Positions 1 through 56,815 of a stretch of 56,815 nt of DNA are shown here, piece after piece. The position numbers and the translations under genes were made by a program. Source of the stretch: Verrucomicrobiota bacterium (GTDB lineage Bacteria; Verrucomicrobiota; Kiritimatiellia; SS1-B-03-39; UBA6053); the NCBI GenBank assembly GCA_020831635.1, contig JAFIGC010000019.1, positions 1 through 56,815 of the forward strand. Reading direction: 5' to 3'. The notes beneath the pieces were generated by a model. The model was not told the DNA's origin, made no database searches, and was given only the letters and a program-made list of their open reading frames with translations. The first letter of the stretch is position 1; each line of letters begins with the position of its first letter.

Positions 1-61
1 GGGACGCGAAGCGTCTTTGGAGTGCGTGTAGCGAGCTTGCGAGCTGCCGCTTTCCTGAGCC
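1..61 (+). repeat. REP-like element, form A (left flank of RAYT)
   Basis: A GC-rich element that starts with a small hairpin (GACGC-GAA-GCGTC) and ends in AGCTGCCGC. The same element recurs at 25369-25425 and 56557-56612. In inverse orientation its ends match the form-B element at 777-834, with a different centre. The window cuts its left edge, so the true start is unknown. Confidence 0.75.
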
Positions 62-143
62 CGTGCGAGAGGGCATGGCGACTGCAAAGCGGCAGTTCCG
101 CCGGATCGCAATGATTCCGGATGAATTCCATTGAATTTTCGTC

Positions 144-737
144 TTGCATCATCCTCACGCATTACATATACAAAAATATATGAAAGAGACCGATTGGCAT
201 CATGCGCCTTTGCATCGTTTTGTTCCGGGCGCGGTACATATGGTTACCGCCTCAACCTTGAACAAAGAACATATTTTTCGGGACAATCGCCGTTTGTCTT
301 TGTTCATGCGGATTGTGTTGGATGGGTTTGTGAATGCAGGCTGGCATCTTCACGCCTGGGCTTTTTTATCGAATCATTATCATCTGATCGTCCAAGCTCC
401 CGAAGCGGGAGACTTTTCCAGCGTGTTGCGGGATGTTCATTCCAAGGTGGCGCTGGATGTGAACCGCATGGATGAAACTCCAAAACGACAGGTGATGTAT
501 CAATTTTGGGATCGTTGCATCAGCTATGACAACAGCTATTACGCGCGAATGAATTATGTAATCAAGAATCCAGTGAAACACGGGATCGTCGAGGATGCCC
601 GTTTGTACCCGTATTGTTCCGCAGCCTGGTTTGAACGGAACAACCGGAAAAGTTTTTGTAGGCGGATTTATTCTTATAAATGTGACAAGGTCCAGGAACC
701 GGATGATTTTGAAGTGGTGTGGCGGTCTGACGGTTAG
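144..737 (+). CDS. REP-associated tyrosine transposase (RAYT, IS200-like Y1 family)
   Basis: The 197-residue protein matches the TnpA_REP/Y1 transposase fold. It has the HUH-type metal site in SNHYHLIVQAP (about residues 76-86) and a C-terminal helix with YVIKNPVKHGIV carrying the candidate nucleophilic tyrosine. RAYTs are single-strand nucleases linked to REP sequences. This gene sits between two inverted copies of a hairpin-forming repeat (1-61 and 777-834) that is scattered elsewhere in the window, the arrangement expected of a RAYT and its REPs. An in-frame ATG at 180 is an equally good start, because the first 12 residues lack family-like sequence. The gene appears intact. The family call is strong; activity is an inference. 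Confidence 0.85.
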   Translation: MHHPHALHIQKYMKETDWHHAPLHRFVPGAVHMVTASTLNKEHIFRDNRRLSLFMRIVLDGFVNAGWHLHAWAFLSNHYHLIVQAPEAGDFSSVLRDVHSKVALDVNRMDETPKRQVMYQFWDRCISYDNSYYARMNYVIKNPVKHGIVEDARLYPYCSAAWFERNNRKSFCRRIYSYKCDKVQEPDDFEVVWRSDG

Positions 738-776
738 CGCGTGAATAGGCGTGCTGATGGGCCTGGCCAACGGAAA

Positions 777-834
777 GCGGCAGCTCTGGTCGTTCCTCCC
801 GACGCTACCGCAGTCCAAAGACGCTTCGCGTCCC
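777..834 (-). repeat. REP-like element, form B (right flank of RAYT)
   Basis: Begins GCGGCAGCT and ends with the hairpin GACGC-TTC-GCGTC, in inverse orientation to the copy at the window start. Other copies begin at 24789, 25005, 25221 and 56409. Form A and form B share both ends but differ in the central 20-30 bp. Confidence 0.75.
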
Positions 835-884
835 CCCGTTAATTTTCTTGCCCAAGTCCCCGGCTTTCCGATAAGGGGACCGCC

Positions 885-2141
885 ATGAATTCTCCAATCC
901 TCCCCGTTCCCGAAGCGTATGTCTCCCGTTTTGAATCCCTGGCCTACGGCTTGTTCGTACATTGGGGCCTCTACAGCCAAATCGGCAAGGGCGAGTGGTA
1001 CAAAAAATGGCATGGCGTCCCCATGGACGAATACAGGAAACTCACCGAGACCTTCACCGCCGAAGATTTCGACGCCCGCGAACACGCCCGCTTCGCCCGG
1101 CGTTGCGGCATGCGCTACATCACCCTCACCACCCGACACCATGACGGGTTTTCGCTCTACGATACCCGGGGGCTCAACACCTACGACGCCCCCCACAGCG
1201 CCGCCGGGCGCGATTTGATCGCCGAATTCGTACAAGCCTGCCGGGCCGAAGACATCGTACCCTTTTTCTATCACACCACCCTCGACTGGTCTCTGGACAC
1301 CGAAACTTGCGATGAAAAGGCGTTTGCCGCATATCTCGACTACCTGAACGATTCCGTGGAAATCCTTTGCACCCAATACGGCAAAATCGGTGGACTTTGG
1401 TTCGATGGCAACTGGTCGCGACGGGATGCCGATTGGCAGGAGGACCGCCTCTACGGCATGATCCGTAGTCATCAGCCCGAGGCCATCATCGTCAACAATT
1501 CCAGCATCAACGCCCTCGGTGCCAAGGGGCATCCCCAATTGGATGTGGTGACCTACGAGCAGGGACGTCCCGAGCCCCTGAATCGCACCGGAATGGAAAA
1601 ATACGTGGCCGTGGAGATGTGCCAGACCATGAACCTGCATTGGGGCATTGGCAAACACGATTTCATGTACAAATCGCCCGCGGAAGTGATCACGGACTTG
1701 GCCTCCTGCCGTCGGGTGGGGGCGAATTATTTGCTGAACATCGGTCCCACCGCCGGCGGAGCGGTTCCGGCTTATGAAAAAGCCTGCCTGGAAAGGGTGG
1801 GGGAATGGGTGGCCGTGCAAGCGCCCGCCATTTACAACGCCCGTCCCACCGCCTGTGTCTGTGAAGGACGGGATTTTGTGTTGCGCGATCCCGACACCCG
1901 AAAAGCCTGGTATTTCGCCCACAACCTGCCCATTCACGACAACGATCACAAAACCCGCGAGGCGGGCGCCACCGAAGGCATGCGGAAAATCGAGGGACTG
2001 GATTTTGTCCCCGCGCGGGCAAAATGGCTCGATACCGAAGAATCCTTGTCCCTCGAAAACGAATCCGGGCATCTGAAGCTCAACTGCACCGGCTACCCCT
2101 ACGGCAGCAATCTGGTCGTGCGCGTGGCCGAGTTGACATAA
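885..2141 (+). CDS. Alpha-L-fucosidase, glycoside hydrolase family 29
   Basis: The 418-residue protein has the GH29 hallmarks. YGLFVHWGLYS is near residues 21-31, the substrate-binding stretch TTRHHDGFSLYDT near 82-94, and GGLWFDGNW at 169-177. Asp174 in the last of these is the expected catalytic nucleophile for retaining hydrolysis of alpha-L-fucosides. No signal peptide is visible, so it is probably cytoplasmic and acts on imported fucosylated oligosaccharides. The length suits a catalytic domain plus a short C-terminal beta domain. It stands alone, followed by a strong hairpin terminator and a convergent PEP-CTERM gene. The general acid/base cannot be assigned confidently because that part of GH29 is poorly conserved. 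Confidence 0.93.
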   Translation: MNSPILPVPEAYVSRFESLAYGLFVHWGLYSQIGKGEWYKKWHGVPMDEYRKLTETFTAEDFDAREHARFARRCGMRYITLTTRHHDGFSLYDTRGLNTYDAPHSAAGRDLIAEFVQACRAEDIVPFFYHTTLDWSLDTETCDEKAFAAYLDYLNDSVEILCTQYGKIGGLWFDGNWSRRDADWQEDRLYGMIRSHQPEAIIVNNSSINALGAKGHPQLDVVTYEQGRPEPLNRTGMEKYVAVEMCQTMNLHWGIGKHDFMYKSPAEVITDLASCRRVGANYLLNIGPTAGGAVPAYEKACLERVGEWVAVQAPAIYNARPTACVCEGRDFVLRDPDTRKAWYFAHNLPIHDNDHKTREAGATEGMRKIEGLDFVPARAKWLDTEESLSLENESGHLKLNCTGYPYGSNLVVRVAELT

Positions 2142-2145
2142 AAAA

Positions 2146-2172
2146 AGCCCGGTGCGAATGCACCGGGCTTTT
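2146..2172. terminator. Bidirectional intrinsic terminator
   Basis: A perfect 10-bp stem (AGCCCGGTGC / GCACCGGGCT) with a GAAT loop, A-tract on the left and T-tract on the right. It lies directly after the fucosidase stop and before the convergent PEP-CTERM gene, so it can serve both. Confidence 0.9.
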
Positions 2173-2194
2173 CCAGGAGACTGCCGAAGCAGAA

Positions 2195-2935
2195 TTATTT
2201 GCGTTTGCGGAAGGCGTAAACCGTCAATCCGAACAGCCCCACCAAGGCCAAGGTCCCGGGCTCGGGGATGGCGGTGGCACTGAAGGAAAAGTCATCAATG
2301 GCAACGCCTTGGCGGGAACCAGTGCTAGACCCATTATCACCAAAAAAACGGATGCCGATTGTAGAGCCATCAGGAATACTTAATCCGGTAATGCTTTGAC
2401 TAAGGAACATGGACTCCCAAGTGCCTCCACTGGGATTGATACCAGTGGCATTCGTATTGCTGGCAACGTAGGTTAGATCGTTCAAGGCAGTGTAAGATCC
2501 GCCGTCAATGTTATAAGACACCGCCCATCCATTTAATCTTCCACCATTCGCACTTCTCCAGTGTTCAGCTAAGTAGCTGATTTCAAAAGAAATGATTTCA
2601 AACCCGGTGTTATTTTCGAAGATGATGTCTGCATTGATGGCACGATTTCCGCTTGGAAGAAAACCCAAGGAACCGTCAAAGGTTGCCCCCGTGCCAGTAT
2701 CACCATAGGACCATTTTCCACCGGCGGTGCCGCTGCCAGTTCCTGTACCTTGCCAAACAGAGCTATCGTTACCACCTGCATCAGAAGTTTCCCAATTTGT
2801 GGGATCTGCCGTGCCTTGAAATCCGGTGAACGCATCAAAATAATTGAAGTTTTCTGTGTCGATTGAAACTTGTCCCAACGCCAAGGCGCTGGTCAGCCCG
2901 AAGGCTGCTGTAAGGAGGAGGAATTTTGTTCTCAT
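2195..2935 (-). CDS. PEP-CTERM sorting domain protein
   Basis: The product is about 246 residues. It has an N-terminal signal peptide (MRTKFLLLTAAFGLTSALAL), a low-complexity secreted beta-type domain rich in Gly, Ser, Thr and Asn, and a C-terminal tripartite sorting signal: AIPEPGTLALVGL, a hydrophobic helix, then FRKRK. Such proteins are processed by an exosortase and usually belong to the extracellular polysaccharide matrix. No exosortase is in the window. An upstream TTG in frame at 2965 would add ten polar residues before the signal peptide, so the ATG at 2935 is preferred. The function of the mature domain is unknown. Confidence 0.85.
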   Translation of the reverse strand: MRTKFLLLTAAFGLTSALALGQVSIDTENFNYFDAFTGFQGTADPTNWETSDAGGNDSSVWQGTGTGSGTAGGKWSYGDTGTGATFDGSLGFLPSGNRAINADIIFENNTGFEIISFEISYLAEHWRSANGGRLNGWAVSYNIDGGSYTALNDLTYVASNTNATGINPSGGTWESMFLSQSITGLSIPDGSTIGIRFFGDNGSSTGSRQGVAIDDFSFSATAIPEPGTLALVGLFGLTVYAFRKRK

Positions 2936-3193
2936 GTTCTGTTCTCTGTTTGTTGAGGTTGACAATGTCAGTGCGAGGATGCGACCGGGGGATGCCGCTT
3001 TGGGAAAATCCTACGCCTCACTTTTTCGTTTGTCATCCGAAAAATGTGTTAATTTTGTATGAGCAGTCTGTTTGATGAAATAAATTCAGTTAATCAATAC
3101 AAAATTGTCGCTGGATATGCGGGAATGTAGGTGGATTTCACCTATGTCTGAATCCTGGAGATTGTGCGGATTCAAAGCAAAGATCTCACGGAT

Positions 3194-3389
3194 TCAGGCC
3201 ATGGTTTTTGGATCAACCTGCTTGCCGGAAATGCCGTTGTGGGGGTGGTGGTCGGGATCGACCATACGGATGGCGTTGAGGATGCGCACGAGAGGTCATC
3301 GGGGCCGTCCCCATGTGTTCCTCTTCGGAGACCTCCAACTCTCGGGGGGCATATTCCCACTGACGCGGGATATGGATTTTGATTTGAGG
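3194..3389 (-). pseudogene. Possible remnant of a small gene, one frameshift
   Basis: The 490-bp gap between the PEP-CTERM gene and the ligase has no intact gene. On the minus strand one frame reads as protein-like sequence (IHIPRQWEYAPRELEVSEEE, then HMGTAPMTS). A single-base shift near 3290 continues it as VRILNAIRMVDPDHHPHNGI and on to a stop at 3194. The composition is acidic and basic like a soluble protein and unlike the neighbouring shadow frames. I do not recognise the family. It could be a decayed gene, a programmed or sequencing frameshift, or chance. Confidence 0.35.
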
Positions 3390-3428
3390 TCAAATCCGGA
3401 CAAAACCTCCAATGGTTTTCGGTCTGTA

Positions 3429-5009
3429 TCAGAGCAAAGTGCGCAGGGTGTCGAGGGTGTCCGCCGCCTGTGGTGATTTGTCGGCTTGCAGACGACGTAC
3501 CCGGGGCGAGCGGACGGCGATGCCGGATTTGTGGCGTTTGGAGGGCCAAAGGGCGTCGAAGGCGACTTCTCCGACCCATTCCGGTTTCACCACCCGAACC
3601 GGGCCGTGTTTTTCGAGGGTGTTTTCCCGTACGAAGGCGTCCACTTGCTTGGTTTCGCTTTCGCTGAGTTCCGAGATGCATTTGGCAAAGGTCACGAGTT
3701 CCTCCCCTTCCCAAAGGGCAAAGGTGTAATGGACGAAGGCGTCGGCTTGGTTTCCCTCCCCGGCCTGGGCGTAAATCAAAACCGCGTCGAGGGTGTGCGG
3801 GGGGGCGGTCCATTTCCACCAATCTCCGGGGAGGCGTCCCTCGCGGTAAGGGGAGTCGAGGCGTTTGAGCATCAACCCGGTGGCACCGCGTTGGCGGGAT
3901 TGGGCCAGAAGGGGCTCCAACTCCGGCCAAGTCTCGAAATTCAAGGGTTCCGAGACTCGGAAGTGGTGGCACTCATCGATTCCGAACATCGGAACCACAT
4001 GGCTCACTCTCGAATACAGGGGCATTTCCCGGATATCGACCCCTTGGATCTCCATGCAGTCGAGGGCGAGGAACGCCACCGGAATTTCGCGCTGCAATTT
4101 GGGGCTTGGGTTGCGTTTTTGTATGCGGCTTTGCAGATCGCCGAAGGGAAGGGGACGCTCCTCTCGCCAGGCGAGGACCACGCCGTCCAATACGGTGCCG
4201 TCGGGCAACTCTTCGGCTTCGCGGAGGATCTCCGGGAAGGCGTCGGTGATCAGTTCCTCGTCGCGAGACCAGAGCAGGGTTTCGCCGCCGCGTCGGATCA
4301 ATTGGGCGCGGATCCCGTCCCAGATCCATTCCATCTGCCATTCGTAGGGATTGCCGAGGGACGAAAGGTGCTTGGTCAGGGGCATGGCCAGAAAGAAGGG
4401 GTAGGGGGGTTTGAGGGGCGCTTCCGGGTTGTCGGTGGCCAGCCTATTTTGGAAGGCGGTTGGGGTGGGGATTTCGTCGTCCATGAGCCGGTGCTCCACC
4501 AAGGCTGGGTCCAAACCGGCGAATTCCGCCAACGCTTTCGAGGTCAGCCCCCGGCCCACGTCCATGCGCAAGCCGCCGAGGATGATTTTGTTTATCAGCA
4601 GCCGCTCCGTGCGGGTGCTGGCGTCCCAGAGGGCAAAAATCGACGTCCGTTGCGCCTCCGTTTCCGCGTCCCGCAGGGGGAGGAGATGTTCTTCAAACAA
4701 TGAATGGAAAGAGATGTCCAAGCCCGTCCCTTGCCCGGGCCACAACAGGGCCAAGGTTTCGGCCAAATCGCCGGTTTCCGTATGACAGGCCTCCAGCAGC
4801 CAAGGGGGCAGATCCAATTTTTCCGAGACCCATTCGCGCAGGATTCGGGAGGGGACCAGGCGCGGCATGTGACCCCCTTTGAGGAGGTGCACCGTCCAGG
4901 CCGCATCCGCGGGCGGGGTTTCGGCAAAATAACGTTTCAAGGCTTCCACCTTTTCCGACGCGTCACGCGCTTGGTCCAGGGTTTCGAAAAGGGTGGCGAA
5001 GGATTTCAT
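3429..5009 (-). CDS. ATP-dependent DNA ligase homologue with degenerate active site
   Basis: The 526-residue protein aligns by eye along its whole length with the roughly 530-residue bacterial ATP-dependent DNA ligases of the LigB type. It has an N-terminal DNA-binding domain (1-200), an adenylation domain (about 201-410) and an OB domain ending in KRHKSGIAVRSPRVRRLQAD. The catalytic motifs are altered. Motif I reads EWIWDGIR, with Ile229 where the nucleotidylated Lys should be. Motif III reads LDGVVLAW, with Val277 for Glu. Motif IV reads ATGLMLK, with Thr377 for Glu. Motif V reads WWKWT, with Thr401 for Lys. The reading frame is open throughout, so this is not ordinary pseudogene decay. The intact NAD-dependent ligase lies 1.3 kb away. 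A non-catalytic DNA-binding role is possible but unproven. Confidence 0.85.
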   Translation of the reverse strand: MKSFATLFETLDQARDASEKVEALKRYFAETPPADAAWTVHLLKGGHMPRLVPSRILREWVSEKLDLPPWLLEACHTETGDLAETLALLWPGQGTGLDISFHSLFEEHLLPLRDAETEAQRTSIFALWDASTRTERLLINKIILGGLRMDVGRGLTSKALAEFAGLDPALVEHRLMDDEIPTPTAFQNRLATDNPEAPLKPPYPFFLAMPLTKHLSSLGNPYEWQMEWIWDGIRAQLIRRGGETLLWSRDEELITDAFPEILREAEELPDGTVLDGVVLAWREERPLPFGDLQSRIQKRNPSPKLQREIPVAFLALDCMEIQGVDIREMPLYSRVSHVVPMFGIDECHHFRVSEPLNFETWPELEPLLAQSRQRGATGLMLKRLDSPYREGRLPGDWWKWTAPPHTLDAVLIYAQAGEGNQADAFVHYTFALWEGEELVTFAKCISELSESETKQVDAFVRENTLEKHGPVRVVKPEWVGEVAFDALWPSKRHKSGIAVRSPRVRRLQADKSPQAADTLDTLRTLL

Positions 5010-5091
5010 GTGGGGCAGGATAGGCGGATTCTTCGGATTGTCAAAGTCAGGGCTTCAGCAGGATCATGCACCTTGAAGGAATTCGGAAAGG

Positions 5092-5160
5092 ACAGGAGCG
5101 CCGATCGCCGCATCGGCAGGGGCGAAATTTTGAACAGAAGGTCGCGAAGAAAGCGAAGGA
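5092..5160 (+). repeat. Two intergenic repeats (GGAGCGCCGAT family and GAACAGAAGGTCGCGAAG family)
   Basis: The gap 5010-5285 holds GGACAGGAGCGCCGATCGCC, a hairpin-forming motif also near 8627, 33377, 56631 and 56716. It is followed by a GAACAGAAGGTCGCGAAG motif that recurs at 15219. No gene is seen here. Confidence 0.65.
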
Positions 5161-5285
5161 TTTCATTGGTTTTGCTCTGTTCCCTCCGTTCTCTCCTGTT
5201 TAAACCCCCTCTTCGAACCCCAAAAAATCAGCAGTGAAAGGCTCCCGCGCTTGACTTTTCCGGGAAAAGTGGCCATATCGGTCCC

Positions 5286-5609
5286 ATGGAAACGAAACGT
5301 CATTGGTATCGTGCGGAGATGACTGCGGGTCCGGAAACCTTTTGTGTTTTCGGCTCCACGCGGATGTCTGAAGTGGAACTGATCAGCAGCCTGAATCGGG
5401 GGGAGCTGGTGTTGCTGGAGGATTTGGTGTTTTATGACGAGGAGGGCATGGCCAAATCCTGGACGGAATGGGATCCGCATTGTCAGCCCCGCGTCTACTT
5501 GAATGCCAAATTCATGGTTTCACTGATGCCGATGGTGCGGGACCCGCGGCAAATGGGGGAGGGGCTGAAGATCCTCAACATGCCCCATTTCATGCGCGAC
5601 AACGATTGA
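5286..5609 (+). CDS. Hypothetical protein, 107 residues
   Basis: A soluble, slightly acidic small protein with no signal peptide or membrane segment. I do not recognise its family. Protein-like composition, GC-rich third positions and a clear start support it as a real gene. A TTGACT box at 5251 lies about 30 bp before the ATG with a poor -10, so transcription could start almost at the start codon. The middle segment (ELVLLEDLVFYDEEGMAKSW) suggests an alpha/beta fold. It is followed by a 54-residue ORF on the same strand. Confidence 0.6.
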   Translation: METKRHWYRAEMTAGPETFCVFGSTRMSEVELISSLNRGELVLLEDLVFYDEEGMAKSWTEWDPHCQPRVYLNAKFMVSLMPMVRDPRQMGEGLKILNMPHFMRDND

Positions 5610-5727
5610 GTGGTTGGGTGGGGATACACCCCATGGATGGGCCGATGGGGGTGGTGTAAGGTTGTGGGCATCGAAATTGTGATGGCGTCGGTTTTCTTTC
5701 GATCCTATCCACGGCGCACCTCAGGAG

Positions 5728-5892
5728 ATGATCATTGCACGAAAAGACCGCAAAGACCAAACCGTAGGCGCCCACGAAAAGAAACACGAACTGCCCCCCG
5801 GAACTCTCAGGAATCCCGATGGACGCGCCACCCGCTCCGACAAAAAGATCGGAACCGTCCGCAAGGAAGGTGAGAAGGCGATTAAGAAGTAG
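5728..5892 (+). CDS. Small basic protein, 54 residues
   Basis: A very short open frame starting MIIARKDRKDQTVGAHEKKH and ending KEGEKAIKK. It is lysine/arginine rich and strongly hydrophilic, with about 60 percent G or C at third positions as in neighbouring genes. AGGAG abuts the ATG with almost no spacing, so the real start might be slightly later or initiation unusual. No family is recognised. The basic character would suit nucleic-acid or ribosome binding, which is only an inference. Confidence 0.45.
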   Translation: MIIARKDRKDQTVGAHEKKHELPPGTLRNPDGRATRSDKKIGTVRKEGEKAIKK

Positions 5893-5969
5893 AGAAGGGA
5901 AGAAGGAGGGAGGAGGAGAAGTAGCACGGCTGATTTTTGCAGGGTTGAAAGTTGCTTTGTTGCTGGCTT

Positions 5970-6213
5970 CCCGCCGCCCCTCCGCTTGTCGGAGGGGAGC
6001 GACGACTGTGTGCACGAAGTGCCCCCACACATCTCAAAGCCGCCCCCGTGCTTGTCGCGGGGGTGTCGCTACGACTGAGCGTGAAACTTTTCGCCAAACC
6101 TCCGTCAGTCGTTGCGCCCCCCCCGCGACAAGCACGGGGGCGGCAAACTTCCCGTGGGGAACGATTCGGACACAGAGTCGTCGCTCCCCCGTGGCAAGCA
6201 CGGAGGCGGCGTA
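5970..6213. repeat. Cluster of four dyad-symmetric GC-rich repeats
   Basis: Four related units of about 35-40 bp lie near 5970, 6037, 6112 and 6168. The first two read CCGCCCC(C)GTGCTTGTCG, while the last two are the reverse complement (CGACAAGCACGGGGGCGG and a variant). Each unit ends in a TCGC(T/G)ACGACT-type tail. The 25-bp cores of units 2 and 3 are exact inverse copies. The cluster sits between the small ORF and the 3' end of ligA. The rest of 5893-6282 shows no gene. Confidence 0.75.
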
Positions 6214-6282
6214 ACGAATACGGCGAAGAATCACATCCCTTTCATCTTTCATCCCAAGGACCCTTCATACAGTATTCTTCCC

Positions 6283-8355
<2,073 letters not shown>

Positions 8356-8399
8356 TTACGTCAACCCCGGAAAGAGGCAAGACCGGAACGCCACGGATT

Positions 8400-8860
8400 T
8401 GTAGATCGGCAGTCCCCTGCCGATAACCGAACACGCCGTACTCTCTCCTTCTCTCCCTCTGACCTCTTAATAAAAGCAACCACGGATGGGCACGGATTTT
8501 CACGGATTCAAGGTTGGGAAAAACAACCACTGAACACACTGATTTACACTGATCTTGGGTTGTGGTCAGGGTTTTGGGGAAGAACCGCTGAATACAGGAT
8601 CTTGGCATTGGGGGGCGGAGGGGGGACAGGAGCGCCGGTCTCCGCACCGGCGGGGCGTAGGGGGCTTTCGAGTGCGGAGTGACGAATGCGGAGTGCGGAG
8701 TGGTTTGTCCCACTTCGAACATCGAACTTATATCGATCGGGCATGGGGGAACTCCGCACTCCGAACTCCGAATTCCGCACTCAAAACGCTCCACATTCCT
8801 CACTGATCATTTTTTTTTTGGCTCTCACAGATGCACAAAGGCACTGAGGGGATTGGGGAA
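8400..8860. repeat. Intergenic repeat array upstream of tRNA-Phe
   Basis: The 630-bp gap before the tRNA has no convincing gene. It strings together several repeat families: a CGGCAG-CCCC-CTGCCG hairpin (about 8405), CACGGATGGGCACGGATTTT (about 8482), and CCACTGAACACACTGATTT (8528, again at 33310). It also has GACAGGAGCGCCGGTCTCC (8627), a run of GAATGCGGAGTGCGGAGT-type words in both orientations (8668-8790), and GGCTCTCACAGATGCACAAA (8819, again near 33427). The three last-named recur at 33.3-33.6 kb in the same general order. Confidence 0.7.
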
Positions 8861-8976
8861 TGGTTAGTCTGAAAAAAATTCTAAAACTGAATATTGACAA
8901 TCCCCTCCTTTTCAGGGTATGCAGGGCAAATCCTTTTTAGGCGGTTTGGTGATCCGGAAAACATCCCCTTTTAGGT

Positions 8977-9052
<76 letters not shown>

Positions 9053-9102
9053 TTTTTGTGCCCTGATTTCTTGAAAAAAGAGGCGGTCTCCCCCGGCTGG
9101 CA

Positions 9103-9130
9103 TTGACTCCCCCGTGGCTTTTTGTATAAA
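9103..9130 (+). promoter_or_regulatory. Sigma70-type promoter of the arg-dap operon
   Basis: TTGACT, a 16-bp spacer and TATAAA stand 70 bp upstream of argB. This is the best promoter match in the window. No ARG-box-like dyad is obvious beside it. Confidence 0.7.
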
Positions 9131-9200
9131 GGCATCCTTTTTGAAAATTTCGCCGATCCTTTCTTAAAACCACTCGACTCCACCACTCTACTTCGGGACC

Positions 9201-10085
9201 ATGTTACACCACGCCATCGAAAAAGCCGCCGTACTGATTGAAGCCATGCCGTATATCCAAGCCTTTCGCGGGGAAACGGTGGTGGTGAAATTCGGGGGCA
9301 GCATCATTAACGACGAAGCTTCTTATGCCGATATCCTGCGGGACGTGGCGTTTATGGAGATTATCGGCATGCGTCCGGTGATCGTGCATGGCGGGGGCAA
9401 AGCCATTACCCGGAAGATGGAGGAGGCGGGCATCGCCGCGAATTTTGTGAAAGGCCTGCGTGTCACGGACGCGGAGACGATCGCCATCGTGGAAAAAACC
9501 CTCAATGAAGAAGTGAATCCGCAAGTGCGCAAGGTGTTGGAAGGGTTCAATGCGCCCGCGACCGGATTCAGGGGGCAGGACGTGTTCCGGGTGTCGCGTC
9601 ATACTGAAACCGATCCCGAAACCGGGGAAGTCCTGGACTGGGGTTTTGTGGGCAATGTGGACAGCGCCGATGTCTCGGGAATTGTCGCGGCCCTGAACGC
9701 GGGCCGGGTCCCGGTGGTCACCCCCCTGGGCCGGGACAAAGACGGAAACATTTACAACATCAACGCCGACGAAGCCGCCGGTGCCATGGCCCGCGAACTC
9801 AAGGCCCGCAAACTCGTCTTTTTGTCCGATGTGCCGGGATTGATGCGCGATCCCAGTGACCCCAAAACCATCATCAGCACCTTGACCTTGGAGGAAATGG
9901 AGCGATTGATTGGGGACGGCACCATTGCCGGCGGCATGTTGCCGAAAGTGTCCGGCGCCGTAAAAGCCTTGAAGGCCGGCGTGCGGAAAACCCACATTAT
10001 TGACGCGGAAATGCCGCACTCCCTGTTGTTGGAATTGTTCACCGAACAGGGCGTGGGCACCGAAATTGTCGGAGATTTTTCATGA
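9201..10085 (+). CDS. argB: Acetylglutamate kinase
   Basis: The 294-residue protein phosphorylates N-acetyl-L-glutamate with ATP, the second step of arginine biosynthesis. The amino-acid kinase fold is clear: VVKFGGSIINDEASYADIL binds phosphate near residues 28-46, PVIVHGGGKAITRKMEEAGI binds acetylglutamate (about 60-79), and VPGLMRDPSDPKTII and GTIAGGMLPKVSGA follow towards the C-terminus. The length is typical. The ATG at 9201 follows the promoter directly, and the stop overlaps argD by ATGA, indicating translational coupling. The long N-terminal helix before the kinase fold resembles the arginine-inhibited type. Confidence 0.97.
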   Translation: MLHHAIEKAAVLIEAMPYIQAFRGETVVVKFGGSIINDEASYADILRDVAFMEIIGMRPVIVHGGGKAITRKMEEAGIAANFVKGLRVTDAETIAIVEKTLNEEVNPQVRKVLEGFNAPATGFRGQDVFRVSRHTETDPETGEVLDWGFVGNVDSADVSGIVAALNAGRVPVVTPLGRDKDGNIYNINADEAAGAMARELKARKLVFLSDVPGLMRDPSDPKTIISTLTLEEMERLIGDGTIAGGMLPKVSGAVKALKAGVRKTHIIDAEMPHSLLLELFTEQGVGTEIVGDFS

Positions 10086-11388
10086 ACGCCGATACTTCCC
10101 TGATATCCACCCAATCCACGACGCCGCCCCCGGCGCCCCCAAAAGAAGCGCCCCCGCCGAAAATCACCTTGGCGGAGCAGCTCGCGACCTTGCATCGGAC
10201 GCATCACACCCCGAACTATGCGCCCGGCCTCGCTTTGGTGAAAGGGAAGGGGGCCCATGTATGGGACGCCGCTGGAAAAAAATACCTCGATTTCGGGGCC
10301 GGCATTGCCGTGACCGGTCTCGGGCATTGTCATCCCAAACTCGTGAAAGCGGTTCGGAAGCAGTCCAAACGCATTTGGCACGTCTCCAACTTGTATTACA
10401 ACGACCAAGCGCCATTTCTGGCCCAAGAACTTTGCGAACTCGCGGAGTTGGGCGGCAAGGCGTTCTTCTGCAATTCCGGCGCCGAGGCCAACGAAGGTTT
10501 GATCAAACTCGCCCGGAAATGGGGGAGCGATGAAAACCGCTTTGAAATCATTACCATGCGGAATTCCTTTCATGGCCGCACCCTCGCCACCCTGACCGCC
10601 ACCGGGCAGGAGAAGGTCCAGTACGGCTTCGCGCCCCTGCCGGAAGGTTTTAAGTACGCCCAGTACAACGACATCGAATCGGTCAAGGCGCATCTCACCC
10701 CCAAAACCGCGGCGGTGATGCTCGAATTGGTGCAGGCCGAGGGCGGGGTGTTGCCCGCCGAATCGGAGTTCATCAAGAGCTTGGCCGCCCTTTGCGAGGA
10801 GCGGAATTTGTTGCTGATGGTGGACGAAATTCAAACCGGCATTGGCCGCACCGGGTCGATGTTCGCTTTTCAACAGTATGGCATCAAACCCGACGCGGTT
10901 TCCCTGGCCAAGGGACTCGGGGGCGGCTTTCCCGTGGGCGCGGTCCTGACCGGACCCCGTTTGCAGGACGTGTTCGGTCCCGGTTCCCACGGCACCACTT
11001 TCGGTGGACAACCCTTGGCCTGCGCCGTGGCCCGGGCGGTATTGAAAACCATTCGGGACAAACATCTCGAGAGCAATGCCGAAACCATGGGCTACCTGCT
11101 GCAAAACAAACTCAAACCCGTGGTCAAAAAGTACTCCTTCGTCCGCGCCGTACGGGGCAAAGGCCTCTTGTTGGGCATGGTCATCGACCGCCCCGCCAAG
11201 GATCTCGAAACCCTGCTCGCGCGCAAAGGGTTGCTGGCCATTTGCACCGCCGGCAATGTCATCCGCATGGTGCCGCCGCTCACCATCAACGCCCGGCAAG
11301 TCAAACGGGCCGTCAAAATCATCGAAAAAGCCTGCGCGGAATGGCAGGTCCAACTCACCCAATCCTCCAAAAACCAGGAAAAATCATC

Positions 11389-11392
<4 letters not shown>
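10082..11392 (+). CDS. argD: Acetylornithine aminotransferase
   Basis: This 436-residue class III PLP-dependent aminotransferase converts N-acetylglutamate semialdehyde to acetylornithine. Family relatives also act on the succinyl-DAP step of lysine synthesis, which fits the dap genes downstream. The phosphate-binding motif [15 protein letters not shown] is at 131-145, [12 protein letters not shown] at 247-258, and the PLP lysine is Lys277 in [13 protein letters not shown]. The N-terminus carries an extra roughly 28-residue Pro/Thr/Ser-rich extension ([15 protein letters not shown]) before the family start. It overlaps argB and argG by four bases each. Confidence 0.95.
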
Positions 11393-12576
<1,184 letters not shown>

Positions 12577-12608
12577 GCCGCGCCCAACCCGATCAAAGGT
12601 ATTTGCAC

Positions 12609-13484
12609 ATGTTTTCCGGAGTTTACACCGCCATCGTAACCCCCTTCACCCTGAGGGACGGGGTGGATTATGAGGCCTTGGACCGGCTGGTTGATCGTCA
12701 GATCGCCGCCGGCGTGGCCGGCATCGTCCCGGTGGGCACCACCGGGGAATCCCCCACGCTGTCCACCCCCGAGCATATCGAAGTCATTCGCCGCGTGTAC
12801 AAACGCGTGGCCGGACGTGGCCAGGTCGTGGCCGGCACCGGGGCCAACGCCACCGCCGAAGCCTTGGAACTGACTCAAGCCGCCAAGGAAATCGGCTGCG
12901 AGGCCACCCTTCAGGTGACCCCGTATTATAACAAACCTTCCGACAACGGACTCGTCGCCCATTTCCATGCCGTGGCCGACATCGGTCTGCCGGTCATGCT
13001 CTACAACGTGCCCGGGCGGGCCGGAAAAGAATTGAGCATGGACGTGATTGCCGCCTGTGCCGAACACCCCGGGATTGTGGCCGTCAAGGAAGCCGGCGGC
13101 AGCGTCGACCGGGTGAGTCAGATCTTGGCCCGTATGCCCGAACTGGAGGTGTTGTCCGGGGACGATCCGCTGACCCTGCCGATGATGGCCGTGGGCGCTT
13201 GCGGGGTGGTGAGCGTCGCCTCCAACGCGGTGCCGGAACGGGTGGTCGCCTTGGTGTCCGCCGCCTTGAAAGGAGACTACGCCGCCGCGCGCAAAATCCA
13301 TCTGGAAAACCACCGGCTTTTCCAAACCCTCTTGGGTCTGGACACCAATCCCTTGCCCGTCAAAACCGCCCTGGTACTCATGGGGTTGGTGGAAGACATT
13401 TTCCGTTTGCCGCTTTGTTCCCTGGACGGCGACAAACGGGAAATTCTGGAAGCCGAACTCACGCACGCGGGAGTCCTGTCATGA
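12609..13484 (+). CDS. dapA: 4-hydroxy-tetrahydrodipicolinate synthase
   Basis: This 291-residue TIM-barrel aldolase condenses pyruvate with aspartate semialdehyde, the first committed step of lysine/diaminopimelate synthesis. The motifs are in place: GTTGESPTL (43-51) with the catalytic Thr pair, LYNVPGR with Tyr132, and the Schiff-base Lys160 in VAVKEAGG. The ATG at 12609 is chosen over a TTG two codons earlier, because MFSGVYTAIVTPF is the family N-terminus. It lies 32 bp after argG and overlaps dapB by ATGA. Confidence 0.97.
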   Translation: MFSGVYTAIVTPFTLRDGVDYEALDRLVDRQIAAGVAGIVPVGTTGESPTLSTPEHIEVIRRVYKRVAGRGQVVAGTGANATAEALELTQAAKEIGCEATLQVTPYYNKPSDNGLVAHFHAVADIGLPVMLYNVPGRAGKELSMDVIAACAEHPGIVAVKEAGGSVDRVSQILARMPELEVLSGDDPLTLPMMAVGACGVVSVASNAVPERVVALVSAALKGDYAAARKIHLENHRLFQTLLGLDTNPLPVKTALVLMGLVEDIFRLPLCSLDGDKREILEAELTHAGVLS

Positions 13485-14296
13485 AAAAAGTCATTCTCAT
13501 TGGCGGAGCCGGACGCATGGGACGCACCCTGGCAGGCTGTTTGCTCGACGGCACCGTGCCGGGTCTCGAACTTGCCGGGGCCGTGGATCTGGCCAACAAA
13601 CCCGAACAGGATCAGGATCTCGGCATTTTGGCCGGACGCGCCCCCTGCGGCATTTCCCTGACCTCCGATTTTCCCGCCGCAGTGAATCAGGGGGACGTGT
13701 TCATCGATTTCAGTTTCCACACCGGCATTGAGAAACGCCTGACCGTGCTTGCCGATGCCGGCAAAGCCATCGTCGTGGGCACCACCGGACTCACCGAAGC
13801 CGAAAAAAGCGGATTGTCCCTGCTGGCCAAACGCACGCCCCTCCTGTTTTCCGCCAACATGAGCTTGGGGATCAACCTCCTCGCCGCCCTGGTCGAACAG
13901 GCCGCCGCCCGATTGAAAGACAAGGGCTACGACATAGAAGTGGTGGAAATGCACCACCGACTCAAGCGCGACGCCCCCAGCGGCACCGCCTTGTTGCTGG
14001 GAGAAGCCGCCGCCCGCGGGGCCGGATGGGATCTCGCAGAGGTGCAAAAAGACGGACGTTCCGGCGTCGGGGGCGAACGCCCCGAAAAAGAAATCGGCTT
14101 TCACGCCCTGCGCGGCGGCGACGTGGTCGGCGATCATACCGTCCGCTTTGCGGCCGACGGAGAACTGCTCGACCTCGGACACCGCGCCACCCGTCGCGAA
14201 ACCTTTGCCATCGGCGCGCTGCGCGCCGCCGCCTGGCTGGCCGGGCAATCCGCCGGACGACTCTACAGCATGAATGACGTGTTGGGCCTCGACTGA
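13481..14296 (+). CDS. dapB: 4-hydroxy-tetrahydrodipicolinate reductase
   Basis: The 271-residue protein reduces the DapA product with NAD(P)H. A Rossmann nucleotide site (LIGGAGRMGRTLAG, 6-19) and GTTG at 100-103 precede the diagnostic active-site segment EMHHRLKRDAPSGTA (156-170), with His158, His159 and Lys162. The length is normal. The start overlaps the dapA stop. The pairing of arg and dap genes groups two amino-acid pathways that branch from related acylated intermediates. Confidence 0.97.
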   Translation: MKKVILIGGAGRMGRTLAGCLLDGTVPGLELAGAVDLANKPEQDQDLGILAGRAPCGISLTSDFPAAVNQGDVFIDFSFHTGIEKRLTVLADAGKAIVVGTTGLTEAEKSGLSLLAKRTPLLFSANMSLGINLLAALVEQAAARLKDKGYDIEVVEMHHRLKRDAPSGTALLLGEAAARGAGWDLAEVQKDGRSGVGGERPEKEIGFHALRGGDVVGDHTVRFAADGELLDLGHRATRRETFAIGALRAAAWLAGQSAGRLYSMNDVLGLD

Positions 14297-14328
14297 TCTC
14301 GTTTTCAAACCCCCATCCCCATTCATCC

Positions 14329-14850
14329 GTGCAAGCATCTCCCCTCCAAATCGGTTTTTCCCTGGGCAGTAACCTGGGCGACAAAATCGCCAACCTCGCC
14401 AAGGGCCGCCGCGAACTGTTGAAAATCGACGGGGCACGTGAGGTGGCCAGAAGTTCCTTGTACGAAACCGAGCCCGTGGATGTCAAACCCGAGTTCCAGC
14501 ATCTGAAATTCGTCAATGCCGTGCTCATCCTCGAAACCCTGGACGGCGCCCGCGACTGGCTGGAACACATTGCCCGCATCGAAACCCAATTCGGGCGCAC
14601 CCGGGAAGGCGACGACAAAAACGCGCCCCGGGAAATCGACATCGACATCATTTTCGCAGGTGATCAGCTCATCGGGTCCGGCGGACTGGTGGTACCGCAT
14701 CCGCGTTGGGCCGAACGGCGCTTCGTGGTGCAGCCCCTCGCCGAACTTCAGCCCCATCGCATTCTGCCCGGAACCGACCGGACCGTCGCCCAAATTCTCG
14801 AAACCCTGCCCGGGGCCGACGAATTGACCCGGCTGGACGCGGACTGGTGA
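14329..14850 (+). CDS. folK: 2-amino-4-hydroxy-6-hydroxymethyldihydropteridine pyrophosphokinase
   Basis: The 173-residue HPPK transfers pyrophosphate from ATP to the pterin precursor of folate. FSLGSNLGDK near the N-terminus, VDVKPEFQHLKFVNAVL (substrate loop), the metal-binding stretch REIDIDIIF and the signature VPHPRWAERRFVVQPLAEL are all present. It starts with GTG at 14329 after a 32-bp gap and overlaps yidD by four bases (GTGA). No other folate gene is nearby. Confidence 0.93.
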   Translation: MQASPLQIGFSLGSNLGDKIANLAKGRRELLKIDGAREVARSSLYETEPVDVKPEFQHLKFVNAVLILETLDGARDWLEHIARIETQFGRTREGDDKNAPREIDIDIIFAGDQLIGSGGLVVPHPRWAERRFVVQPLAELQPHRILPGTDRTVAQILETLPGADELTRLDADW

Positions 14851-15128
14851 GCACGCTGCGCCTGATTCTGGCGGCCCCCTTTCTGTTCCTGGTCTATGCG
14901 TACCGTTGGCTGGTGTCCCCGGTGCTTCACTTGATTCTCGGGCCCCTCGGCGGCGGCTGCCGTTTTCAACCCACCTGTTCCCGCTACGCCCTCATCGCAT
15001 TAAAAACGCATCCACTGCACCGCGCCCTGTGGCTGATCACCAAACGAATCTGCCGCTGCAACCCCTGGGGCGGACACGGCCACGATCCCGTGCCGGATCC
15101 CAAGGAGATGAAGTGGTGGGAAATGTAA
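14847..15128 (+). CDS. yidD: Membrane protein insertion efficiency factor YidD
   Basis: The 93-residue protein has a hydrophobic N-terminal segment (LILAAPFLFLVYAYRWLVSP), then GCRFQPTCSRYALIALK and ICRCNPWGGHGHDPVP, the conserved YidD cysteine motifs. It probably acts at the inner membrane to assist YidC-dependent insertion. The GTG start overlaps the folK stop. Its last 95 bp have been copied into three positions of the toxin-antitoxin region downstream (16206, 17203 and 17356). Confidence 0.92.
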   Translation: MSTLRLILAAPFLFLVYAYRWLVSPVLHLILGPLGGGCRFQPTCSRYALIALKTHPLHRALWLITKRICRCNPWGGHGHDPVPDPKEMKWWEM

Positions 15129-15626
15129 GCTTCGCGTGGGCAAAGAATTGCAGAGGGGAATGGCAGTGGAATTGCCTTAGCTGCCTTTGCTTGCTTCTGT
15201 TTCAATCCTTTGTGTTTTTTGAACAGAAGGTCGCGAAGGAAGCGAAGAATTGCAGTGGCGTTGTCGGTATGCGAAGCCTCCGCAACACAACATGGAAAAG
15301 GAAGTGGAGGCCGTCGTCAACGCGGTTTTTGAAACAGGCGCGTAATGTCGGCTCCGTCGGAATGAACCAACAACCAAACCCATCATTCTCCCGCACGTTC
15401 GCGGGAAAATCCGTTCGATTTCCGAATTTCCGGTTGACTTTGACGGGGGAGGTGATTCGTTTAGTTCATCAATCCGCTGTTGCAATCGATCCCGGAGGAA
15501 GGCCGGAGTTTCTGTGGCATCTTGCCAACCAAGACCGATGAAAAATGAGAATCTATTGATGGTTTCCGATCCCACTTCCGATTTTTGCAGGGATTTGGGG
15601 GATGGTGAATCCCAGGGGCATGGAAG
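15129..15626. other. Non-coding gap with repeat fragments
   Basis: There is no gene I can support. At 15128-15153 a short piece resembles the hicB 3' region (TTCGCGTGGGCAAAGAATTG). At 15219-15249 the GAACAGAAGGTCGCGAAG repeat recurs. Open frames on both strands here look like shadows. Confidence 0.5.
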
Positions 15627-15941
15627 ATGACGACAAGAATCATGCTGCTCATGCTGGCGTGCGCATGTCTCTCGGGGTGCATTTCGATACCCGGCATAAC
15701 CTATGAGCCCTTTCCCGCCGTTCAAACTGTTGAGTTGCGCACCGATGAACTGCCGCCCCCTGTTCGTTCCGCTGTTCTTCTGCGTGAACCTCAAGCGGAA
15801 GTGGTGAAGGTTGTGGGAAGAAAATTCAAAACGAAGATCACCTCCTATGAGGTGACCGTACGGGAAGCCGAAGGTGGAGAGAAGCCATACCTTGTCTCAG
15901 CGGACGGAAAACACTGTGAATTGAAGTCGGAATCATTATAA
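15627..15941 (+). CDS. Small lipoprotein, 104 residues
   Basis: The N-terminus MTTRIMLLMLACACLSGC is a lipoprotein signal peptide with lipobox LSGC, giving a lipid-modified Cys18. The mature part is a small, charged, beta-rich domain (VVKVVGRKFKTKITSYEVTV) of unknown family. It has the look of proteins that pair with peptidase-like domains, but no homology can be claimed. No operon partner is visible, and the next 500 bp are repeats. Confidence 0.65.
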   Translation: MTTRIMLLMLACACLSGCISIPGITYEPFPAVQTVELRTDELPPPVRSAVLLREPQAEVVKVVGRKFKTKITSYEVTVREAEGGEKPYLVSADGKHCELKSESL

Positions 15942-15949
15942 CAGGTGAA

Positions 15950-16100
15950 TTCGATTTTCCGGGGCGGACGGATCCCAAAATGCCCCGGAGGGGCAACAGC
16001 GGTTAGCCCGGGGTCAGGGAGGCACGACCGCAGCCCCGGGTCAGGTGACCCCAAACTCCCGAGCGCCCCGAAGGGGTGCAAGCGATGCGGAACCTTTGCC
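15950..16100. repeat. GC-rich intergenic repeats
   Basis: Contains TGCCCCGGAGGGGCAACAG, TAGCCCGGGGTCAGGG with a partly inverse copy CCCCGGGTCAGGTGACCCC, and GCGCCCCGAAGGGGTGC. All are palindromic words typical of repeated intergenic elements. No gene lies in 15942-16418. Confidence 0.55.
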
Positions 16101-16205
16101 AACCGCACCCCGTCTTTTACCTCAGTGTATTGAAACCGCTAATCGGCGCTAATCTTGCGCTAATCATAACCCAATCTGAATGCATAATACCTGTTGCTAT
16201 TTCGC

Positions 16206-16335
16206 AGCTCATCACCAAACGAATCTGCCGCTGCAACCCTTGGGGCGGTCACGGACACGATCAAAGCCTGAACGAACGTTGTGTGCATCTGCTGCGTGAA
16301 ACCTCCGCCGATTATGGAAAGAAAGACAAGGCTTG
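16206..16335 (+). pseudogene. Fused fragments of yidD 3' end and hicB 3' end
   Basis: 16206-16262 copies the yidD tail (translated ITKRICRCNPWGGHGHD). It then switches at the shared word CACGATC into a copy of the hicB tail (QSLNERCVHLLRETSADYGK). The two parents lie at 15031-15128 and 17917-18047. The frame stays open across the junction but has no start or function of its own. Confidence 0.75.
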
Positions 16336-16418
16336 ATTTCTTATAAGCGGTTGAAAGATGTAACAGGTATCTTGATGAAAACCATCTGATGATGGCAAGG
16401 ACGAAAACCCCTCTCAGC

Positions 16419-16446
16419 TTGACTTTTGAATAAAATATGGTTTTAT
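16419..16446 (+). promoter_or_regulatory. Candidate vapBC promoter, near-leaderless
   Basis: TTGACT, a 16-bp AT-rich spacer and TTTTAT end 6 bp before the antitoxin ATG at 16453. Transcription would begin at or beside the start codon, and no ribosome-binding site is visible. Confidence 0.45.
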
Positions 16447-16452
16447 GGGTGT

Positions 16453-16704
16453 ATGAAGACCACGCTCGAAATCCCTCAGGAATTGTTTCGGGACGCCAAA
16501 TCCACGGCGGCCAAACGCGGCATTACCTTGAAAACGTTATTTACCGAGGCGCTTGAGGATAAACTCAGGGGGCCTGACAAGCCGCAGAGCCAAGCCGCGT
16601 TCAAATATTATGGAGCCTTGTCTAATTTGCATGAAGAAAACCGGATGATTCTCAAAGAAATTGAATCCGAATTCGGACAAGTGGATGCCTCGGAATGGAA
16701 GTGA
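16453..16704 (+). CDS. VapB-type antitoxin
   Basis: The 83-residue protein starts MKTTLEIPQELFRDAKSTAA, which fits a ribbon-helix-helix DNA-binding domain. It continues GITLKTLFTEALEDKL and has an acidic C-terminal tail expected to wrap the toxin. It overlaps the downstream PIN toxin by ten bases, the usual antitoxin-first order. A TTG nine codons upstream is unlikely to be the start. The complex presumably represses its own promoter just upstream. Confidence 0.82.
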   Translation: MKTTLEIPQELFRDAKSTAAKRGITLKTLFTEALEDKLRGPDKPQSQAAFKYYGALSNLHEENRMILKEIESEFGQVDASEWK

Positions 16705-17078
16705 TTCTGGATACCAACGCCCTTTCCGCCTGGCTGGATGGCGCCCCCCTTTTTCAGCCTGTGCTGGAAGACATCCGTAAACTTTATCTCTCGCCAATCG
16801 TGCTTGGGGAGTATCGATTCGGGATTGCGGCCTCGCGGCATCGGTCAAAGTATGAAAAAGTACTTGAGGACCTTCTGGACGAAATCGATGTTTTGCCGTT
16901 GGATGACCGGGTGGCGAAAACCTATGCGGATATTCGAAGAGAACTGAAAACCAATGGAACGCCCATCCCTTGGCACGATATCTGGATAGCGGCCCAGGCC
17001 CGGAGTTTTGGTCTGCCGGTTCTTTCGAATGATAAGCATTTCGATGCCGTCCCTTTCCTCAGGCGTATTGGCTGGTGA
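16695..17078 (+). CDS. VapC-type PIN-domain ribonuclease toxin
   Basis: The 127-residue PIN domain has all four acidic residues of the Mg2+ site: Asp6 (VILDTNALSAWLDG), Glu39 (SPIVLGEYRFG), Asp95 (WHDIWIAAQA) and Asp113 (LSNDKHFDAVP). VapC toxins cleave structured RNAs, often tRNA. It is translationally coupled to the antitoxin by overlap. The protein looks complete and active. Confidence 0.9.
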   Translation: MEVILDTNALSAWLDGAPLFQPVLEDIRKLYLSPIVLGEYRFGIAASRHRSKYEKVLEDLLDEIDVLPLDDRVAKTYADIRRELKTNGTPIPWHDIWIAAQARSFGLPVLSNDKHFDAVPFLRRIGW

Positions 17079-17180
17079 TAGACCGCATTACCGGGTATAC
17101 AGGGCACGAATGAACCCCGACTTTCCAGACGCTCCCCTCGACCAAAGTTCTCCTCCCGGCATTGACTGGGAAGACGAATG

Positions 17181-17445
17181 CAAAATACCTGTTGCTATTT
17201 CGCCACCAAGGAGATGAAGTGGTGGGAATTGTAAGTCTCGCGCGGGCAAAGAGCTGCACAAAACGCTTGCGATAGATGCGATGCGACACGATCAAAGCCT
17301 GAACGAAGTTTGAAACGTATCTCCGTTTTTATGTTTCCGATACCGGAAGCCGTTTTGCAAGCGAATCTGCCGCTGCAACCCTTGAGGCGGTCACGAACAC
17401 GATCCCGTGCCGGATCCCAAGGAGATGAAGTGGTGGGAAATCTGA
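17181..17445 (+). repeat. Shuffled yidD/hicB fragments between vapC and hicA
   Basis: After a 35-codon open fragment at 17110 comes the word AAATACCTGTTGCTATTTCG (also at 16187 and, with one change, at 18111). Next is a 30-bp piece of the yidD tail (17203-17235), a 75-bp piece of the hicB tail (17237-17311), and a second yidD tail copy (17356-17441). The gap 17079-17490 otherwise holds no gene. Confidence 0.75.
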
Positions 17446-17454
17446 CAATTCAAG

Positions 17455-17481
17455 TTGACAGCGATAGTATCATCATAGTAC
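17455..17481 (+). promoter_or_regulatory. Candidate hicAB promoter
   Basis: A perfect TTGACA is followed after 15 bp by TAGTAC, ten bases before the hicA ATG at 17491. The spacer is short and the -10 weak. It begins 14 bp after the last yidD tail copy. Confidence 0.4.
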
Positions 17482-17490
17482 CATGAATGA

Positions 17491-17688
17491 ATGCCAAAAA
17501 AAATCAGAGAGTTGATTCGCGCCCTGAAGGATGCGGGATTTACAGATCGCGGCGGCAAGGGAAGCCACCGCAATTTCACCCATCCTCAAGGGGGTAAAAT
17601 CACTCTCAGCGGTAACCCCTCGCACGACGCGAAGCGGTACCAGGAACGTGATGTGGAAAAAGTATTACGTGAGGTGAACAAAAAATGA
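17491..17688 (+). CDS. hicA: HicA-type toxin
   Basis: The 65-residue double-stranded-RNA-binding-like protein has the HicA signature GGKGSHRNFTHP, with the catalytic His26, and the ending RYQERDVEKVLREV. HicA is an mRNA interferase. It overlaps hicB by ATGA. The normal length and intact motif suggest a functional toxin. Confidence 0.92.
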   Translation: MPKKIRELIRALKDAGFTDRGGKGSHRNFTHPQGGKITLSGNPSHDAKRYQERDVEKVLREVNKK

Positions 17689-18047
17689 AAAAATCTGATC
17701 AGTACCTCAAGATTGTTGAATGGTCGGAAGAAGACCAATGTTATGTCGGCACCTGCCCGGGCCTGATGTTTGGGGGGATTCACGGAGATGACGAATCCGA
17801 GGTGTATCGAGAACTCTGTCAAGCCGTGGAGGAATGGGTTGAGCTTTACGAAAAGGACGGAGATCCACTGCCAGCGGCAACGGCCGGAAAAGAATACTCG
17901 GGAAAATTCGTACTTCGCGCGGGCAAAGAGCTGCACAAAACGCTTGCGATAGATGCGATGCGACACGATCAAAGCCTGAACGAACGTTGTCTGCAACTGC
18001 TCCGTGAAACCTCCGCCGATTATGGAAAGAAAAACCAAGTGCACTGA
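17685..18047 (+). CDS. hicB: HicB-type antitoxin
   Basis: The 120-residue protein begins with the partly degraded RNase H-like HicB fold (KIVEWSEEDQCYVGTCPGLM, then GDDESEVYRELCQAVEEWVE). It ends with a small helical domain (KFVLRAGKELHKTLAIDAMR, HDQSLNERCLQLL) that probably binds DNA as ribbon-helix-helix or helix-turn-helix. The last 130 bp of this gene have been copied to 16255-16335 and 17237-17311. Confidence 0.88.
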   Translation: MKKSDQYLKIVEWSEEDQCYVGTCPGLMFGGIHGDDESEVYRELCQAVEEWVELYEKDGDPLPAATAGKEYSGKFVLRAGKELHKTLAIDAMRHDQSLNERCLQLLRETSADYGKKNQVH

Positions 18048-18450
18048 TGTGGTGCCAGCGATGCTGAGCCTTGATGCTGATCCTTGGCTTTGCTGAGCCT
18101 TGGTTTTGCAAAATACCTGTTGCTATCTTGCACTCTTCTGTTCAAACCCCTCTTCCCGTCCCGTTTCGCTCACGTAAAAAGGAGCGCGGACACTCCTGTC
18201 CGCAATTTCTGCCGCTTTCCGATCATCGGAAGCAATTTTCCCAACGCTTCCGACGCTCGGAAAAGGCTTTTTCAATGCCCGTTGCTTCCTTGCCGAACGT
18301 AGCAGACCGACAATTGCTTGAACCCAATCCGGAGGGCCGACATTTATGAATAACCGAGGGTTTCTCTCAAAACCCCTGTTGATCGTCTTGACCCTGATTG
18401 AATTTGATTTCCGATGGTATTGAGAATTGTCCGGACACCTGTTTCTGGTT
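18048..18450. other. Non-coding gap downstream of hicB
   Basis: Holds two copies of GCTGAGCCTTG (about 18061 and 18093), the AAAATACCTGTTGCTAT word also found twice upstream, and a hairpin word GCGCGGACACTCCTGTCCGC near 18184. No supportable gene is seen. Confidence 0.5.
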
Positions 18451-19935
18451 TCAGTCCAAAACCACCCAGTGGAAATCCGCGGGTGTTTGAGCGGGTTTGC
18501 CGTTTCCGGAGGCGTATACACCGGCAATCAGTCCGGTCCATCCGGTGGCGACTTCGGTGCAGAAGAGACGTCGGTCGGCGCGGGCGAGTGGCTGTAGGTC
18601 TTCTTCCGTGGCGCCGGCCAAAAAGGTGAACTGTCGGGCGTTGCCCCGAATGCAGAGGATCAGGGTTTCGTCTCCGGGGCATTCGCAGACTTCCTCGCCC
18701 ATGAGGTCCAAAACCCGGCGTCGGAGCAGCAAAACCTCACGTCGGTCGCGGCGGGTGCGCACCCATTCCAAGTGACAATCATCGGCCATGACCAGCGCCA
18801 GGCCCGCTTCTTCATTTTCCGCTCGTGGGGAGAATTCGAGTTGTGTCCGCAAACTGAAATCGTAGCGGTCGAGCCGCACGCCGCGAAAGGCTTCCGGTTG
18901 ATTGTCGTCGAGGGTGGCGGCGGCACCCGGAAGGCGCAGGGTGCCCGGACGCGAGGTCAGATCCACGTGGGCGGGATCGGGCTGACGGCGCGCCAGCCAT
19001 GCGGAGCCCAGTTCCGCGGTCGTAAAATCGTCGCGGAAGGGGGGCGGGGGCGGGCCGGTTTCCAGGATGGGCTCGGTGACCACGGGCCATCCGTTTTCCC
19101 AGTGCAAGGGCGTGAGAAAGGTTTCCCGGCCCAGATGATGAAAGGCCTGGCCCCCGTACCCGTGGTGGCGGGTGGCGAGAAAGACCAGCCAACTGTTTCC
19201 GTCTTCGTCTTCCACCCAGTCCCCGTGTCCGGTGGAACGCACGGGATGATTGGGCAGGTGACGGTGCGTGAGGATGGGGTTGTGGGGACAGGATTCAAAG
19301 GGTCCCCAGGGGGAAGCGGATCTGGCCACGGTGATGCAATGTCCCCAACCGGTACCGCCTTCGGCGGTGAGCAGGTAATACCATCCGCCCTGCTTGTAGA
19401 GGTGCGGTCCTTCAATGTCATCCGTACACCAGGGGCGGGCGATTTCGCGAGGCGGGGTCAAAAGGTTTCCGGTTTGAAGGTCGAGTTCGGCTTGGACAAT
19501 GCTGAAGGCATGACGGCGGGTGTAGTAAACTTTCCCGTCATCGTCAAAGAAGAGGGAAGGGTCAAACCAGGGGGCTCCTTCTTCCTGAATCCAGATGGGA
19601 TCGGACCAGGGACCGGCGGGATCGGTGGCGGTGATGAAAAAATTTCCGCCGCCGCCGACTTGGGTGGTGATGAGATAAAACGTGCCCGCATGATGGCGAA
19701 GGGTGGGGGCGAATATCCCCTCGGAGCAGCCTGTTTTTCGATAATCCAATTGCTCGGGGCGGTGGAGTCCGTGCCCGATCAGGGTCCAGTTTTGCAGGTC
19801 CCGGCTGTGATAGACGGGCAGTCCGGGAAAATATTCAAAGGTGCTGGTGCACAAATAGAAATCCGCACCCACCCGACAGAGGGTGGGATCGGGATGAAAG
19901 CCCGGCAGGATGGGGTTTCGCAACAGGGTGTTCAT
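18451..19935 (-). CDS. Glycoside hydrolase family 43 (beta-xylosidase / arabinofuranosidase type)
   Basis: The 494-residue protein opens with a five-bladed beta-propeller. The three GH43 carboxylates are visible: general base Asp16 (PGFHPDPTLCRVG), Asp125 (WFDPSLFFDDDGK) and general acid Glu175 (DDIEGPHLYKQGGWYYLL). FEYFPGLPVYHSRDLQNW near 33-50 is typical of beta-xylosidase/arabinofuranosidase members. From about residue 310 there is a beta-sandwich domain (FRDDFTTAELGSAWLARR onward). There is no signal peptide. It overlaps the end of the upstream sulfatase gene by four bases, so the two are co-transcribed. The exact linkage specificity cannot be read from sequence. Confidence 0.9.
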   Translation of the reverse strand: MNTLLRNPILPGFHPDPTLCRVGADFYLCTSTFEYFPGLPVYHSRDLQNWTLIGHGLHRPEQLDYRKTGCSEGIFAPTLRHHAGTFYLITTQVGGGGNFFITATDPAGPWSDPIWIQEEGAPWFDPSLFFDDDGKVYYTRRHAFSIVQAELDLQTGNLLTPPREIARPWCTDDIEGPHLYKQGGWYYLLTAEGGTGWGHCITVARSASPWGPFESCPHNPILTHRHLPNHPVRSTGHGDWVEDEDGNSWLVFLATRHHGYGGQAFHHLGRETFLTPLHWENGWPVVTEPILETGPPPPPFRDDFTTAELGSAWLARRQPDPAHVDLTSRPGTLRLPGAAATLDDNQPEAFRGVRLDRYDFSLRTQLEFSPRAENEEAGLALVMADDCHLEWVRTRRDRREVLLLRRRVLDLMGEEVCECPGDETLILCIRGNARQFTFLAGATEEDLQPLARADRRLFCTEVATGWTGLIAGVYASGNGKPAQTPADFHWVVLD

Positions 19936-21161
19936 GGGGTGCAGGGATCTTCCACCTTTCGCAGCCAGTCGAGCAACTGTCCTCGGAGTGTGCTTTCCGT
20001 TTCCCGAAGTTCCGCGCTTCCGGCCAGATTGACGAATTCTTGCGGGTCCGTCTGCAAATCATAGAGTTCCCAGAGTGGGCGGGCCGTTGCCGGTCCCGAT
20101 CCGTCCAGACGTTGCGGGGGCGGGGGCACGTAGGGTTCGGGTCCGAGATTCCAAATCAGTTTGTGGGTTTGGGTGCGGATGCAGCGGCAGGCCCCGTTGT
20201 GATAAATCCCGAAGAAGGGCGTTTCTCTGGAAAGCGGTTCATCCGGTTTCCGTAAACGGGACGCAAAACTTTCGCCGTCGGTGTCCGCCAAGGGGGCAAC
20301 CCCGGCCAAGTCAAAAAGGGTGGGGAGGAAATTCAGGTTGCTCTGCAGGTCGGCGAGCCGTTTTCCTTGGGGGATGCCCGGTCCGCGGAAGATTCCGGCG
20401 ATTTCGATGCCGGGATCGTACAGCGTCCACTTGTCGCGCCGGGATTCAATGCCGTGGTCAGTGGTAAAAATCACCAAGGTGTCTTCGGTGAGACCCTGAT
20501 GATCCAAGGCTTCCAGAAGGAGGCCAACCCCTTCGTCCGCCTGACGGATCGCGCCCTGTAAACCGGCGAAATGATGGATGGCGTCGGGAGTTTCCTGCAG
20601 ATAAGGGGGGATGTCCACTCCCTGACCCCGGTCCGGCGTCGCACCCCCGAACCAGAACGGGGTGTGGGTTTCATTGAAGCCGATCTGCGCATAGAAGGGG
20701 CGGTCATCCGAACGGTTTTCCAGAAACTCCGCGAATCCCCGGGCCACCTCCGGCGCGGAACGGAACATGAACGGATACTGCGGATCGCCGGTTTGGGGCG
20801 TCTCATAGCGTTCAAAACCCAAACGGGGCCATTCCGATTCATTGGCCTCATGTTGAAAGGAGAACAGCACCGACTCATAGCCCCGCTCGCGAAGCAGGGC
20901 GGCGGCGTGGGGAACGTCATCATGCAGACGAAATCCGTGATGGGTCAACCCCAACAGACCATTGCGCTGGGGAGACAGCCCCGTCATGGCCGCGCCGCGG
21001 GAGGGGCTGCAGATCGGACTCACCGCAAAATACGCATCCAGAACCACGCCTTCGTCCGCGAGGCGGTCCAGATGGGGCGTGTGCACGGTCAAATGGCCGT
21101 AACAGCCAAACCATTTCCCCGAATCATGGGTGGAGATGAGAACGATATTCGGATGTTTCAT
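19932..21161 (-). CDS. S1-family sulfatase (formylglycine-dependent)
   Basis: The 409-residue arylsulfatase-fold protein opens MKHPNIVLISTHDSGKWFGC. The formylglycine motif is CSPSRGAAMTG with Cys51 and Arg55. GFNETHTPFWF and FTTDHGIESRRDKWTLYDPG supply further metal and sulfate contacts. No signal peptide is present, so maturation and action are expected in the cytoplasm. Coupling to the GH43 gene implies desulfation of the same oligosaccharide. A GTG two codons upstream is the other possible start. No formylglycine-generating enzyme is in the window. Confidence 0.92.
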   Translation of the reverse strand: MKHPNIVLISTHDSGKWFGCYGHLTVHTPHLDRLADEGVVLDAYFAVSPICSPSRGAAMTGLSPQRNGLLGLTHHGFRLHDDVPHAAALLRERGYESVLFSFQHEANESEWPRLGFERYETPQTGDPQYPFMFRSAPEVARGFAEFLENRSDDRPFYAQIGFNETHTPFWFGGATPDRGQGVDIPPYLQETPDAIHHFAGLQGAIRQADEGVGLLLEALDHQGLTEDTLVIFTTDHGIESRRDKWTLYDPGIEIAGIFRGPGIPQGKRLADLQSNLNFLPTLFDLAGVAPLADTDGESFASRLRKPDEPLSRETPFFGIYHNGACRCIRTQTHKLIWNLGPEPYVPPPPQRLDGSGPATARPLWELYDLQTDPQEFVNLAGSAELRETESTLRGQLLDWLRKVEDPCTP

Positions 21162-21231
21162 GACCACGAATATACGTCATGGGATTTGATTGGAGAGGTT
21201 TTGTTTGCGCAACCTTGCGCCACGGATGTGA

Positions 21232-21378
21232 AGAACCAACGGATGGCTTGCGCCGTCCAACGGATGGGGATGAGGGTTTTGGAGGGAGGACCAGCGGATG
21301 GCTTTGCCGTCCAACGGATAAGAAATCGTAATCCTACTCCTAATCGTATCCGTTGGACGGCGAAGCCATCCGTTGGTT
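21232..21378. repeat. Inverted pair of GGATGGC-TTTGCC-GTCCAACGG repeats
   Basis: A first copy at 21232-21266 is followed by two facing copies, 21291-21320 and 21347-21376, separated by 26 bp, which could form a long hairpin. Related single copies occur at 24741, 24883, 25099, 33270 and 56331. It fills the divergent region between sulfatase and regulator. Confidence 0.75.
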
Positions 21379-21461
21379 TTCCCTTTTCGGTTGCGGTTTT
21401 ATTTATATCGAGCTGGAGGTGCAACCTTGCGTCATCCGTGGCCGCGTGATATGGTTTTTTC

Positions 21462-22487
21462 ATGAGTCCATCATCCAAACGCGTCACCTTGGGCATGATT
21501 GCCGAAAAAGCGGGGGTTTCCCGCGCCACGGTTTCCCGCGCCTTGCGCAACCATTCCCAATTGCCGCGCAGCACCTGTGAACGAATTCAATCGCTTGCCG
21601 AGGAAATGGGATGGCGTCCGGATCCGGAAGCGTCCCGACTGATGCATTATCTGCGGGAGACACGGGAAAAGAAATCAGAGAGCACCCTCGCCATTCTCAA
21701 CGATCATCCCCACCGCAAGGACTTGTACAAAGACCCCTACACGGCCATGCTTTTGCAAAGCGCCAAAAAACGTGCGGATATCTTGGGGTTTCGGATGGAC
21801 GAAATCTGGCTACGGGAGCCGGGACTCACGGCGCGGCGCACCACCGGCATTTTGCGGAACCGCGGGATTACGGGGGTGTTGATCCCCCCGGAAGTGGATC
21901 CCCTGCCATGCATCGAGCTGGATTGGAGCGCCTTCAGTTCCGTGGCCACCACCACCACCGCCCAGCCCGCCAGCATGAACCGGGTTTTGCCGGACAACTA
22001 TGGCAATCTCTGCATGATCATGGAGGCCCTGTTGCGGAAGAAACGAAAACGGATCCTACTGATCAGTTTGCGGGGGTTGGAAAAACGAACCGAACACTGC
22101 CCCAGCAACGTGTACCATGCCTACACCGCCCGGGAAAAATCCTTGGACATGCTGCCTGTGTTCTATTGGGATGAAGTCGAAAGCGGCAAGGACCCGGGGG
22201 AGGAACTTCGCAAGCGGTTTCTGAAAGCAAAGCCGGATACGGTGATCGTTGCGGACCAATGGCTATTGGAGGTTCTCGAGCAACAGACCGGCACCAAGGC
22301 GGGGATGGATTATTTTGCGGCTTCGTATTCCAATGCCGGCGCCAACTGTCCGGGCATCGATCAAAGGCCCGAGCTGGTGGGGTCCGCGGCCATCGACATG
22401 TTGTCGGCCCATGTGATTCGAGGTGAGTCCGGCATCCCGGAAGTGCCCAAGCTCTTGCGTATCCCCGGCGCACTTGCCGGTTGGTAG
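21462..22487 (+). CDS. LacI-family transcriptional regulator
   Basis: The 341-residue protein has an N-terminal helix-turn-helix VTLGMIAEKAGVSRATVSRA (residues 8-27) and hinge region, then a periplasmic-binding-protein-like effector domain. The start has a good family N-terminus. It is divergent from the sulfatase-GH43 operon and upstream of the pseudopilin and esterase genes, so those are the likely targets. The C-terminus (AAIDMLSAHVIRGESGIPEV) resembles that of the second regulator at 25492, suggesting paralogues of one Verrucomicrobia-type subfamily. The inducer is unknown. Confidence 0.92.
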   Translation: MSPSSKRVTLGMIAEKAGVSRATVSRALRNHSQLPRSTCERIQSLAEEMGWRPDPEASRLMHYLRETREKKSESTLAILNDHPHRKDLYKDPYTAMLLQSAKKRADILGFRMDEIWLREPGLTARRTTGILRNRGITGVLIPPEVDPLPCIELDWSAFSSVATTTTAQPASMNRVLPDNYGNLCMIMEALLRKKRKRILLISLRGLEKRTEHCPSNVYHAYTAREKSLDMLPVFYWDEVESGKDPGEELRKRFLKAKPDTVIVADQWLLEVLEQQTGTKAGMDYFAASYSNAGANCPGIDQRPELVGSAAIDMLSAHVIRGESGIPEVPKLLRIPGALAGW

Positions 22488-22662
22488 CCTTTCGCGCCAT
22501 GCAAGGTTGCATGTCTGCGGCCTATACGAAAGGGATGCGGATGGTGTAGGATGTGGATCTTATGAAAACATACTTTTCCGGCGAACCCGTTTTGCGTCTG
22601 GTTAAAAATCCGTAATTTCGAAACCACTCCCGTCACTTCCCTGGAAAACAAGGAAACTCATC

Positions 22663-23346
22663 ATGAAGAAGCACAAATCAAATTCATCAGGATTCACGCT
22701 CATTGAAATGTTGGTGGTGATCGCGGTCATCGCCTTGCTGGCCGCCATCATTGTGCCCAGTGTCAACCGTTCGCTGGCAAGCGCGAAACGGTCCCAATGC
22801 ACCTCCAATTTGCGTCAGGTGGGGCTTGCCATCACGGGCTACGCCATGGACAACAGAACCTATCTGCCTCCGGTACGTGACGGCGGATGGTCGGCGGGCG
22901 TGCACTGGATGGAAATCATTTCCCCTTATCTGGGACCGGAAGTGGGGCACATCAGTGATGGCCAGGGCGTGGTCGCCATTTCTCGAGCTTGCCCTGCTTG
23001 GCGGGAACCGAACCCCACCAAGCCGGGCTACGGCATGAACCCTTTTCCCGCCGCCTTTTCAGCCCGGTTCCCCAATGGGAACGGTCAGGCGAATTTTTCC
23101 AGAAACTTTCTGCAAATCACTGACATTGACACGCCCAGTCGGGCCATTCTTGTGGGGGACAGCGTGGACTGGCATCTGGCTCTGATGAGTAACAACTGGT
23201 GGCCGGCAAACAACCAATGGGGCTATTTATCCGCTCATCCGGATCGCCATGGCCGGGTGGCCAACTATTTGATGGTCGACGGCTCTGTCACCCCACTGAC
23301 CAAGGCTGACGCCTTGACGCGCTTGCGAAACCCCAATAATAGTTAA
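22663..23346 (+). CDS. Type II secretion-like pseudopilin with H-X9-DG tail
   Basis: The 227-residue protein has a prepilin N-terminus (NSSGFTLIEMLVVIAVIALL), cleaved after Gly10, with Glu at +5 of the mature protein. A globular domain follows, ending in HGRVANYLMVDGSV, the H-X9-DG motif seen in very abundant pseudopilins of Verrucomicrobia, Planctomycetes and Lentisphaerae. It is likely envelope-associated, with unknown role. Proximity to carbohydrate-degrading genes is common for this family. No secretion apparatus is encoded nearby. Confidence 0.88.
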   Translation: MKKHKSNSSGFTLIEMLVVIAVIALLAAIIVPSVNRSLASAKRSQCTSNLRQVGLAITGYAMDNRTYLPPVRDGGWSAGVHWMEIISPYLGPEVGHISDGQGVVAISRACPAWREPNPTKPGYGMNPFPAAFSARFPNGNGQANFSRNFLQITDIDTPSRAILVGDSVDWHLALMSNNWWPANNQWGYLSAHPDRHGRVANYLMVDGSVTPLTKADALTRLRNPNNS

Positions 23347-23410
23347 TGCGAATTCACTGTGTGAACGGAAAAGCTTGTGCCACTTTCCTGTGTGGCGTAC
23401 AGGAAAGACC

Positions 23411-24610
23411 ATGAGTCAAGACACCCTTATCGACGAAGCCGGGGTTCCCCAATACAAGTTGCCGGATTTGTTCGACGGAAAACCAAATCCCCAATACTGG
23501 GCGGACCGTCGACGGGAACTCTTGGAAACCTTCGCCGAGCATGTTTATGGCCGCACCCCGTTGGAGGCACCCGAAGGCGGTTGGGGACCCACGGTGCGTT
23601 CCCGGGAAGCGGCGCCTTTTGCGGAGGCCACCCGCATTCAATTTCGGATTCAGGTTGGACCGCCTGGAAACCGCCATGCCGTCGCACTTCTCTTGTATCT
23701 TCCCGAAAAGCGGAAGGGGCCGGTTCCCGTTTTTTTGGGACTCAACTTTTCAGGGAACCATACGATCCATACCGACCCCGGGATTTCCCTCCCCGAGTCT
23801 TGGATGTTTCCCTGGGATGGCACGGGGGTGGTGGACCATCGCGCCACCGAGGCGGGACGCGGTACCCGCGCCCACCGTTGGCCGGTGGAACGGATCCTGG
23901 AACGCGGGTATGGACTTGCGACCCTCTACTGTGGCGATCTGGCCCCCGATCAGCAAGGACATCCACGCATTTCCAGCTTCCGGGAACTGTTTGCGCCCGC
24001 TCCCGACCCCCAAAGCGAATGGGGCAACCTCGGCATCTGGGCCTGGAGTCTCTCACGCGCCCGGGAGGCGATTTCGGCACTTGCGGAGGTTGATGCCCAT
24101 CGAATCATTGCCATCGGTCATTCTCGCATGGGCAAGGCAGCCCTGTGGGCCGCCGCGCAGGATCCGTTGTTTGCCGCCGCCATCTCCAACAATTCCGGGT
24201 GCCTGGGCGCCGCCCTCAGCCGCCGTAAATTCGGAGAAACGGTGGCGAAAATCTCCAAAGGCTTCCCCCATTGGTTTTGTCCGCGATTATCTACCTATGC
24301 CGAACGTGAAGAGCAAATGCCGGTCGATCAGCACATGTTGCTGGCCCTCATTGCCCCGCGCCCGCTCTACGTGTCCAGCGCCTCCGAAGATTTGTGGGCG
24401 GATCCGCGTGGCGAATTTCTTGCCGCCGTGGAGGCCTCCGCAGCCTATCGCCTTTTTGGGCATGAAGGAATCGCGGGCACCGAATTTCCCGAGGTGGAAG
24501 CCCCCCTGCACGGCGACCGCATCGGCTACCACATCCGCCGGGGCACACACAACATGCTGCGCTACGATTGGGAACGGTTTATGGATTTTATGGACAAACA
24601 ATGGGAATGA
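23411..24610 (+). CDS. Glucuronoyl esterase-like protein, CE15 family
   Basis: The 399-residue alpha/beta hydrolase has nucleophile elbow GHSRMGKAALWAAAQD (Ser238) and candidate catalytic His380 (RRGTHNMLRY). It also has the CE15-like segments RELLETFAEHVYGRTP (36-51) and WGNLGIWAWSLSRA (204-217). CE15 enzymes hydrolyse esters between glucuronic acid of xylan and lignin or other alcohols. The catalytic acid may be Asp or Glu in ASEDLWADPRGE and is not certain. The start ATG has a strong AGGAAAG ribosome-binding site, and no signal peptide follows it, unusual for this normally secreted family. It fits functionally with the GH67 gene at 27829. Confidence 0.85.
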   Translation: MSQDTLIDEAGVPQYKLPDLFDGKPNPQYWADRRRELLETFAEHVYGRTPLEAPEGGWGPTVRSREAAPFAEATRIQFRIQVGPPGNRHAVALLLYLPEKRKGPVPVFLGLNFSGNHTIHTDPGISLPESWMFPWDGTGVVDHRATEAGRGTRAHRWPVERILERGYGLATLYCGDLAPDQQGHPRISSFRELFAPAPDPQSEWGNLGIWAWSLSRAREAISALAEVDAHRIIAIGHSRMGKAALWAAAQDPLFAAAISNNSGCLGAALSRRKFGETVAKISKGFPHWFCPRLSTYAEREEQMPVDQHMLLALIAPRPLYVSSASEDLWADPRGEFLAAVEASAAYRLFGHEGIAGTEFPEVEAPLHGDRIGYHIRRGTHNMLRYDWERFMDFMDKQWE

Positions 24611-24788
24611 CGAATGACGAATGACGAGTGACGAATGCGGAATTCGGAGTGAGTGATTGCGGGGATTGCGGGCTTGCCGCTTCGCGGCGCAGGGTAGCTC
24701 GCTCTGCGAGCGCAGGGGAGTTCGGATTTCGGAGTACCTGATCCGTTGTCCGGCGCAGCCATCCGTTGGTTCCCCCCAAACCCCCAAA
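24606..24788. repeat. Mixed repeat words after the esterase gene
   Basis: Starts with ATGACGAATGACGAGTGACG and GAATGCGGAATTCGGAGTG words (also at 8.7 and 33.55 kb). Next comes a palindromic GCTTGCCGCTTCGCGGCGCA and a copy of the CCGTTGTCCGGCGCAGCC family. Confidence 0.6.
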
Positions 24789-25295
24789 GCGGCAGCTCTG
24801 GTCGTTCCTCCCGACGCTACCGCAGTCCAAAGACGCTACGCGTCCGCGCGTGGAGAGTTGTGGAGGCATCCCTGCTCGTATCCGCTGGACGGCGCAGCCA
24901 TCCGTTGGTTCTCCTCCTCCCCCATCCCCATCTCGATCCGTGGTCTGCTGAACAGCATCCGTGGTCCTTTCGAATTCGGAGAGATGAGTGAAGAACCCTT
25001 CAAAGCGGCAGCTCCGTTCGTCCCTCACTGCGCTACCGCAGTCCAAAGACGCTACGCGTCCGCGCGTGGAGGGCTGTTGAGGCATCCCTGCTCGTATCCG
25101 CTGGACGGCGCAGCCATCCGTTGGTTCTCCTCCTCCCCCATCCCCATCTCGATCCGTGGTCTGCTGAACAGCATCCGTGGTCCTTTCGAATTCGGAGAGA
25201 TGAGTGAAGAACCCTTCAAAGCGGCAGCTCCGTTCGTCCCTCACTGCGCTACCGCAGTCCAAAGACGCTACGCGTCCGCGCGTGGAGGGTTTGGG
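24789..25295. repeat. 216-bp tandem direct repeat, about 2.35 copies
   Basis: Copies begin at 24789, 25005 and 25221 (partial, to about 25295). Each unit contains a REP form-B element, a CGCGCGTGGAG extension, a CCGCTGGACGGCGCAGCC repeat, a paired ATCCGTGGTC word and GGAGAGATGAGTGAAGAACC. Units 1 and 2 differ mainly in the first 30 bp; units 2 and 3 are nearly identical where they overlap. The open frame through it is a by-product of the repeat length being a multiple of three. Confidence 0.85.
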
Positions 25296-25368
25296 GAGGC
25301 ATCTTTCTTTTGGGGCGGATTGGTAAGATACGGTAAATCGAAGGAAAGCCCCCGTCGCGCAAAATGCG

Positions 25369-25425
25369 GGGACGCGCAGCGTCTTTGGAGTGCGTGTAGC
25401 GAGCTTGCGAGCTGCCGCTTTCCGG
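25369..25425 (+). repeat. REP-like element, form A
   Basis: Same element as 1-61, with one change in the first hairpin loop. It faces the form-B copy at 25221, making a B-spacer-A composite like that at 56409-56612. Confidence 0.75.
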
Positions 25426-25491
25426 AGCTTGGGATCTCTGCCGATGCGGCACGAGTATTCAGTTGATCATTCTCGGGCGCAACGTTCGAAG

Positions 25492-26601
25492 TTATGAAAA
25501 ATTGGCCTCAAACCAATCGTAAGAATGATTATGGCTCGGTGGGTCCACATCCGGATTCAGGTCCCGATCCGGTTTCAAGGTGCTGTCGCCGTCACGCCAG
25601 ATCCCGGGGATACGCATCAGCTTGGGAATTTCGGGAGACCCATATTCGTTGCGCTGAATGTGGGCGGCAAGCAGATCCACGGCGGCGGACCCAAGCTGAC
25701 GCGGCATCACGTCGATGCCGCTCCAGCCGGGAGTGTCGTCGGCCAGCACCAGATGCGCCAGCCCCGTATCCTCCGGCACCCGGGTTTCGCGAGTCAGCCA
25801 ATCGCGCACATGTGCAAAGGTGCAGAGGATCGCGTCCGGTTTTTCTTTTTGAAACCAAGTCCGAAAACGAGACTCCGCCTTCTTGTGCGTGCTGCCCACA
25901 TGCAGCCCGGTCAGTGGTGGCACCCGTTGCTTTTTCGCCACCCTTTGCTGATTGAACAGAAACGAACCCCAAAGGGTCCCTTGGTTGATCGTGGTGCCGT
26001 ACAAGTGCTCGCAGAAACCGATACGCTGGTAGCCGAGGGCCAGCAGATGTGAAAAAGCGGTGGTCATGTTTGTAAAATGATCGGGTGTCACCGTATGCAT
26101 GGGAATGGCGGATGGGGTGGGGCCAATGCCCACCCGGGCCACGGAGTCGAGCTTGGACAATTCAGGACCCACATAGAGCACATGTGGCACCACCACCCCG
26201 CGAATCCCGCGGGCACTGAGCAGGGACGCCAGCCGTCTGCTGGAAAGCTTTTCCACGTCCAACCTTTGCTCTAGGGCAAACCCCAGTTCTTTCGCCCGGG
26301 CGGCCACACCCTCGCGATAGGGGCGAATCCAGGCGAAATCCTTGTGCCCCGGGGTCAGCTCACTACCGAGCCAAGCCAGATTGCAAGCCGGGGAGGTTCC
26401 TTTGCTCCGGCGAATTTGCGCCGCATATGCGCCCACCAGCGGATTCGGCTTGTATCCCATCCGCTCCGCAACCTCCCGTACCTTCGCTTTGGTTTCCGCC
26501 GACACGTTCGGCACGTCCCGCAAAGCGCGGGAAACGGTGATATGCGAAACCCCCGCCTGCGCGGCGATTTCGCGGAGATTGACTGTGCTAACCTTGGCCA
26601 T
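25492..26601 (-). CDS. LacI-family transcriptional regulator
   Basis: The 369-residue protein starts MAKVSTVNLREIAAQAGVSH, with the DNA-binding helix pair ending TVSRALRDVPNV, then a ligand-binding domain and a longer C-terminal tail (SHNHSYDWFEANFS). The ATG at 26601 is chosen over an in-frame upstream extension of 28 residues without family character. A palindrome with central CG lies 17 bp before the start, which suggests autoregulation. It is divergent from the PEP-CTERM/GH67 direction, so alpha-glucuronidase is a plausible target. It is paralogous to the regulator at 21462. Confidence 0.92.
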   Translation of the reverse strand: MAKVSTVNLREIAAQAGVSHITVSRALRDVPNVSAETKAKVREVAERMGYKPNPLVGAYAAQIRRSKGTSPACNLAWLGSELTPGHKDFAWIRPYREGVAARAKELGFALEQRLDVEKLSSRRLASLLSARGIRGVVVPHVLYVGPELSKLDSVARVGIGPTPSAIPMHTVTPDHFTNMTTAFSHLLALGYQRIGFCEHLYGTTINQGTLWGSFLFNQQRVAKKQRVPPLTGLHVGSTHKKAESRFRTWFQKEKPDAILCTFAHVRDWLTRETRVPEDTGLAHLVLADDTPGWSGIDVMPRQLGSAAVDLLAAHIQRNEYGSPEIPKLMRIPGIWRDGDSTLKPDRDLNPDVDPPSHNHSYDWFEANFS

Positions 26602-26617
26602 GACACATGGAACATAC

Positions 26618-26629
26618 ACAAACGGTTGT
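26618..26629. promoter_or_regulatory. Candidate LacI-family operator
   Basis: ACAAACGGTTGT is a 10-of-12 palindrome with the central CG characteristic of LacI-family operators. It stands 17 bp upstream of the regulator start at 26601. Confidence 0.45.
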
Positions 26630-26779
26630 CTGTTGGCAAGTCTTGTGGCATTCTTTGTGCATTGAAACTTAAACGAACTTTCCAAAACCCTTTTTCACTG
26701 TGTCCAAGCCCACTTTCAAAAAGCGTAAAGACGTAAAAGCCAAACGGAACACATGAAAAAAAGCACGGCCTACCTGCAT

Positions 26780-26793
26780 TGTTCCTTGGAACA
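26780..26793. promoter_or_regulatory. TGTTCC-TT-GGAACA dyad in divergent regulatory region
   Basis: A 6-bp inverted repeat with 2-bp spacer about 95 bp upstream of the PEP-CTERM gene. Half-sites GGAACA recur at 26609 and 26825, flanking the region. It could bind a dimeric regulator; identity unknown. Confidence 0.35.
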
Positions 26794-26887
26794 TTACAAG
26801 CGCGTTGCCGCGTGACAAAAAGTGTGGAACAATTCGATCATTGAAGAGGATTTTTTTAGACCACAACCCCAAGTAAGGATGACGAAC

Positions 26888-27700
26888 ATGAAGAAAAAAA
26901 TGATGCTTTTGATTGCGGCCTTGTGCTCGCAAGCGGTTTTTGCCGCCACGATCGCTGTGCAACTGACCGGTGATGGCTGGGCTACGGCGACCAACGCCTT
27001 GGGCAACGGCAATAACGTGATGACCGGTGCCGAGATCCAACCCGGAACCGGATACAACGGCCCGGCATTTCGCGGCGGCGCGGTTGCGACCGATACCACC
27101 ATCGGTGATTGGCAAATCAGCAATAACGGCGGATCGAACGTGTTGTTGGGTTTGGATGTGTTCCGATTGAGCCTTGGCACCACGGTCAACCAAGCTGAAA
27201 CCAAGTTCCACCATGCGGTGATTTTCTTTGACCAGTCGTCCTTCGCAAATGGCCTGGATGCCGTGGTGGGTGGAGTGACATTGAACGACACCACTTCGCT
27301 TTCCTACACCGCCAAACGAGTAGCCGGGAATCCCTCCCGAATCGGCTACGTCATTCAGTCGGATGGCAATTATTTTCTGCATCAAATTGCTTATGATGAT
27401 AATGAGCGGGGTACAGGCCAAGGCCATCTTTTCACTCTCTCGGATCCCACGGCGGTCACTTGGAATTCGTTTACGCCTGAAAGCTCCCTTTCCACCATTG
27501 GGTCTGTCGCCAACCCCGACTTTACCAAAATCACCGGCATCGGCATCTGGTTCGAGAATGAGCGGGCCGGAAACGCCACCTCAGGCTTGGATTTCCGGGT
27601 GGGCGAAATCACTTTCGCCGCCATCCCCGAACCCTCCACCCTGATCCTGCTGGGGATTTCCCTGGGATCGGTGCTGCTGTTCCGCCGCCGCAAGGCTTAA
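26888..27700 (+). CDS. PEP-CTERM sorting domain protein
   Basis: The product is about 270 residues, with signal peptide MKKKMMLLIAALCSQAVFA, a secreted beta-rich domain, and C-terminal AAIPEPSTLILLGISLGSVL followed by LFRRRKA, the exosortase recognition signal. The ATG at 26888 has AAGGA eight bases upstream and is preferred over one three codons earlier. It sits between a LacI regulator and the GH67 gene and is closed by a strong terminator. The mature domain is unrecognised. Confidence 0.85.
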   Translation: MKKKMMLLIAALCSQAVFAATIAVQLTGDGWATATNALGNGNNVMTGAEIQPGTGYNGPAFRGGAVATDTTIGDWQISNNGGSNVLLGLDVFRLSLGTTVNQAETKFHHAVIFFDQSSFANGLDAVVGGVTLNDTTSLSYTAKRVAGNPSRIGYVIQSDGNYFLHQIAYDDNERGTGQGHLFTLSDPTAVTWNSFTPESSLSTIGSVANPDFTKITGIGIWFENERAGNATSGLDFRVGEITFAAIPEPSTLILLGISLGSVLLFRRRKA

Positions 27701-27718
27701 GTTTCTTCTGTGTGTGGG

Positions 27719-27749
27719 GCCCCTCCGGGAGACCGGGGGGGCTTTTTTT
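27719..27749 (+). terminator. Intrinsic terminator after the PEP-CTERM gene
   Basis: A 10-bp stem (GCCCCTCCGG / CCGGGGGGGC) with a GAGA loop, followed by seven T. One G-T pair. Confidence 0.88.
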
Positions 27750-27765
27750 GGTTCCCCCGCTTCGT

Positions 27766-27818
27766 TCCGACCGATCCGACCGATCCGACTGATCCGACTG
27801 ATCCGTCAGATCCGACCC
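27766..27818. repeat. Microsatellite-like (GATCCGACT)n run
   Basis: Five to six imperfect 9-bp units GATCCGAC(C/T) end about 10 bp before the GH67 start codon. The run therefore replaces the expected ribosome-binding region. Confidence 0.75.
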
Positions 27819-27828
27819 AAAACGCTCC

Positions 27829-29850
27829 ATGAATTTTCCCCCCGACGAATCCGGTTACGAGGCCTGGCTGCGGTATCCGAAACTTTCGGATGCGGCTCTG
27901 CGGCATCTCTGCCATGTTCAGGCCTGCTCAGGCACGGAACCCGCGTTGGAGGAGCTGTCCCGCGCACTGCGCGGCTGGGGACTGGGCGAACTTCAGCATT
28001 GCGAGGACGACGCGGGGCTTGAGCTTTCACTGGACCCTTTGTTGCCGGAGGAGGGGTTTCGCATTTCACATGGGGCAGGGGAGAGGTTGCATCTGGAAGG
28101 GGGCTCGCCAAACGGTCTGCTCTACGGCATGTTTCAGCTCTTGCGTTGCGTCAACTGCGGTCTTTCCTTGGAAGGAGAATCCGCGCCCGCCGTCCCCTTG
28201 CGGATGCTCAATCATTGGGACAATTTGGTGATCGATCCGGTACACGGCAGCATCGAACGGGTGAAGGGCGGGGACACGATTTTCGACTGGGCCGATCTCT
28301 CCCGGCCCAACCCGCGCTACGAGGAGTATGCCCGCCTGCTCGCCTCCGTGGGACTCAACGCCATCTGCCTGAACAACGTCAATGCGGAGCCTGAAATTCT
28401 GTCCTCCGACATGATCCGAGGCCTTTCCGCGCTGGCGACAATCTTCCGTCGCTGGGGCCTCCGCATTTTCGTCAGCGTCAATTTCGCTTCGCCCGTGTTT
28501 CTCGACGGACTGCCCACCGCCGATCCGCTCGATCCGCGGGTGCGGGCCTGGTGGCGGGACAAGGCGGCGGAAATTTACGCCGCCATTCCCGATTTCGGCG
28601 GCTTTGTGGTCAAAGCCGACAGTGAGGGCAAGCCCGGACCCGGCACCTATGGCCGCAACCACGTCGAAGGCAGCGCCTGTCTGGCCCGGGCCCTCGCTCC
28701 CCATGGCGGCACCCTGTTTTGGCGCGCGTTTGTGTATGGACGTGATTTGTCCGACAAACTTCCCGACGCCAAGGCCCGCGCCGACCGCGCCAATCATGCC
28801 ACCCACGAGTTCATGGGACTCGACGGACAGTTTGACGACAACGTCATTCTGCAAATCAAATGTTCCGCCATCGATTTTCAGATTTGGGAGCCCGTGCACG
28901 CCCTTTTCGGGAAATTGCAACACACCCGCATGTGCGTGGAATTCGCGCTCACCAAGGAATACAGTGGCTACGACGTGCATATGAACTGGGAGGGACCCTA
29001 CTTCCATCATATTCTCAATTCTCCCTTGCTCGCCTCCCGTGTGGAGGCGGTCACCGCCGTGGCCAACTTCAGCAACGCGCGCAATGGTTTCGGTCATCTG
29101 CTCCACGGCGGCAGTCTCTACACCCACGGACGTCTCACCTGGCAGCCTGAAGCCGATCCCCGCGCGGTACTGGACGAATATACGCGGCAGATGTTTGGCC
29201 GTGAGGCCGGTGCGGCGGTGTCGGCCATGATGGAGAAGAGCTACGACACCGTGGCCGCCTACACCATGCCCATGGGGTTGACTTACATCAGCGAATTTCT
29301 GCATCACTTCGAGCCCGATCCATGGGATAATCATCAGGGAGCCGGCATCAGCCCCGACGGCATTGGCACCGATCGTACCGTGGCCAGCGGCAGCGGCTAC
29401 ATCGGACTCTATCCGCCGAAATTGGCCGCACGATTCGAAAACCCCGTCACCTGTCCGCGCCGTTTCCTGCTCTACTTTCATCACTTGCGCTGGATCCACC
29501 GCCTGTCCACGGGCGAAACCCTGATCCAAGCGCTGTACAACAGCTATTGCGACGGGGTGGACACAGTACGCGATACTCGAAGTCAATGGCGGGCCCTGCA
29601 CGGCAAAATCGACCTCGAACGCTGGGCGCATGTGTACGAAAAACTCGCGTTGCAGGAACGCCACGCCGAACGATGGCGGGATCTCGTCTGCCGGTTTTTG
29701 GAGGAAACGAGCGGCATTCCCGACGAACAACGACGTTTTGTGTCCCCCAGCCCCCACAACCGCCTTCGCAGCGGATTTTGGAAGGCAGTTGAGGATTACC
29801 ATTCACGGGTGGAACGGGAGAAAGCGGCGTTGCGGGGGGCAAAAACATAA
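27829..29850 (+). CDS. Xylan alpha-1,2-glucuronidase, glycoside hydrolase family 67
   Basis: The 673-residue protein matches GH67 along its length. It releases (4-O-methyl-)glucuronic acid from the non-reducing end of glucuronoxylo-oligosaccharides. Diagnostic segments are RMLNHWDNL (125-133), VKADSEGKPGPGTYGRNH (261-278) with the acid Glu266, GLDGQFDDNVILQIK with Asp332, and VEFALTKEYSG with Glu371; the last two form the base pair. No signal peptide is seen, which is usual for this intracellular enzyme. No clear ribosome-binding site precedes it. It pairs logically with the GH43 and CE15 genes upstream. Confidence 0.95.
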   Translation: MNFPPDESGYEAWLRYPKLSDAALRHLCHVQACSGTEPALEELSRALRGWGLGELQHCEDDAGLELSLDPLLPEEGFRISHGAGERLHLEGGSPNGLLYGMFQLLRCVNCGLSLEGESAPAVPLRMLNHWDNLVIDPVHGSIERVKGGDTIFDWADLSRPNPRYEEYARLLASVGLNAICLNNVNAEPEILSSDMIRGLSALATIFRRWGLRIFVSVNFASPVFLDGLPTADPLDPRVRAWWRDKAAEIYAAIPDFGGFVVKADSEGKPGPGTYGRNHVEGSACLARALAPHGGTLFWRAFVYGRDLSDKLPDAKARADRANHATHEFMGLDGQFDDNVILQIKCSAIDFQIWEPVHALFGKLQHTRMCVEFALTKEYSGYDVHMNWEGPYFHHILNSPLLASRVEAVTAVANFSNARNGFGHLLHGGSLYTHGRLTWQPEADPRAVLDEYTRQMFGREAGAAVSAMMEKSYDTVAAYTMPMGLTYISEFLHHFEPDPWDNHQGAGISPDGIGTDRTVASGSGYIGLYPPKLAARFENPVTCPRRFLLYFHHLRWIHRLSTGETLIQALYNSYCDGVDTVRDTRSQWRALHGKIDLERWAHVYEKLALQERHAERWRDLVCRFLEETSGIPDEQRRFVSPSPHNRLRSGFWKAVEDYHSRVEREKAALRGAKT

Positions 29851-29860
29851 GTTCGACCGA

Positions 29861-30301
29861 TTACTGAACCGGACAAGGCGTCATCCCCACGCGATGCGCG
29901 AGATGGCTCTGATTATGATCAAAGGTCAAAAACCGATGCGCTTTACAAACCAAGGCACCCGCAACGTGAAGTATATCAAAACTTCGATGTCCGTGCGGGA
30001 GGGTCCACTCTTCGGATAATTTCACAGCTGAGGCCAGTACTTCTGCCAGATTACAGTCTGTCATGCGGATTCGCCCGGCATCACGATCCTGCTGATAATC
30101 CCTCCAGTATTTGGAAGCGGCCCCCAAAGGGATAAATTGTTTAAATTCCGAGAAACGGAGGGCATTCCCCAGTTCAAAGTCGTTGAGGCGTGTCACTGTA
30201 ATGACACATGGGTGGTTCCGAAGCCAGTCTAACGCATTCGGCGTATTTGCATCATTGCCGTAAAGCGAAAAGAGGAAACTGGTATCCGCACAGGTTACCA
30301 T
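29861..30301 (-). CDS. PIN-domain toxin (VapC-like)
   Basis: The 146-residue PIN-domain protein has Asp6 in TCADTSFLFSLYGND, Glu43 in NDFELGNALR, and a C-terminal acidic site RSFDILHVAGALV followed by FLTFDHNQ. It overlaps the upstream antitoxin by eight bases. A metal-dependent RNase role is expected from the family. It is convergent with GH67 with only 10 bp between the stops. Confidence 0.85.
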   Translation of the reverse strand: MVTCADTSFLFSLYGNDANTPNALDWLRNHPCVITVTRLNDFELGNALRFSEFKQFIPLGAASKYWRDYQQDRDAGRIRMTDCNLAEVLASAVKLSEEWTLPHGHRSFDILHVAGALVCKAHRFLTFDHNQSHLAHRVGMTPCPVQ

Positions 30302-30546
30302 TTGCCCGAACTTTCTTTCAGAAGCGCCGATACATCTTCCTTGGAAGGCTGTTTCAGTTCCGATCGATTTCGGAGCATGGCCGGACTCTTATTCCAATCC
30401 GCGGTTTCCCCGGATTCCGCGGGTTCCGGCACCAGTCGCGCGATCGCACGCCCCCTTCGGGTGATGACAATTTCTTCTCCCGCCGCAATCCAATCCAGGA
30501 GTCCGGTATAGTGGTTTCTTAAATCTCTGACAGTCGCGGTTTTCAT
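30295..30546 (-). CDS. Phd/YefM-type antitoxin
   Basis: The 83-residue protein has the typical MKTATVRDLRNHYTGLLDWI and GEEIVITRRGRAIARLVP fold of Phd/YefM dimers, with a disordered charged C-terminus that would bind the toxin. The ATG at 30546 is preferred over a frame extension upstream. A TGTGC ... GCACA dyad (30548-30569) lies directly before the start and is a candidate autoregulatory operator. Confidence 0.85.
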   Translation of the reverse strand: MKTATVRDLRNHYTGLLDWIAAGEEIVITRRGRAIARLVPEPAESGETADWNKSPAMLRNRSELKQPSKEDVSALLKESSGKW

Positions 30547-30624
30547 TGTGCTACAAAAATAGCGCACATGGTCTTTTTCGTCAAGGTGCAAACGAAATTT
30601 TCACGCCCGACTTTCACATTCTTC

Positions 30625-30653
30625 TTGCGCGGCGTGCAGGATTACTTTCTAAT
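30625..30653 (+). promoter_or_regulatory. Promoter of the broken NmrA gene
   Basis: TTGCGC, a 17-bp spacer and TCTAAT precede an AGGAGA ribosome-binding site at 30668 and the ATG at 30680. The control region is intact although the gene is not. Confidence 0.5.
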
Positions 30654-30679
30654 ATGGATGCAACTCACAGGAGATTCAT

Positions 30680-31358
30680 ATGACAACCCAACAACCACTT
30701 ATTGCTGTGGTCGGTTCGACCGGTGCACAGGGCGGCGGCTTGGTCCGCGCCATTCTCGATGATCCTTCCCGCACGTACCGCGTCCGCGCGCTCACCCGAA
30801 AACCCGATGGCGATAAAGGCCGTGAACTCGCGGAGGCCGACGCCGAGGTGGTGGCGGCGGACTTGGATGACTTGGAGAGCCTGAAATCCGCGTTTGCGGG
30901 AGCGCACTGCGCCTTTTGTGTGACTTTCCTTTGGCATGGGACCCCAGAAAGGGCCCGACGGCAAGCTCGCCATTACGTTGCCCATGGGCGACGCGAAGTT
31001 GCCCTCCATTGCCGTGGGCGACATTGGCAAGTGTGCCCTGGGTGTCTTCAAACAAGGCGAATCCCTGATCGGCAAAACCGTTGGCGTCGCCGGGGAGCAC
31101 TTGAGCGGCGACGAGATGGCGGCGATCTTCGCGAAGGTCTTTGGACGGGATGTGGGCTACAATGCGGTTGAACCCGATGTCTATCGCGGCTTTGGGTTCC
31201 CCGGCGCGGATGATCTTGGCAACATGTTCCAGTTCAACCGCGATTTCAGCGAAGCCTTCTGCGCGGCCCGAAATCTGGAAACCAGCCGCAAGCTTAATCC
31301 CGATCTGCTGACCCTGGAAGCTTGGCTGAAAGCCAATCAAGACCGCATTCCGTTATAA
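30680..31358 (+). pseudogene. NmrA-family NAD(P)-binding protein, internal deletion and frameshift
   Basis: The first part encodes a typical Rossmann start (IAVVGSTGAQGGGLVRAILD, up to AHCAFCVTFLW). Around 30932-30936 the frame switches directly to MGPQKGPDGKLAITLPMGDA, which continues through VGDIGKCALGVF to a normal C-terminus. NmrA-like proteins of this group are near 300 residues and have about 80 more residues between these points. A deletion of about 240-260 bp that also breaks the frame is the simplest reading. Both halves are otherwise undamaged, so the loss is recent or the junction is an assembly error. Confidence 0.85.
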
Positions 31359-31401
31359 GGCCTTCCTCCGGATCGCGCCTCGGAATCGGGAACGAAATAT
31401 C

Positions 31402-33009
31402 TTATCTTGAAATTTGCAGGGGCGCGGAGCGTACCCTGCGTCCCTCGCGGGTAATGCCCCTGGCCTGATAGATGGCGGGGCCTTCGCCGGTTACGGAAAC
31501 CGGCACGGTGGCGCGCAGGGTTTTTCCGCTTTGGCTTTCCCTGAAAATCTGGCGTTGGCCCTGATAAATTTCCCACACGACCATATCGCGTTCACTTTCC
31601 AGTAGAAACCGTCCGTTGATATGTGCGTCTCCCTCCGAAAATTTCAGAATTTCGGAAAATGGGGTTTTGACGATTTTCCTGCGCATGGCCGTTTCCGGGG
31701 GCGCCCAAGTTTTCCGGGCGTGGAGCAGGACGTCCACCGCGGGGCCGGTGGTTTCCGGGTCGGCTTCCCAGCGCCATTCGGGGCCCGTCCCCGGAATGCG
31801 GGTGCCATCCACGTGCAAGTGAAATTCGTTGGCGGAACTGGGACGCAATCCGGGGGTGCGAATCACCAGGGTGTTTTCCTGCCATTCGGTTTCGAGTCTT
31901 ACGGCGGAAAACTCGCGGCCCCAGGGGCGGCAGAGCGGGTCGCCCATGGGCAAGCTGTGATAGGGGCTGCCGATCGACTGCATCAGGGCTTCCAGCAGGG
32001 TGTTTCCCATGGCATAGCGTTCGAAAATTTCAACCAGCGGGAATTTGGTCCAGATCGACATGGGTTCGTCCACGGTGCCTACGGTGCCGGCGGCACCGGC
32101 CGCGATCCATTGGGTCATTTTGGTTTGCGAATCATTGTGAAAAGTACCCGCGAAACTGGTGAGGTGTTCCGCGAAGGAGCCGGGGACGAGTTTGCCCGCA
32201 TAGCGGCGTTGCACGGGTACGGATGCCGCGCCCTCCATGGCCCCGATGAGGGTGTCGGGGAGGGGCACGTCCCGGGTTTCCATGTGAAGGGGGATGTTGC
32301 GGCGGGCGAGTCGTTCGGCGGCCAATTCCATTTGGGGAAGTCGGGCGCGGGTGCGGACGTCGGTGTTGGTGACGATGGCCACGCTGCCTTTGGGCGCGGC
32401 GTGATCCGCTCCGGCGGAACGTTTGAGCGCGGCGATGATGGCTTCGGTGTCCAGCGGATCGTAAAACACGCCCAGCACCATGGCCGGGTGGAGACCGGCC
32501 TCGTTGAGATCCGTTGCCGGGTAGCGGGCGAGGCGCATGCCGCGGGCCCGTTGGTCCGGGGCGGTGAACCAAGGGGAAATCGCTTGCCCGTTTTTGATTC
32601 GTTCCGGGTCGGGAAGATTGCCGAGGGTTCCTGCAAAAGCGGTGAGGCTGACGAAATTCCCGTCGCCCAGTCCGATGCGGGTGGGCCAATCGGGGGAGAA
32701 GATGAGCGCGGTGGGGAAGGGGTCGTTCAAGGCTTCCAGTTTCGCCCGAAGGGGTTCGACGACAATTCTCATGGTGCGGTCGGCATTGGTTCGCCAACGG
32801 GTGCCGCCGTTTTCATCCCGGAAATACGATTCCGGCGGTTCGAGGACCAGCACCCGTTCCGCCGGAATTCCTCGCAGATCGATGTAGTGGTTGGCCACGG
32901 TCATGGCTTCGGGGGAACTGCCGTTGACAATCAACAAGGTTTCACTCGGCAATTGCGCGAAGAGGGGAAGGCAGGCAGTCAGCAGGGAAAGCAGGATCAA
33001 GCGTTTCAT
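31402..33009 (-). CDS. TIGR03790-like secreted protein
   Basis: The 535-residue protein has a signal peptide (MKRLILLSLLTACLPLFAQ) and then SETLLIVNGSSPEAMTVANH, YIDLRGIPAERVLVLEPP and GAAGTVGTVDEPMSIWTKFP. This pattern fits the TIGR03790 family found in Verrucomicrobia, Planctomycetes and Acidobacteria. A C-terminal beta-sandwich runs from about residue 375. The biochemical function of the family is unknown. It is not in an obvious operon; the downstream neighbour is the convergent NmrA pseudogene. Confidence 0.8.
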   Translation of the reverse strand: MKRLILLSLLTACLPLFAQLPSETLLIVNGSSPEAMTVANHYIDLRGIPAERVLVLEPPESYFRDENGGTRWRTNADRTMRIVVEPLRAKLEALNDPFPTALIFSPDWPTRIGLGDGNFVSLTAFAGTLGNLPDPERIKNGQAISPWFTAPDQRARGMRLARYPATDLNEAGLHPAMVLGVFYDPLDTEAIIAALKRSAGADHAAPKGSVAIVTNTDVRTRARLPQMELAAERLARRNIPLHMETRDVPLPDTLIGAMEGAASVPVQRRYAGKLVPGSFAEHLTSFAGTFHNDSQTKMTQWIAAGAAGTVGTVDEPMSIWTKFPLVEIFERYAMGNTLLEALMQSIGSPYHSLPMGDPLCRPWGREFSAVRLETEWQENTLVIRTPGLRPSSANEFHLHVDGTRIPGTGPEWRWEADPETTGPAVDVLLHARKTWAPPETAMRRKIVKTPFSEILKFSEGDAHINGRFLLESERDMVVWEIYQGQRQIFRESQSGKTLRATVPVSVTGEGPAIYQARGITREGRRVRSAPLQISR

Positions 33010-33583
33010 ACGGATACCGTAGAGTAAAAATGATTGGGGTCAACCTTCAACAGGCAACTCGTACTCTGTAAATCATAAATCTTCGCATAAGATTGGTCTA
33101 TTTTGATGCCGGGGATGGGATGAGTGGCTTGTGCAACCAAGAAGGTTGTGCAGGGATGAACACGGATATTTTTTGGGAAAATCAGCAGGACGGCGAAGCA
33201 TCCGCAGGGCAAAACAATCGGAAGATCCGTGGTCTGCGGGCTCGCATCCGTGGTCAATTATCCCCCCAGAAGATCCGTTGTCCGGCAAAGCCATCCGTTG
33301 GGGAAGAACCACTGAACACACTGATTTCCACTGATCTTGGGTTGTGGCTTTGGGTTTTGGGTGGGGGGGGCGCGGGGACAGGAGCGCCGATCTCCGCATC
33401 GGCGGGGAGAAGGGGGATGTTTTTTTGGCTCTCACGGAGGCACAGAGGCACGGAGGGGAGGATCTCTCTGCGCCTTCGTGCCTTTGTGAGAATAAAGCGG
33501 TAGCTTCGTGGTACTCGCTACACGCACTCCAAAGCGGCTGCGCCGTGCTCGTTACTCCGAATTCCGCATTCCCCACTCCGCAC
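33010..33583. repeat. Intergenic repeat array, 574 bp
   Basis: No gene is visible. In order it contains a paired ATCCGTGGTC word (33223), CCGTTGTCCGGCAAAGCC (33270), CCACTGAACACACTGATTTC (33310) and GACAGGAGCGCCGATCTCC (33377). It continues with GGCTCTCACGGAGGCACAG (33427) and its partial inverse, a truncated REP fragment CTCGCTACACGCACTCC (about 33516), and CCGAATTCCGCATTCC words. The middle part repeats the order of the array at 8.5-8.86 kb. Confidence 0.7.
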
Positions 33584-35062
33584 TTAGTACGCTCCTCGTT
33601 GGCGGAGGACGGCGTAGATGGTGCGCACGAGAATGACGATGTCCAGCCAGATGGACCAGTTGCGCACGTAGTAGGCGTCCCAGCGGATAAATCCGTCGTT
33701 GCCCGATTCGCTGCGGCCGGAGACCTGCCAGAGGCCGGTCATGCCGGGGCGGACGCGTCTTCGCAGGTCGATGATCCGCTCCGGCAGTTCGCTTTCATGG
33801 TATTGGGGGAGGGGACGGGGGCCGATGAGCGCCATTTCCCCTCTGAGGATGTTGATGAACTGCGGCAACTCGTCCAGGGAAGTTCGGCGCAGGATGGCGC
33901 CGGTTCGGGTGATGCGGGGGTCGTGTTTCACCTTGAATCCGTCCTCCCAATCGGCCCGGAATTCCGGATCCTCGTCCAGTTTTTTTTGCAGGATTTCCTC
34001 GGCATTGTGCCGCATGGTGCGGAATTTCCACATGCGAAACGGTTTTCCGTCCATGCCAATGCGGGTTTGCACGAAAAAGGGAGAATGAAAGTCGGTCAGA
34101 TAGATCCAGATGGAAAGCAGGAGCAAGAGGGGCAATACCAGGGGAAGAAAAATCAGGACGATCAACACTTCGCTGGAGAGTTTGAGGAGGCGGGACCATC
34201 CGTCCAGCAGGTTGGAAGAGATTTCCATGCCCAGCACGCCTCCCAAGTCGCGGGTGGCCACCCAGAGGGACGGCGCGTGTTCGCGTAATTCGGGGACGAT
34301 GAGGACTTTCCGGTACTGAAACGCGGCGACTTCGGTGAAATCGGGACGGTGATCCGTCAGGGTCGAGGGTTCCAGTAAAATGGCGGCGTGGGCAAAGGGG
34401 TAGGGGTCTTCGTTTGGAGAAAGAATGGGGACCCCGGCAAAAGTTTCTTGGGTGTCGGGCGTATCCACCAGAAAAACCCCGATGGGGATATAGCCCATGC
34501 CACTGCCTTCCCGCAGGACCCGCAACAGCTCGGGCACCAGTTCCCGGGTGCCGTAAATGACCACCTGCATGCCCCAGAGGTTGTATTGAATCAAGGCCTT
34601 CTTCACCGCCCAGCGCACCACCGGGATTAAGATCATGCAAAGTACGAAAGCCAGTGACAGGGTCAGACGGCTGGTGGTGTCGGCCAGTTTGGTGAGAAAA
34701 AGGGCGGAAGTCGTGCCCGCGAAAATCGTGGTCAGCAGAAGAAACATTCTTCGGGTGGACTCCACCACGCCCATGCCCCAACCGGGTGTCAGTTTGATGC
34801 CAAAGCTCAACAACACCCACAGCCCGGAAACGTACCAGGACCATTCCGGTAGCATGTGTCCGCCGCCCATAATTTGTATGCGCATCCAACTGGCCAGATA
34901 AAAGGCCCAGGCCATGGCGAGGATATCCCCGGCGGCAAAGGAGACCGCATTGATCAGCCATCGGAAAAACAACGCCATGCGGGCGTTGATCAGTTTGGTG
35001 TTGTTTTCGTTGAAAGAAGAGGGGATCGAATCTGTGGGCATGGCAGTATTGGATTGAAACAT
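33584..35062 (-). CDS. Polyprenyl-phosphate sugar phosphotransferase (WbaP-like)
   Basis: The 492-residue initiating enzyme of exopolysaccharide synthesis transfers a sugar-1-phosphate to undecaprenyl phosphate at the inner membrane. Several N-terminal membrane helices come first, then a Rossmann-like CoA-binding-type domain (LWGMQVVIYGTRELVPELL). The C-terminal bacterial sugar transferase domain follows its anchoring helix (VLIVLIFLPLVLPLLLLLS), with FFVQTRIGMDGKPFRMWKFR and SLDELPQFINILRGEMALIG (catalytic Asp-Glu) and GPRPLP. It is divergent from the epimerase gene; the 210-bp gap between must hold both promoters. Confidence 0.93.
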   Translation of the reverse strand: MFQSNTAMPTDSIPSSFNENNTKLINARMALFFRWLINAVSFAAGDILAMAWAFYLASWMRIQIMGGGHMLPEWSWYVSGLWVLLSFGIKLTPGWGMGVVESTRRMFLLLTTIFAGTTSALFLTKLADTTSRLTLSLAFVLCMILIPVVRWAVKKALIQYNLWGMQVVIYGTRELVPELLRVLREGSGMGYIPIGVFLVDTPDTQETFAGVPILSPNEDPYPFAHAAILLEPSTLTDHRPDFTEVAAFQYRKVLIVPELREHAPSLWVATRDLGGVLGMEISSNLLDGWSRLLKLSSEVLIVLIFLPLVLPLLLLLSIWIYLTDFHSPFFVQTRIGMDGKPFRMWKFRTMRHNAEEILQKKLDEDPEFRADWEDGFKVKHDPRITRTGAILRRTSLDELPQFINILRGEMALIGPRPLPQYHESELPERIIDLRRRVRPGMTGLWQVSGRSESGNDGFIRWDAYYVRNWSIWLDIVILVRTIYAVLRQRGAY

Positions 35063-35271
35063 GTATTGGAGGAGAAAGCCATAAAAATCAAGTCCCGGGT
35101 TCAGCGAAAGCGCATGGCGCGATCGAAAGTCTTAAGTCATACGGGCCGCACAAAATCCAAAACCTCTTGCTTGCCTTTCCCTCACCGCTGGAATAATGGG
35201 AGGGTTATGATGTCGTCCATAAAGCCAGCGTCCTTGCCCATAAACGATTCTCCATGTGACGGGAGTCGGCG

Positions 35272-36339
35272 ATGAGTGTTGCCGTGATTACAGGTTCCGC
35301 AGGGTTGATTGGTGCGGAAGCCTCCCGATATTTCGCCGGGTTGGGGATGGAGATCGTGGGGATTGACAATGACATGCGGGCCTATTTTTTTGGAGATACG
35401 GCCAGCAACCGACGCAACCGGAAACTTCTGCAGGAGGAGTTGACGGGATACGGGCACCATGAAACCGACATTCGGGATGCGGAGGCCATGGAGGCACTTT
35501 TTGCGAGATATGGCCAATCGATCTCTCTGGTGGTGCATACGGCGGCCCAACCTTCGCACGATTGGGCCGTCCAAGAACCCTTGACGGATTTTTCAGTCAA
35601 CGCAAACGGCACCCTGAACTTGCTCGAGGCCACCCGCAAGCATTGTCCCGAAGCGGTCTTCATTTTCACGTCCACGAACAAAGTCTACGGGGATGCCCCC
35701 AACCGCTTGCCACTGGTGGAGCGTGAAACGCGCTGGGAAATCGACCCGGAACATGCCTACGCGAGCGGGATCCCGGAAACCATGAGCATTGACCAAAGCT
35801 TGCATTCCCTCTTTGGCGCCTCCAAAGTCGCCGCCGATGTGTTGGTGCAGGAGTACGGCCGCTATTTTGGCATGAAGACCGCCTGTTTCCGGGGAGGATG
35901 CCTGACGGGGCCTCACCATTCCGGGGCGCAATTGCACGGGTTTCTCGCATATCTCATGAAATGTGCCATCACAGACACGCCCTACACGATTTTAGGGTAC
36001 AAAGGAAAACAAGTTCGTGACAATATTCACTGTTCGGATCTCATTCAAGCTTTCGACCGCTTTTTCTCCAACCCGCGGATTGGGGAGGTTTACAACATCG
36101 GTGGCGGACGCGAAAGCAACTGCTCGATGATGGAAGCCGTGACCATGGCCGGTGAGATTTGTGGCCGGAAAATGCGGACCACGTATCAGGAGGAAAACCG
36201 GGTGGGGGATCACATCTGGTACATCAGTGATTTGAGCAAATTCAAGTCCCACTACCCTCAATGGACCCTTGAATATGATGTTCGCCGAATTCTCTCCGAA
36301 ATGTATGAACTCAATCATGGGCAATGGACGGTCATATGA
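35272..36339 (+). CDS. NAD-dependent epimerase/dehydratase (CDP-tyvelose epimerase-like SDR)
   Basis: The 355-residue extended SDR has nucleotide motif [19 protein letters not shown] (5-23) and matches the CDP-paratose/tyvelose 2-epimerase-like group ([44 protein letters not shown]). The catalytic YxxxK is replaced by FGASK in [12 protein letters not shown], so the tyrosine is Phe. This may be a property of the subgroup. It should modify a nucleotide sugar for the surface polysaccharide. It overlaps the next gene by four bases. Confidence 0.88.
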
Positions 36340-37142
36340 TCGACCAGGGACGGCATTCCGTTTTGGGGGTGGGCATCCATGCGGTGGATTATGAAATGGC
36401 TGTTCACCAAATCCTCGCGGCGGCGGAAAATCGGGTGCCGTTCTCCGTTTCGGCGCTTGCGGTACACGGCGTGATGACGGGGGTTCGGGATCCGAGGCAC
36501 CTCTATCGACTCAACCGGCTGGATTTGGTGGTGCCCGATGGCCAGCCGGTTCGATGGGCGCTGCGATGGTTGCATGGCATCCGTTTGCCGGATCGAGTTT
36601 ATGGGCCCACATTGACCTTGAAAGTTTGCGAAGCGGCGGCAACCCGTGGTGTCTCCATTTACTTGTATGGCAGCCGGCGGGAGGTACTCGAAAAACTCTC
36701 TGAGAATTTGAAGTCTCGTTTTCCCGGTCTTTTGATCGCGGGCATGGAGCCCTCCAAATTCCGCCGATTGAGTCCCGAAGAGGTCCTGAAAACCACGGAA
36801 CGCATACAGGAGAGTGGCGCGGGGATTGTTTTTGTCGGGTTGGGATGTCCCCGCCAAGAAGTCTGGGCCTTTGAATTCCGGGAGAAATTCAACATGCCGA
36901 TTCTCGCGGTGGGGGCTGCGTTTGATTTCCATGCGGGCTCCTTGTCCCAAGCTCCGTCCTGGATGCAGCGCGCGGGTCTTGAATGGTTGTACCGACTCAC
37001 TCGTGAACCCAAGCGGCTTTGGCGGAGGTATCTGGTGCTCAATCCGTGGTATTTGTGTTTGATTCTCCGGCAAAAATGTTTTCCTCAAACCCGTTGGCAG
37101 GAAACGGAACCCGGGGAGGAAGACGCCATGTGGTATGGCTGA
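36336..37142 (+). CDS. WecG/TagA/CpsF-family glycosyltransferase (GT26)
   Basis: The 268-residue GT26 enzyme has [18 protein letters not shown] at the start, [17 protein letters not shown] (substrate and catalytic Asp), and [20 protein letters not shown]. These are the standard motifs of enzymes that add the second sugar to the lipid-linked primer. The ATG in the ATGA overlap with the epimerase is preferred; another ATG lies four codons upstream. It probably acts right after the WbaP-like enzyme. Confidence 0.92.
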
Positions 37143-37158
37143 GCTTTGGGGGATGGGG

Positions 37159-38337
37159 TCACTTCTCCAGAACGGAATCAATCACCCCGGTGAATTTTTC
37201 CCGCCACACTTTTTCGGAGGTGTTTTCCAAGAGCCATTTCCTACCTTCCCCACCCATTTCTCGCCGTAAACCGTGATTTTGCTCCAGCTTGAGAACGTGT
37301 TGGACGATTTCCGCGGCATTGCCGGGTTCATGCAGGTACCCCGTCTTGCCGTTGATCACCGTTTCCGTAAGCCCGCCGGAGCGGGCCGCGAGCATGGGCT
37401 TGCCGTAATCATAGGCTTCGTAGGTCACGAGGCCCAAGGGTTCCCACCAGACGGAGGGCGCGATCATGGCCCGACACCCTGAAATCAGGCGGGTCTTGTT
37501 GTCCCCCGAGACCTGCCCCGCATATTCGACGGTGTCAGTGTTTTGCGCCCTGTGTTCCACCTCATCCCTCAGCGGGCCGTCTCCACCGATGATCAGCTTC
37601 GGGCAAGCGGGCCCCATTTCCACGCGCAAGAGTTCCCAGGCCTCCAACAAGGTGCCGATGCCTTTCATGGGCGCGAGCCTGCCGAGGAAGAGATAATGGC
37701 CGTCGTCACGATGGGAAGGAGGGGCGGGGAGGGGATCCCAGGAATGGCGGAGGGTGTGGATTTTGGCGGGGTCGATCCCCGCGTCAACAAACACGTCCCG
37801 CATGAAGTCTGAGATCGCGATCCACCCGTCCATGCGTCGGTATGCCCCATATGCATGCAAACCCTTGATGATCATGGCATACCAGAACGTTTTCAGTTGG
37901 GAGTCCTGCCAGGCGCCCGCGCGGATTTCAGGCCTGAAATTTTTCCGTAACCCCGCCGTCTCCACTTGGTCGTTGGCCCAAAGATATCCATTGACGGAGA
38001 AAGGACGGAAATTGTGGATATAGGTGATCGCGGGGATGCCACTGCGTTTGATTTCCCGGTAGATGCCCGCGGAACCCACGGGGAAAAGGTTGTGAAGCAG
38101 CCATACATCCGCGGAGGCCGCTTCTTGTTGTCGCCGAAGTTGACGAATCGCAGATGGATTCCAGAGCATGCAAGCCGCCTGCCGCCAGACCGGCAGAGAC
38201 ATTTCGTCCCAATCCCGGGAGGAAAACCGGCAGGTTTCCAGCGAGAGCCCGGGCAACTGCAACCCCGAAATGCGCGAGACGACACTCGCTTCACCACCGG
38301 CATACAGGTAATCATTGAATATTTGCAGGATTTTCAT
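37159..38337 (-). CDS. Glycosyltransferase family 4
   Basis: The 392-residue GT-B enzyme starts MKILQIFNDYLYAGGEASVV. It has a nucleotide-sugar half with FLGRLAPMKGIGTLLEAWEL, LIIGGDGPLRDEVE and the EX7E motif APSVWWEPLGLVTYEAYDYG. It is a cytoplasmic retaining glycosyltransferase in the polysaccharide cluster, oriented against its neighbours. Donor and acceptor are unknown. Confidence 0.93.
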   Translation of the reverse strand: MKILQIFNDYLYAGGEASVVSRISGLQLPGLSLETCRFSSRDWDEMSLPVWRQAACMLWNPSAIRQLRRQQEAASADVWLLHNLFPVGSAGIYREIKRSGIPAITYIHNFRPFSVNGYLWANDQVETAGLRKNFRPEIRAGAWQDSQLKTFWYAMIIKGLHAYGAYRRMDGWIAISDFMRDVFVDAGIDPAKIHTLRHSWDPLPAPPSHRDDGHYLFLGRLAPMKGIGTLLEAWELLRVEMGPACPKLIIGGDGPLRDEVEHRAQNTDTVEYAGQVSGDNKTRLISGCRAMIAPSVWWEPLGLVTYEAYDYGKPMLAARSGGLTETVINGKTGYLHEPGNAAEIVQHVLKLEQNHGLRREMGGEGRKWLLENTSEKVWREKFTGVIDSVLEK

Positions 38338-38477
38338 ACTAGTTGGATTTCGCTATAAACGTATCCACGAAACGGGTAAAGATTTTACTGCACAAACCGC
38401 AGACAAACAATCCCAGTTAAAGATTGAAGTCAGGGAGAAAGGTGAATAGGAGGAGCCACGCAATCAGGCGCCAAACC

Positions 38478-39242
38478 ATGGAAAAACAAAACTTTATGGA
38501 TGCAAATTCCCCTGCGGGGAACGATCGGACGCATGCCCCCTGGATTCGCTTTCTGGAGGCATCGCGCAGGTATTGTACGGATCATCCCGGACTTTTTTTT
38601 CCCCTCAAATGTTTTGATGAAAGGGTCAACCGACTCAAAATCCGCAAAGACAGCGACCTCTTGTTGGAAGGCTTCCCCCGAAGCGGCAACACCTTTTCCG
38701 TGGTGGCCTTCGAGCATTTGCAGGGACGGGAATTGGGGAACGGCCATCATTTGCACACGATTGCGCACATTCGCAGGGCCATCCGGTTTGGCAAGCCCAT
38801 CCTTATTGTGATCCGAAATCCCGAGGACGTGGTCACTTCCGCGAGCCTGCGCATGGAAACCAAAGATTTTGCCGTTCCGTTGGTGCGATACATTCACTAC
38901 CACCAAGGTCTCCAGGCCCTGACGGATCATTTTGTTTTGGCCACTTTCGAAGAGTTCCTCAAAAACCCGGTTCCCGCAATCCATGCCGTGAATCGAAAAT
39001 TCGGAACAAGCTTCAAGGCGAGACCCCTGGGCGAGGAGGATCGACTGGCCATTCGAAAAAAAATGGAGGAAATCAAAGAGGATATGGGGTTGGGGGAAAT
39101 GGCGGCTTCCCTGCCTTCAGACGCAAAAAACAAGGTCAAGGAAGAATACCTCGCCGTGATTACGGCCCGGCATGCCGATCTGCTGGCCCAAGCACGCGAC
39201 ATTTACGAGAAACTCAGCATGCTGGCCAAGGATCAAGGTTGA
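38478..39242 (+). CDS. Sulfotransferase-fold protein
   Basis: The 254-residue protein has the PAPS 5'-phosphosulfate loop LLLEGFPRSGNTFSVVAF (about 62-79) and the 3'-phosphate motif ILIVIRNPEDVVTSASLRME. These are the two signatures of PAPS-dependent sulfotransferases. The ATG at 38478 is chosen; the open frame extends to a TTG at 38424 without family sequence. It is the first of three sulfotransferase domains in this cluster and likely sulfates the polysaccharide or its lipid-linked repeat. Confidence 0.85.
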   Translation: MEKQNFMDANSPAGNDRTHAPWIRFLEASRRYCTDHPGLFFPLKCFDERVNRLKIRKDSDLLLEGFPRSGNTFSVVAFEHLQGRELGNGHHLHTIAHIRRAIRFGKPILIVIRNPEDVVTSASLRMETKDFAVPLVRYIHYHQGLQALTDHFVLATFEEFLKNPVPAIHAVNRKFGTSFKARPLGEEDRLAIRKKMEEIKEDMGLGEMAASLPSDAKNKVKEEYLAVITARHADLLAQARDIYEKLSMLAKDQG

Positions 39243-39312
39243 TGAATGTAAAGATCGCGTATAATAAGCCAATGATGTGCTTTCCCAGAAACAAAAGATT
39301 TAGGTCCATGCC

Positions 39313-40872
39313 ATGAACCGCCTCCACACGTTTTTGATTTATATGGTCTCCATGATCCTGGTTTCCTTTTTGGTTTGGTTCTCCTTGAGTCGTAGCGATT
39401 ACCGGGTGTTGGCCTTTGCCGCCTGCATCCCTTTTGCGCTGTATTTTATGAATCGGCCCGACACGGTCTTGATCCTCGCCGTGGGTTTGATGTACAGCGG
39501 CGTGTCCTTTCCCGGTCTCCCCGGCGCCCTGATGGCGTATCATTTGTTTGTATTGCTCTACATTGGACTCTGGGTGTTGGCCGTGGCTTTGCGCCCCCAG
39601 CAAATCGAGTCCAGAAAATTTTACGCCGGTATTCTCATGCTTTTTCTCATCAATATCGCCTTGGTGATGTACTGGCGGGGGGCGGGGTTTCGTTTTCTTG
39701 GAGACCGGGACTGGGGGGGATTCCGGTATGTGCAAATCTTGTTGGCCCTCGGATTTTTGCTGTCTTCCTCCTACATCAAACTCACTGTGCGACAGTGGAA
39801 AATCGCCATGTTGTTGTTGTCAGGACTGGCCATGCTTCCGTCCTTGGCTGAGTTTTTGCTGTTGATTTCACGCGGGCGCCTGTATCATTTGTATTACGTG
39901 GTACGCCTGCGCAGTCTGACGCTTACCGCGTTTGTGGCCTCGGAAGATGAACTGGGACTGGTACGGTTTTACAGTGCGCGTTCCGCGGGCACCGCGTTGA
40001 TGATGCTTGCGTTTATGTTCGTGGGATTCCGGGGATTGCGCAAATATCTCTTTTGCGCGATGATGGCCCTGTCTTTTGGTTTTATCGCGTTTACGGGTCA
40101 CCGGGCCTCGATTCTCGAATTGGCCGCATTTGTATGGTTGTATGGATTCGTGAACGTGCGCATCTCTTACTTGAATTATATCCTGACATCCCTGCTGGGC
40201 TTGGTTCTGGTGCTCATGGTGGTGTATGCCACCGCGGTTCATTTCCCGCTCCCCGTTCAAAGGGCGGTCTCGTTTTTGCCGAATATTCAGGTGGACAGCG
40301 TGGCCAGGGACAATGCCATGGAAACCTTGGAATGGCGTCTCAATCTCTGGAAGGAGGGATGGAACGAGTTGAGAAACAATCCCGATTATTGGGTGATCGG
40401 AAAGGGGTATACCTTCTCCAACGAAGAGATGGATGCGCTGAGGCTCGGTCGGCCCGGGGAATACAATTACTGGTGGGCGGTGATCAACACCACTTATCAC
40501 AATGGGCCTTTGAGCCTGTTGATCGGACTGGGCTTGAGTGGTCTCATCATCGGGTCTCTGATTCTGGTCGCGTTTTCCAGGAGACATTATCGGTTCCTGA
40601 AAGGTCATTGGGAATCCCCCCGGTTAAAACAGTTTTTCCATATCCTCTGCCTCTATAATCTTGCCAGTATTTTCGTCTTTTTCGTTATTTATGGTGATGC
40701 GTTTAACAACTACCCGGTGATCATCTATCGGGTGGCCATCTTGGAGGCGATTTATTTCTCCGACCGGAAACTGAAGCGTGACGCAACCCGTCAAGCCGAA
40801 GTAACCACTCAGGAAGCTGAGGAACCCATGCCCCGTATGTCCCTTCCCCCCCGTTTCCGCAGCCACGTTTAA
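39313..40872 (+). CDS. O-antigen ligase/polymerase-like membrane protein (Wzy-type)
   Basis: The 519-residue polytopic protein has about 11-12 hydrophobic helices and a large periplasmic loop (about residues 310-395, with MDALRLGRPGEYNYWWAVIN and TTYHNGPLS). This topology fits Wzy polymerases and WaaL ligases. The motif TGHRASILELAAFVW suits Wzy_C. The gene lies between two sulfotransferase genes on the same strand. Polymerase is favoured because a Wzx-like flippase gene is present, but topology alone cannot separate polymerase from ligase. Confidence 0.85.
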   Translation: MNRLHTFLIYMVSMILVSFLVWFSLSRSDYRVLAFAACIPFALYFMNRPDTVLILAVGLMYSGVSFPGLPGALMAYHLFVLLYIGLWVLAVALRPQQIESRKFYAGILMLFLINIALVMYWRGAGFRFLGDRDWGGFRYVQILLALGFLLSSSYIKLTVRQWKIAMLLLSGLAMLPSLAEFLLLISRGRLYHLYYVVRLRSLTLTAFVASEDELGLVRFYSARSAGTALMMLAFMFVGFRGLRKYLFCAMMALSFGFIAFTGHRASILELAAFVWLYGFVNVRISYLNYILTSLLGLVLVLMVVYATAVHFPLPVQRAVSFLPNIQVDSVARDNAMETLEWRLNLWKEGWNELRNNPDYWVIGKGYTFSNEEMDALRLGRPGEYNYWWAVINTTYHNGPLSLLIGLGLSGLIIGSLILVAFSRRHYRFLKGHWESPRLKQFFHILCLYNLASIFVFFVIYGDAFNNYPVIIYRVAILEAIYFSDRKLKRDATRQAEVTTQEAEEPMPRMSLPPRFRSHV

Positions 40873-40901
40873 GCGACGATCCCAATGGTCCCATTCCCCG
40901 C

Positions 40902-41714
40902 ATGAAATCTTATTCCCAACTTGTTCACGATTTCAAACGTTTTGGATTCACGCCCGCCAAGTTGCCCTTGCGCTTTCAGAAAGGAAACGCCCCGGTGGTT
41001 CTGGCCAACAGTGTGCCCAAAAGCGGGACCCATTTGCTAGAATCCCTTCTGGTTGCGCATCCGCGGCTTTATCGCAAGTTGATCCCGACGCTTCACATGG
41101 GCAACCTTCCCGGCAGACCCGGGGGGCTGGAAGGCGTCCTCGGGAAAACCAGCCCCGGGGTGGTGCTCGTCACCCACCTGCGGCACCAACCGGATTGGGA
41201 AGCCCTTGTCCGGGAGCGAAATCTGAAGCATCTTCTGATGGTGCGGGACCCGCGGGATGTGGCCATTTCCGGCATCCACTACATTTGTAAGAACAAACAC
41301 CACCACCTTCACCGTGTTTTTTCCGCCCTGCCGGACTCCCGTTCCCGGCTGGTCCTTTTTATTGAAGGGTCGGAAGCGCAAAACGTTCCGTCCCTATCCG
41401 ATCGGTTTTCAAATTATCTGCCATGGTTGAACACACCGTGCCTGATGGTTCGCTTCGAGGATTTGGTCGGGCCTGCGGGCGGCGGTGAGCCGCAGATGCA
41501 AATCGACACCGTGTCCGCTATCTTTCGGCATTTGGGGTATCCGCTCACGGAAAGCGAGATTGGTCAGTTGGCCGCCTCGGCCTTTTCCACCGCCAGTCCC
41601 ACCTATCGCAAAGGCAAGGTCCAACAGTGGCGCGAACATTTTGACGATGAACTGACCGCCTGTTTTCGGGACCGCGCCGGGCACCTGCTTGAGGCGCTGG
41701 GGTATCCGGATTGA
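40902..41714 (+). CDS. Sulfotransferase-fold protein
   Basis: The 270-residue protein has PAPS motif VLANSVPKSGTHLLESLLVA (33-52) and LMVRDPRDVAISGIHYICKN (112-131). A KGKVQQWREHFDDEL segment near the end is also typical of sulfotransferases. It is soluble, with no signal peptide, so it would use cytosolic PAPS. It lies 29 bp after the Wzy-like gene and 37 bp before the fusion gene, as part of one transcription unit. Confidence 0.92.
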   Translation: MKSYSQLVHDFKRFGFTPAKLPLRFQKGNAPVVLANSVPKSGTHLLESLLVAHPRLYRKLIPTLHMGNLPGRPGGLEGVLGKTSPGVVLVTHLRHQPDWEALVRERNLKHLLMVRDPRDVAISGIHYICKNKHHHLHRVFSALPDSRSRLVLFIEGSEAQNVPSLSDRFSNYLPWLNTPCLMVRFEDLVGPAGGGEPQMQIDTVSAIFRHLGYPLTESEIGQLAASAFSTASPTYRKGKVQQWREHFDDELTACFRDRAGHLLEALGYPD

Positions 41715-41751
41715 GTGATTTCCTCGTTTCTTTTCCATTTTCGCTTTTATT

Positions 41752-43323
41752 ATGAATTTTTCAATTCTTACGCCCCATCACAACCAACTGGACTATATAA
41801 AGCGCTGTGTCAAAAGCGTTCGGGATCAGCTTGACGGTACCCATTCCAGTTTTGCTTTGACGCATCTGATCCAGGATTCGGATGCCACGGGGTTGAGCGA
41901 GCGACAACTGCGGGAAAGGCTGGGCGGGGAAAAAAGCGGACCCGAGGGATATCAGATGAAGATTCATTGTGAAAAGGATGAAGGCATGTACGACGCGCTC
42001 AACCGGGCCTATGCCAGAAGTGACGGGGAGATTGTCGGGCATATCAACTGTGACGAGCAATATCTCCCCGGCACGCTTGCGTATGTGCATGATCGTTTCC
42101 TGAAGGAACCGGATTTGCAGGTGCTCAGTGGAGCGGTGGTCATTACCTATCCGGACGGTTCTTACTGCTGTTCCCGAAAACCGGTCAAACCAGGCTACCT
42201 GCACACCTTGGTTTGCCACCTTTCCCTTTTCACTGCGGCCACTTTTTACCGAAGGAGTTTTCTGGAATCAATCGGCGTTTTTTTCGATACCCGTTTTCGC
42301 GCCGCCGGGGATGCGGATTTATTTACACGCATCCTCAAATCCAAAGCCAAAATCCGGACCACGGGCAAATATTTTTCGCTTTTCGCGGAAACGGGCACCA
42401 ATTTGGCTTTGTCCCATGTCGCAAAAGAGGAGAGAAAGCTTCGGCTGAAGGAGGTCCCCCCCATTATCGTGCGCATGCAACCGCTCATTGAGTTGCATCA
42501 CCAGATCAAAAAGCTGGTTTGTGGCGTTTATTTTTTAAAGCCCTTCTCATATGAATTCATCACCAACGACCTACAGCGCACACACATTCAAGTAGATGCC
42601 CCCACCGGCATCTGGAGAGACCGTCGTCGTCTCCGATTGTACAAACACGGGTTGTTTGAACCGCACAATCCCCTGACATCTTGTCCACCCGGCAAGCTCT
42701 CCAAACAAGCGGTCTCATTTCCGCATGTCATGGTGATTTCAGCTCCTCGCTCAGGCACACACCTGATGATCGATGCAATTTTGAACAACCTTCATGCATA
42801 CAGGAGAAGACCGCTTTTTGTCGAGTTGGACAAACTGCTTGAGGATCCCGATGACATGGACCGGTTGATTCAGACCTCCGGTTATGTGATTAAAACCCAC
42901 TATCCGGTCATGGAACGCGGAGAAGCCAACCCGCGTCTGACCAAACAAATGGAACAATTGGCCCGGAATGCCGTTCTGGTGTATATTCAGAGGGATCCCG
43001 AAAAAACTTTTCGTTCCGCTCAGCGAATGTTCCCTTGGCTGAACGAACAGGAGTTTGCGCATAAGGCTGAAATGCAACAAGCGTATTGGAATTCGTTCAA
43101 TCCCGTGGGCGTTTGTTTTGAAGAACTCGTCAACCGTGAGGATCTTGACAAGCTCCTGAGCACGCTTGCAGACAAAACCGGGACGCCCCGCAAATCCGGA
43201 CTTTCGCTTCCTCCGGCCAAAAACCGTAGAAAATATATTTATTTCCTGAAATTATCCACACGCACCCTGGGACGATTTGCTCCACAGATCAACACTGGAA
43301 TTCGATTGGGGGAGCCCCATTAA
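41752..43323 (+). CDS. Fusion of GT2-type glycosyltransferase and sulfotransferase
   Basis: The 523-residue two-domain protein begins with a GT2-like Rossmann domain (FSILTPHHNQLDYIKRCVKS, EGMYDALNRAYARSDGEIVG, metal site region INCDEQYLPG, AAGDADLF) over residues 1-260. The sulfotransferase domain follows at about 320-523, with PAPS loop VMVISAPRSGTHLMIDAILN and VYIQRDPEKTFRSAQRMFPW. The reading frame crosses the domain border without a gap. One polypeptide could thus add a sugar and sulfate it or a neighbour. I know of no standard name. The linker contains YEFITNDLQRTHIQVDAPTG, not assigned to either family. Confidence 0.9.
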   Translation: MNFSILTPHHNQLDYIKRCVKSVRDQLDGTHSSFALTHLIQDSDATGLSERQLRERLGGEKSGPEGYQMKIHCEKDEGMYDALNRAYARSDGEIVGHINCDEQYLPGTLAYVHDRFLKEPDLQVLSGAVVITYPDGSYCCSRKPVKPGYLHTLVCHLSLFTAATFYRRSFLESIGVFFDTRFRAAGDADLFTRILKSKAKIRTTGKYFSLFAETGTNLALSHVAKEERKLRLKEVPPIIVRMQPLIELHHQIKKLVCGVYFLKPFSYEFITNDLQRTHIQVDAPTGIWRDRRRLRLYKHGLFEPHNPLTSCPPGKLSKQAVSFPHVMVISAPRSGTHLMIDAILNNLHAYRRRPLFVELDKLLEDPDDMDRLIQTSGYVIKTHYPVMERGEANPRLTKQMEQLARNAVLVYIQRDPEKTFRSAQRMFPWLNEQEFAHKAEMQQAYWNSFNPVGVCFEELVNREDLDKLLSTLADKTGTPRKSGLSLPPAKNRRKYIYFLKLSTRTLGRFAPQINTGIRLGEPH

Positions 43324-43362
43324 ATCGCGACGCACATGAAAGACCTCCGACGGATTTATGGT

Positions 43363-44349
43363 TTACAGAGTACTGGATTCCGCAGGAATGCGGCGGAGGG
43401 CATGCTTGCGGCGCGTTAACCGATACCAGGCACGCAAGATGTGAAACCCCATGCGGGAATTTGGTTTGGGGGAGAGAAGGGCTCGAATAACCTTGGCCAA
43501 GGGAAGGGGCGCTTGCGAAGATTCTTTGCGAAATTTCCATTGGTACAACGCCACTTGTATGGCCTGCCCTCTGTTGCCCTGTGCGGACAGTGTTCGAAGA
43601 TGAAGAAAAGTTTCCTGTTGAATCCTCCATTGCACGACGGAGGGCGTCAAGAGCTTGGAATATTTTTCGGAGAGTCTTTGGATGTTTTCCAAGCGTTTCT
43701 CCAATCCCCGGCTTGTTCTGGTGCCGGAATGTTCACGAATGATGGCCAGGGGTTTGGGGATATGTTTCACCGTCCGTGGACCTGCGACTAAAATTTGAAA
43801 CCAGAAATCCCAGTCCTGAAAGCTGGAGAGTTGCTCATCCCAGCGGGCTTCCCCCAAAGCTTTCCGGTCTAGCGTGCAACAGGAAGCGCTGTGGGGGCAT
43901 CCCCGGAACTGTTTCATCGCTTCCAGCATTTGGTCTCTGCTTTGTCCCTTTTTTTCTTTGTACAGATCGTAGACAAAGGGTTTGTCGTAACGGGAAAAGG
44001 TTGCCGAATATACCAGATCGGCCTGGAGATGTGCCAGTCGGTGTTGGGAAAGTTTGTCCGGGGTCCAAAGATCGTCATCATCCAGAAAACAGTAAATGGA
44101 GCCGGTGCTCTGGTCCATGCCTTTGTTTCGGGAGGCGTTTGCCCCGGGGCGGTCTCCCCGGAAAAATCGGAGCCGGGAATCCTTGAATCCATCCACAAGC
44201 GACTGGGCGGCTTCAAATTCCGCTGGCAGATCACTGATGACCAGGCATTCCCAATCCGACTCGGTTTGGGCCAAAACGGATTGCAGGGCCTCGGCGAGAT
44301 AGTCCAATCTGCCGTGGGTGGGGATGATGACACTGAACATGGGGTTCAT
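43363..44349 (-). CDS. Glycosyltransferase family 2
   Basis: The 328-residue enzyme starts MNPMFSVIIPTHGRLDYLAE, has the GT-A nucleotide-binding fold and DDDDLW for metal (about 93-98), GANASRNKGMDQSTGSIYCF before it, and QDWDFWFQILVAG for acceptor. The start overlaps the pyruvyl transferase stop by ATGA. It is convergent with the fusion gene 40 bp away, with no clear terminator between them. Confidence 0.92.
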   Translation of the reverse strand: MNPMFSVIIPTHGRLDYLAEALQSVLAQTESDWECLVISDLPAEFEAAQSLVDGFKDSRLRFFRGDRPGANASRNKGMDQSTGSIYCFLDDDDLWTPDKLSQHRLAHLQADLVYSATFSRYDKPFVYDLYKEKKGQSRDQMLEAMKQFRGCPHSASCCTLDRKALGEARWDEQLSSFQDWDFWFQILVAGPRTVKHIPKPLAIIREHSGTRTSRGLEKRLENIQRLSEKYSKLLTPSVVQWRIQQETFLHLRTLSAQGNRGQAIQVALYQWKFRKESSQAPLPLAKVIRALLSPKPNSRMGFHILRAWYRLTRRKHALRRIPAESSTL

Positions 44350-45506
44350 GACGCGGACAACCCCAGTTTCCCTTCCATGATGTGATAGACCCGGTCCCAC
44401 ATCGATTCGATTTCCGTTTCAAGCCGTTCCCGGCTTTCCCGCAGCTTGTCCCGCGCGGCGTCATAGACGATAGGGTCTTGCAGAACAGAGAGTATTCGTT
44501 GGAGATCGGGTTGGACCTCCAGGCTCAACACGGATTCGGGGAACGCAAACGACCGGGCCAGTTCCTCGTACTTGTGGTTCCAGGAGGTGCAGAACGCGGG
44601 GACTTCCTGGGACAGAGCGCTCACCACTCCGTGGAAACGAGAGGACACCACCGCTTTTGCACCACCTAGGGCCACTTTGTTTTTTTCCGCGTCCGGCCAT
44701 CCGTGGATTGTGTCCAAGCCCAGCCCTTCCTGGAGTTCCCGGCAAAGTTCCAAGTCTTTGTCACCCTCGTGGTTCATCAACACAATGTCTTCCCCCGCGT
44801 CACGCACCCCCTGCATCAGACTTTGAAAAAAAGCCAAATAACGTTTCCCAACTTCGGGATCGGTGCGGTCGAGCATGCGTTTGTTGGGGATAAACACCAC
44901 TTGGCCTGCAAAGATGCTTTGGAGACCCGGGGCCCGGGGATGGTGCGCAATGGTTAGGTCGGGACACAGGTAAAGGTTTTCTCCGGGGTCAACGGATCGG
45001 GCGTGCTCCAGGGAGCGCCGGTCTCTGCAAAAGACGGCCTCGGCCTTGCGAAACAAAGGCCGCACCACTTTTCGGCTTTCCGCGGTTTTAAAAGGACCGA
45101 ATGCCTGGGGCATAAAAACCAGGGGTACGCCCCGTTTGAGTTGAGCCTGCAGTCGGGCCGCCCCCCGGCGCATGACATCGAGACCCCAATCATCGGAAAA
45201 AAGGAGTCCGGAGGTGTCCAGCACCAGATCGACATCCTTGCGTCGATATAGGTTGAAGGCACGGGTCATCTTGCTGGGCACAAGGTTCAGACAGCCCCCC
45301 AAGGGGATGTTTTGACGGGAAACCTCCAGAAGGGGGGCCACGCCATAGCGAGCCATTTTGATGGCGGAATCCCGGCTTTTCAGGTTTGGCCTGCACACCG
45401 GGGCCACCCGGTCCCCGAAACGTGCCTCCAAACGCCGGGCCACAGCGGCCAGCATCAATTCCGCGCCTTGGTTGGGGAAGCCGATCCCCTGGATCTCAAT
45501 AATCAT
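44346..45506 (-). CDS. Polysaccharide pyruvyl transferase family protein
   Basis: The 386-residue protein begins IIEIQGIGFPNQGAELMLAA and has RGVPLVFMPQAFGPFKTAES, VFCRDRRSLEHAR, CPDLTIAHHP and AVVSSRFHGVVSALSQEVPA. These are the standard segments of the WcaK/CsaB family, which attaches ketal-linked pyruvate to sugars with PEP. It lies directly downstream of the FrhB-like gene, a frequent neighbour in polysaccharide loci. The sequence predicts pyruvylation in addition to sulfation. Confidence 0.92.
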   Translation of the reverse strand: MIIEIQGIGFPNQGAELMLAAVARRLEARFGDRVAPVCRPNLKSRDSAIKMARYGVAPLLEVSRQNIPLGGCLNLVPSKMTRAFNLYRRKDVDLVLDTSGLLFSDDWGLDVMRRGAARLQAQLKRGVPLVFMPQAFGPFKTAESRKVVRPLFRKAEAVFCRDRRSLEHARSVDPGENLYLCPDLTIAHHPRAPGLQSIFAGQVVFIPNKRMLDRTDPEVGKRYLAFFQSLMQGVRDAGEDIVLMNHEGDKDLELCRELQEGLGLDTIHGWPDAEKNKVALGGAKAVVSSRFHGVVSALSQEVPAFCTSWNHKYEELARSFAFPESVLSLEVQPDLQRILSVLQDPIVYDAARDKLRESRERLETEIESMWDRVYHIMEGKLGLSAS

Positions 45507-45543
45507 GATGGTTTGAATTGGAGAGAGTTTGGATTAGAAGTGA

Positions 45544-46917
45544 TTAGCATATGGAAAGGTGTTTTCTGATCTTTTTTCGTAGACGCTTCCAAAAATTTCC
45601 ACCGAACAGGGTATACAAAAAAATAATGGAATTCATTCTTCTCTGAAAAATATTCCAATCGCCATCCCTTTTCGCTTCTATAAAAGCAGGAAAGCTTTTG
45701 CGACTTATTTTCATTCGAATACGAAAAATCATTTTTTTCTGGAGCGTGAGGCCACTTGTAGAGGGTTTCACACGTTTTGTGGGTACCCAGTCTCCTCGAT
45801 CTTGAGCGAGGGCAAGTCTGTAGGCCAAGCCTTCCCGGCGATGGCGAAGTCCTGCATCCTGGGAGTCGGCCGCTTGATCCGCAGTAATGGAATCCAACTG
45901 CAAATCTCCTTGCCGCATGCCTTCTTCGATCAAAGAATGTAGATCTGGATGTCGCGTGATGATCAGGGAATTCCCTTCATTGAGATATTGCGGGAGCCAA
46001 GCGTCCCCGATGCTAATGTCTGCGGTTTCGGCAAGGACATCATCGCAATAGTCGCAGGCTTTGGGTTTGAACAGGCCTTGTCCGTAATCGGTGCCAAAGA
46101 GCTGGCGAACGGTTTTGGGCGGGGTGGCGGGAGTTTCCGAATCTAACGCGATGGCGCTTACCCCCTTTTCATTGGCCTGTTTCCCGGGGATTTTCACGCG
46201 GAAATCAATGGAGCCAAGCTGATCCGGTGGCACGCCGAGTTGCCAACCGATCATTTCGCCATAGAAGGTGCTTTTCAGGTGTCCGCAGACGATGCCCAGT
46301 GTGAACCGGATCCGCGCTTGGAGTTCGGGATTGACGACCATGAGATTTCTCAAGGCCTTGATGAAGCAAGGAACACCACTGATGGCATATCGGCCTTGGG
46401 TTTTCATAACATGTTGGAGGACTTCTGACATTTCGACGGGATGATACGCTGATTTGGCCATGCCCATGACTTGGTTGGGCGTGGAAATCATTTCGAAGCG
46501 GTAAAGCAAACCTTCTGGAGTGCGTGGACATGGGCTGACAACCAGTGCTTGATCAATGGCCTGGGTCTCCAAGAGTCGACGAAGCAACCATCTCCCCATC
46601 CCTCCGGAACTACTGGATTGCAGCAAAGAGGGGTCGGTGACTTTTCCTGCGAAACAAGCGATGTGCCGACCAATCCGGACGTGAGGGTTTTTCGCCTTAG
46701 GGAGAAAACGGGCTGAAAGAACGTCTTCGTCCATGGCGGGATCGGCAAAAGGACACACCTGATGCACGGGGTCATCCGGGGCCAAATCCTGTGATGAGGT
46801 CATCACGGCACGAAGGAGGCCGTTGGAATCGAGTTGCATGTGGAATTTCTCTGGGCGCAAGGCTGCGCATGCCCCGCAGCCAATGCAATACCCGTTTTGG
46901 AGAACTTTATCAATCAT
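45544..46917 (-). CDS. FrhB/FdhB-like iron-sulfur protein (coenzyme F420 hydrogenase beta-subunit family)
   Basis: The 457-residue protein opens with a partial ferredoxin-type cluster motif YCIGCGACAALRPEKF. It continues with SSSSGGMGRWLLRRLLE, ISGVPCFIKALRNLM and PKACDYCDDVLAETADISIG, as in the N- and C-terminal FrhB domains. In polysaccharide clusters such proteins are coupled to pyruvyl transferases, but their reaction is unknown. The missing fourth Cys of a classical cluster (CIGCGAC with no CP nearby) is notable. The tail (FRIRMKISRKSFPAF) is basic. Confidence 0.88.
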   Translation of the reverse strand: MIDKVLQNGYCIGCGACAALRPEKFHMQLDSNGLLRAVMTSSQDLAPDDPVHQVCPFADPAMDEDVLSARFLPKAKNPHVRIGRHIACFAGKVTDPSLLQSSSSGGMGRWLLRRLLETQAIDQALVVSPCPRTPEGLLYRFEMISTPNQVMGMAKSAYHPVEMSEVLQHVMKTQGRYAISGVPCFIKALRNLMVVNPELQARIRFTLGIVCGHLKSTFYGEMIGWQLGVPPDQLGSIDFRVKIPGKQANEKGVSAIALDSETPATPPKTVRQLFGTDYGQGLFKPKACDYCDDVLAETADISIGDAWLPQYLNEGNSLIITRHPDLHSLIEEGMRQGDLQLDSITADQAADSQDAGLRHRREGLAYRLALAQDRGDWVPTKRVKPSTSGLTLQKKMIFRIRMKISRKSFPAFIEAKRDGDWNIFQRRMNSIIFLYTLFGGNFWKRLRKKIRKHLSIC

Positions 46918-46958
46918 GGGGGAGTATCAGTCTTTTTTTGTTGTATTCGTCATGTCCA

Positions 46959-48473
46959 TCACCGGGAGGGCCTGGATATGGAAGGAGGTTTGACAAGGCG
47001 CATCCACCATTTGATTTCCGCGATCCCCCCGGGTATCAGGGTAAATAGTATACCAAATGTTCCAAAAAAGGAAACCAACAACACCAATAAATGATAGAGA
47101 AGGTTGTCGGACAGCGGGAGGAAGTGCTTGAGGAGGATTACCGCCGCCGCCGCCCCCGCTGATGCCGCCAAGGGGCGCCAGATTCCGATCCAGAAATCCC
47201 GGGGGCGAAGAGGGGTTTTATGGAAAACATAGTGCAGGGAGGGCTGCAGAATCAAATATGTTGACACCGCGTAGGCGCGGGCGATGCCCACGGGGCCCCA
47301 GCGTATGCCCACCAGAAAGGCCAAACTGATAAAGATCGCGTTGATGATCCCCCACTGCAAATACCTGCGGCTTTGCCCCAGGCTCATGAGGACCATGCCA
47401 CGAAGGCCCGCCACTGGCTGGATAATCGAGGTAATCGCCAAGATGGAAAAGATGGGAACCACATCCATCCAATTGGGCCCCAGTGCCAGCAGGATCAGGG
47501 GGTGGGCGGCGAGCCAGGCAAACGTGGACATGGGAATGGTGAAGAGGCCTAGAATCGTGAGTACGCGGCGAAAATAGGTCCGGAAATTTTCAGGGTCATG
47601 TTGAAGACGGCTCAGTGCCGGAAACGCCACTGCGTTCAACGGGGCCCGGATGGAGGTGATGGGGAGCATCAGGAGTGTGTAGGCGCGGCTGTAGAACCCC
47701 AAGGCATCGGCCCCCCACACCCTTCCGATGAGGAGATTGTCCAAATTCCGGTGGAAGTAATTCACAAACTCAAAGCCGGTGACATGTGCCCCAAACCTGA
47801 GCAATTTCTTGGTTCCGCTTTGCGCCCGGGGGATCAGCAATGGGAACGGCATTCCGATGAGCAAGACCAAGGAGTTCACGGCCGCCAGCGTCAGGTTTCC
47901 CCACACCAGCGCCCAATACGAAAACCCCTGGAGGGCAAGTGCAACGGCAACAAACAGTCCCGCGGCCGCCCCGGTAATTTCCGCCAGGGTTTTGGTGCCA
48001 AAACGCAGTTCGCGCAACAACTTGGCCCCGTGTTGGGTGCCCAAACTCGTCAGGAAAAATTTCAATGAAAGGGCGAGGGTGACGGCTACCAACTCGGGTT
48101 TGCGGTAAAACCAGGCCACCGCTGGCGCGAGTGCCGCCACCAGAAGCGTTAACACCAAACCCACCGTAAGGTTGATCCAAAAAAGATTGCTTTGTTGTTG
48201 GTCGGTGAGGGTGTCGGATTGGATGGCGGCCGAGGACAGGCCCAAATCCTTGAACAATCCCGCGAATTGGGTGATTGCCAGTACCATGGTCACCACCCCG
48301 AAATCCTCGGGCAAGAGCAGGCGGGCCAGCACCAGGGTGGAAACCAACTGGAGGAGGGTCACCGTTAGCTTGCTGCCCAGGGTATACATGCCTCCGCGAA
48401 TAGAAGCGGACTTCAGCGTGCGCAGGTTTGGGGGAGATGGGGCAGGGGGGGGCGGCAGAGACATGCGGGTCAA
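46959..48473 (-). CDS. Polysaccharide flippase, Wzx/WzxC-like
   Basis: The 504-residue MATE-like integral membrane protein has about 14 helices. The motifs include LKSASIRGGMYTLGSKLTVT and LARLLLPEDFGVVTMVLAIT at the start and FVNYFHRNLDNLLIGRVWGA in the middle, which place it in the WzxC branch. It should translocate the lipid-linked repeat unit across the inner membrane. It starts the minus-strand operon that also carries the FrhB-like, pyruvyl transferase and GT2 genes. Confidence 0.93.
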   Translation of the reverse strand: MTRMSLPPPPAPSPPNLRTLKSASIRGGMYTLGSKLTVTLLQLVSTLVLARLLLPEDFGVVTMVLAITQFAGLFKDLGLSSAAIQSDTLTDQQQSNLFWINLTVGLVLTLLVAALAPAVAWFYRKPELVAVTLALSLKFFLTSLGTQHGAKLLRELRFGTKTLAEITGAAAGLFVAVALALQGFSYWALVWGNLTLAAVNSLVLLIGMPFPLLIPRAQSGTKKLLRFGAHVTGFEFVNYFHRNLDNLLIGRVWGADALGFYSRAYTLLMLPITSIRAPLNAVAFPALSRLQHDPENFRTYFRRVLTILGLFTIPMSTFAWLAAHPLILLALGPNWMDVVPIFSILAITSIIQPVAGLRGMVLMSLGQSRRYLQWGIINAIFISLAFLVGIRWGPVGIARAYAVSTYLILQPSLHYVFHKTPLRPRDFWIGIWRPLAASAGAAAAVILLKHFLPLSDNLLYHLLVLLVSFFGTFGILFTLIPGGIAEIKWWMRLVKPPSISRPSR

Positions 48474-48583
48474 GGTTTCATATTACGTTTTCTTCGTTTT
48501 CATGCTGAAGTTTATGCATGGATTTGAAAAAGGAAAGCCCCAATCCGATTGACTCCACCCGAACTTCTGGTTATTTTGTTCCC

Positions 48584-51500
48584 ATGAGATGGATGATACA
48601 TATCCTGTTGTTGTTGATGATGTTTTCTCCGAGTGTCGCCTTGGCGCAGGTGCGGATGAATGAGATCATGTCTGTAAACGCGTGCACCCTTGCCGACGAG
48701 GATGGAGATTTTGAAGATTGGATTGAACTGAAAAACATCTCGGAGCTTCCCGTGTCCTTGGAGGGTTGGGGGATTAGCGACAACGAATCGAACCCGTTCA
48801 AATGGACGTTTCCCGGAGGCACCATCATGCCCGGGGAGCATCTGCTGGTTTTCGCGTCCGGAAAAGATCGTGGATTGCAAAACCACTCCCCCGAGGCCAT
48901 CGAAGGGCTGGTATTTTGGTTGGACGCGTCGGAACTTGCGCCCGGGGATTTGGTCTATCCGGACGATCCCGACGAACCCCCGCGCGTGGAACGCTGGTCC
49001 AATCGTGTAACCGGAATGCCTGCCTTGGAGACCGAGACCCCCAACCAACGCCCTGAATGGCACGAGGAGGTGTTCAACGGCCAACCTGGAATACGGTTTG
49101 ATGGTCAGGAGCAATGGTTGGGTGCGTTGGATGTAAGTCTATTTAACCAGTCGCAGGGAGCCTCTGTGGTGGTGGTGATGATCCCACATGTTTTGACACC
49201 GGCTCAACATATTTTCAGTTTGTCCAATGGCAATTCCTTCAATCAGTCCAGGATGCTTCTCCGGTTGGCCCAAGGACGGACGGAGGCGGGTGGGAGGCGT
49301 TTGGACAATCAAAATTATGCGCCGATACAAGGCCCGGTGCCTGTGGTGGGCGAACCTCTCCTGTTCTCCGCCACGGCAGACCATCGCTACAACCGGCTTC
49401 GACTCCACACCCGCGGCATGTTGAGAGGGGAACGATCCCCCTTCCGGGGAACGGGGACTTACAGTAACACGAACAGCTTGGGGGTCGGGATCGGTGGAAA
49501 CGCCAACGGAACCAATCTTTTCCAAGGCCATGTGTTGGAGGTTCTTGCCTTCAACCGCCCCCTGGCCGGGGCTGAACTTTTACAGGTGGAGGCGTATCTC
49601 GCGCAAAAGTATGGGTTACGGTACGATAGTCTGGGGCACACGAATTTCTCGATCAGTTCGACGGGGGAAGAAGTGGTGCTGACCAACCCGGAAGGCGCGA
49701 GAATTGACCGCGTGGCCCCGCACCCCATTCCCGTTGACATGAGTTTGGGGCGTGACCCTGAGCATCCTGAGTCCTGGGTGTATTTCACCGCGCCCACGCC
49801 CTTGGCCGAAAACGAGGGCGAACATTTCTCCGGGATCGCGCCTCTTCCGATTTTTTCCCATTCCCCGGGATTCTATCCCCAGTCCTTCTCGCTCGAGATG
49901 CATGTCGAGGGTGCCCCGGAAGGCGCCCAAATCATCTATTCCATGGATGGGCATCAGCCAAGTGCCGACCTCACGGATGGCGGGACTTTGTTTTACAAGA
50001 ATGATTATCCGGAGGGGGAACTGCTCTCCCTCCCTTTGTTGTCCGTTGAATACACCACGCCCGTCGAAATCACGCCTCGAACCCCGGAGGCCAATCTGCT
50101 TTCCAAAATCGCAACGCATCGTTCCCTGGGCATTTACCCGCCCGAACCCCAGAACAACACCCGGAAGGCGCAAATCATCCGCGCCCAAACCCATGTGCCC
50201 GGCATGTTGCCCAGTCCCGTGGTGACCGCAACGTATTTTGTCGGCGAGGCTTTTGCCGAGGGATACAGCCTTCCCGTGCTCTCCGTGGTTTCCGATCCCC
50301 GCAATTTTTTTGATTATGAACAGGGCATATATGTCCCCGGGAAAATTTACAACGATTGGCGATTGGCGAACCCTGACGCGGATACGAGCAGTTTTAATCC
50401 CGCCAATTACACCCAAACCGGTTACGTTTCGGAACGGCCTTCCCACGTGGAACTCTTTGAACCCGATTTCAACCCCATCCTCTCTCAACGCGTCGGCGCG
50501 CGAATGCACGGGGGGAACAAGAGAGCGCTGACGGGGAAAGCTTTCCGGTTTTATGCGGGTCGGGGACCTTTTTCCACAAATACCTTTGGGGATGAACTTT
50601 TTCCGGGTGTGCTGCGAAGGGGCGAATTCATCGAGGAGCCGGTAGAATCCCGCCGCGTGATTTTCACGCATTTGGGTCGGCCCTCTTCGGGAACGCTTGT
50701 TCGTGATCCCGTTTTGCAGGACTTGGTCAAGCACATGGGATTCGATACCCAAGCCTCCAGGCGGGCGGTACATTTTGTCAATGGAGAATATTGGGGGATC
50801 GGGGAATTCCGCGAGCGCTACGATGCAAACTATTTCGAGATTCATCACGGAATTCCAGAGCAGGACCTCATCATGCTTGAACACATGCGTCAGATAGGAC
50901 ATGGCACCCACGAGGACCTCAAAGACTTCGAAGACTTCGTGGATCTGTTGGGCGAGTTGGACCTCTCGGATCCCCAAGTTTTCTCCATGGTAACCGCCGC
51001 TTTTGATCTCGATAATTACTTGAGTTACCAGATCGCGCAAATTTTCATGTGTAACCGTGACTGGCCGCACAACAACGTCCGTTTGTACCGCCGCCGAAAC
51101 GGGTCGGATGAACTCGCGTCGATTTATGGGAAGGAGCACGACGGGCGTTGGCGCATGCTCATGTTTGATGTTGAGGTTGGGGGAACCCAACCCGGGTACA
51201 ATATGCTTGAACATGCCACGGTCTCGCAAGGCACCCACTATTTCAGGAGGTTGTTCACCCATTTGTTGGAGATCGACGAGGTGAGGCACAGATTCCTCAG
51301 CCTCACGGACGACCATTTGAACACCTCGTTTGTTCCGGAAAGGTTTGAAGACACCATTCTGCGAATCTACGGGGAAACCCAACCTGAATTGGCGGAGCAC
51401 GCCGAGCGTTGGTTGGACGATGGCGGAGGCCCCGCAAATTTTCTTTCTTTTGCCCAACAACGTCCCGCGTTTCTCCGGCAACATTATGAGTCTTTTTTCG

Positions 51501-54500
51501 ATTTGCCGGGCAGCCAAACCCTCGCCTTGCTGAACCCCGGGTATCCCATGGGGAAAATCCGGGTCAATACCGTGACCATTGATGAAGAAACCCTCGGACT
51601 TTCGGATCCTTCGTCTCCTTACCCTTGGACTGGAGATTATTTCAAATCCGTTCCCTTGGATCTGCAGGCCCTTCCCAAACCCGGCCACCGTTTCGTGGGT
51701 TGGGTCGTTCATTCAACGAACGCGGCGGAACCCGCCGAGGCTGAATCGGAATATTTTTCCACGGAACCGGTGATCGCGCTGACGTTGTCTGAAGACACCA
51801 CCGTGGAGGCGGTTTTTGAGCCGATCCCGCTTTCGGAGCAGCCCGTGGCCTTGTATGTTTGGGATTTCGAGGACCCAAACGATCCTTTCGCTCCCTCCAT
51901 TCCGATTGGTGGCGCGGCGTTGGGCTTTTCCCCGGGCCCACATGCGGAGTCCGCCGCGATTTCCAACACCGGGGCGGATTTCGAGACCCGCCACCTGCGG
52001 GTCAATTATCCCCTGGGTGCCGTGCTCACCTTCCCCGTGCCCACCACCGGCTACGAACAGATCGCCCTCGACCTCCTCACCCGCCGCTCCGGGCAGGGTG
52101 CGGGTATGCAAACCCTGTCTTACACCATCGATGGCATCAACTGGACCGTGGTGGAAACCTACTCGGTGCATAACGACCTGCCGCAAAGTCTTTCCTTCGA
52201 TTTTTCCAGCAATCCCGACGTGGCGGACAATCCCGACTTCGCGATTCGGTTTACTTTTGGACGCACCCAGTCGCAAATCGACAATGAGGAGGGGCTGGCG
52301 GGCAACAACCGCTTTGATGACGTGGTGCTTTCGGGAGTGGCCCTGCCGGGCACCAATTTGCCCCCCGTGGTGGATGAAGACGCGGTCCCGGTCTGGTTGG
52401 GACTCAATTTCGAGGAAATCCGCAACTTCGACCTGTCGGAATGGTTTGAGGATCCCGATGGCGATGAGCTGAGTTTTTCGGCGTCGGTTTCGAATGCCTC
52501 CGTGCTGACGGTGGAGGTTGAGGGCTCGGATCTGGGGCTGACCGCGCTTGCGGCCGGCGATACGAGGGTGACGGTGACCGCGAGCGATGGCGTGAATCCG
52601 CCCGTCGAAACCGAGTTCCGGGTGCTGGTATATCCCGAACCCCACGTGCTCGACGGTGCCCATTACTTTTTTACGGAATGGTCTGCGGATGAACCCGCGG
52701 GGACGTTCCCGCCCCACATGATTTTTTTGCAGAGCGAAGTGAATGATCCCAATGCAAACGAGATCTTGCCCCGCGCCTATTCCATTGCCGGGGATGCGGC
52801 CAGTGGAGACGATCCCGATTTTCCGTATGCGGCAAGCGCCCGCAGCCGCATCAACGGGCTGGGGGAGGACGGAATCTCCTTCATCAACACGGGACGGGGA
52901 AGGGATGTGGGGGCGGCGCTGCTGGTGTTGGATACCCGCAACGTCAGCAACATCGATGTGGTGTGGACCGCGCAAACCCTGCTGGCCAATTCGCGGGTGT
53001 ACGCCCTCCGACTTCAGGCCCGCACGAGCGCGGACGCGGAATGGGAGGATCTGCTGGATGAGGGGAGTCCGGTGGTGTATTTCCGGGATCCCGACGAAGG
53101 GCCGGAAATCGTTTTGGGTCCGGTGCGCTTGCCGTCCGACTACGAGGGCTTGGAAACCCTGCACCTGCAATGGCGTTATCACCATGTCTCCGGCACTTCC
53201 GGTCCCCGGGCCATGTTGCGGTTGGATGATGTCGCGGTGACGTCTTCCGGCGCGCCCTTGGAACCCGCCGCCTTGCAAATCAGCGGACTTTCTCCGTATC
53301 TTTCCGGCGGTGATTTGCCGGTGCTGACGGTTCGGGTGGTGGACGAAAACGGAATTCTGGTCGGAGATTTCGATGGCAATGTCAGTCTGTCCATCCATGG
53401 GGCCGATCCGGTCACGGTCCAGGCCGTCGACGGGGTGGCGTTTTTCGAAGGATTGACCGTTTCTTCGGTGGGGCTGATTGGGATTACCGCCACTGCGGAT
53501 GGCTTGACCCCGGATACCCGGGAAGTTCGCCGTTTGCGTCTGGTCGATTTACTGGTTCCACCCTTCTTGCAAGGGGAACAGGACCTTTTCGGGGACAACC
53601 TCAACCGCATTCCCGTGGCCTTCCGCTTTCGGATTGAAGGATTGGACCCTGACGGCACCTATCGCTACGGAAACCGCATGGCCCATGATCCCACCGACCC
53701 CGAAGCGGATGACAACGGAGCCGGAAACTTCATTCTCATTCCCGCCGACGGCGGCGATTGGGTGCGCAGTACTTCCGCGCCGCGATTCCGCGACACCGAC
53801 CTCAACAGCCGCCACGCCGAACTCACCGCCGACGCCGAAGGCGTCTGGGAGGGCTGGGGGATCACCGAACCCAGCGGCAACGCCCGCTTTGCCCCCGGCA
53901 ACGCCCTCCGGCCCCTGCTGATTCTCAACGACGGCGCGGGCGGCGAAGACCCGGCCTGGTTCCTGCGATCCGACGGCAGCGTCACCGTACTTGAACTCGG
54001 CCCGGGGGAAGGGCAGGGGACCGCCTTATATGGCCAAACCTCCAACGCCTCCGCCCGTTTCGTGGCCTTGTACGATGTCTCGGACAATCTGCTGGCCCTC
54101 ACCCATGTCGAAGCACGGGGTTCGGAGTTCGACGACCGTTATGCCGATTTTTACTTGGACACCGTGGCCGCCCACCCCGGTCGCTGGGGAACGCTGATTC
54201 CCAACAATCTGGCCGTCGGCGTGGACCGAATCGAGGTCCTCGACGCGGACGGGGCGGCGCTGGAAATCCTCGACACGGGACTGGACGGCACGATCCATGC
54301 CGACGGCGGCACCCAAGCGGTTTGGCTCCCCGCATCCACGGAATTCATCTTCCTGCCCGGCGGGGACGGACGATGGAACGATCCCAACCACTGGATGGCC
54401 CCCGGCTTTCCCAACGGCGCCAGCGTGTCTGCCATCGTGCCCGCGCCATTCTGGGACAACCGCGCCATCACCCTCCCGGAAAGTTTCAGCGCCACCGTCG

Positions 54501-56119
54501 GCACCCTCACCTTCACCAACGGCGACCATCGCAACCGGATCGATGGCGCCGGAAACCTGAGTTTTGACGGTGACGGCGGATCCGCGCAAGTGGTGGTGAC
54601 CGATGCTGGGGCAGGTTTTGCCGAATTTGATCTTGAAGGTACGGTCAACTTGGTGACCAGTCTGACGATTGACACCCAAAGCGTGGAAGACGATCCTTTT
54701 GCACCCGAATTCGGTTCCCTGCGTTTGCGTGGCGAGTGGGCGGGTGCCGGCGGACTCACCAAAACCGGGACCGGGGTGGCCAGCCTCACCGGCGGCGGCA
54801 AAGACTTCACCGGAGACCTGCTGATTGCGGAAGGCGTGTTGCGGGTCACCGATCCCGCCACTCCCGGACAAGTGGCCGGGGTCAGTGTGCAGCCGGGCGG
54901 ACAGCTCCGACTTGTTTCCACGGGAGAGAACCGGATCTACGACTTTGGCGTGCCCCTGCAACTTGCCGGGAGCGGACGAAATCCCGACGATGTGCCCGAA
55001 GGAGATCAGCGCGGCATTCTCGGTGCCTTGCGCTTCGATCCCTTTGCCAACGACAACGAAGCCGTGGTGCCCGGCGGGGTGATTCTTGCCGGAGACATTT
55101 CCGTTTCCCTGCACGTGGACGGCACTCGAAACACCCTCGATCTGTCCGGACCGCTATCCGGCACGGCGGACTTCTCCAAAACCGGGGGAGGAACCCTGCG
55201 CCTGTCCGGTTCCGTTGCGATCCCCTTGGAATCCGTGGTCGCGAACGGAACCCTGCGGGTGGACGGCGAGTATCCGGCAATGTCCGTGACCGTGGAGACC
55301 GACGGCGTGCTTTCGGGAACCGGCACCTTCCATACCGCATCCGGCGCGGGAACCCTCGAGCTTGGACCCGGGGAAGTGCTCACCGCCCAATCCGTTTCCG
55401 GGATGTCGTATCGTTTCCGATTGCAGTCAGGAACCCCGCCCCCAATCCTGCGGCTTCAAGCGGATCCACCTTTCACAGGAGGATTCAACGCCGCCAACAG
55501 CTTTGCCTTGTACTTGGATCAACAGCCACCCGCGCATCCGCGCTTCGGGTTTTTCAGTGACGCCGCCGCCGACTTGGCCGGCCTGACCTCCGCGGGAACC
55601 TGGTCGGTGTACATGCAGGATCAAGATGGAAACGATACGCTCCTCCCCGACACGCCGACTCTCTTCACCGCCCACCATACTTTCGACGGGGTGGACGGCA
55701 CCCTTCTCGGAGCCGCCGTCGGTCCCGCCAGCTACACGGATTGGGCAGCGGCGAATTTTGAGTTTGGAGCGGAGGACGGACCCACCGACAACCCCTTCGG
55801 CACCGGGCCCAACCTCCTCAACTACGCCCTCGGATTGCCGGCGGGCGTGTTGCCGGGGGTGAACGAGATTTTGCTGGGCATCACGGAAAACGGCCATCTC
55901 TTTGCCCGTTTCCGCCGTGACCCCACCCTGTCCGACGTGATATACATCGTGGAAACCACCGATGACCTGCAAAACTGGGACGACGTGGAGATTCTCTACG
56001 ATTCCAGCGAAGATCTCCAACCCAACAACGACTTTGATCGCATGTGGATTGAGGACGATACCCAGGGAGATCCCTTGCGATTCCTTCGGCTGCGGATGAT
56101 TCTGGACGCGGCGGAATAA
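48584..56119 (+). CDS. Giant secreted multidomain protein: lamin-tail, CotH kinase, autotransporter-type beta strands
   Basis: This 2511-residue protein (2533 if the upstream ATG at 48518 is used) starts with signal peptide MRWMIHILLLLMMFSPSVAL. The domains in order are: lamin-tail domain (MNEIMSVNACTLADEDGDFE, about 25-115), LamG-like domain (about 130-340), chitobiase C-terminal-type repeat (FSLEMHVEGAPEGAQIIYSM, about 420-480), CotH kinase (about 555-890, GRWRMLMFDVEVGG), InlB B-type region (about 985-1080), Ig/cadherin-like beta domains, and autotransporter-associated beta repeats (GLTKTGTGVASLTGG near 2060; FSKTGGGTLRLSGS near 2200). There is no PEP-CTERM or transmembrane tail. It is probably an exported surface or matrix protein. 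Divergent from the flippase gene. Confidence 0.88.
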   Translation: MRWMIHILLLLMMFSPSVALAQVRMNEIMSVNACTLADEDGDFEDWIELKNISELPVSLEGWGISDNESNPFKWTFPGGTIMPGEHLLVFASGKDRGLQNHSPEAIEGLVFWLDASELAPGDLVYPDDPDEPPRVERWSNRVTGMPALETETPNQRPEWHEEVFNGQPGIRFDGQEQWLGALDVSLFNQSQGASVVVVMIPHVLTPAQHIFSLSNGNSFNQSRMLLRLAQGRTEAGGRRLDNQNYAPIQGPVPVVGEPLLFSATADHRYNRLRLHTRGMLRGERSPFRGTGTYSNTNSLGVGIGGNANGTNLFQGHVLEVLAFNRPLAGAELLQVEAYLAQKYGLRYDSLGHTNFSISSTGEEVVLTNPEGARIDRVAPHPIPVDMSLGRDPEHPESWVYFTAPTPLAENEGEHFSGIAPLPIFSHSPGFYPQSFSLEMHVEGAPEGAQIIYSMDGHQPSADLTDGGTLFYKNDYPEGELLSLPLLSVEYTTPVEITPRTPEANLLSKIATHRSLGIYPPEPQNNTRKAQIIRAQTHVPGMLPSPVVTATYFVGEAFAEGYSLPVLSVVSDPRNFFDYEQGIYVPGKIYNDWRLANPDADTSSFNPANYTQTGYVSERPSHVELFEPDFNPILSQRVGARMHGGNKRALTGKAFRFYAGRGPFSTNTFGDELFPGVLRRGEFIEEPVESRRVIFTHLGRPSSGTLVRDPVLQDLVKHMGFDTQASRRAVHFVNGEYWGIGEFRERYDANYFEIHHGIPEQDLIMLEHMRQIGHGTHEDLKDFEDFVDLLGELDLSDPQVFSMVTAAFDLDNYLSYQIAQIFMCNRDWPHNNVRLYRRRNGSDELASIYGKEHDGRWRMLMFDVEVGGTQPGYNMLEHATVSQGTHYFRRLFTHLLEIDEVRHRFLSLTDDHLNTSFVPERFEDTILRIYGETQPELAEHAERWLDDGGGPANFLSFAQQRPAFLRQHYESFFDLPGSQTLALLNPGYPMGKIRVNTVTIDEETLGLSDPSSPYPWTGDYFKSVPLDLQALPKPGHRFVGWVVHSTNAAEPAEAESEYFSTEPVIALTLSEDTTVEAVFEPIPLSEQPVALYVWDFEDPNDPFAPSIPIGGAALGFSPGPHAESAAISNTGADFETRHLRVNYPLGAVLTFPVPTTGYEQIALDLLTRRSGQGAGMQTLSYTIDGINWTVVETYSVHNDLPQSLSFDFSSNPDVADNPDFAIRFTFGRTQSQIDNEEGLAGNNRFDDVVLSGVALPGTNLPPVVDEDAVPVWLGLNFEEIRNFDLSEWFEDPDGDELSFSASVSNASVLTVEVEGSDLGLTALAAGDTRVTVTASDGVNPPVETEFRVLVYPEPHVLDGAHYFFTEWSADEPAGTFPPHMIFLQSEVNDPNANEILPRAYSIAGDAASGDDPDFPYAASARSRINGLGEDGISFINTGRGRDVGAALLVLDTRNVSNIDVVWTAQTLLANSRVYALRLQARTSADAEWEDLLDEGSPVVYFRDPDEGPEIVLGPVRLPSDYEGLETLHLQWRYHHVSGTSGPRAMLRLDDVAVTSSGAPLEPAALQISGLSPYLSGGDLPVLTVRVVDENGILVGDFDGNVSLSIHGADPVTVQAVDGVAFFEGLTVSSVGLIGITATADGLTPDTREVRRLRLVDLLVPPFLQGEQDLFGDNLNRIPVAFRFRIEGLDPDGTYRYGNRMAHDPTDPEADDNGAGNFILIPADGGDWVRSTSAPRFRDTDLNSRHAELTADAEGVWEGWGITEPSGNARFAPGNALRPLLILNDGAGGEDPAWFLRSDGSVTVLELGPGEGQGTALYGQTSNASARFVALYDVSDNLLALTHVEARGSEFDDRYADFYLDTVAAHPGRWGTLIPNNLAVGVDRIEVLDADGAALEILDTGLDGTIHADGGTQAVWLPASTEFIFLPGGDGRWNDPNHWMAPGFPNGASVSAIVPAPFWDNRAITLPESFSATVGTLTFTNGDHRNRIDGAGNLSFDGDGGSAQVVVTDAGAGFAEFDLEGTVNLVTSLTIDTQSVEDDPFAPEFGSLRLRGEWAGAGGLTKTGTGVASLTGGGKDFTGDLLIAEGVLRVTDPATPGQVAGVSVQPGGQLRLVSTGENRIYDFGVPLQLAGSGRNPDDVPEGDQRGILGALRFDPFANDNEAVVPGGVILAGDISVSLHVDGTRNTLDLSGPLSGTADFSKTGGGTLRLSGSVAIPLESVVANGTLRVDGEYPAMSVTVETDGVLSGTGTFHTASGAGTLELGPGEVLTAQSVSGMSYRFRLQSGTPPPILRLQADPPFTGGFNAANSFALYLDQQPPAHPRFGFFSDAAADLAGLTSAGTWSVYMQDQDGNDTLLPDTPTLFTAHHTFDGVDGTLLGAAVGPASYTDWAAANFEFGAEDGPTDNPFGTGPNLLNYALGLPAGVLPGVNEILLGITENGHLFARFRRDPTLSDVIYIVETTDDLQNWDDVEILYDSSEDLQPNNDFDRMWIEDDTQGDPLRFLRLRMILDAAE

Positions 56120-56188
56120 TCCACGAAACCCAACGGACGGAACCGCCTGACGGGCATGTTGAGTTATTCCAGCATGAATAAAAATTAA

Positions 56189-56815
56189 CCACTGATAACA
56201 CTGATTCACACTGATAATTGATTTAATTAAGGTAATTGATTGCCGTATGATTACATCAGTGTGACGTTGTGTGGATTGAATCGACAAGCCGTGGCAACGG
56301 ATAAACACACGTAGTGAAAAGAGGATAACCAGCGGATGGCTTTGCCGTCCAACGTATAAGCAATCCTAGTCCTAAACGCAGATTACATCCGCACCCCAAG
56401 GCCCCAAAGCGGCAGCTCTGGTCGTTCCTCCCGACGCTACCGCAGTCCAAAGACGCTTCGCGTCCGCGCGTGGAGAGCTGGGGAGGCATCTTTTGTAAAG
56501 CGCGGATCGGGAAAAAGCGGCGATTGGACAAAATGCCCCCGTTGCGTAGAAGGCGCGGACGCGAAGCGTCTTTGGAGTGCGTGTAGCGAGCTTGCGAGCT
56601 GCCGCTTTCCTGAGCCTGAGATCCCTGCCGATGCGGAGATCGGCGCTCCTTTCCCCCTTCGCCCCGTCGGTATTCGTTCGATGTTCGGCGTTCTCTTCTT
56701 TCCCCCTTCGCCCCTGCCGATGCGGCGATCGGCGCTCCCGTCCGCCCGAATTCCTTCAAGGTCAGACTTCCTGATCTAGACGGGGTTTTGGGTGTAAAAA
56801 CCGGAAAATGATTTG
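56189..56815. repeat. Terminal repeat array, including REP B-spacer-A composite
   Basis: No gene follows the giant protein. The array contains AACCACTGATAACACTGATT (56189), a GGATGGCTTTGCCGTCCAAC repeat (56336), REP form B (from 56409) and form A (56557-56612) facing each other. It ends with two inverse copies of the GATCGGCGCTCC family (56631 and 56716). The 205-bp B-to-A composite parallels 25221-25425. Confidence 0.75.

Follow-up and report, generated by a model that had tools for sequence, protein, structure and literature searches.

The gene at 3429..5009 (minus strand) of the window, by which we mean the whole 56,815-nucleotide stretch of DNA that was analysed, encodes a LigB-type DNA ligase homologue of 526 amino acids (MKSFATLF...LRTLL) that, judged from its sequence and those of its relatives, is very probably non-catalytic and under selection. 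In our best current model, suggested by fusions, operons and co-occurrence, the protein would act as a partner of the nuclease Exo; a structural role beside Exo, with sealing left to LigA, is the leading though still tentative reading of its function.

The open frame of 526 residues, starting at an ATG, and the retained DNA-ligase architecture are both as originally predicted. The TIGR04120 model matches the protein end to end (residues 2-526) with 487.1 bits (cut-off 400), the NF006701 model matches it with 567 bits (cut-off 543), and its identity to LigB-type ligases of many phyla is 40-49%. Three domains were delimited approximately: a helical DNA-binding domain (DBD; residues 1-208, 4386..5009, minus strand; Pfam DNA_ligase_A_N, PF04675, at residues 2-161 and model helices at 2-190), a nucleotidyltransferase (NTase) domain (residues 209-405, 3795..4385, minus strand; DNA_ligase_A_M, PF01068, at residues 222-399) and an OB-fold domain (residues 406-526, 3432..3794, minus strand). 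The Pfam matches of the first two domains are above their cut-offs, and that of the OB domain (DNA_ligase_A_C, PF04679) falls just under (27.3 versus 27.5 bits). No second intact copy was found in this genome, the window gene being its sole PF01068 match; the remaining DNA ligase gene found is an intact NAD-dependent LigA (6283..8346, minus strand; an ORF with the EPKIDG motif, taken here as context only), which ends 1.27 kb from the window gene on the same strand, close to the 1.3 kb first given. Elsewhere in the window, inspection by eye picked out an ORF resembling a REP-associated tyrosine transposase (144-737), a probable PEP-CTERM sorted protein with the C-terminal sequence PEPGTLALVGLFGLTVYAFRKRK (2195-2965) and probable argB-argD-argG arginine biosynthesis genes in tandem (9201-12576).

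Catalytic residues and DNA-facing loops

Alignment with LigB-type ligases placed all four replaced residues of the original prediction in the catalytic columns that it had named. The motif I nucleophile lysine is Ile229 (ATC, 4323..4325), the motif III glutamate is Val277 (GTG, 4179..4181), the motif IV glutamate is Thr377 (ACC, 3879..3881) and the second motif V lysine is Thr401 (ACC, 3807..3809; all on the minus strand). Across columns 229/231/234/277/377/399/401 the window protein thus reads IDRVTKT. The reading is KDREEKK in 44 of 44 intact relatives from its own phylum, of which 14 are stand-alone proteins and the other 30 nuclease fusions, and likewise in 80 of 80 listed loci from other phyla. 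The latter set, of at least 80 intact relatives, came from an alignment-based scan of genome contigs with a pattern that overlapped two of the catalytic motifs and permitted I/H and T/S at those positions; the same scan with the window protein in place of the alignment gave no match. Given that KDREEKK is invariant in both sets, the catalytic-column changes are, on this alignment, far beyond chance. Measured against the codons that intact congeners use at these positions (AAA/AAG, GAG, GAG and AAA/AAG), K229I, E277V, E377T and K401T amount to 2, 1, 3 and 2 base changes, in line with the expectation that the Ile and Thr replacements took at least two substitutions each. D231, R234 and the other motif V lysine, K399, are retained, and K382 is present too.

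The protein has also changed well outside its active site. Of 155 columns with a conservation of 90% or more, 36 differ in the window protein, and 13 of these are invariant in 80 of 80 listed loci (G150, K229, G250, E277, E377, K401, R421, D427, A444, Y445, G447, F501 and R508). Losses in the loops of the DBD and the OB domain had been missed in the original prediction. The DBD loop at residues 144-153 (4551..4580, minus strand) reads LGGLRMDVGR, compared with TGGFRMGVAR in the intact congeners and a general intact form TGGFRxGV (here LGGLRMDV), and has thereby lost Gly150. The OB loop at residues 417-424 (3738..3761, minus strand) reads GEGNQADA in place of GHGRRAGL, and the OB element at residues 443-452 (3654..3683, minus strand) reads KCISELSESE in place of KAYSGLTDAE, so that the AKAYSGLTD of intact relatives has become AKCISELSE with the loss of A444, Y445 and G447. 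Net charge is likewise lower in all three domains (DBD/NTase/OB: -10/-8/-3 versus means of -3.8/-1.4/+3.4 in the 80 listed intact ligases), and the dead homologue of a second species, G002, follows the same acidic trend. The altered DBD and OB regions face DNA in ligase-DNA structures. In published ligase structures it is an electropositive face of the OB domain that closes on the DNA (PMC6035275). With these loops gone and the charge reduced throughout, normal DNA clamping has probably been lost along with the chemistry.

These losses bear directly on whether the protein might be a nick- or end-sensing DNA-binding protein that gave up chemistry and kept DNA clamping, a role put forward in the original prediction. 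A confidently predicted three-domain fold (pLDDT 90.5), matching DNA-bound human ligase 1 with a TM score of up to 0.79, and the presence of the DBD in most dead forms would suit such a sensor. However, the structure model leans towards the shape of an active ligase because its input alignment was made of active ligases, and the relatives in G007, G008 and G010 lack the very domain needed for DNA encirclement. Together with the missing DBD and OB loops and the lowered charge, this makes nick or end sensing unlikely, and the earlier suggestion is disfavoured.

An inactive sister gene under selection

A second species of the same genus, G002, carries a 77% identical homologue that is also dead, with H229, V277, T377 and S401 at the four columns. 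The V277 and T377 codons are identical in the window genome (G000) and G002, so inactivation most likely predates the split of the two species, and the entire divergence between them would then have accumulated after it. Sequencing or assembly error is ruled out by the inactivation common to the second species, which bears out the view, first taken from the window alone, that error was unlikely.

Over this divergence dN/dS is 0.256 (bootstrap 95% interval 0.196-0.323), with 0.230 for the DBD, 0.200 for the NTase domain and 0.432 (0.258-0.762) for the OB domain, and the upper bounds all lie below 1. No stops or frameshifts were found in the pair, although neutral simulation produced about 11 stop codons per lineage on average and not one of 1000 runs without a stop. 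The original proposal that the fold is under selection is thus upheld. Selection is weaker than in the intact congener pair (0.136 overall and 0.079 for the OB domain), which points to a partial release of the OB domain in particular. With its catalytic residues lost and its product under selection, the window gene would class as a pseudoenzyme gene on these comparisons.

A promoter-like sequence, TTGACA-N16-TATCCT, was matched at 5017..5044 (minus strand); its -35 box lies 35 nt before the ATG, a leaderless layout that places the predicted transcription start near the ATG. TTGACA occurs 34-35 nt upstream of the ATG in six of the six non-catalytic genes of the family, against a background of 2 of 1806 window ATGs with TTGACA at 35 nt. 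A good -10 box accompanies it in G000, G002 and G009 and is not clear in the three shortest forms.

Forms of loss in the family and the phylum

Two further congeners, G001 and G003, possess intact ligases with 58-59% identity to the window protein. The original prediction had held that intact close homologues combined with relaxed selection or read errors in this copy would make it simply a decaying gene; recent decay is rejected by the dead sister and by the selection acting on the pair. In another genus of the family, G007, G008 and G010 encode shorter proteins, some 230-240 residues long, that have no NTase domain and retain the latter half of the DBD plus the OB domain; dN/dS between G007 and G010 is 0.125. 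Among the shortened relatives, three have no Pfam match whatsoever. G009 shows another form, with a dead NTase domain and an OB domain kept and the DBD lost, and its gene sits on a very long branch. In trees built from DBD plus OB and from NTase plus OB, the dead genes of both genera fell into one group, weakly supported (71/87 and 93/100), and the alternative in which the dead congeners group with the intact ones was not rejected (p-AU 0.232 and 0.163).

Ligase catalysis was also lost in other families. In G380 the ligase is reduced to a DBD and an OB domain, the NTase domain being absent; depending on which start codon is chosen, its gene overlaps Exo or begins 28 nt downstream of it, and this form is the only one of its kind among the five genomes of the family; a small AAA_33 P-loop kinase-like gene (L102:5287-5814) lies downstream on the same strand. 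In yet another family, G307 and G244 encode Exo-ligase fusion proteins of 758-760 residues whose OB domain is gone and whose ligase halves read RDRTQTK and LDRTDSK at the catalytic columns; dN/dS of the dead half is about 0.14, with dS near saturation. G236 has Exo with the DBD only, whereas in its congeners G263 and G273 the fusion is complete and intact. By sequence, then, ligase catalysis has been lost next to a retained nuclease at least three times in the phylum.

Such a range of forms might be read as slow decay, in which the ligase became useless once LigA sufficed and passed through successive stages of erosion, from point mutations to domain loss. The roughly twofold higher dN/dS relative to the intact pair with its relaxed OB domain, the long branch of G009, the loss of different domains in different descendants and the solitary occurrence of the G380 form would all be expected in that case. 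What makes it improbable is that the frame has stayed intact, with every domain constrained, through a divergence that is wholly post-inactivation and in which about 11 stops per lineage were expected, that the shortened forms compared (G007 with G010, G307 with G244) are constrained as well, and that the -35 box is conserved.

The family genomes also share a gene order. Ligase, DUF420 protein and an EEP-family (Exo_endo_phos) hydrolase follow one another in G002 and in G007, G008 and G010, which suggests that these genes occupy the same ancestral locus. The EEP hydrolase (L054:5303-6789; also L065, L067 and L069) has a likely N-terminal membrane segment, and the DUF420 protein is a membrane protein. 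No dead ligase copy was found beside the EEP locus in the intact-ligase genomes G001, G003 and G005. A partner other than Exo, for instance this hydrolase together with the DUF420 protein, could account for the conserved order in G002 and three genomes of another genus; we consider it about as improbable as slow decay, since in G000 the gene pair lies on another contig without the ligase, none of the family's intact ligases lies at the EEP locus, and the independent lineages G380, G307 and G244 are linked to Exo instead.

Exo and the role of the ligase body

LigB belongs to the Lhr-Lig-Exo-Mpe DNA repair cluster, together with a helicase (Lhr), a nuclease of the MBL type (Exo) and a phosphoesterase (Mpe), a pathway of unknown function (PMC10140301). 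In G000 the MBL/beta-CASP nuclease, Exo (TIGR04122, 417 bits), is encoded at 4286-5269 of contig C73, separate from the window gene, and no member of the cluster adjoins the window gene. Within the family, Lhr (TIGR04121; best match 77.6 bits, cut-off 850) and Mpe (TIGR04123; best match 37.3 bits, cut-off 150) were not found above cut-off, so that Exo is the sole member of the cassette left. It occurs in every family genome with a ligase or a remnant of one and is missing from the one genome with neither. Across 388 genomes of the phylum, Exo exceeded the cut-off in 17, and all 17 carry a ligase-derived gene (13 intact, 1 dead and 3 domain-deleted); with G001, G002, G009 and G010 added, the count becomes 21 of 21, of which 14 are intact and 7 non-catalytic (G000, G002, G007, G008, G009, G010 and G380). 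TIGR04120 has no match in about 34 genomes whose Exo homologue is more distant, although G236, which is among them, keeps a fused DBD; Exo therefore does not always need the ligase. The nuclease itself is under strong selection, with a dN/dS of 0.12 between G000 and G002, and the metal-binding motifs HGHADH and SDHVDW are kept in both.

The intact ligase adjoins Exo in G004, G005, G036 and G199 and is fused to it in 30 genomes, and the two activities are normally coupled, as this frequent adjacency and fusion indicate. In G000 and G002, as in the intact congeners, Exo is at a distant locus, and the linkage within the window genus is accordingly one of co-occurrence only. Two further observations concern Exo genes elsewhere. 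G005 has two of them (L060 and L061), one beside the intact ligase and a lone one that groups with the Exo genes of G007-G010, a pattern that would fit the gain of an intact Exo-ligase pair. Free-standing distant Exo proteins (L261, L263, L264, L267, L270 and L259) have C-terminal tails, DQLELL, NQLELTF and NQMDLRLG among them, that resemble bacterial sliding-clamp-binding motifs, and a similar stretch opens the linker to the ligase in the fusions.

In the Exo-partner model, the former LigB-type ligase would form no covalent adenylate, activate no 5' phosphate and no longer clamp DNA normally, its folded body still being needed. This body would bind Exo and dock, position or restrain the nuclease at damaged DNA, the final nick would be sealed by LigA, the other ligase of the cell, and only the nuclease half of the Exo-ligase pair would still do chemistry here. 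The parts retained vary: G009 is without the DBD, G007, G008 and G010 are without the NTase domain, and G307 and G244 are without the OB domain. No single domain is thus kept universally. The clear relaxation of the OB domain (0.43 versus 0.08) counts against the model. The wider proposal is that LigB ligases turned several times, in three or more lineages of this phylum, into Exo subunits that neither catalyse nor clamp, with the nuclease controlled by the ligase body and sealing left to LigA; it is a shade more tentative than the model for the window protein.

The original prediction had also named regulation of the neighbouring LigA, and the protein might more broadly be an accessory factor of that enzyme. 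The proximity of LigA on the same strand and its standing as the remaining ligase of the genome favour that idea, but the adjacency is not conserved: the neighbours in G002 include the DUF420 protein and the EEP-family hydrolase, the shortened forms have no LigA next to them either, and no LigA was found beside dead or intact homologues in the other family genomes read. We regard this role as very unlikely; of the earlier interpretation as a whole, the selected non-catalytic homologue stands and the two roles proposed for it, at nicks or ends and on LigA, have lost ground. That the protein is still an active nucleotidyltransferase with relocated residues is the least credible reading. D231, R234, K382, K399 and the NTase fold do remain, and dN/dS is lower for the NTase domain than for the DBD or the OB domain; but neither the nucleophile nor the two motif glutamates survive, one motif V lysine is missing, residue 229 is not constant (Ile, His), and in relatives the entire NTase domain has been deleted.

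A literature search for a natural non-catalytic bacterial DNA ligase found no description within its coverage, outside which most subscription journals fall. Natural dead ligases would allow the chemical contribution of a ligase to be told apart from that of its protein body, and the model predicts that the ligase body does something independent of sealing for Exo or for its true partner. If true, there would be a bacterial class of pseudo-ligases in which a ligase body controls an MBL/beta-CASP repair nuclease. There is also a warning for annotation, as automatic pipelines would call the window protein a functional DNA ligase at the equivalog level.

Compared with LigB-type ligases (TIGR04120), the window protein has full-length homology across three domains but lacks the four catalytic residues and several DBD and OB loops, is not linked to Exo and comes from a family in which neither Lhr nor Mpe was found. 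Fusions of nuclease and ligase have been described in Opitutus terrae and Antarctic metagenomes, and the fused ligase module tested there is active (PMC10140301); the two components, Exo and LigB, are the same as here, and such fusions are intact in 30 genomes of the phylum and dead in G307 and G244, whereas the window protein is both separate and dead. In eukaryotic NHEJ, the MBL nuclease Artemis binds the DBD of DNA ligase IV (PMC4037875), which likewise pairs an MBL/beta-CASP nuclease with a three-domain ATP-dependent ligase; that ligase is active, and an interface shared with the Exo-pseudo-ligase pair would be purely by analogy. Lig4 or Dnl4 without catalytic activity can still help another ligase to join ends (PMC9638927, PMC3694833), and a dead ligase can thus promote repair while a second one seals. 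The Artemis and the Lig4/Dnl4 precedents make the subunit model plausible by analogy and do not prove it. The Lig4 and Dnl4 proteins are engineered point mutants that keep the rest of the ligase, whereas the window gene is natural and has lost DBD and OB loops as well.
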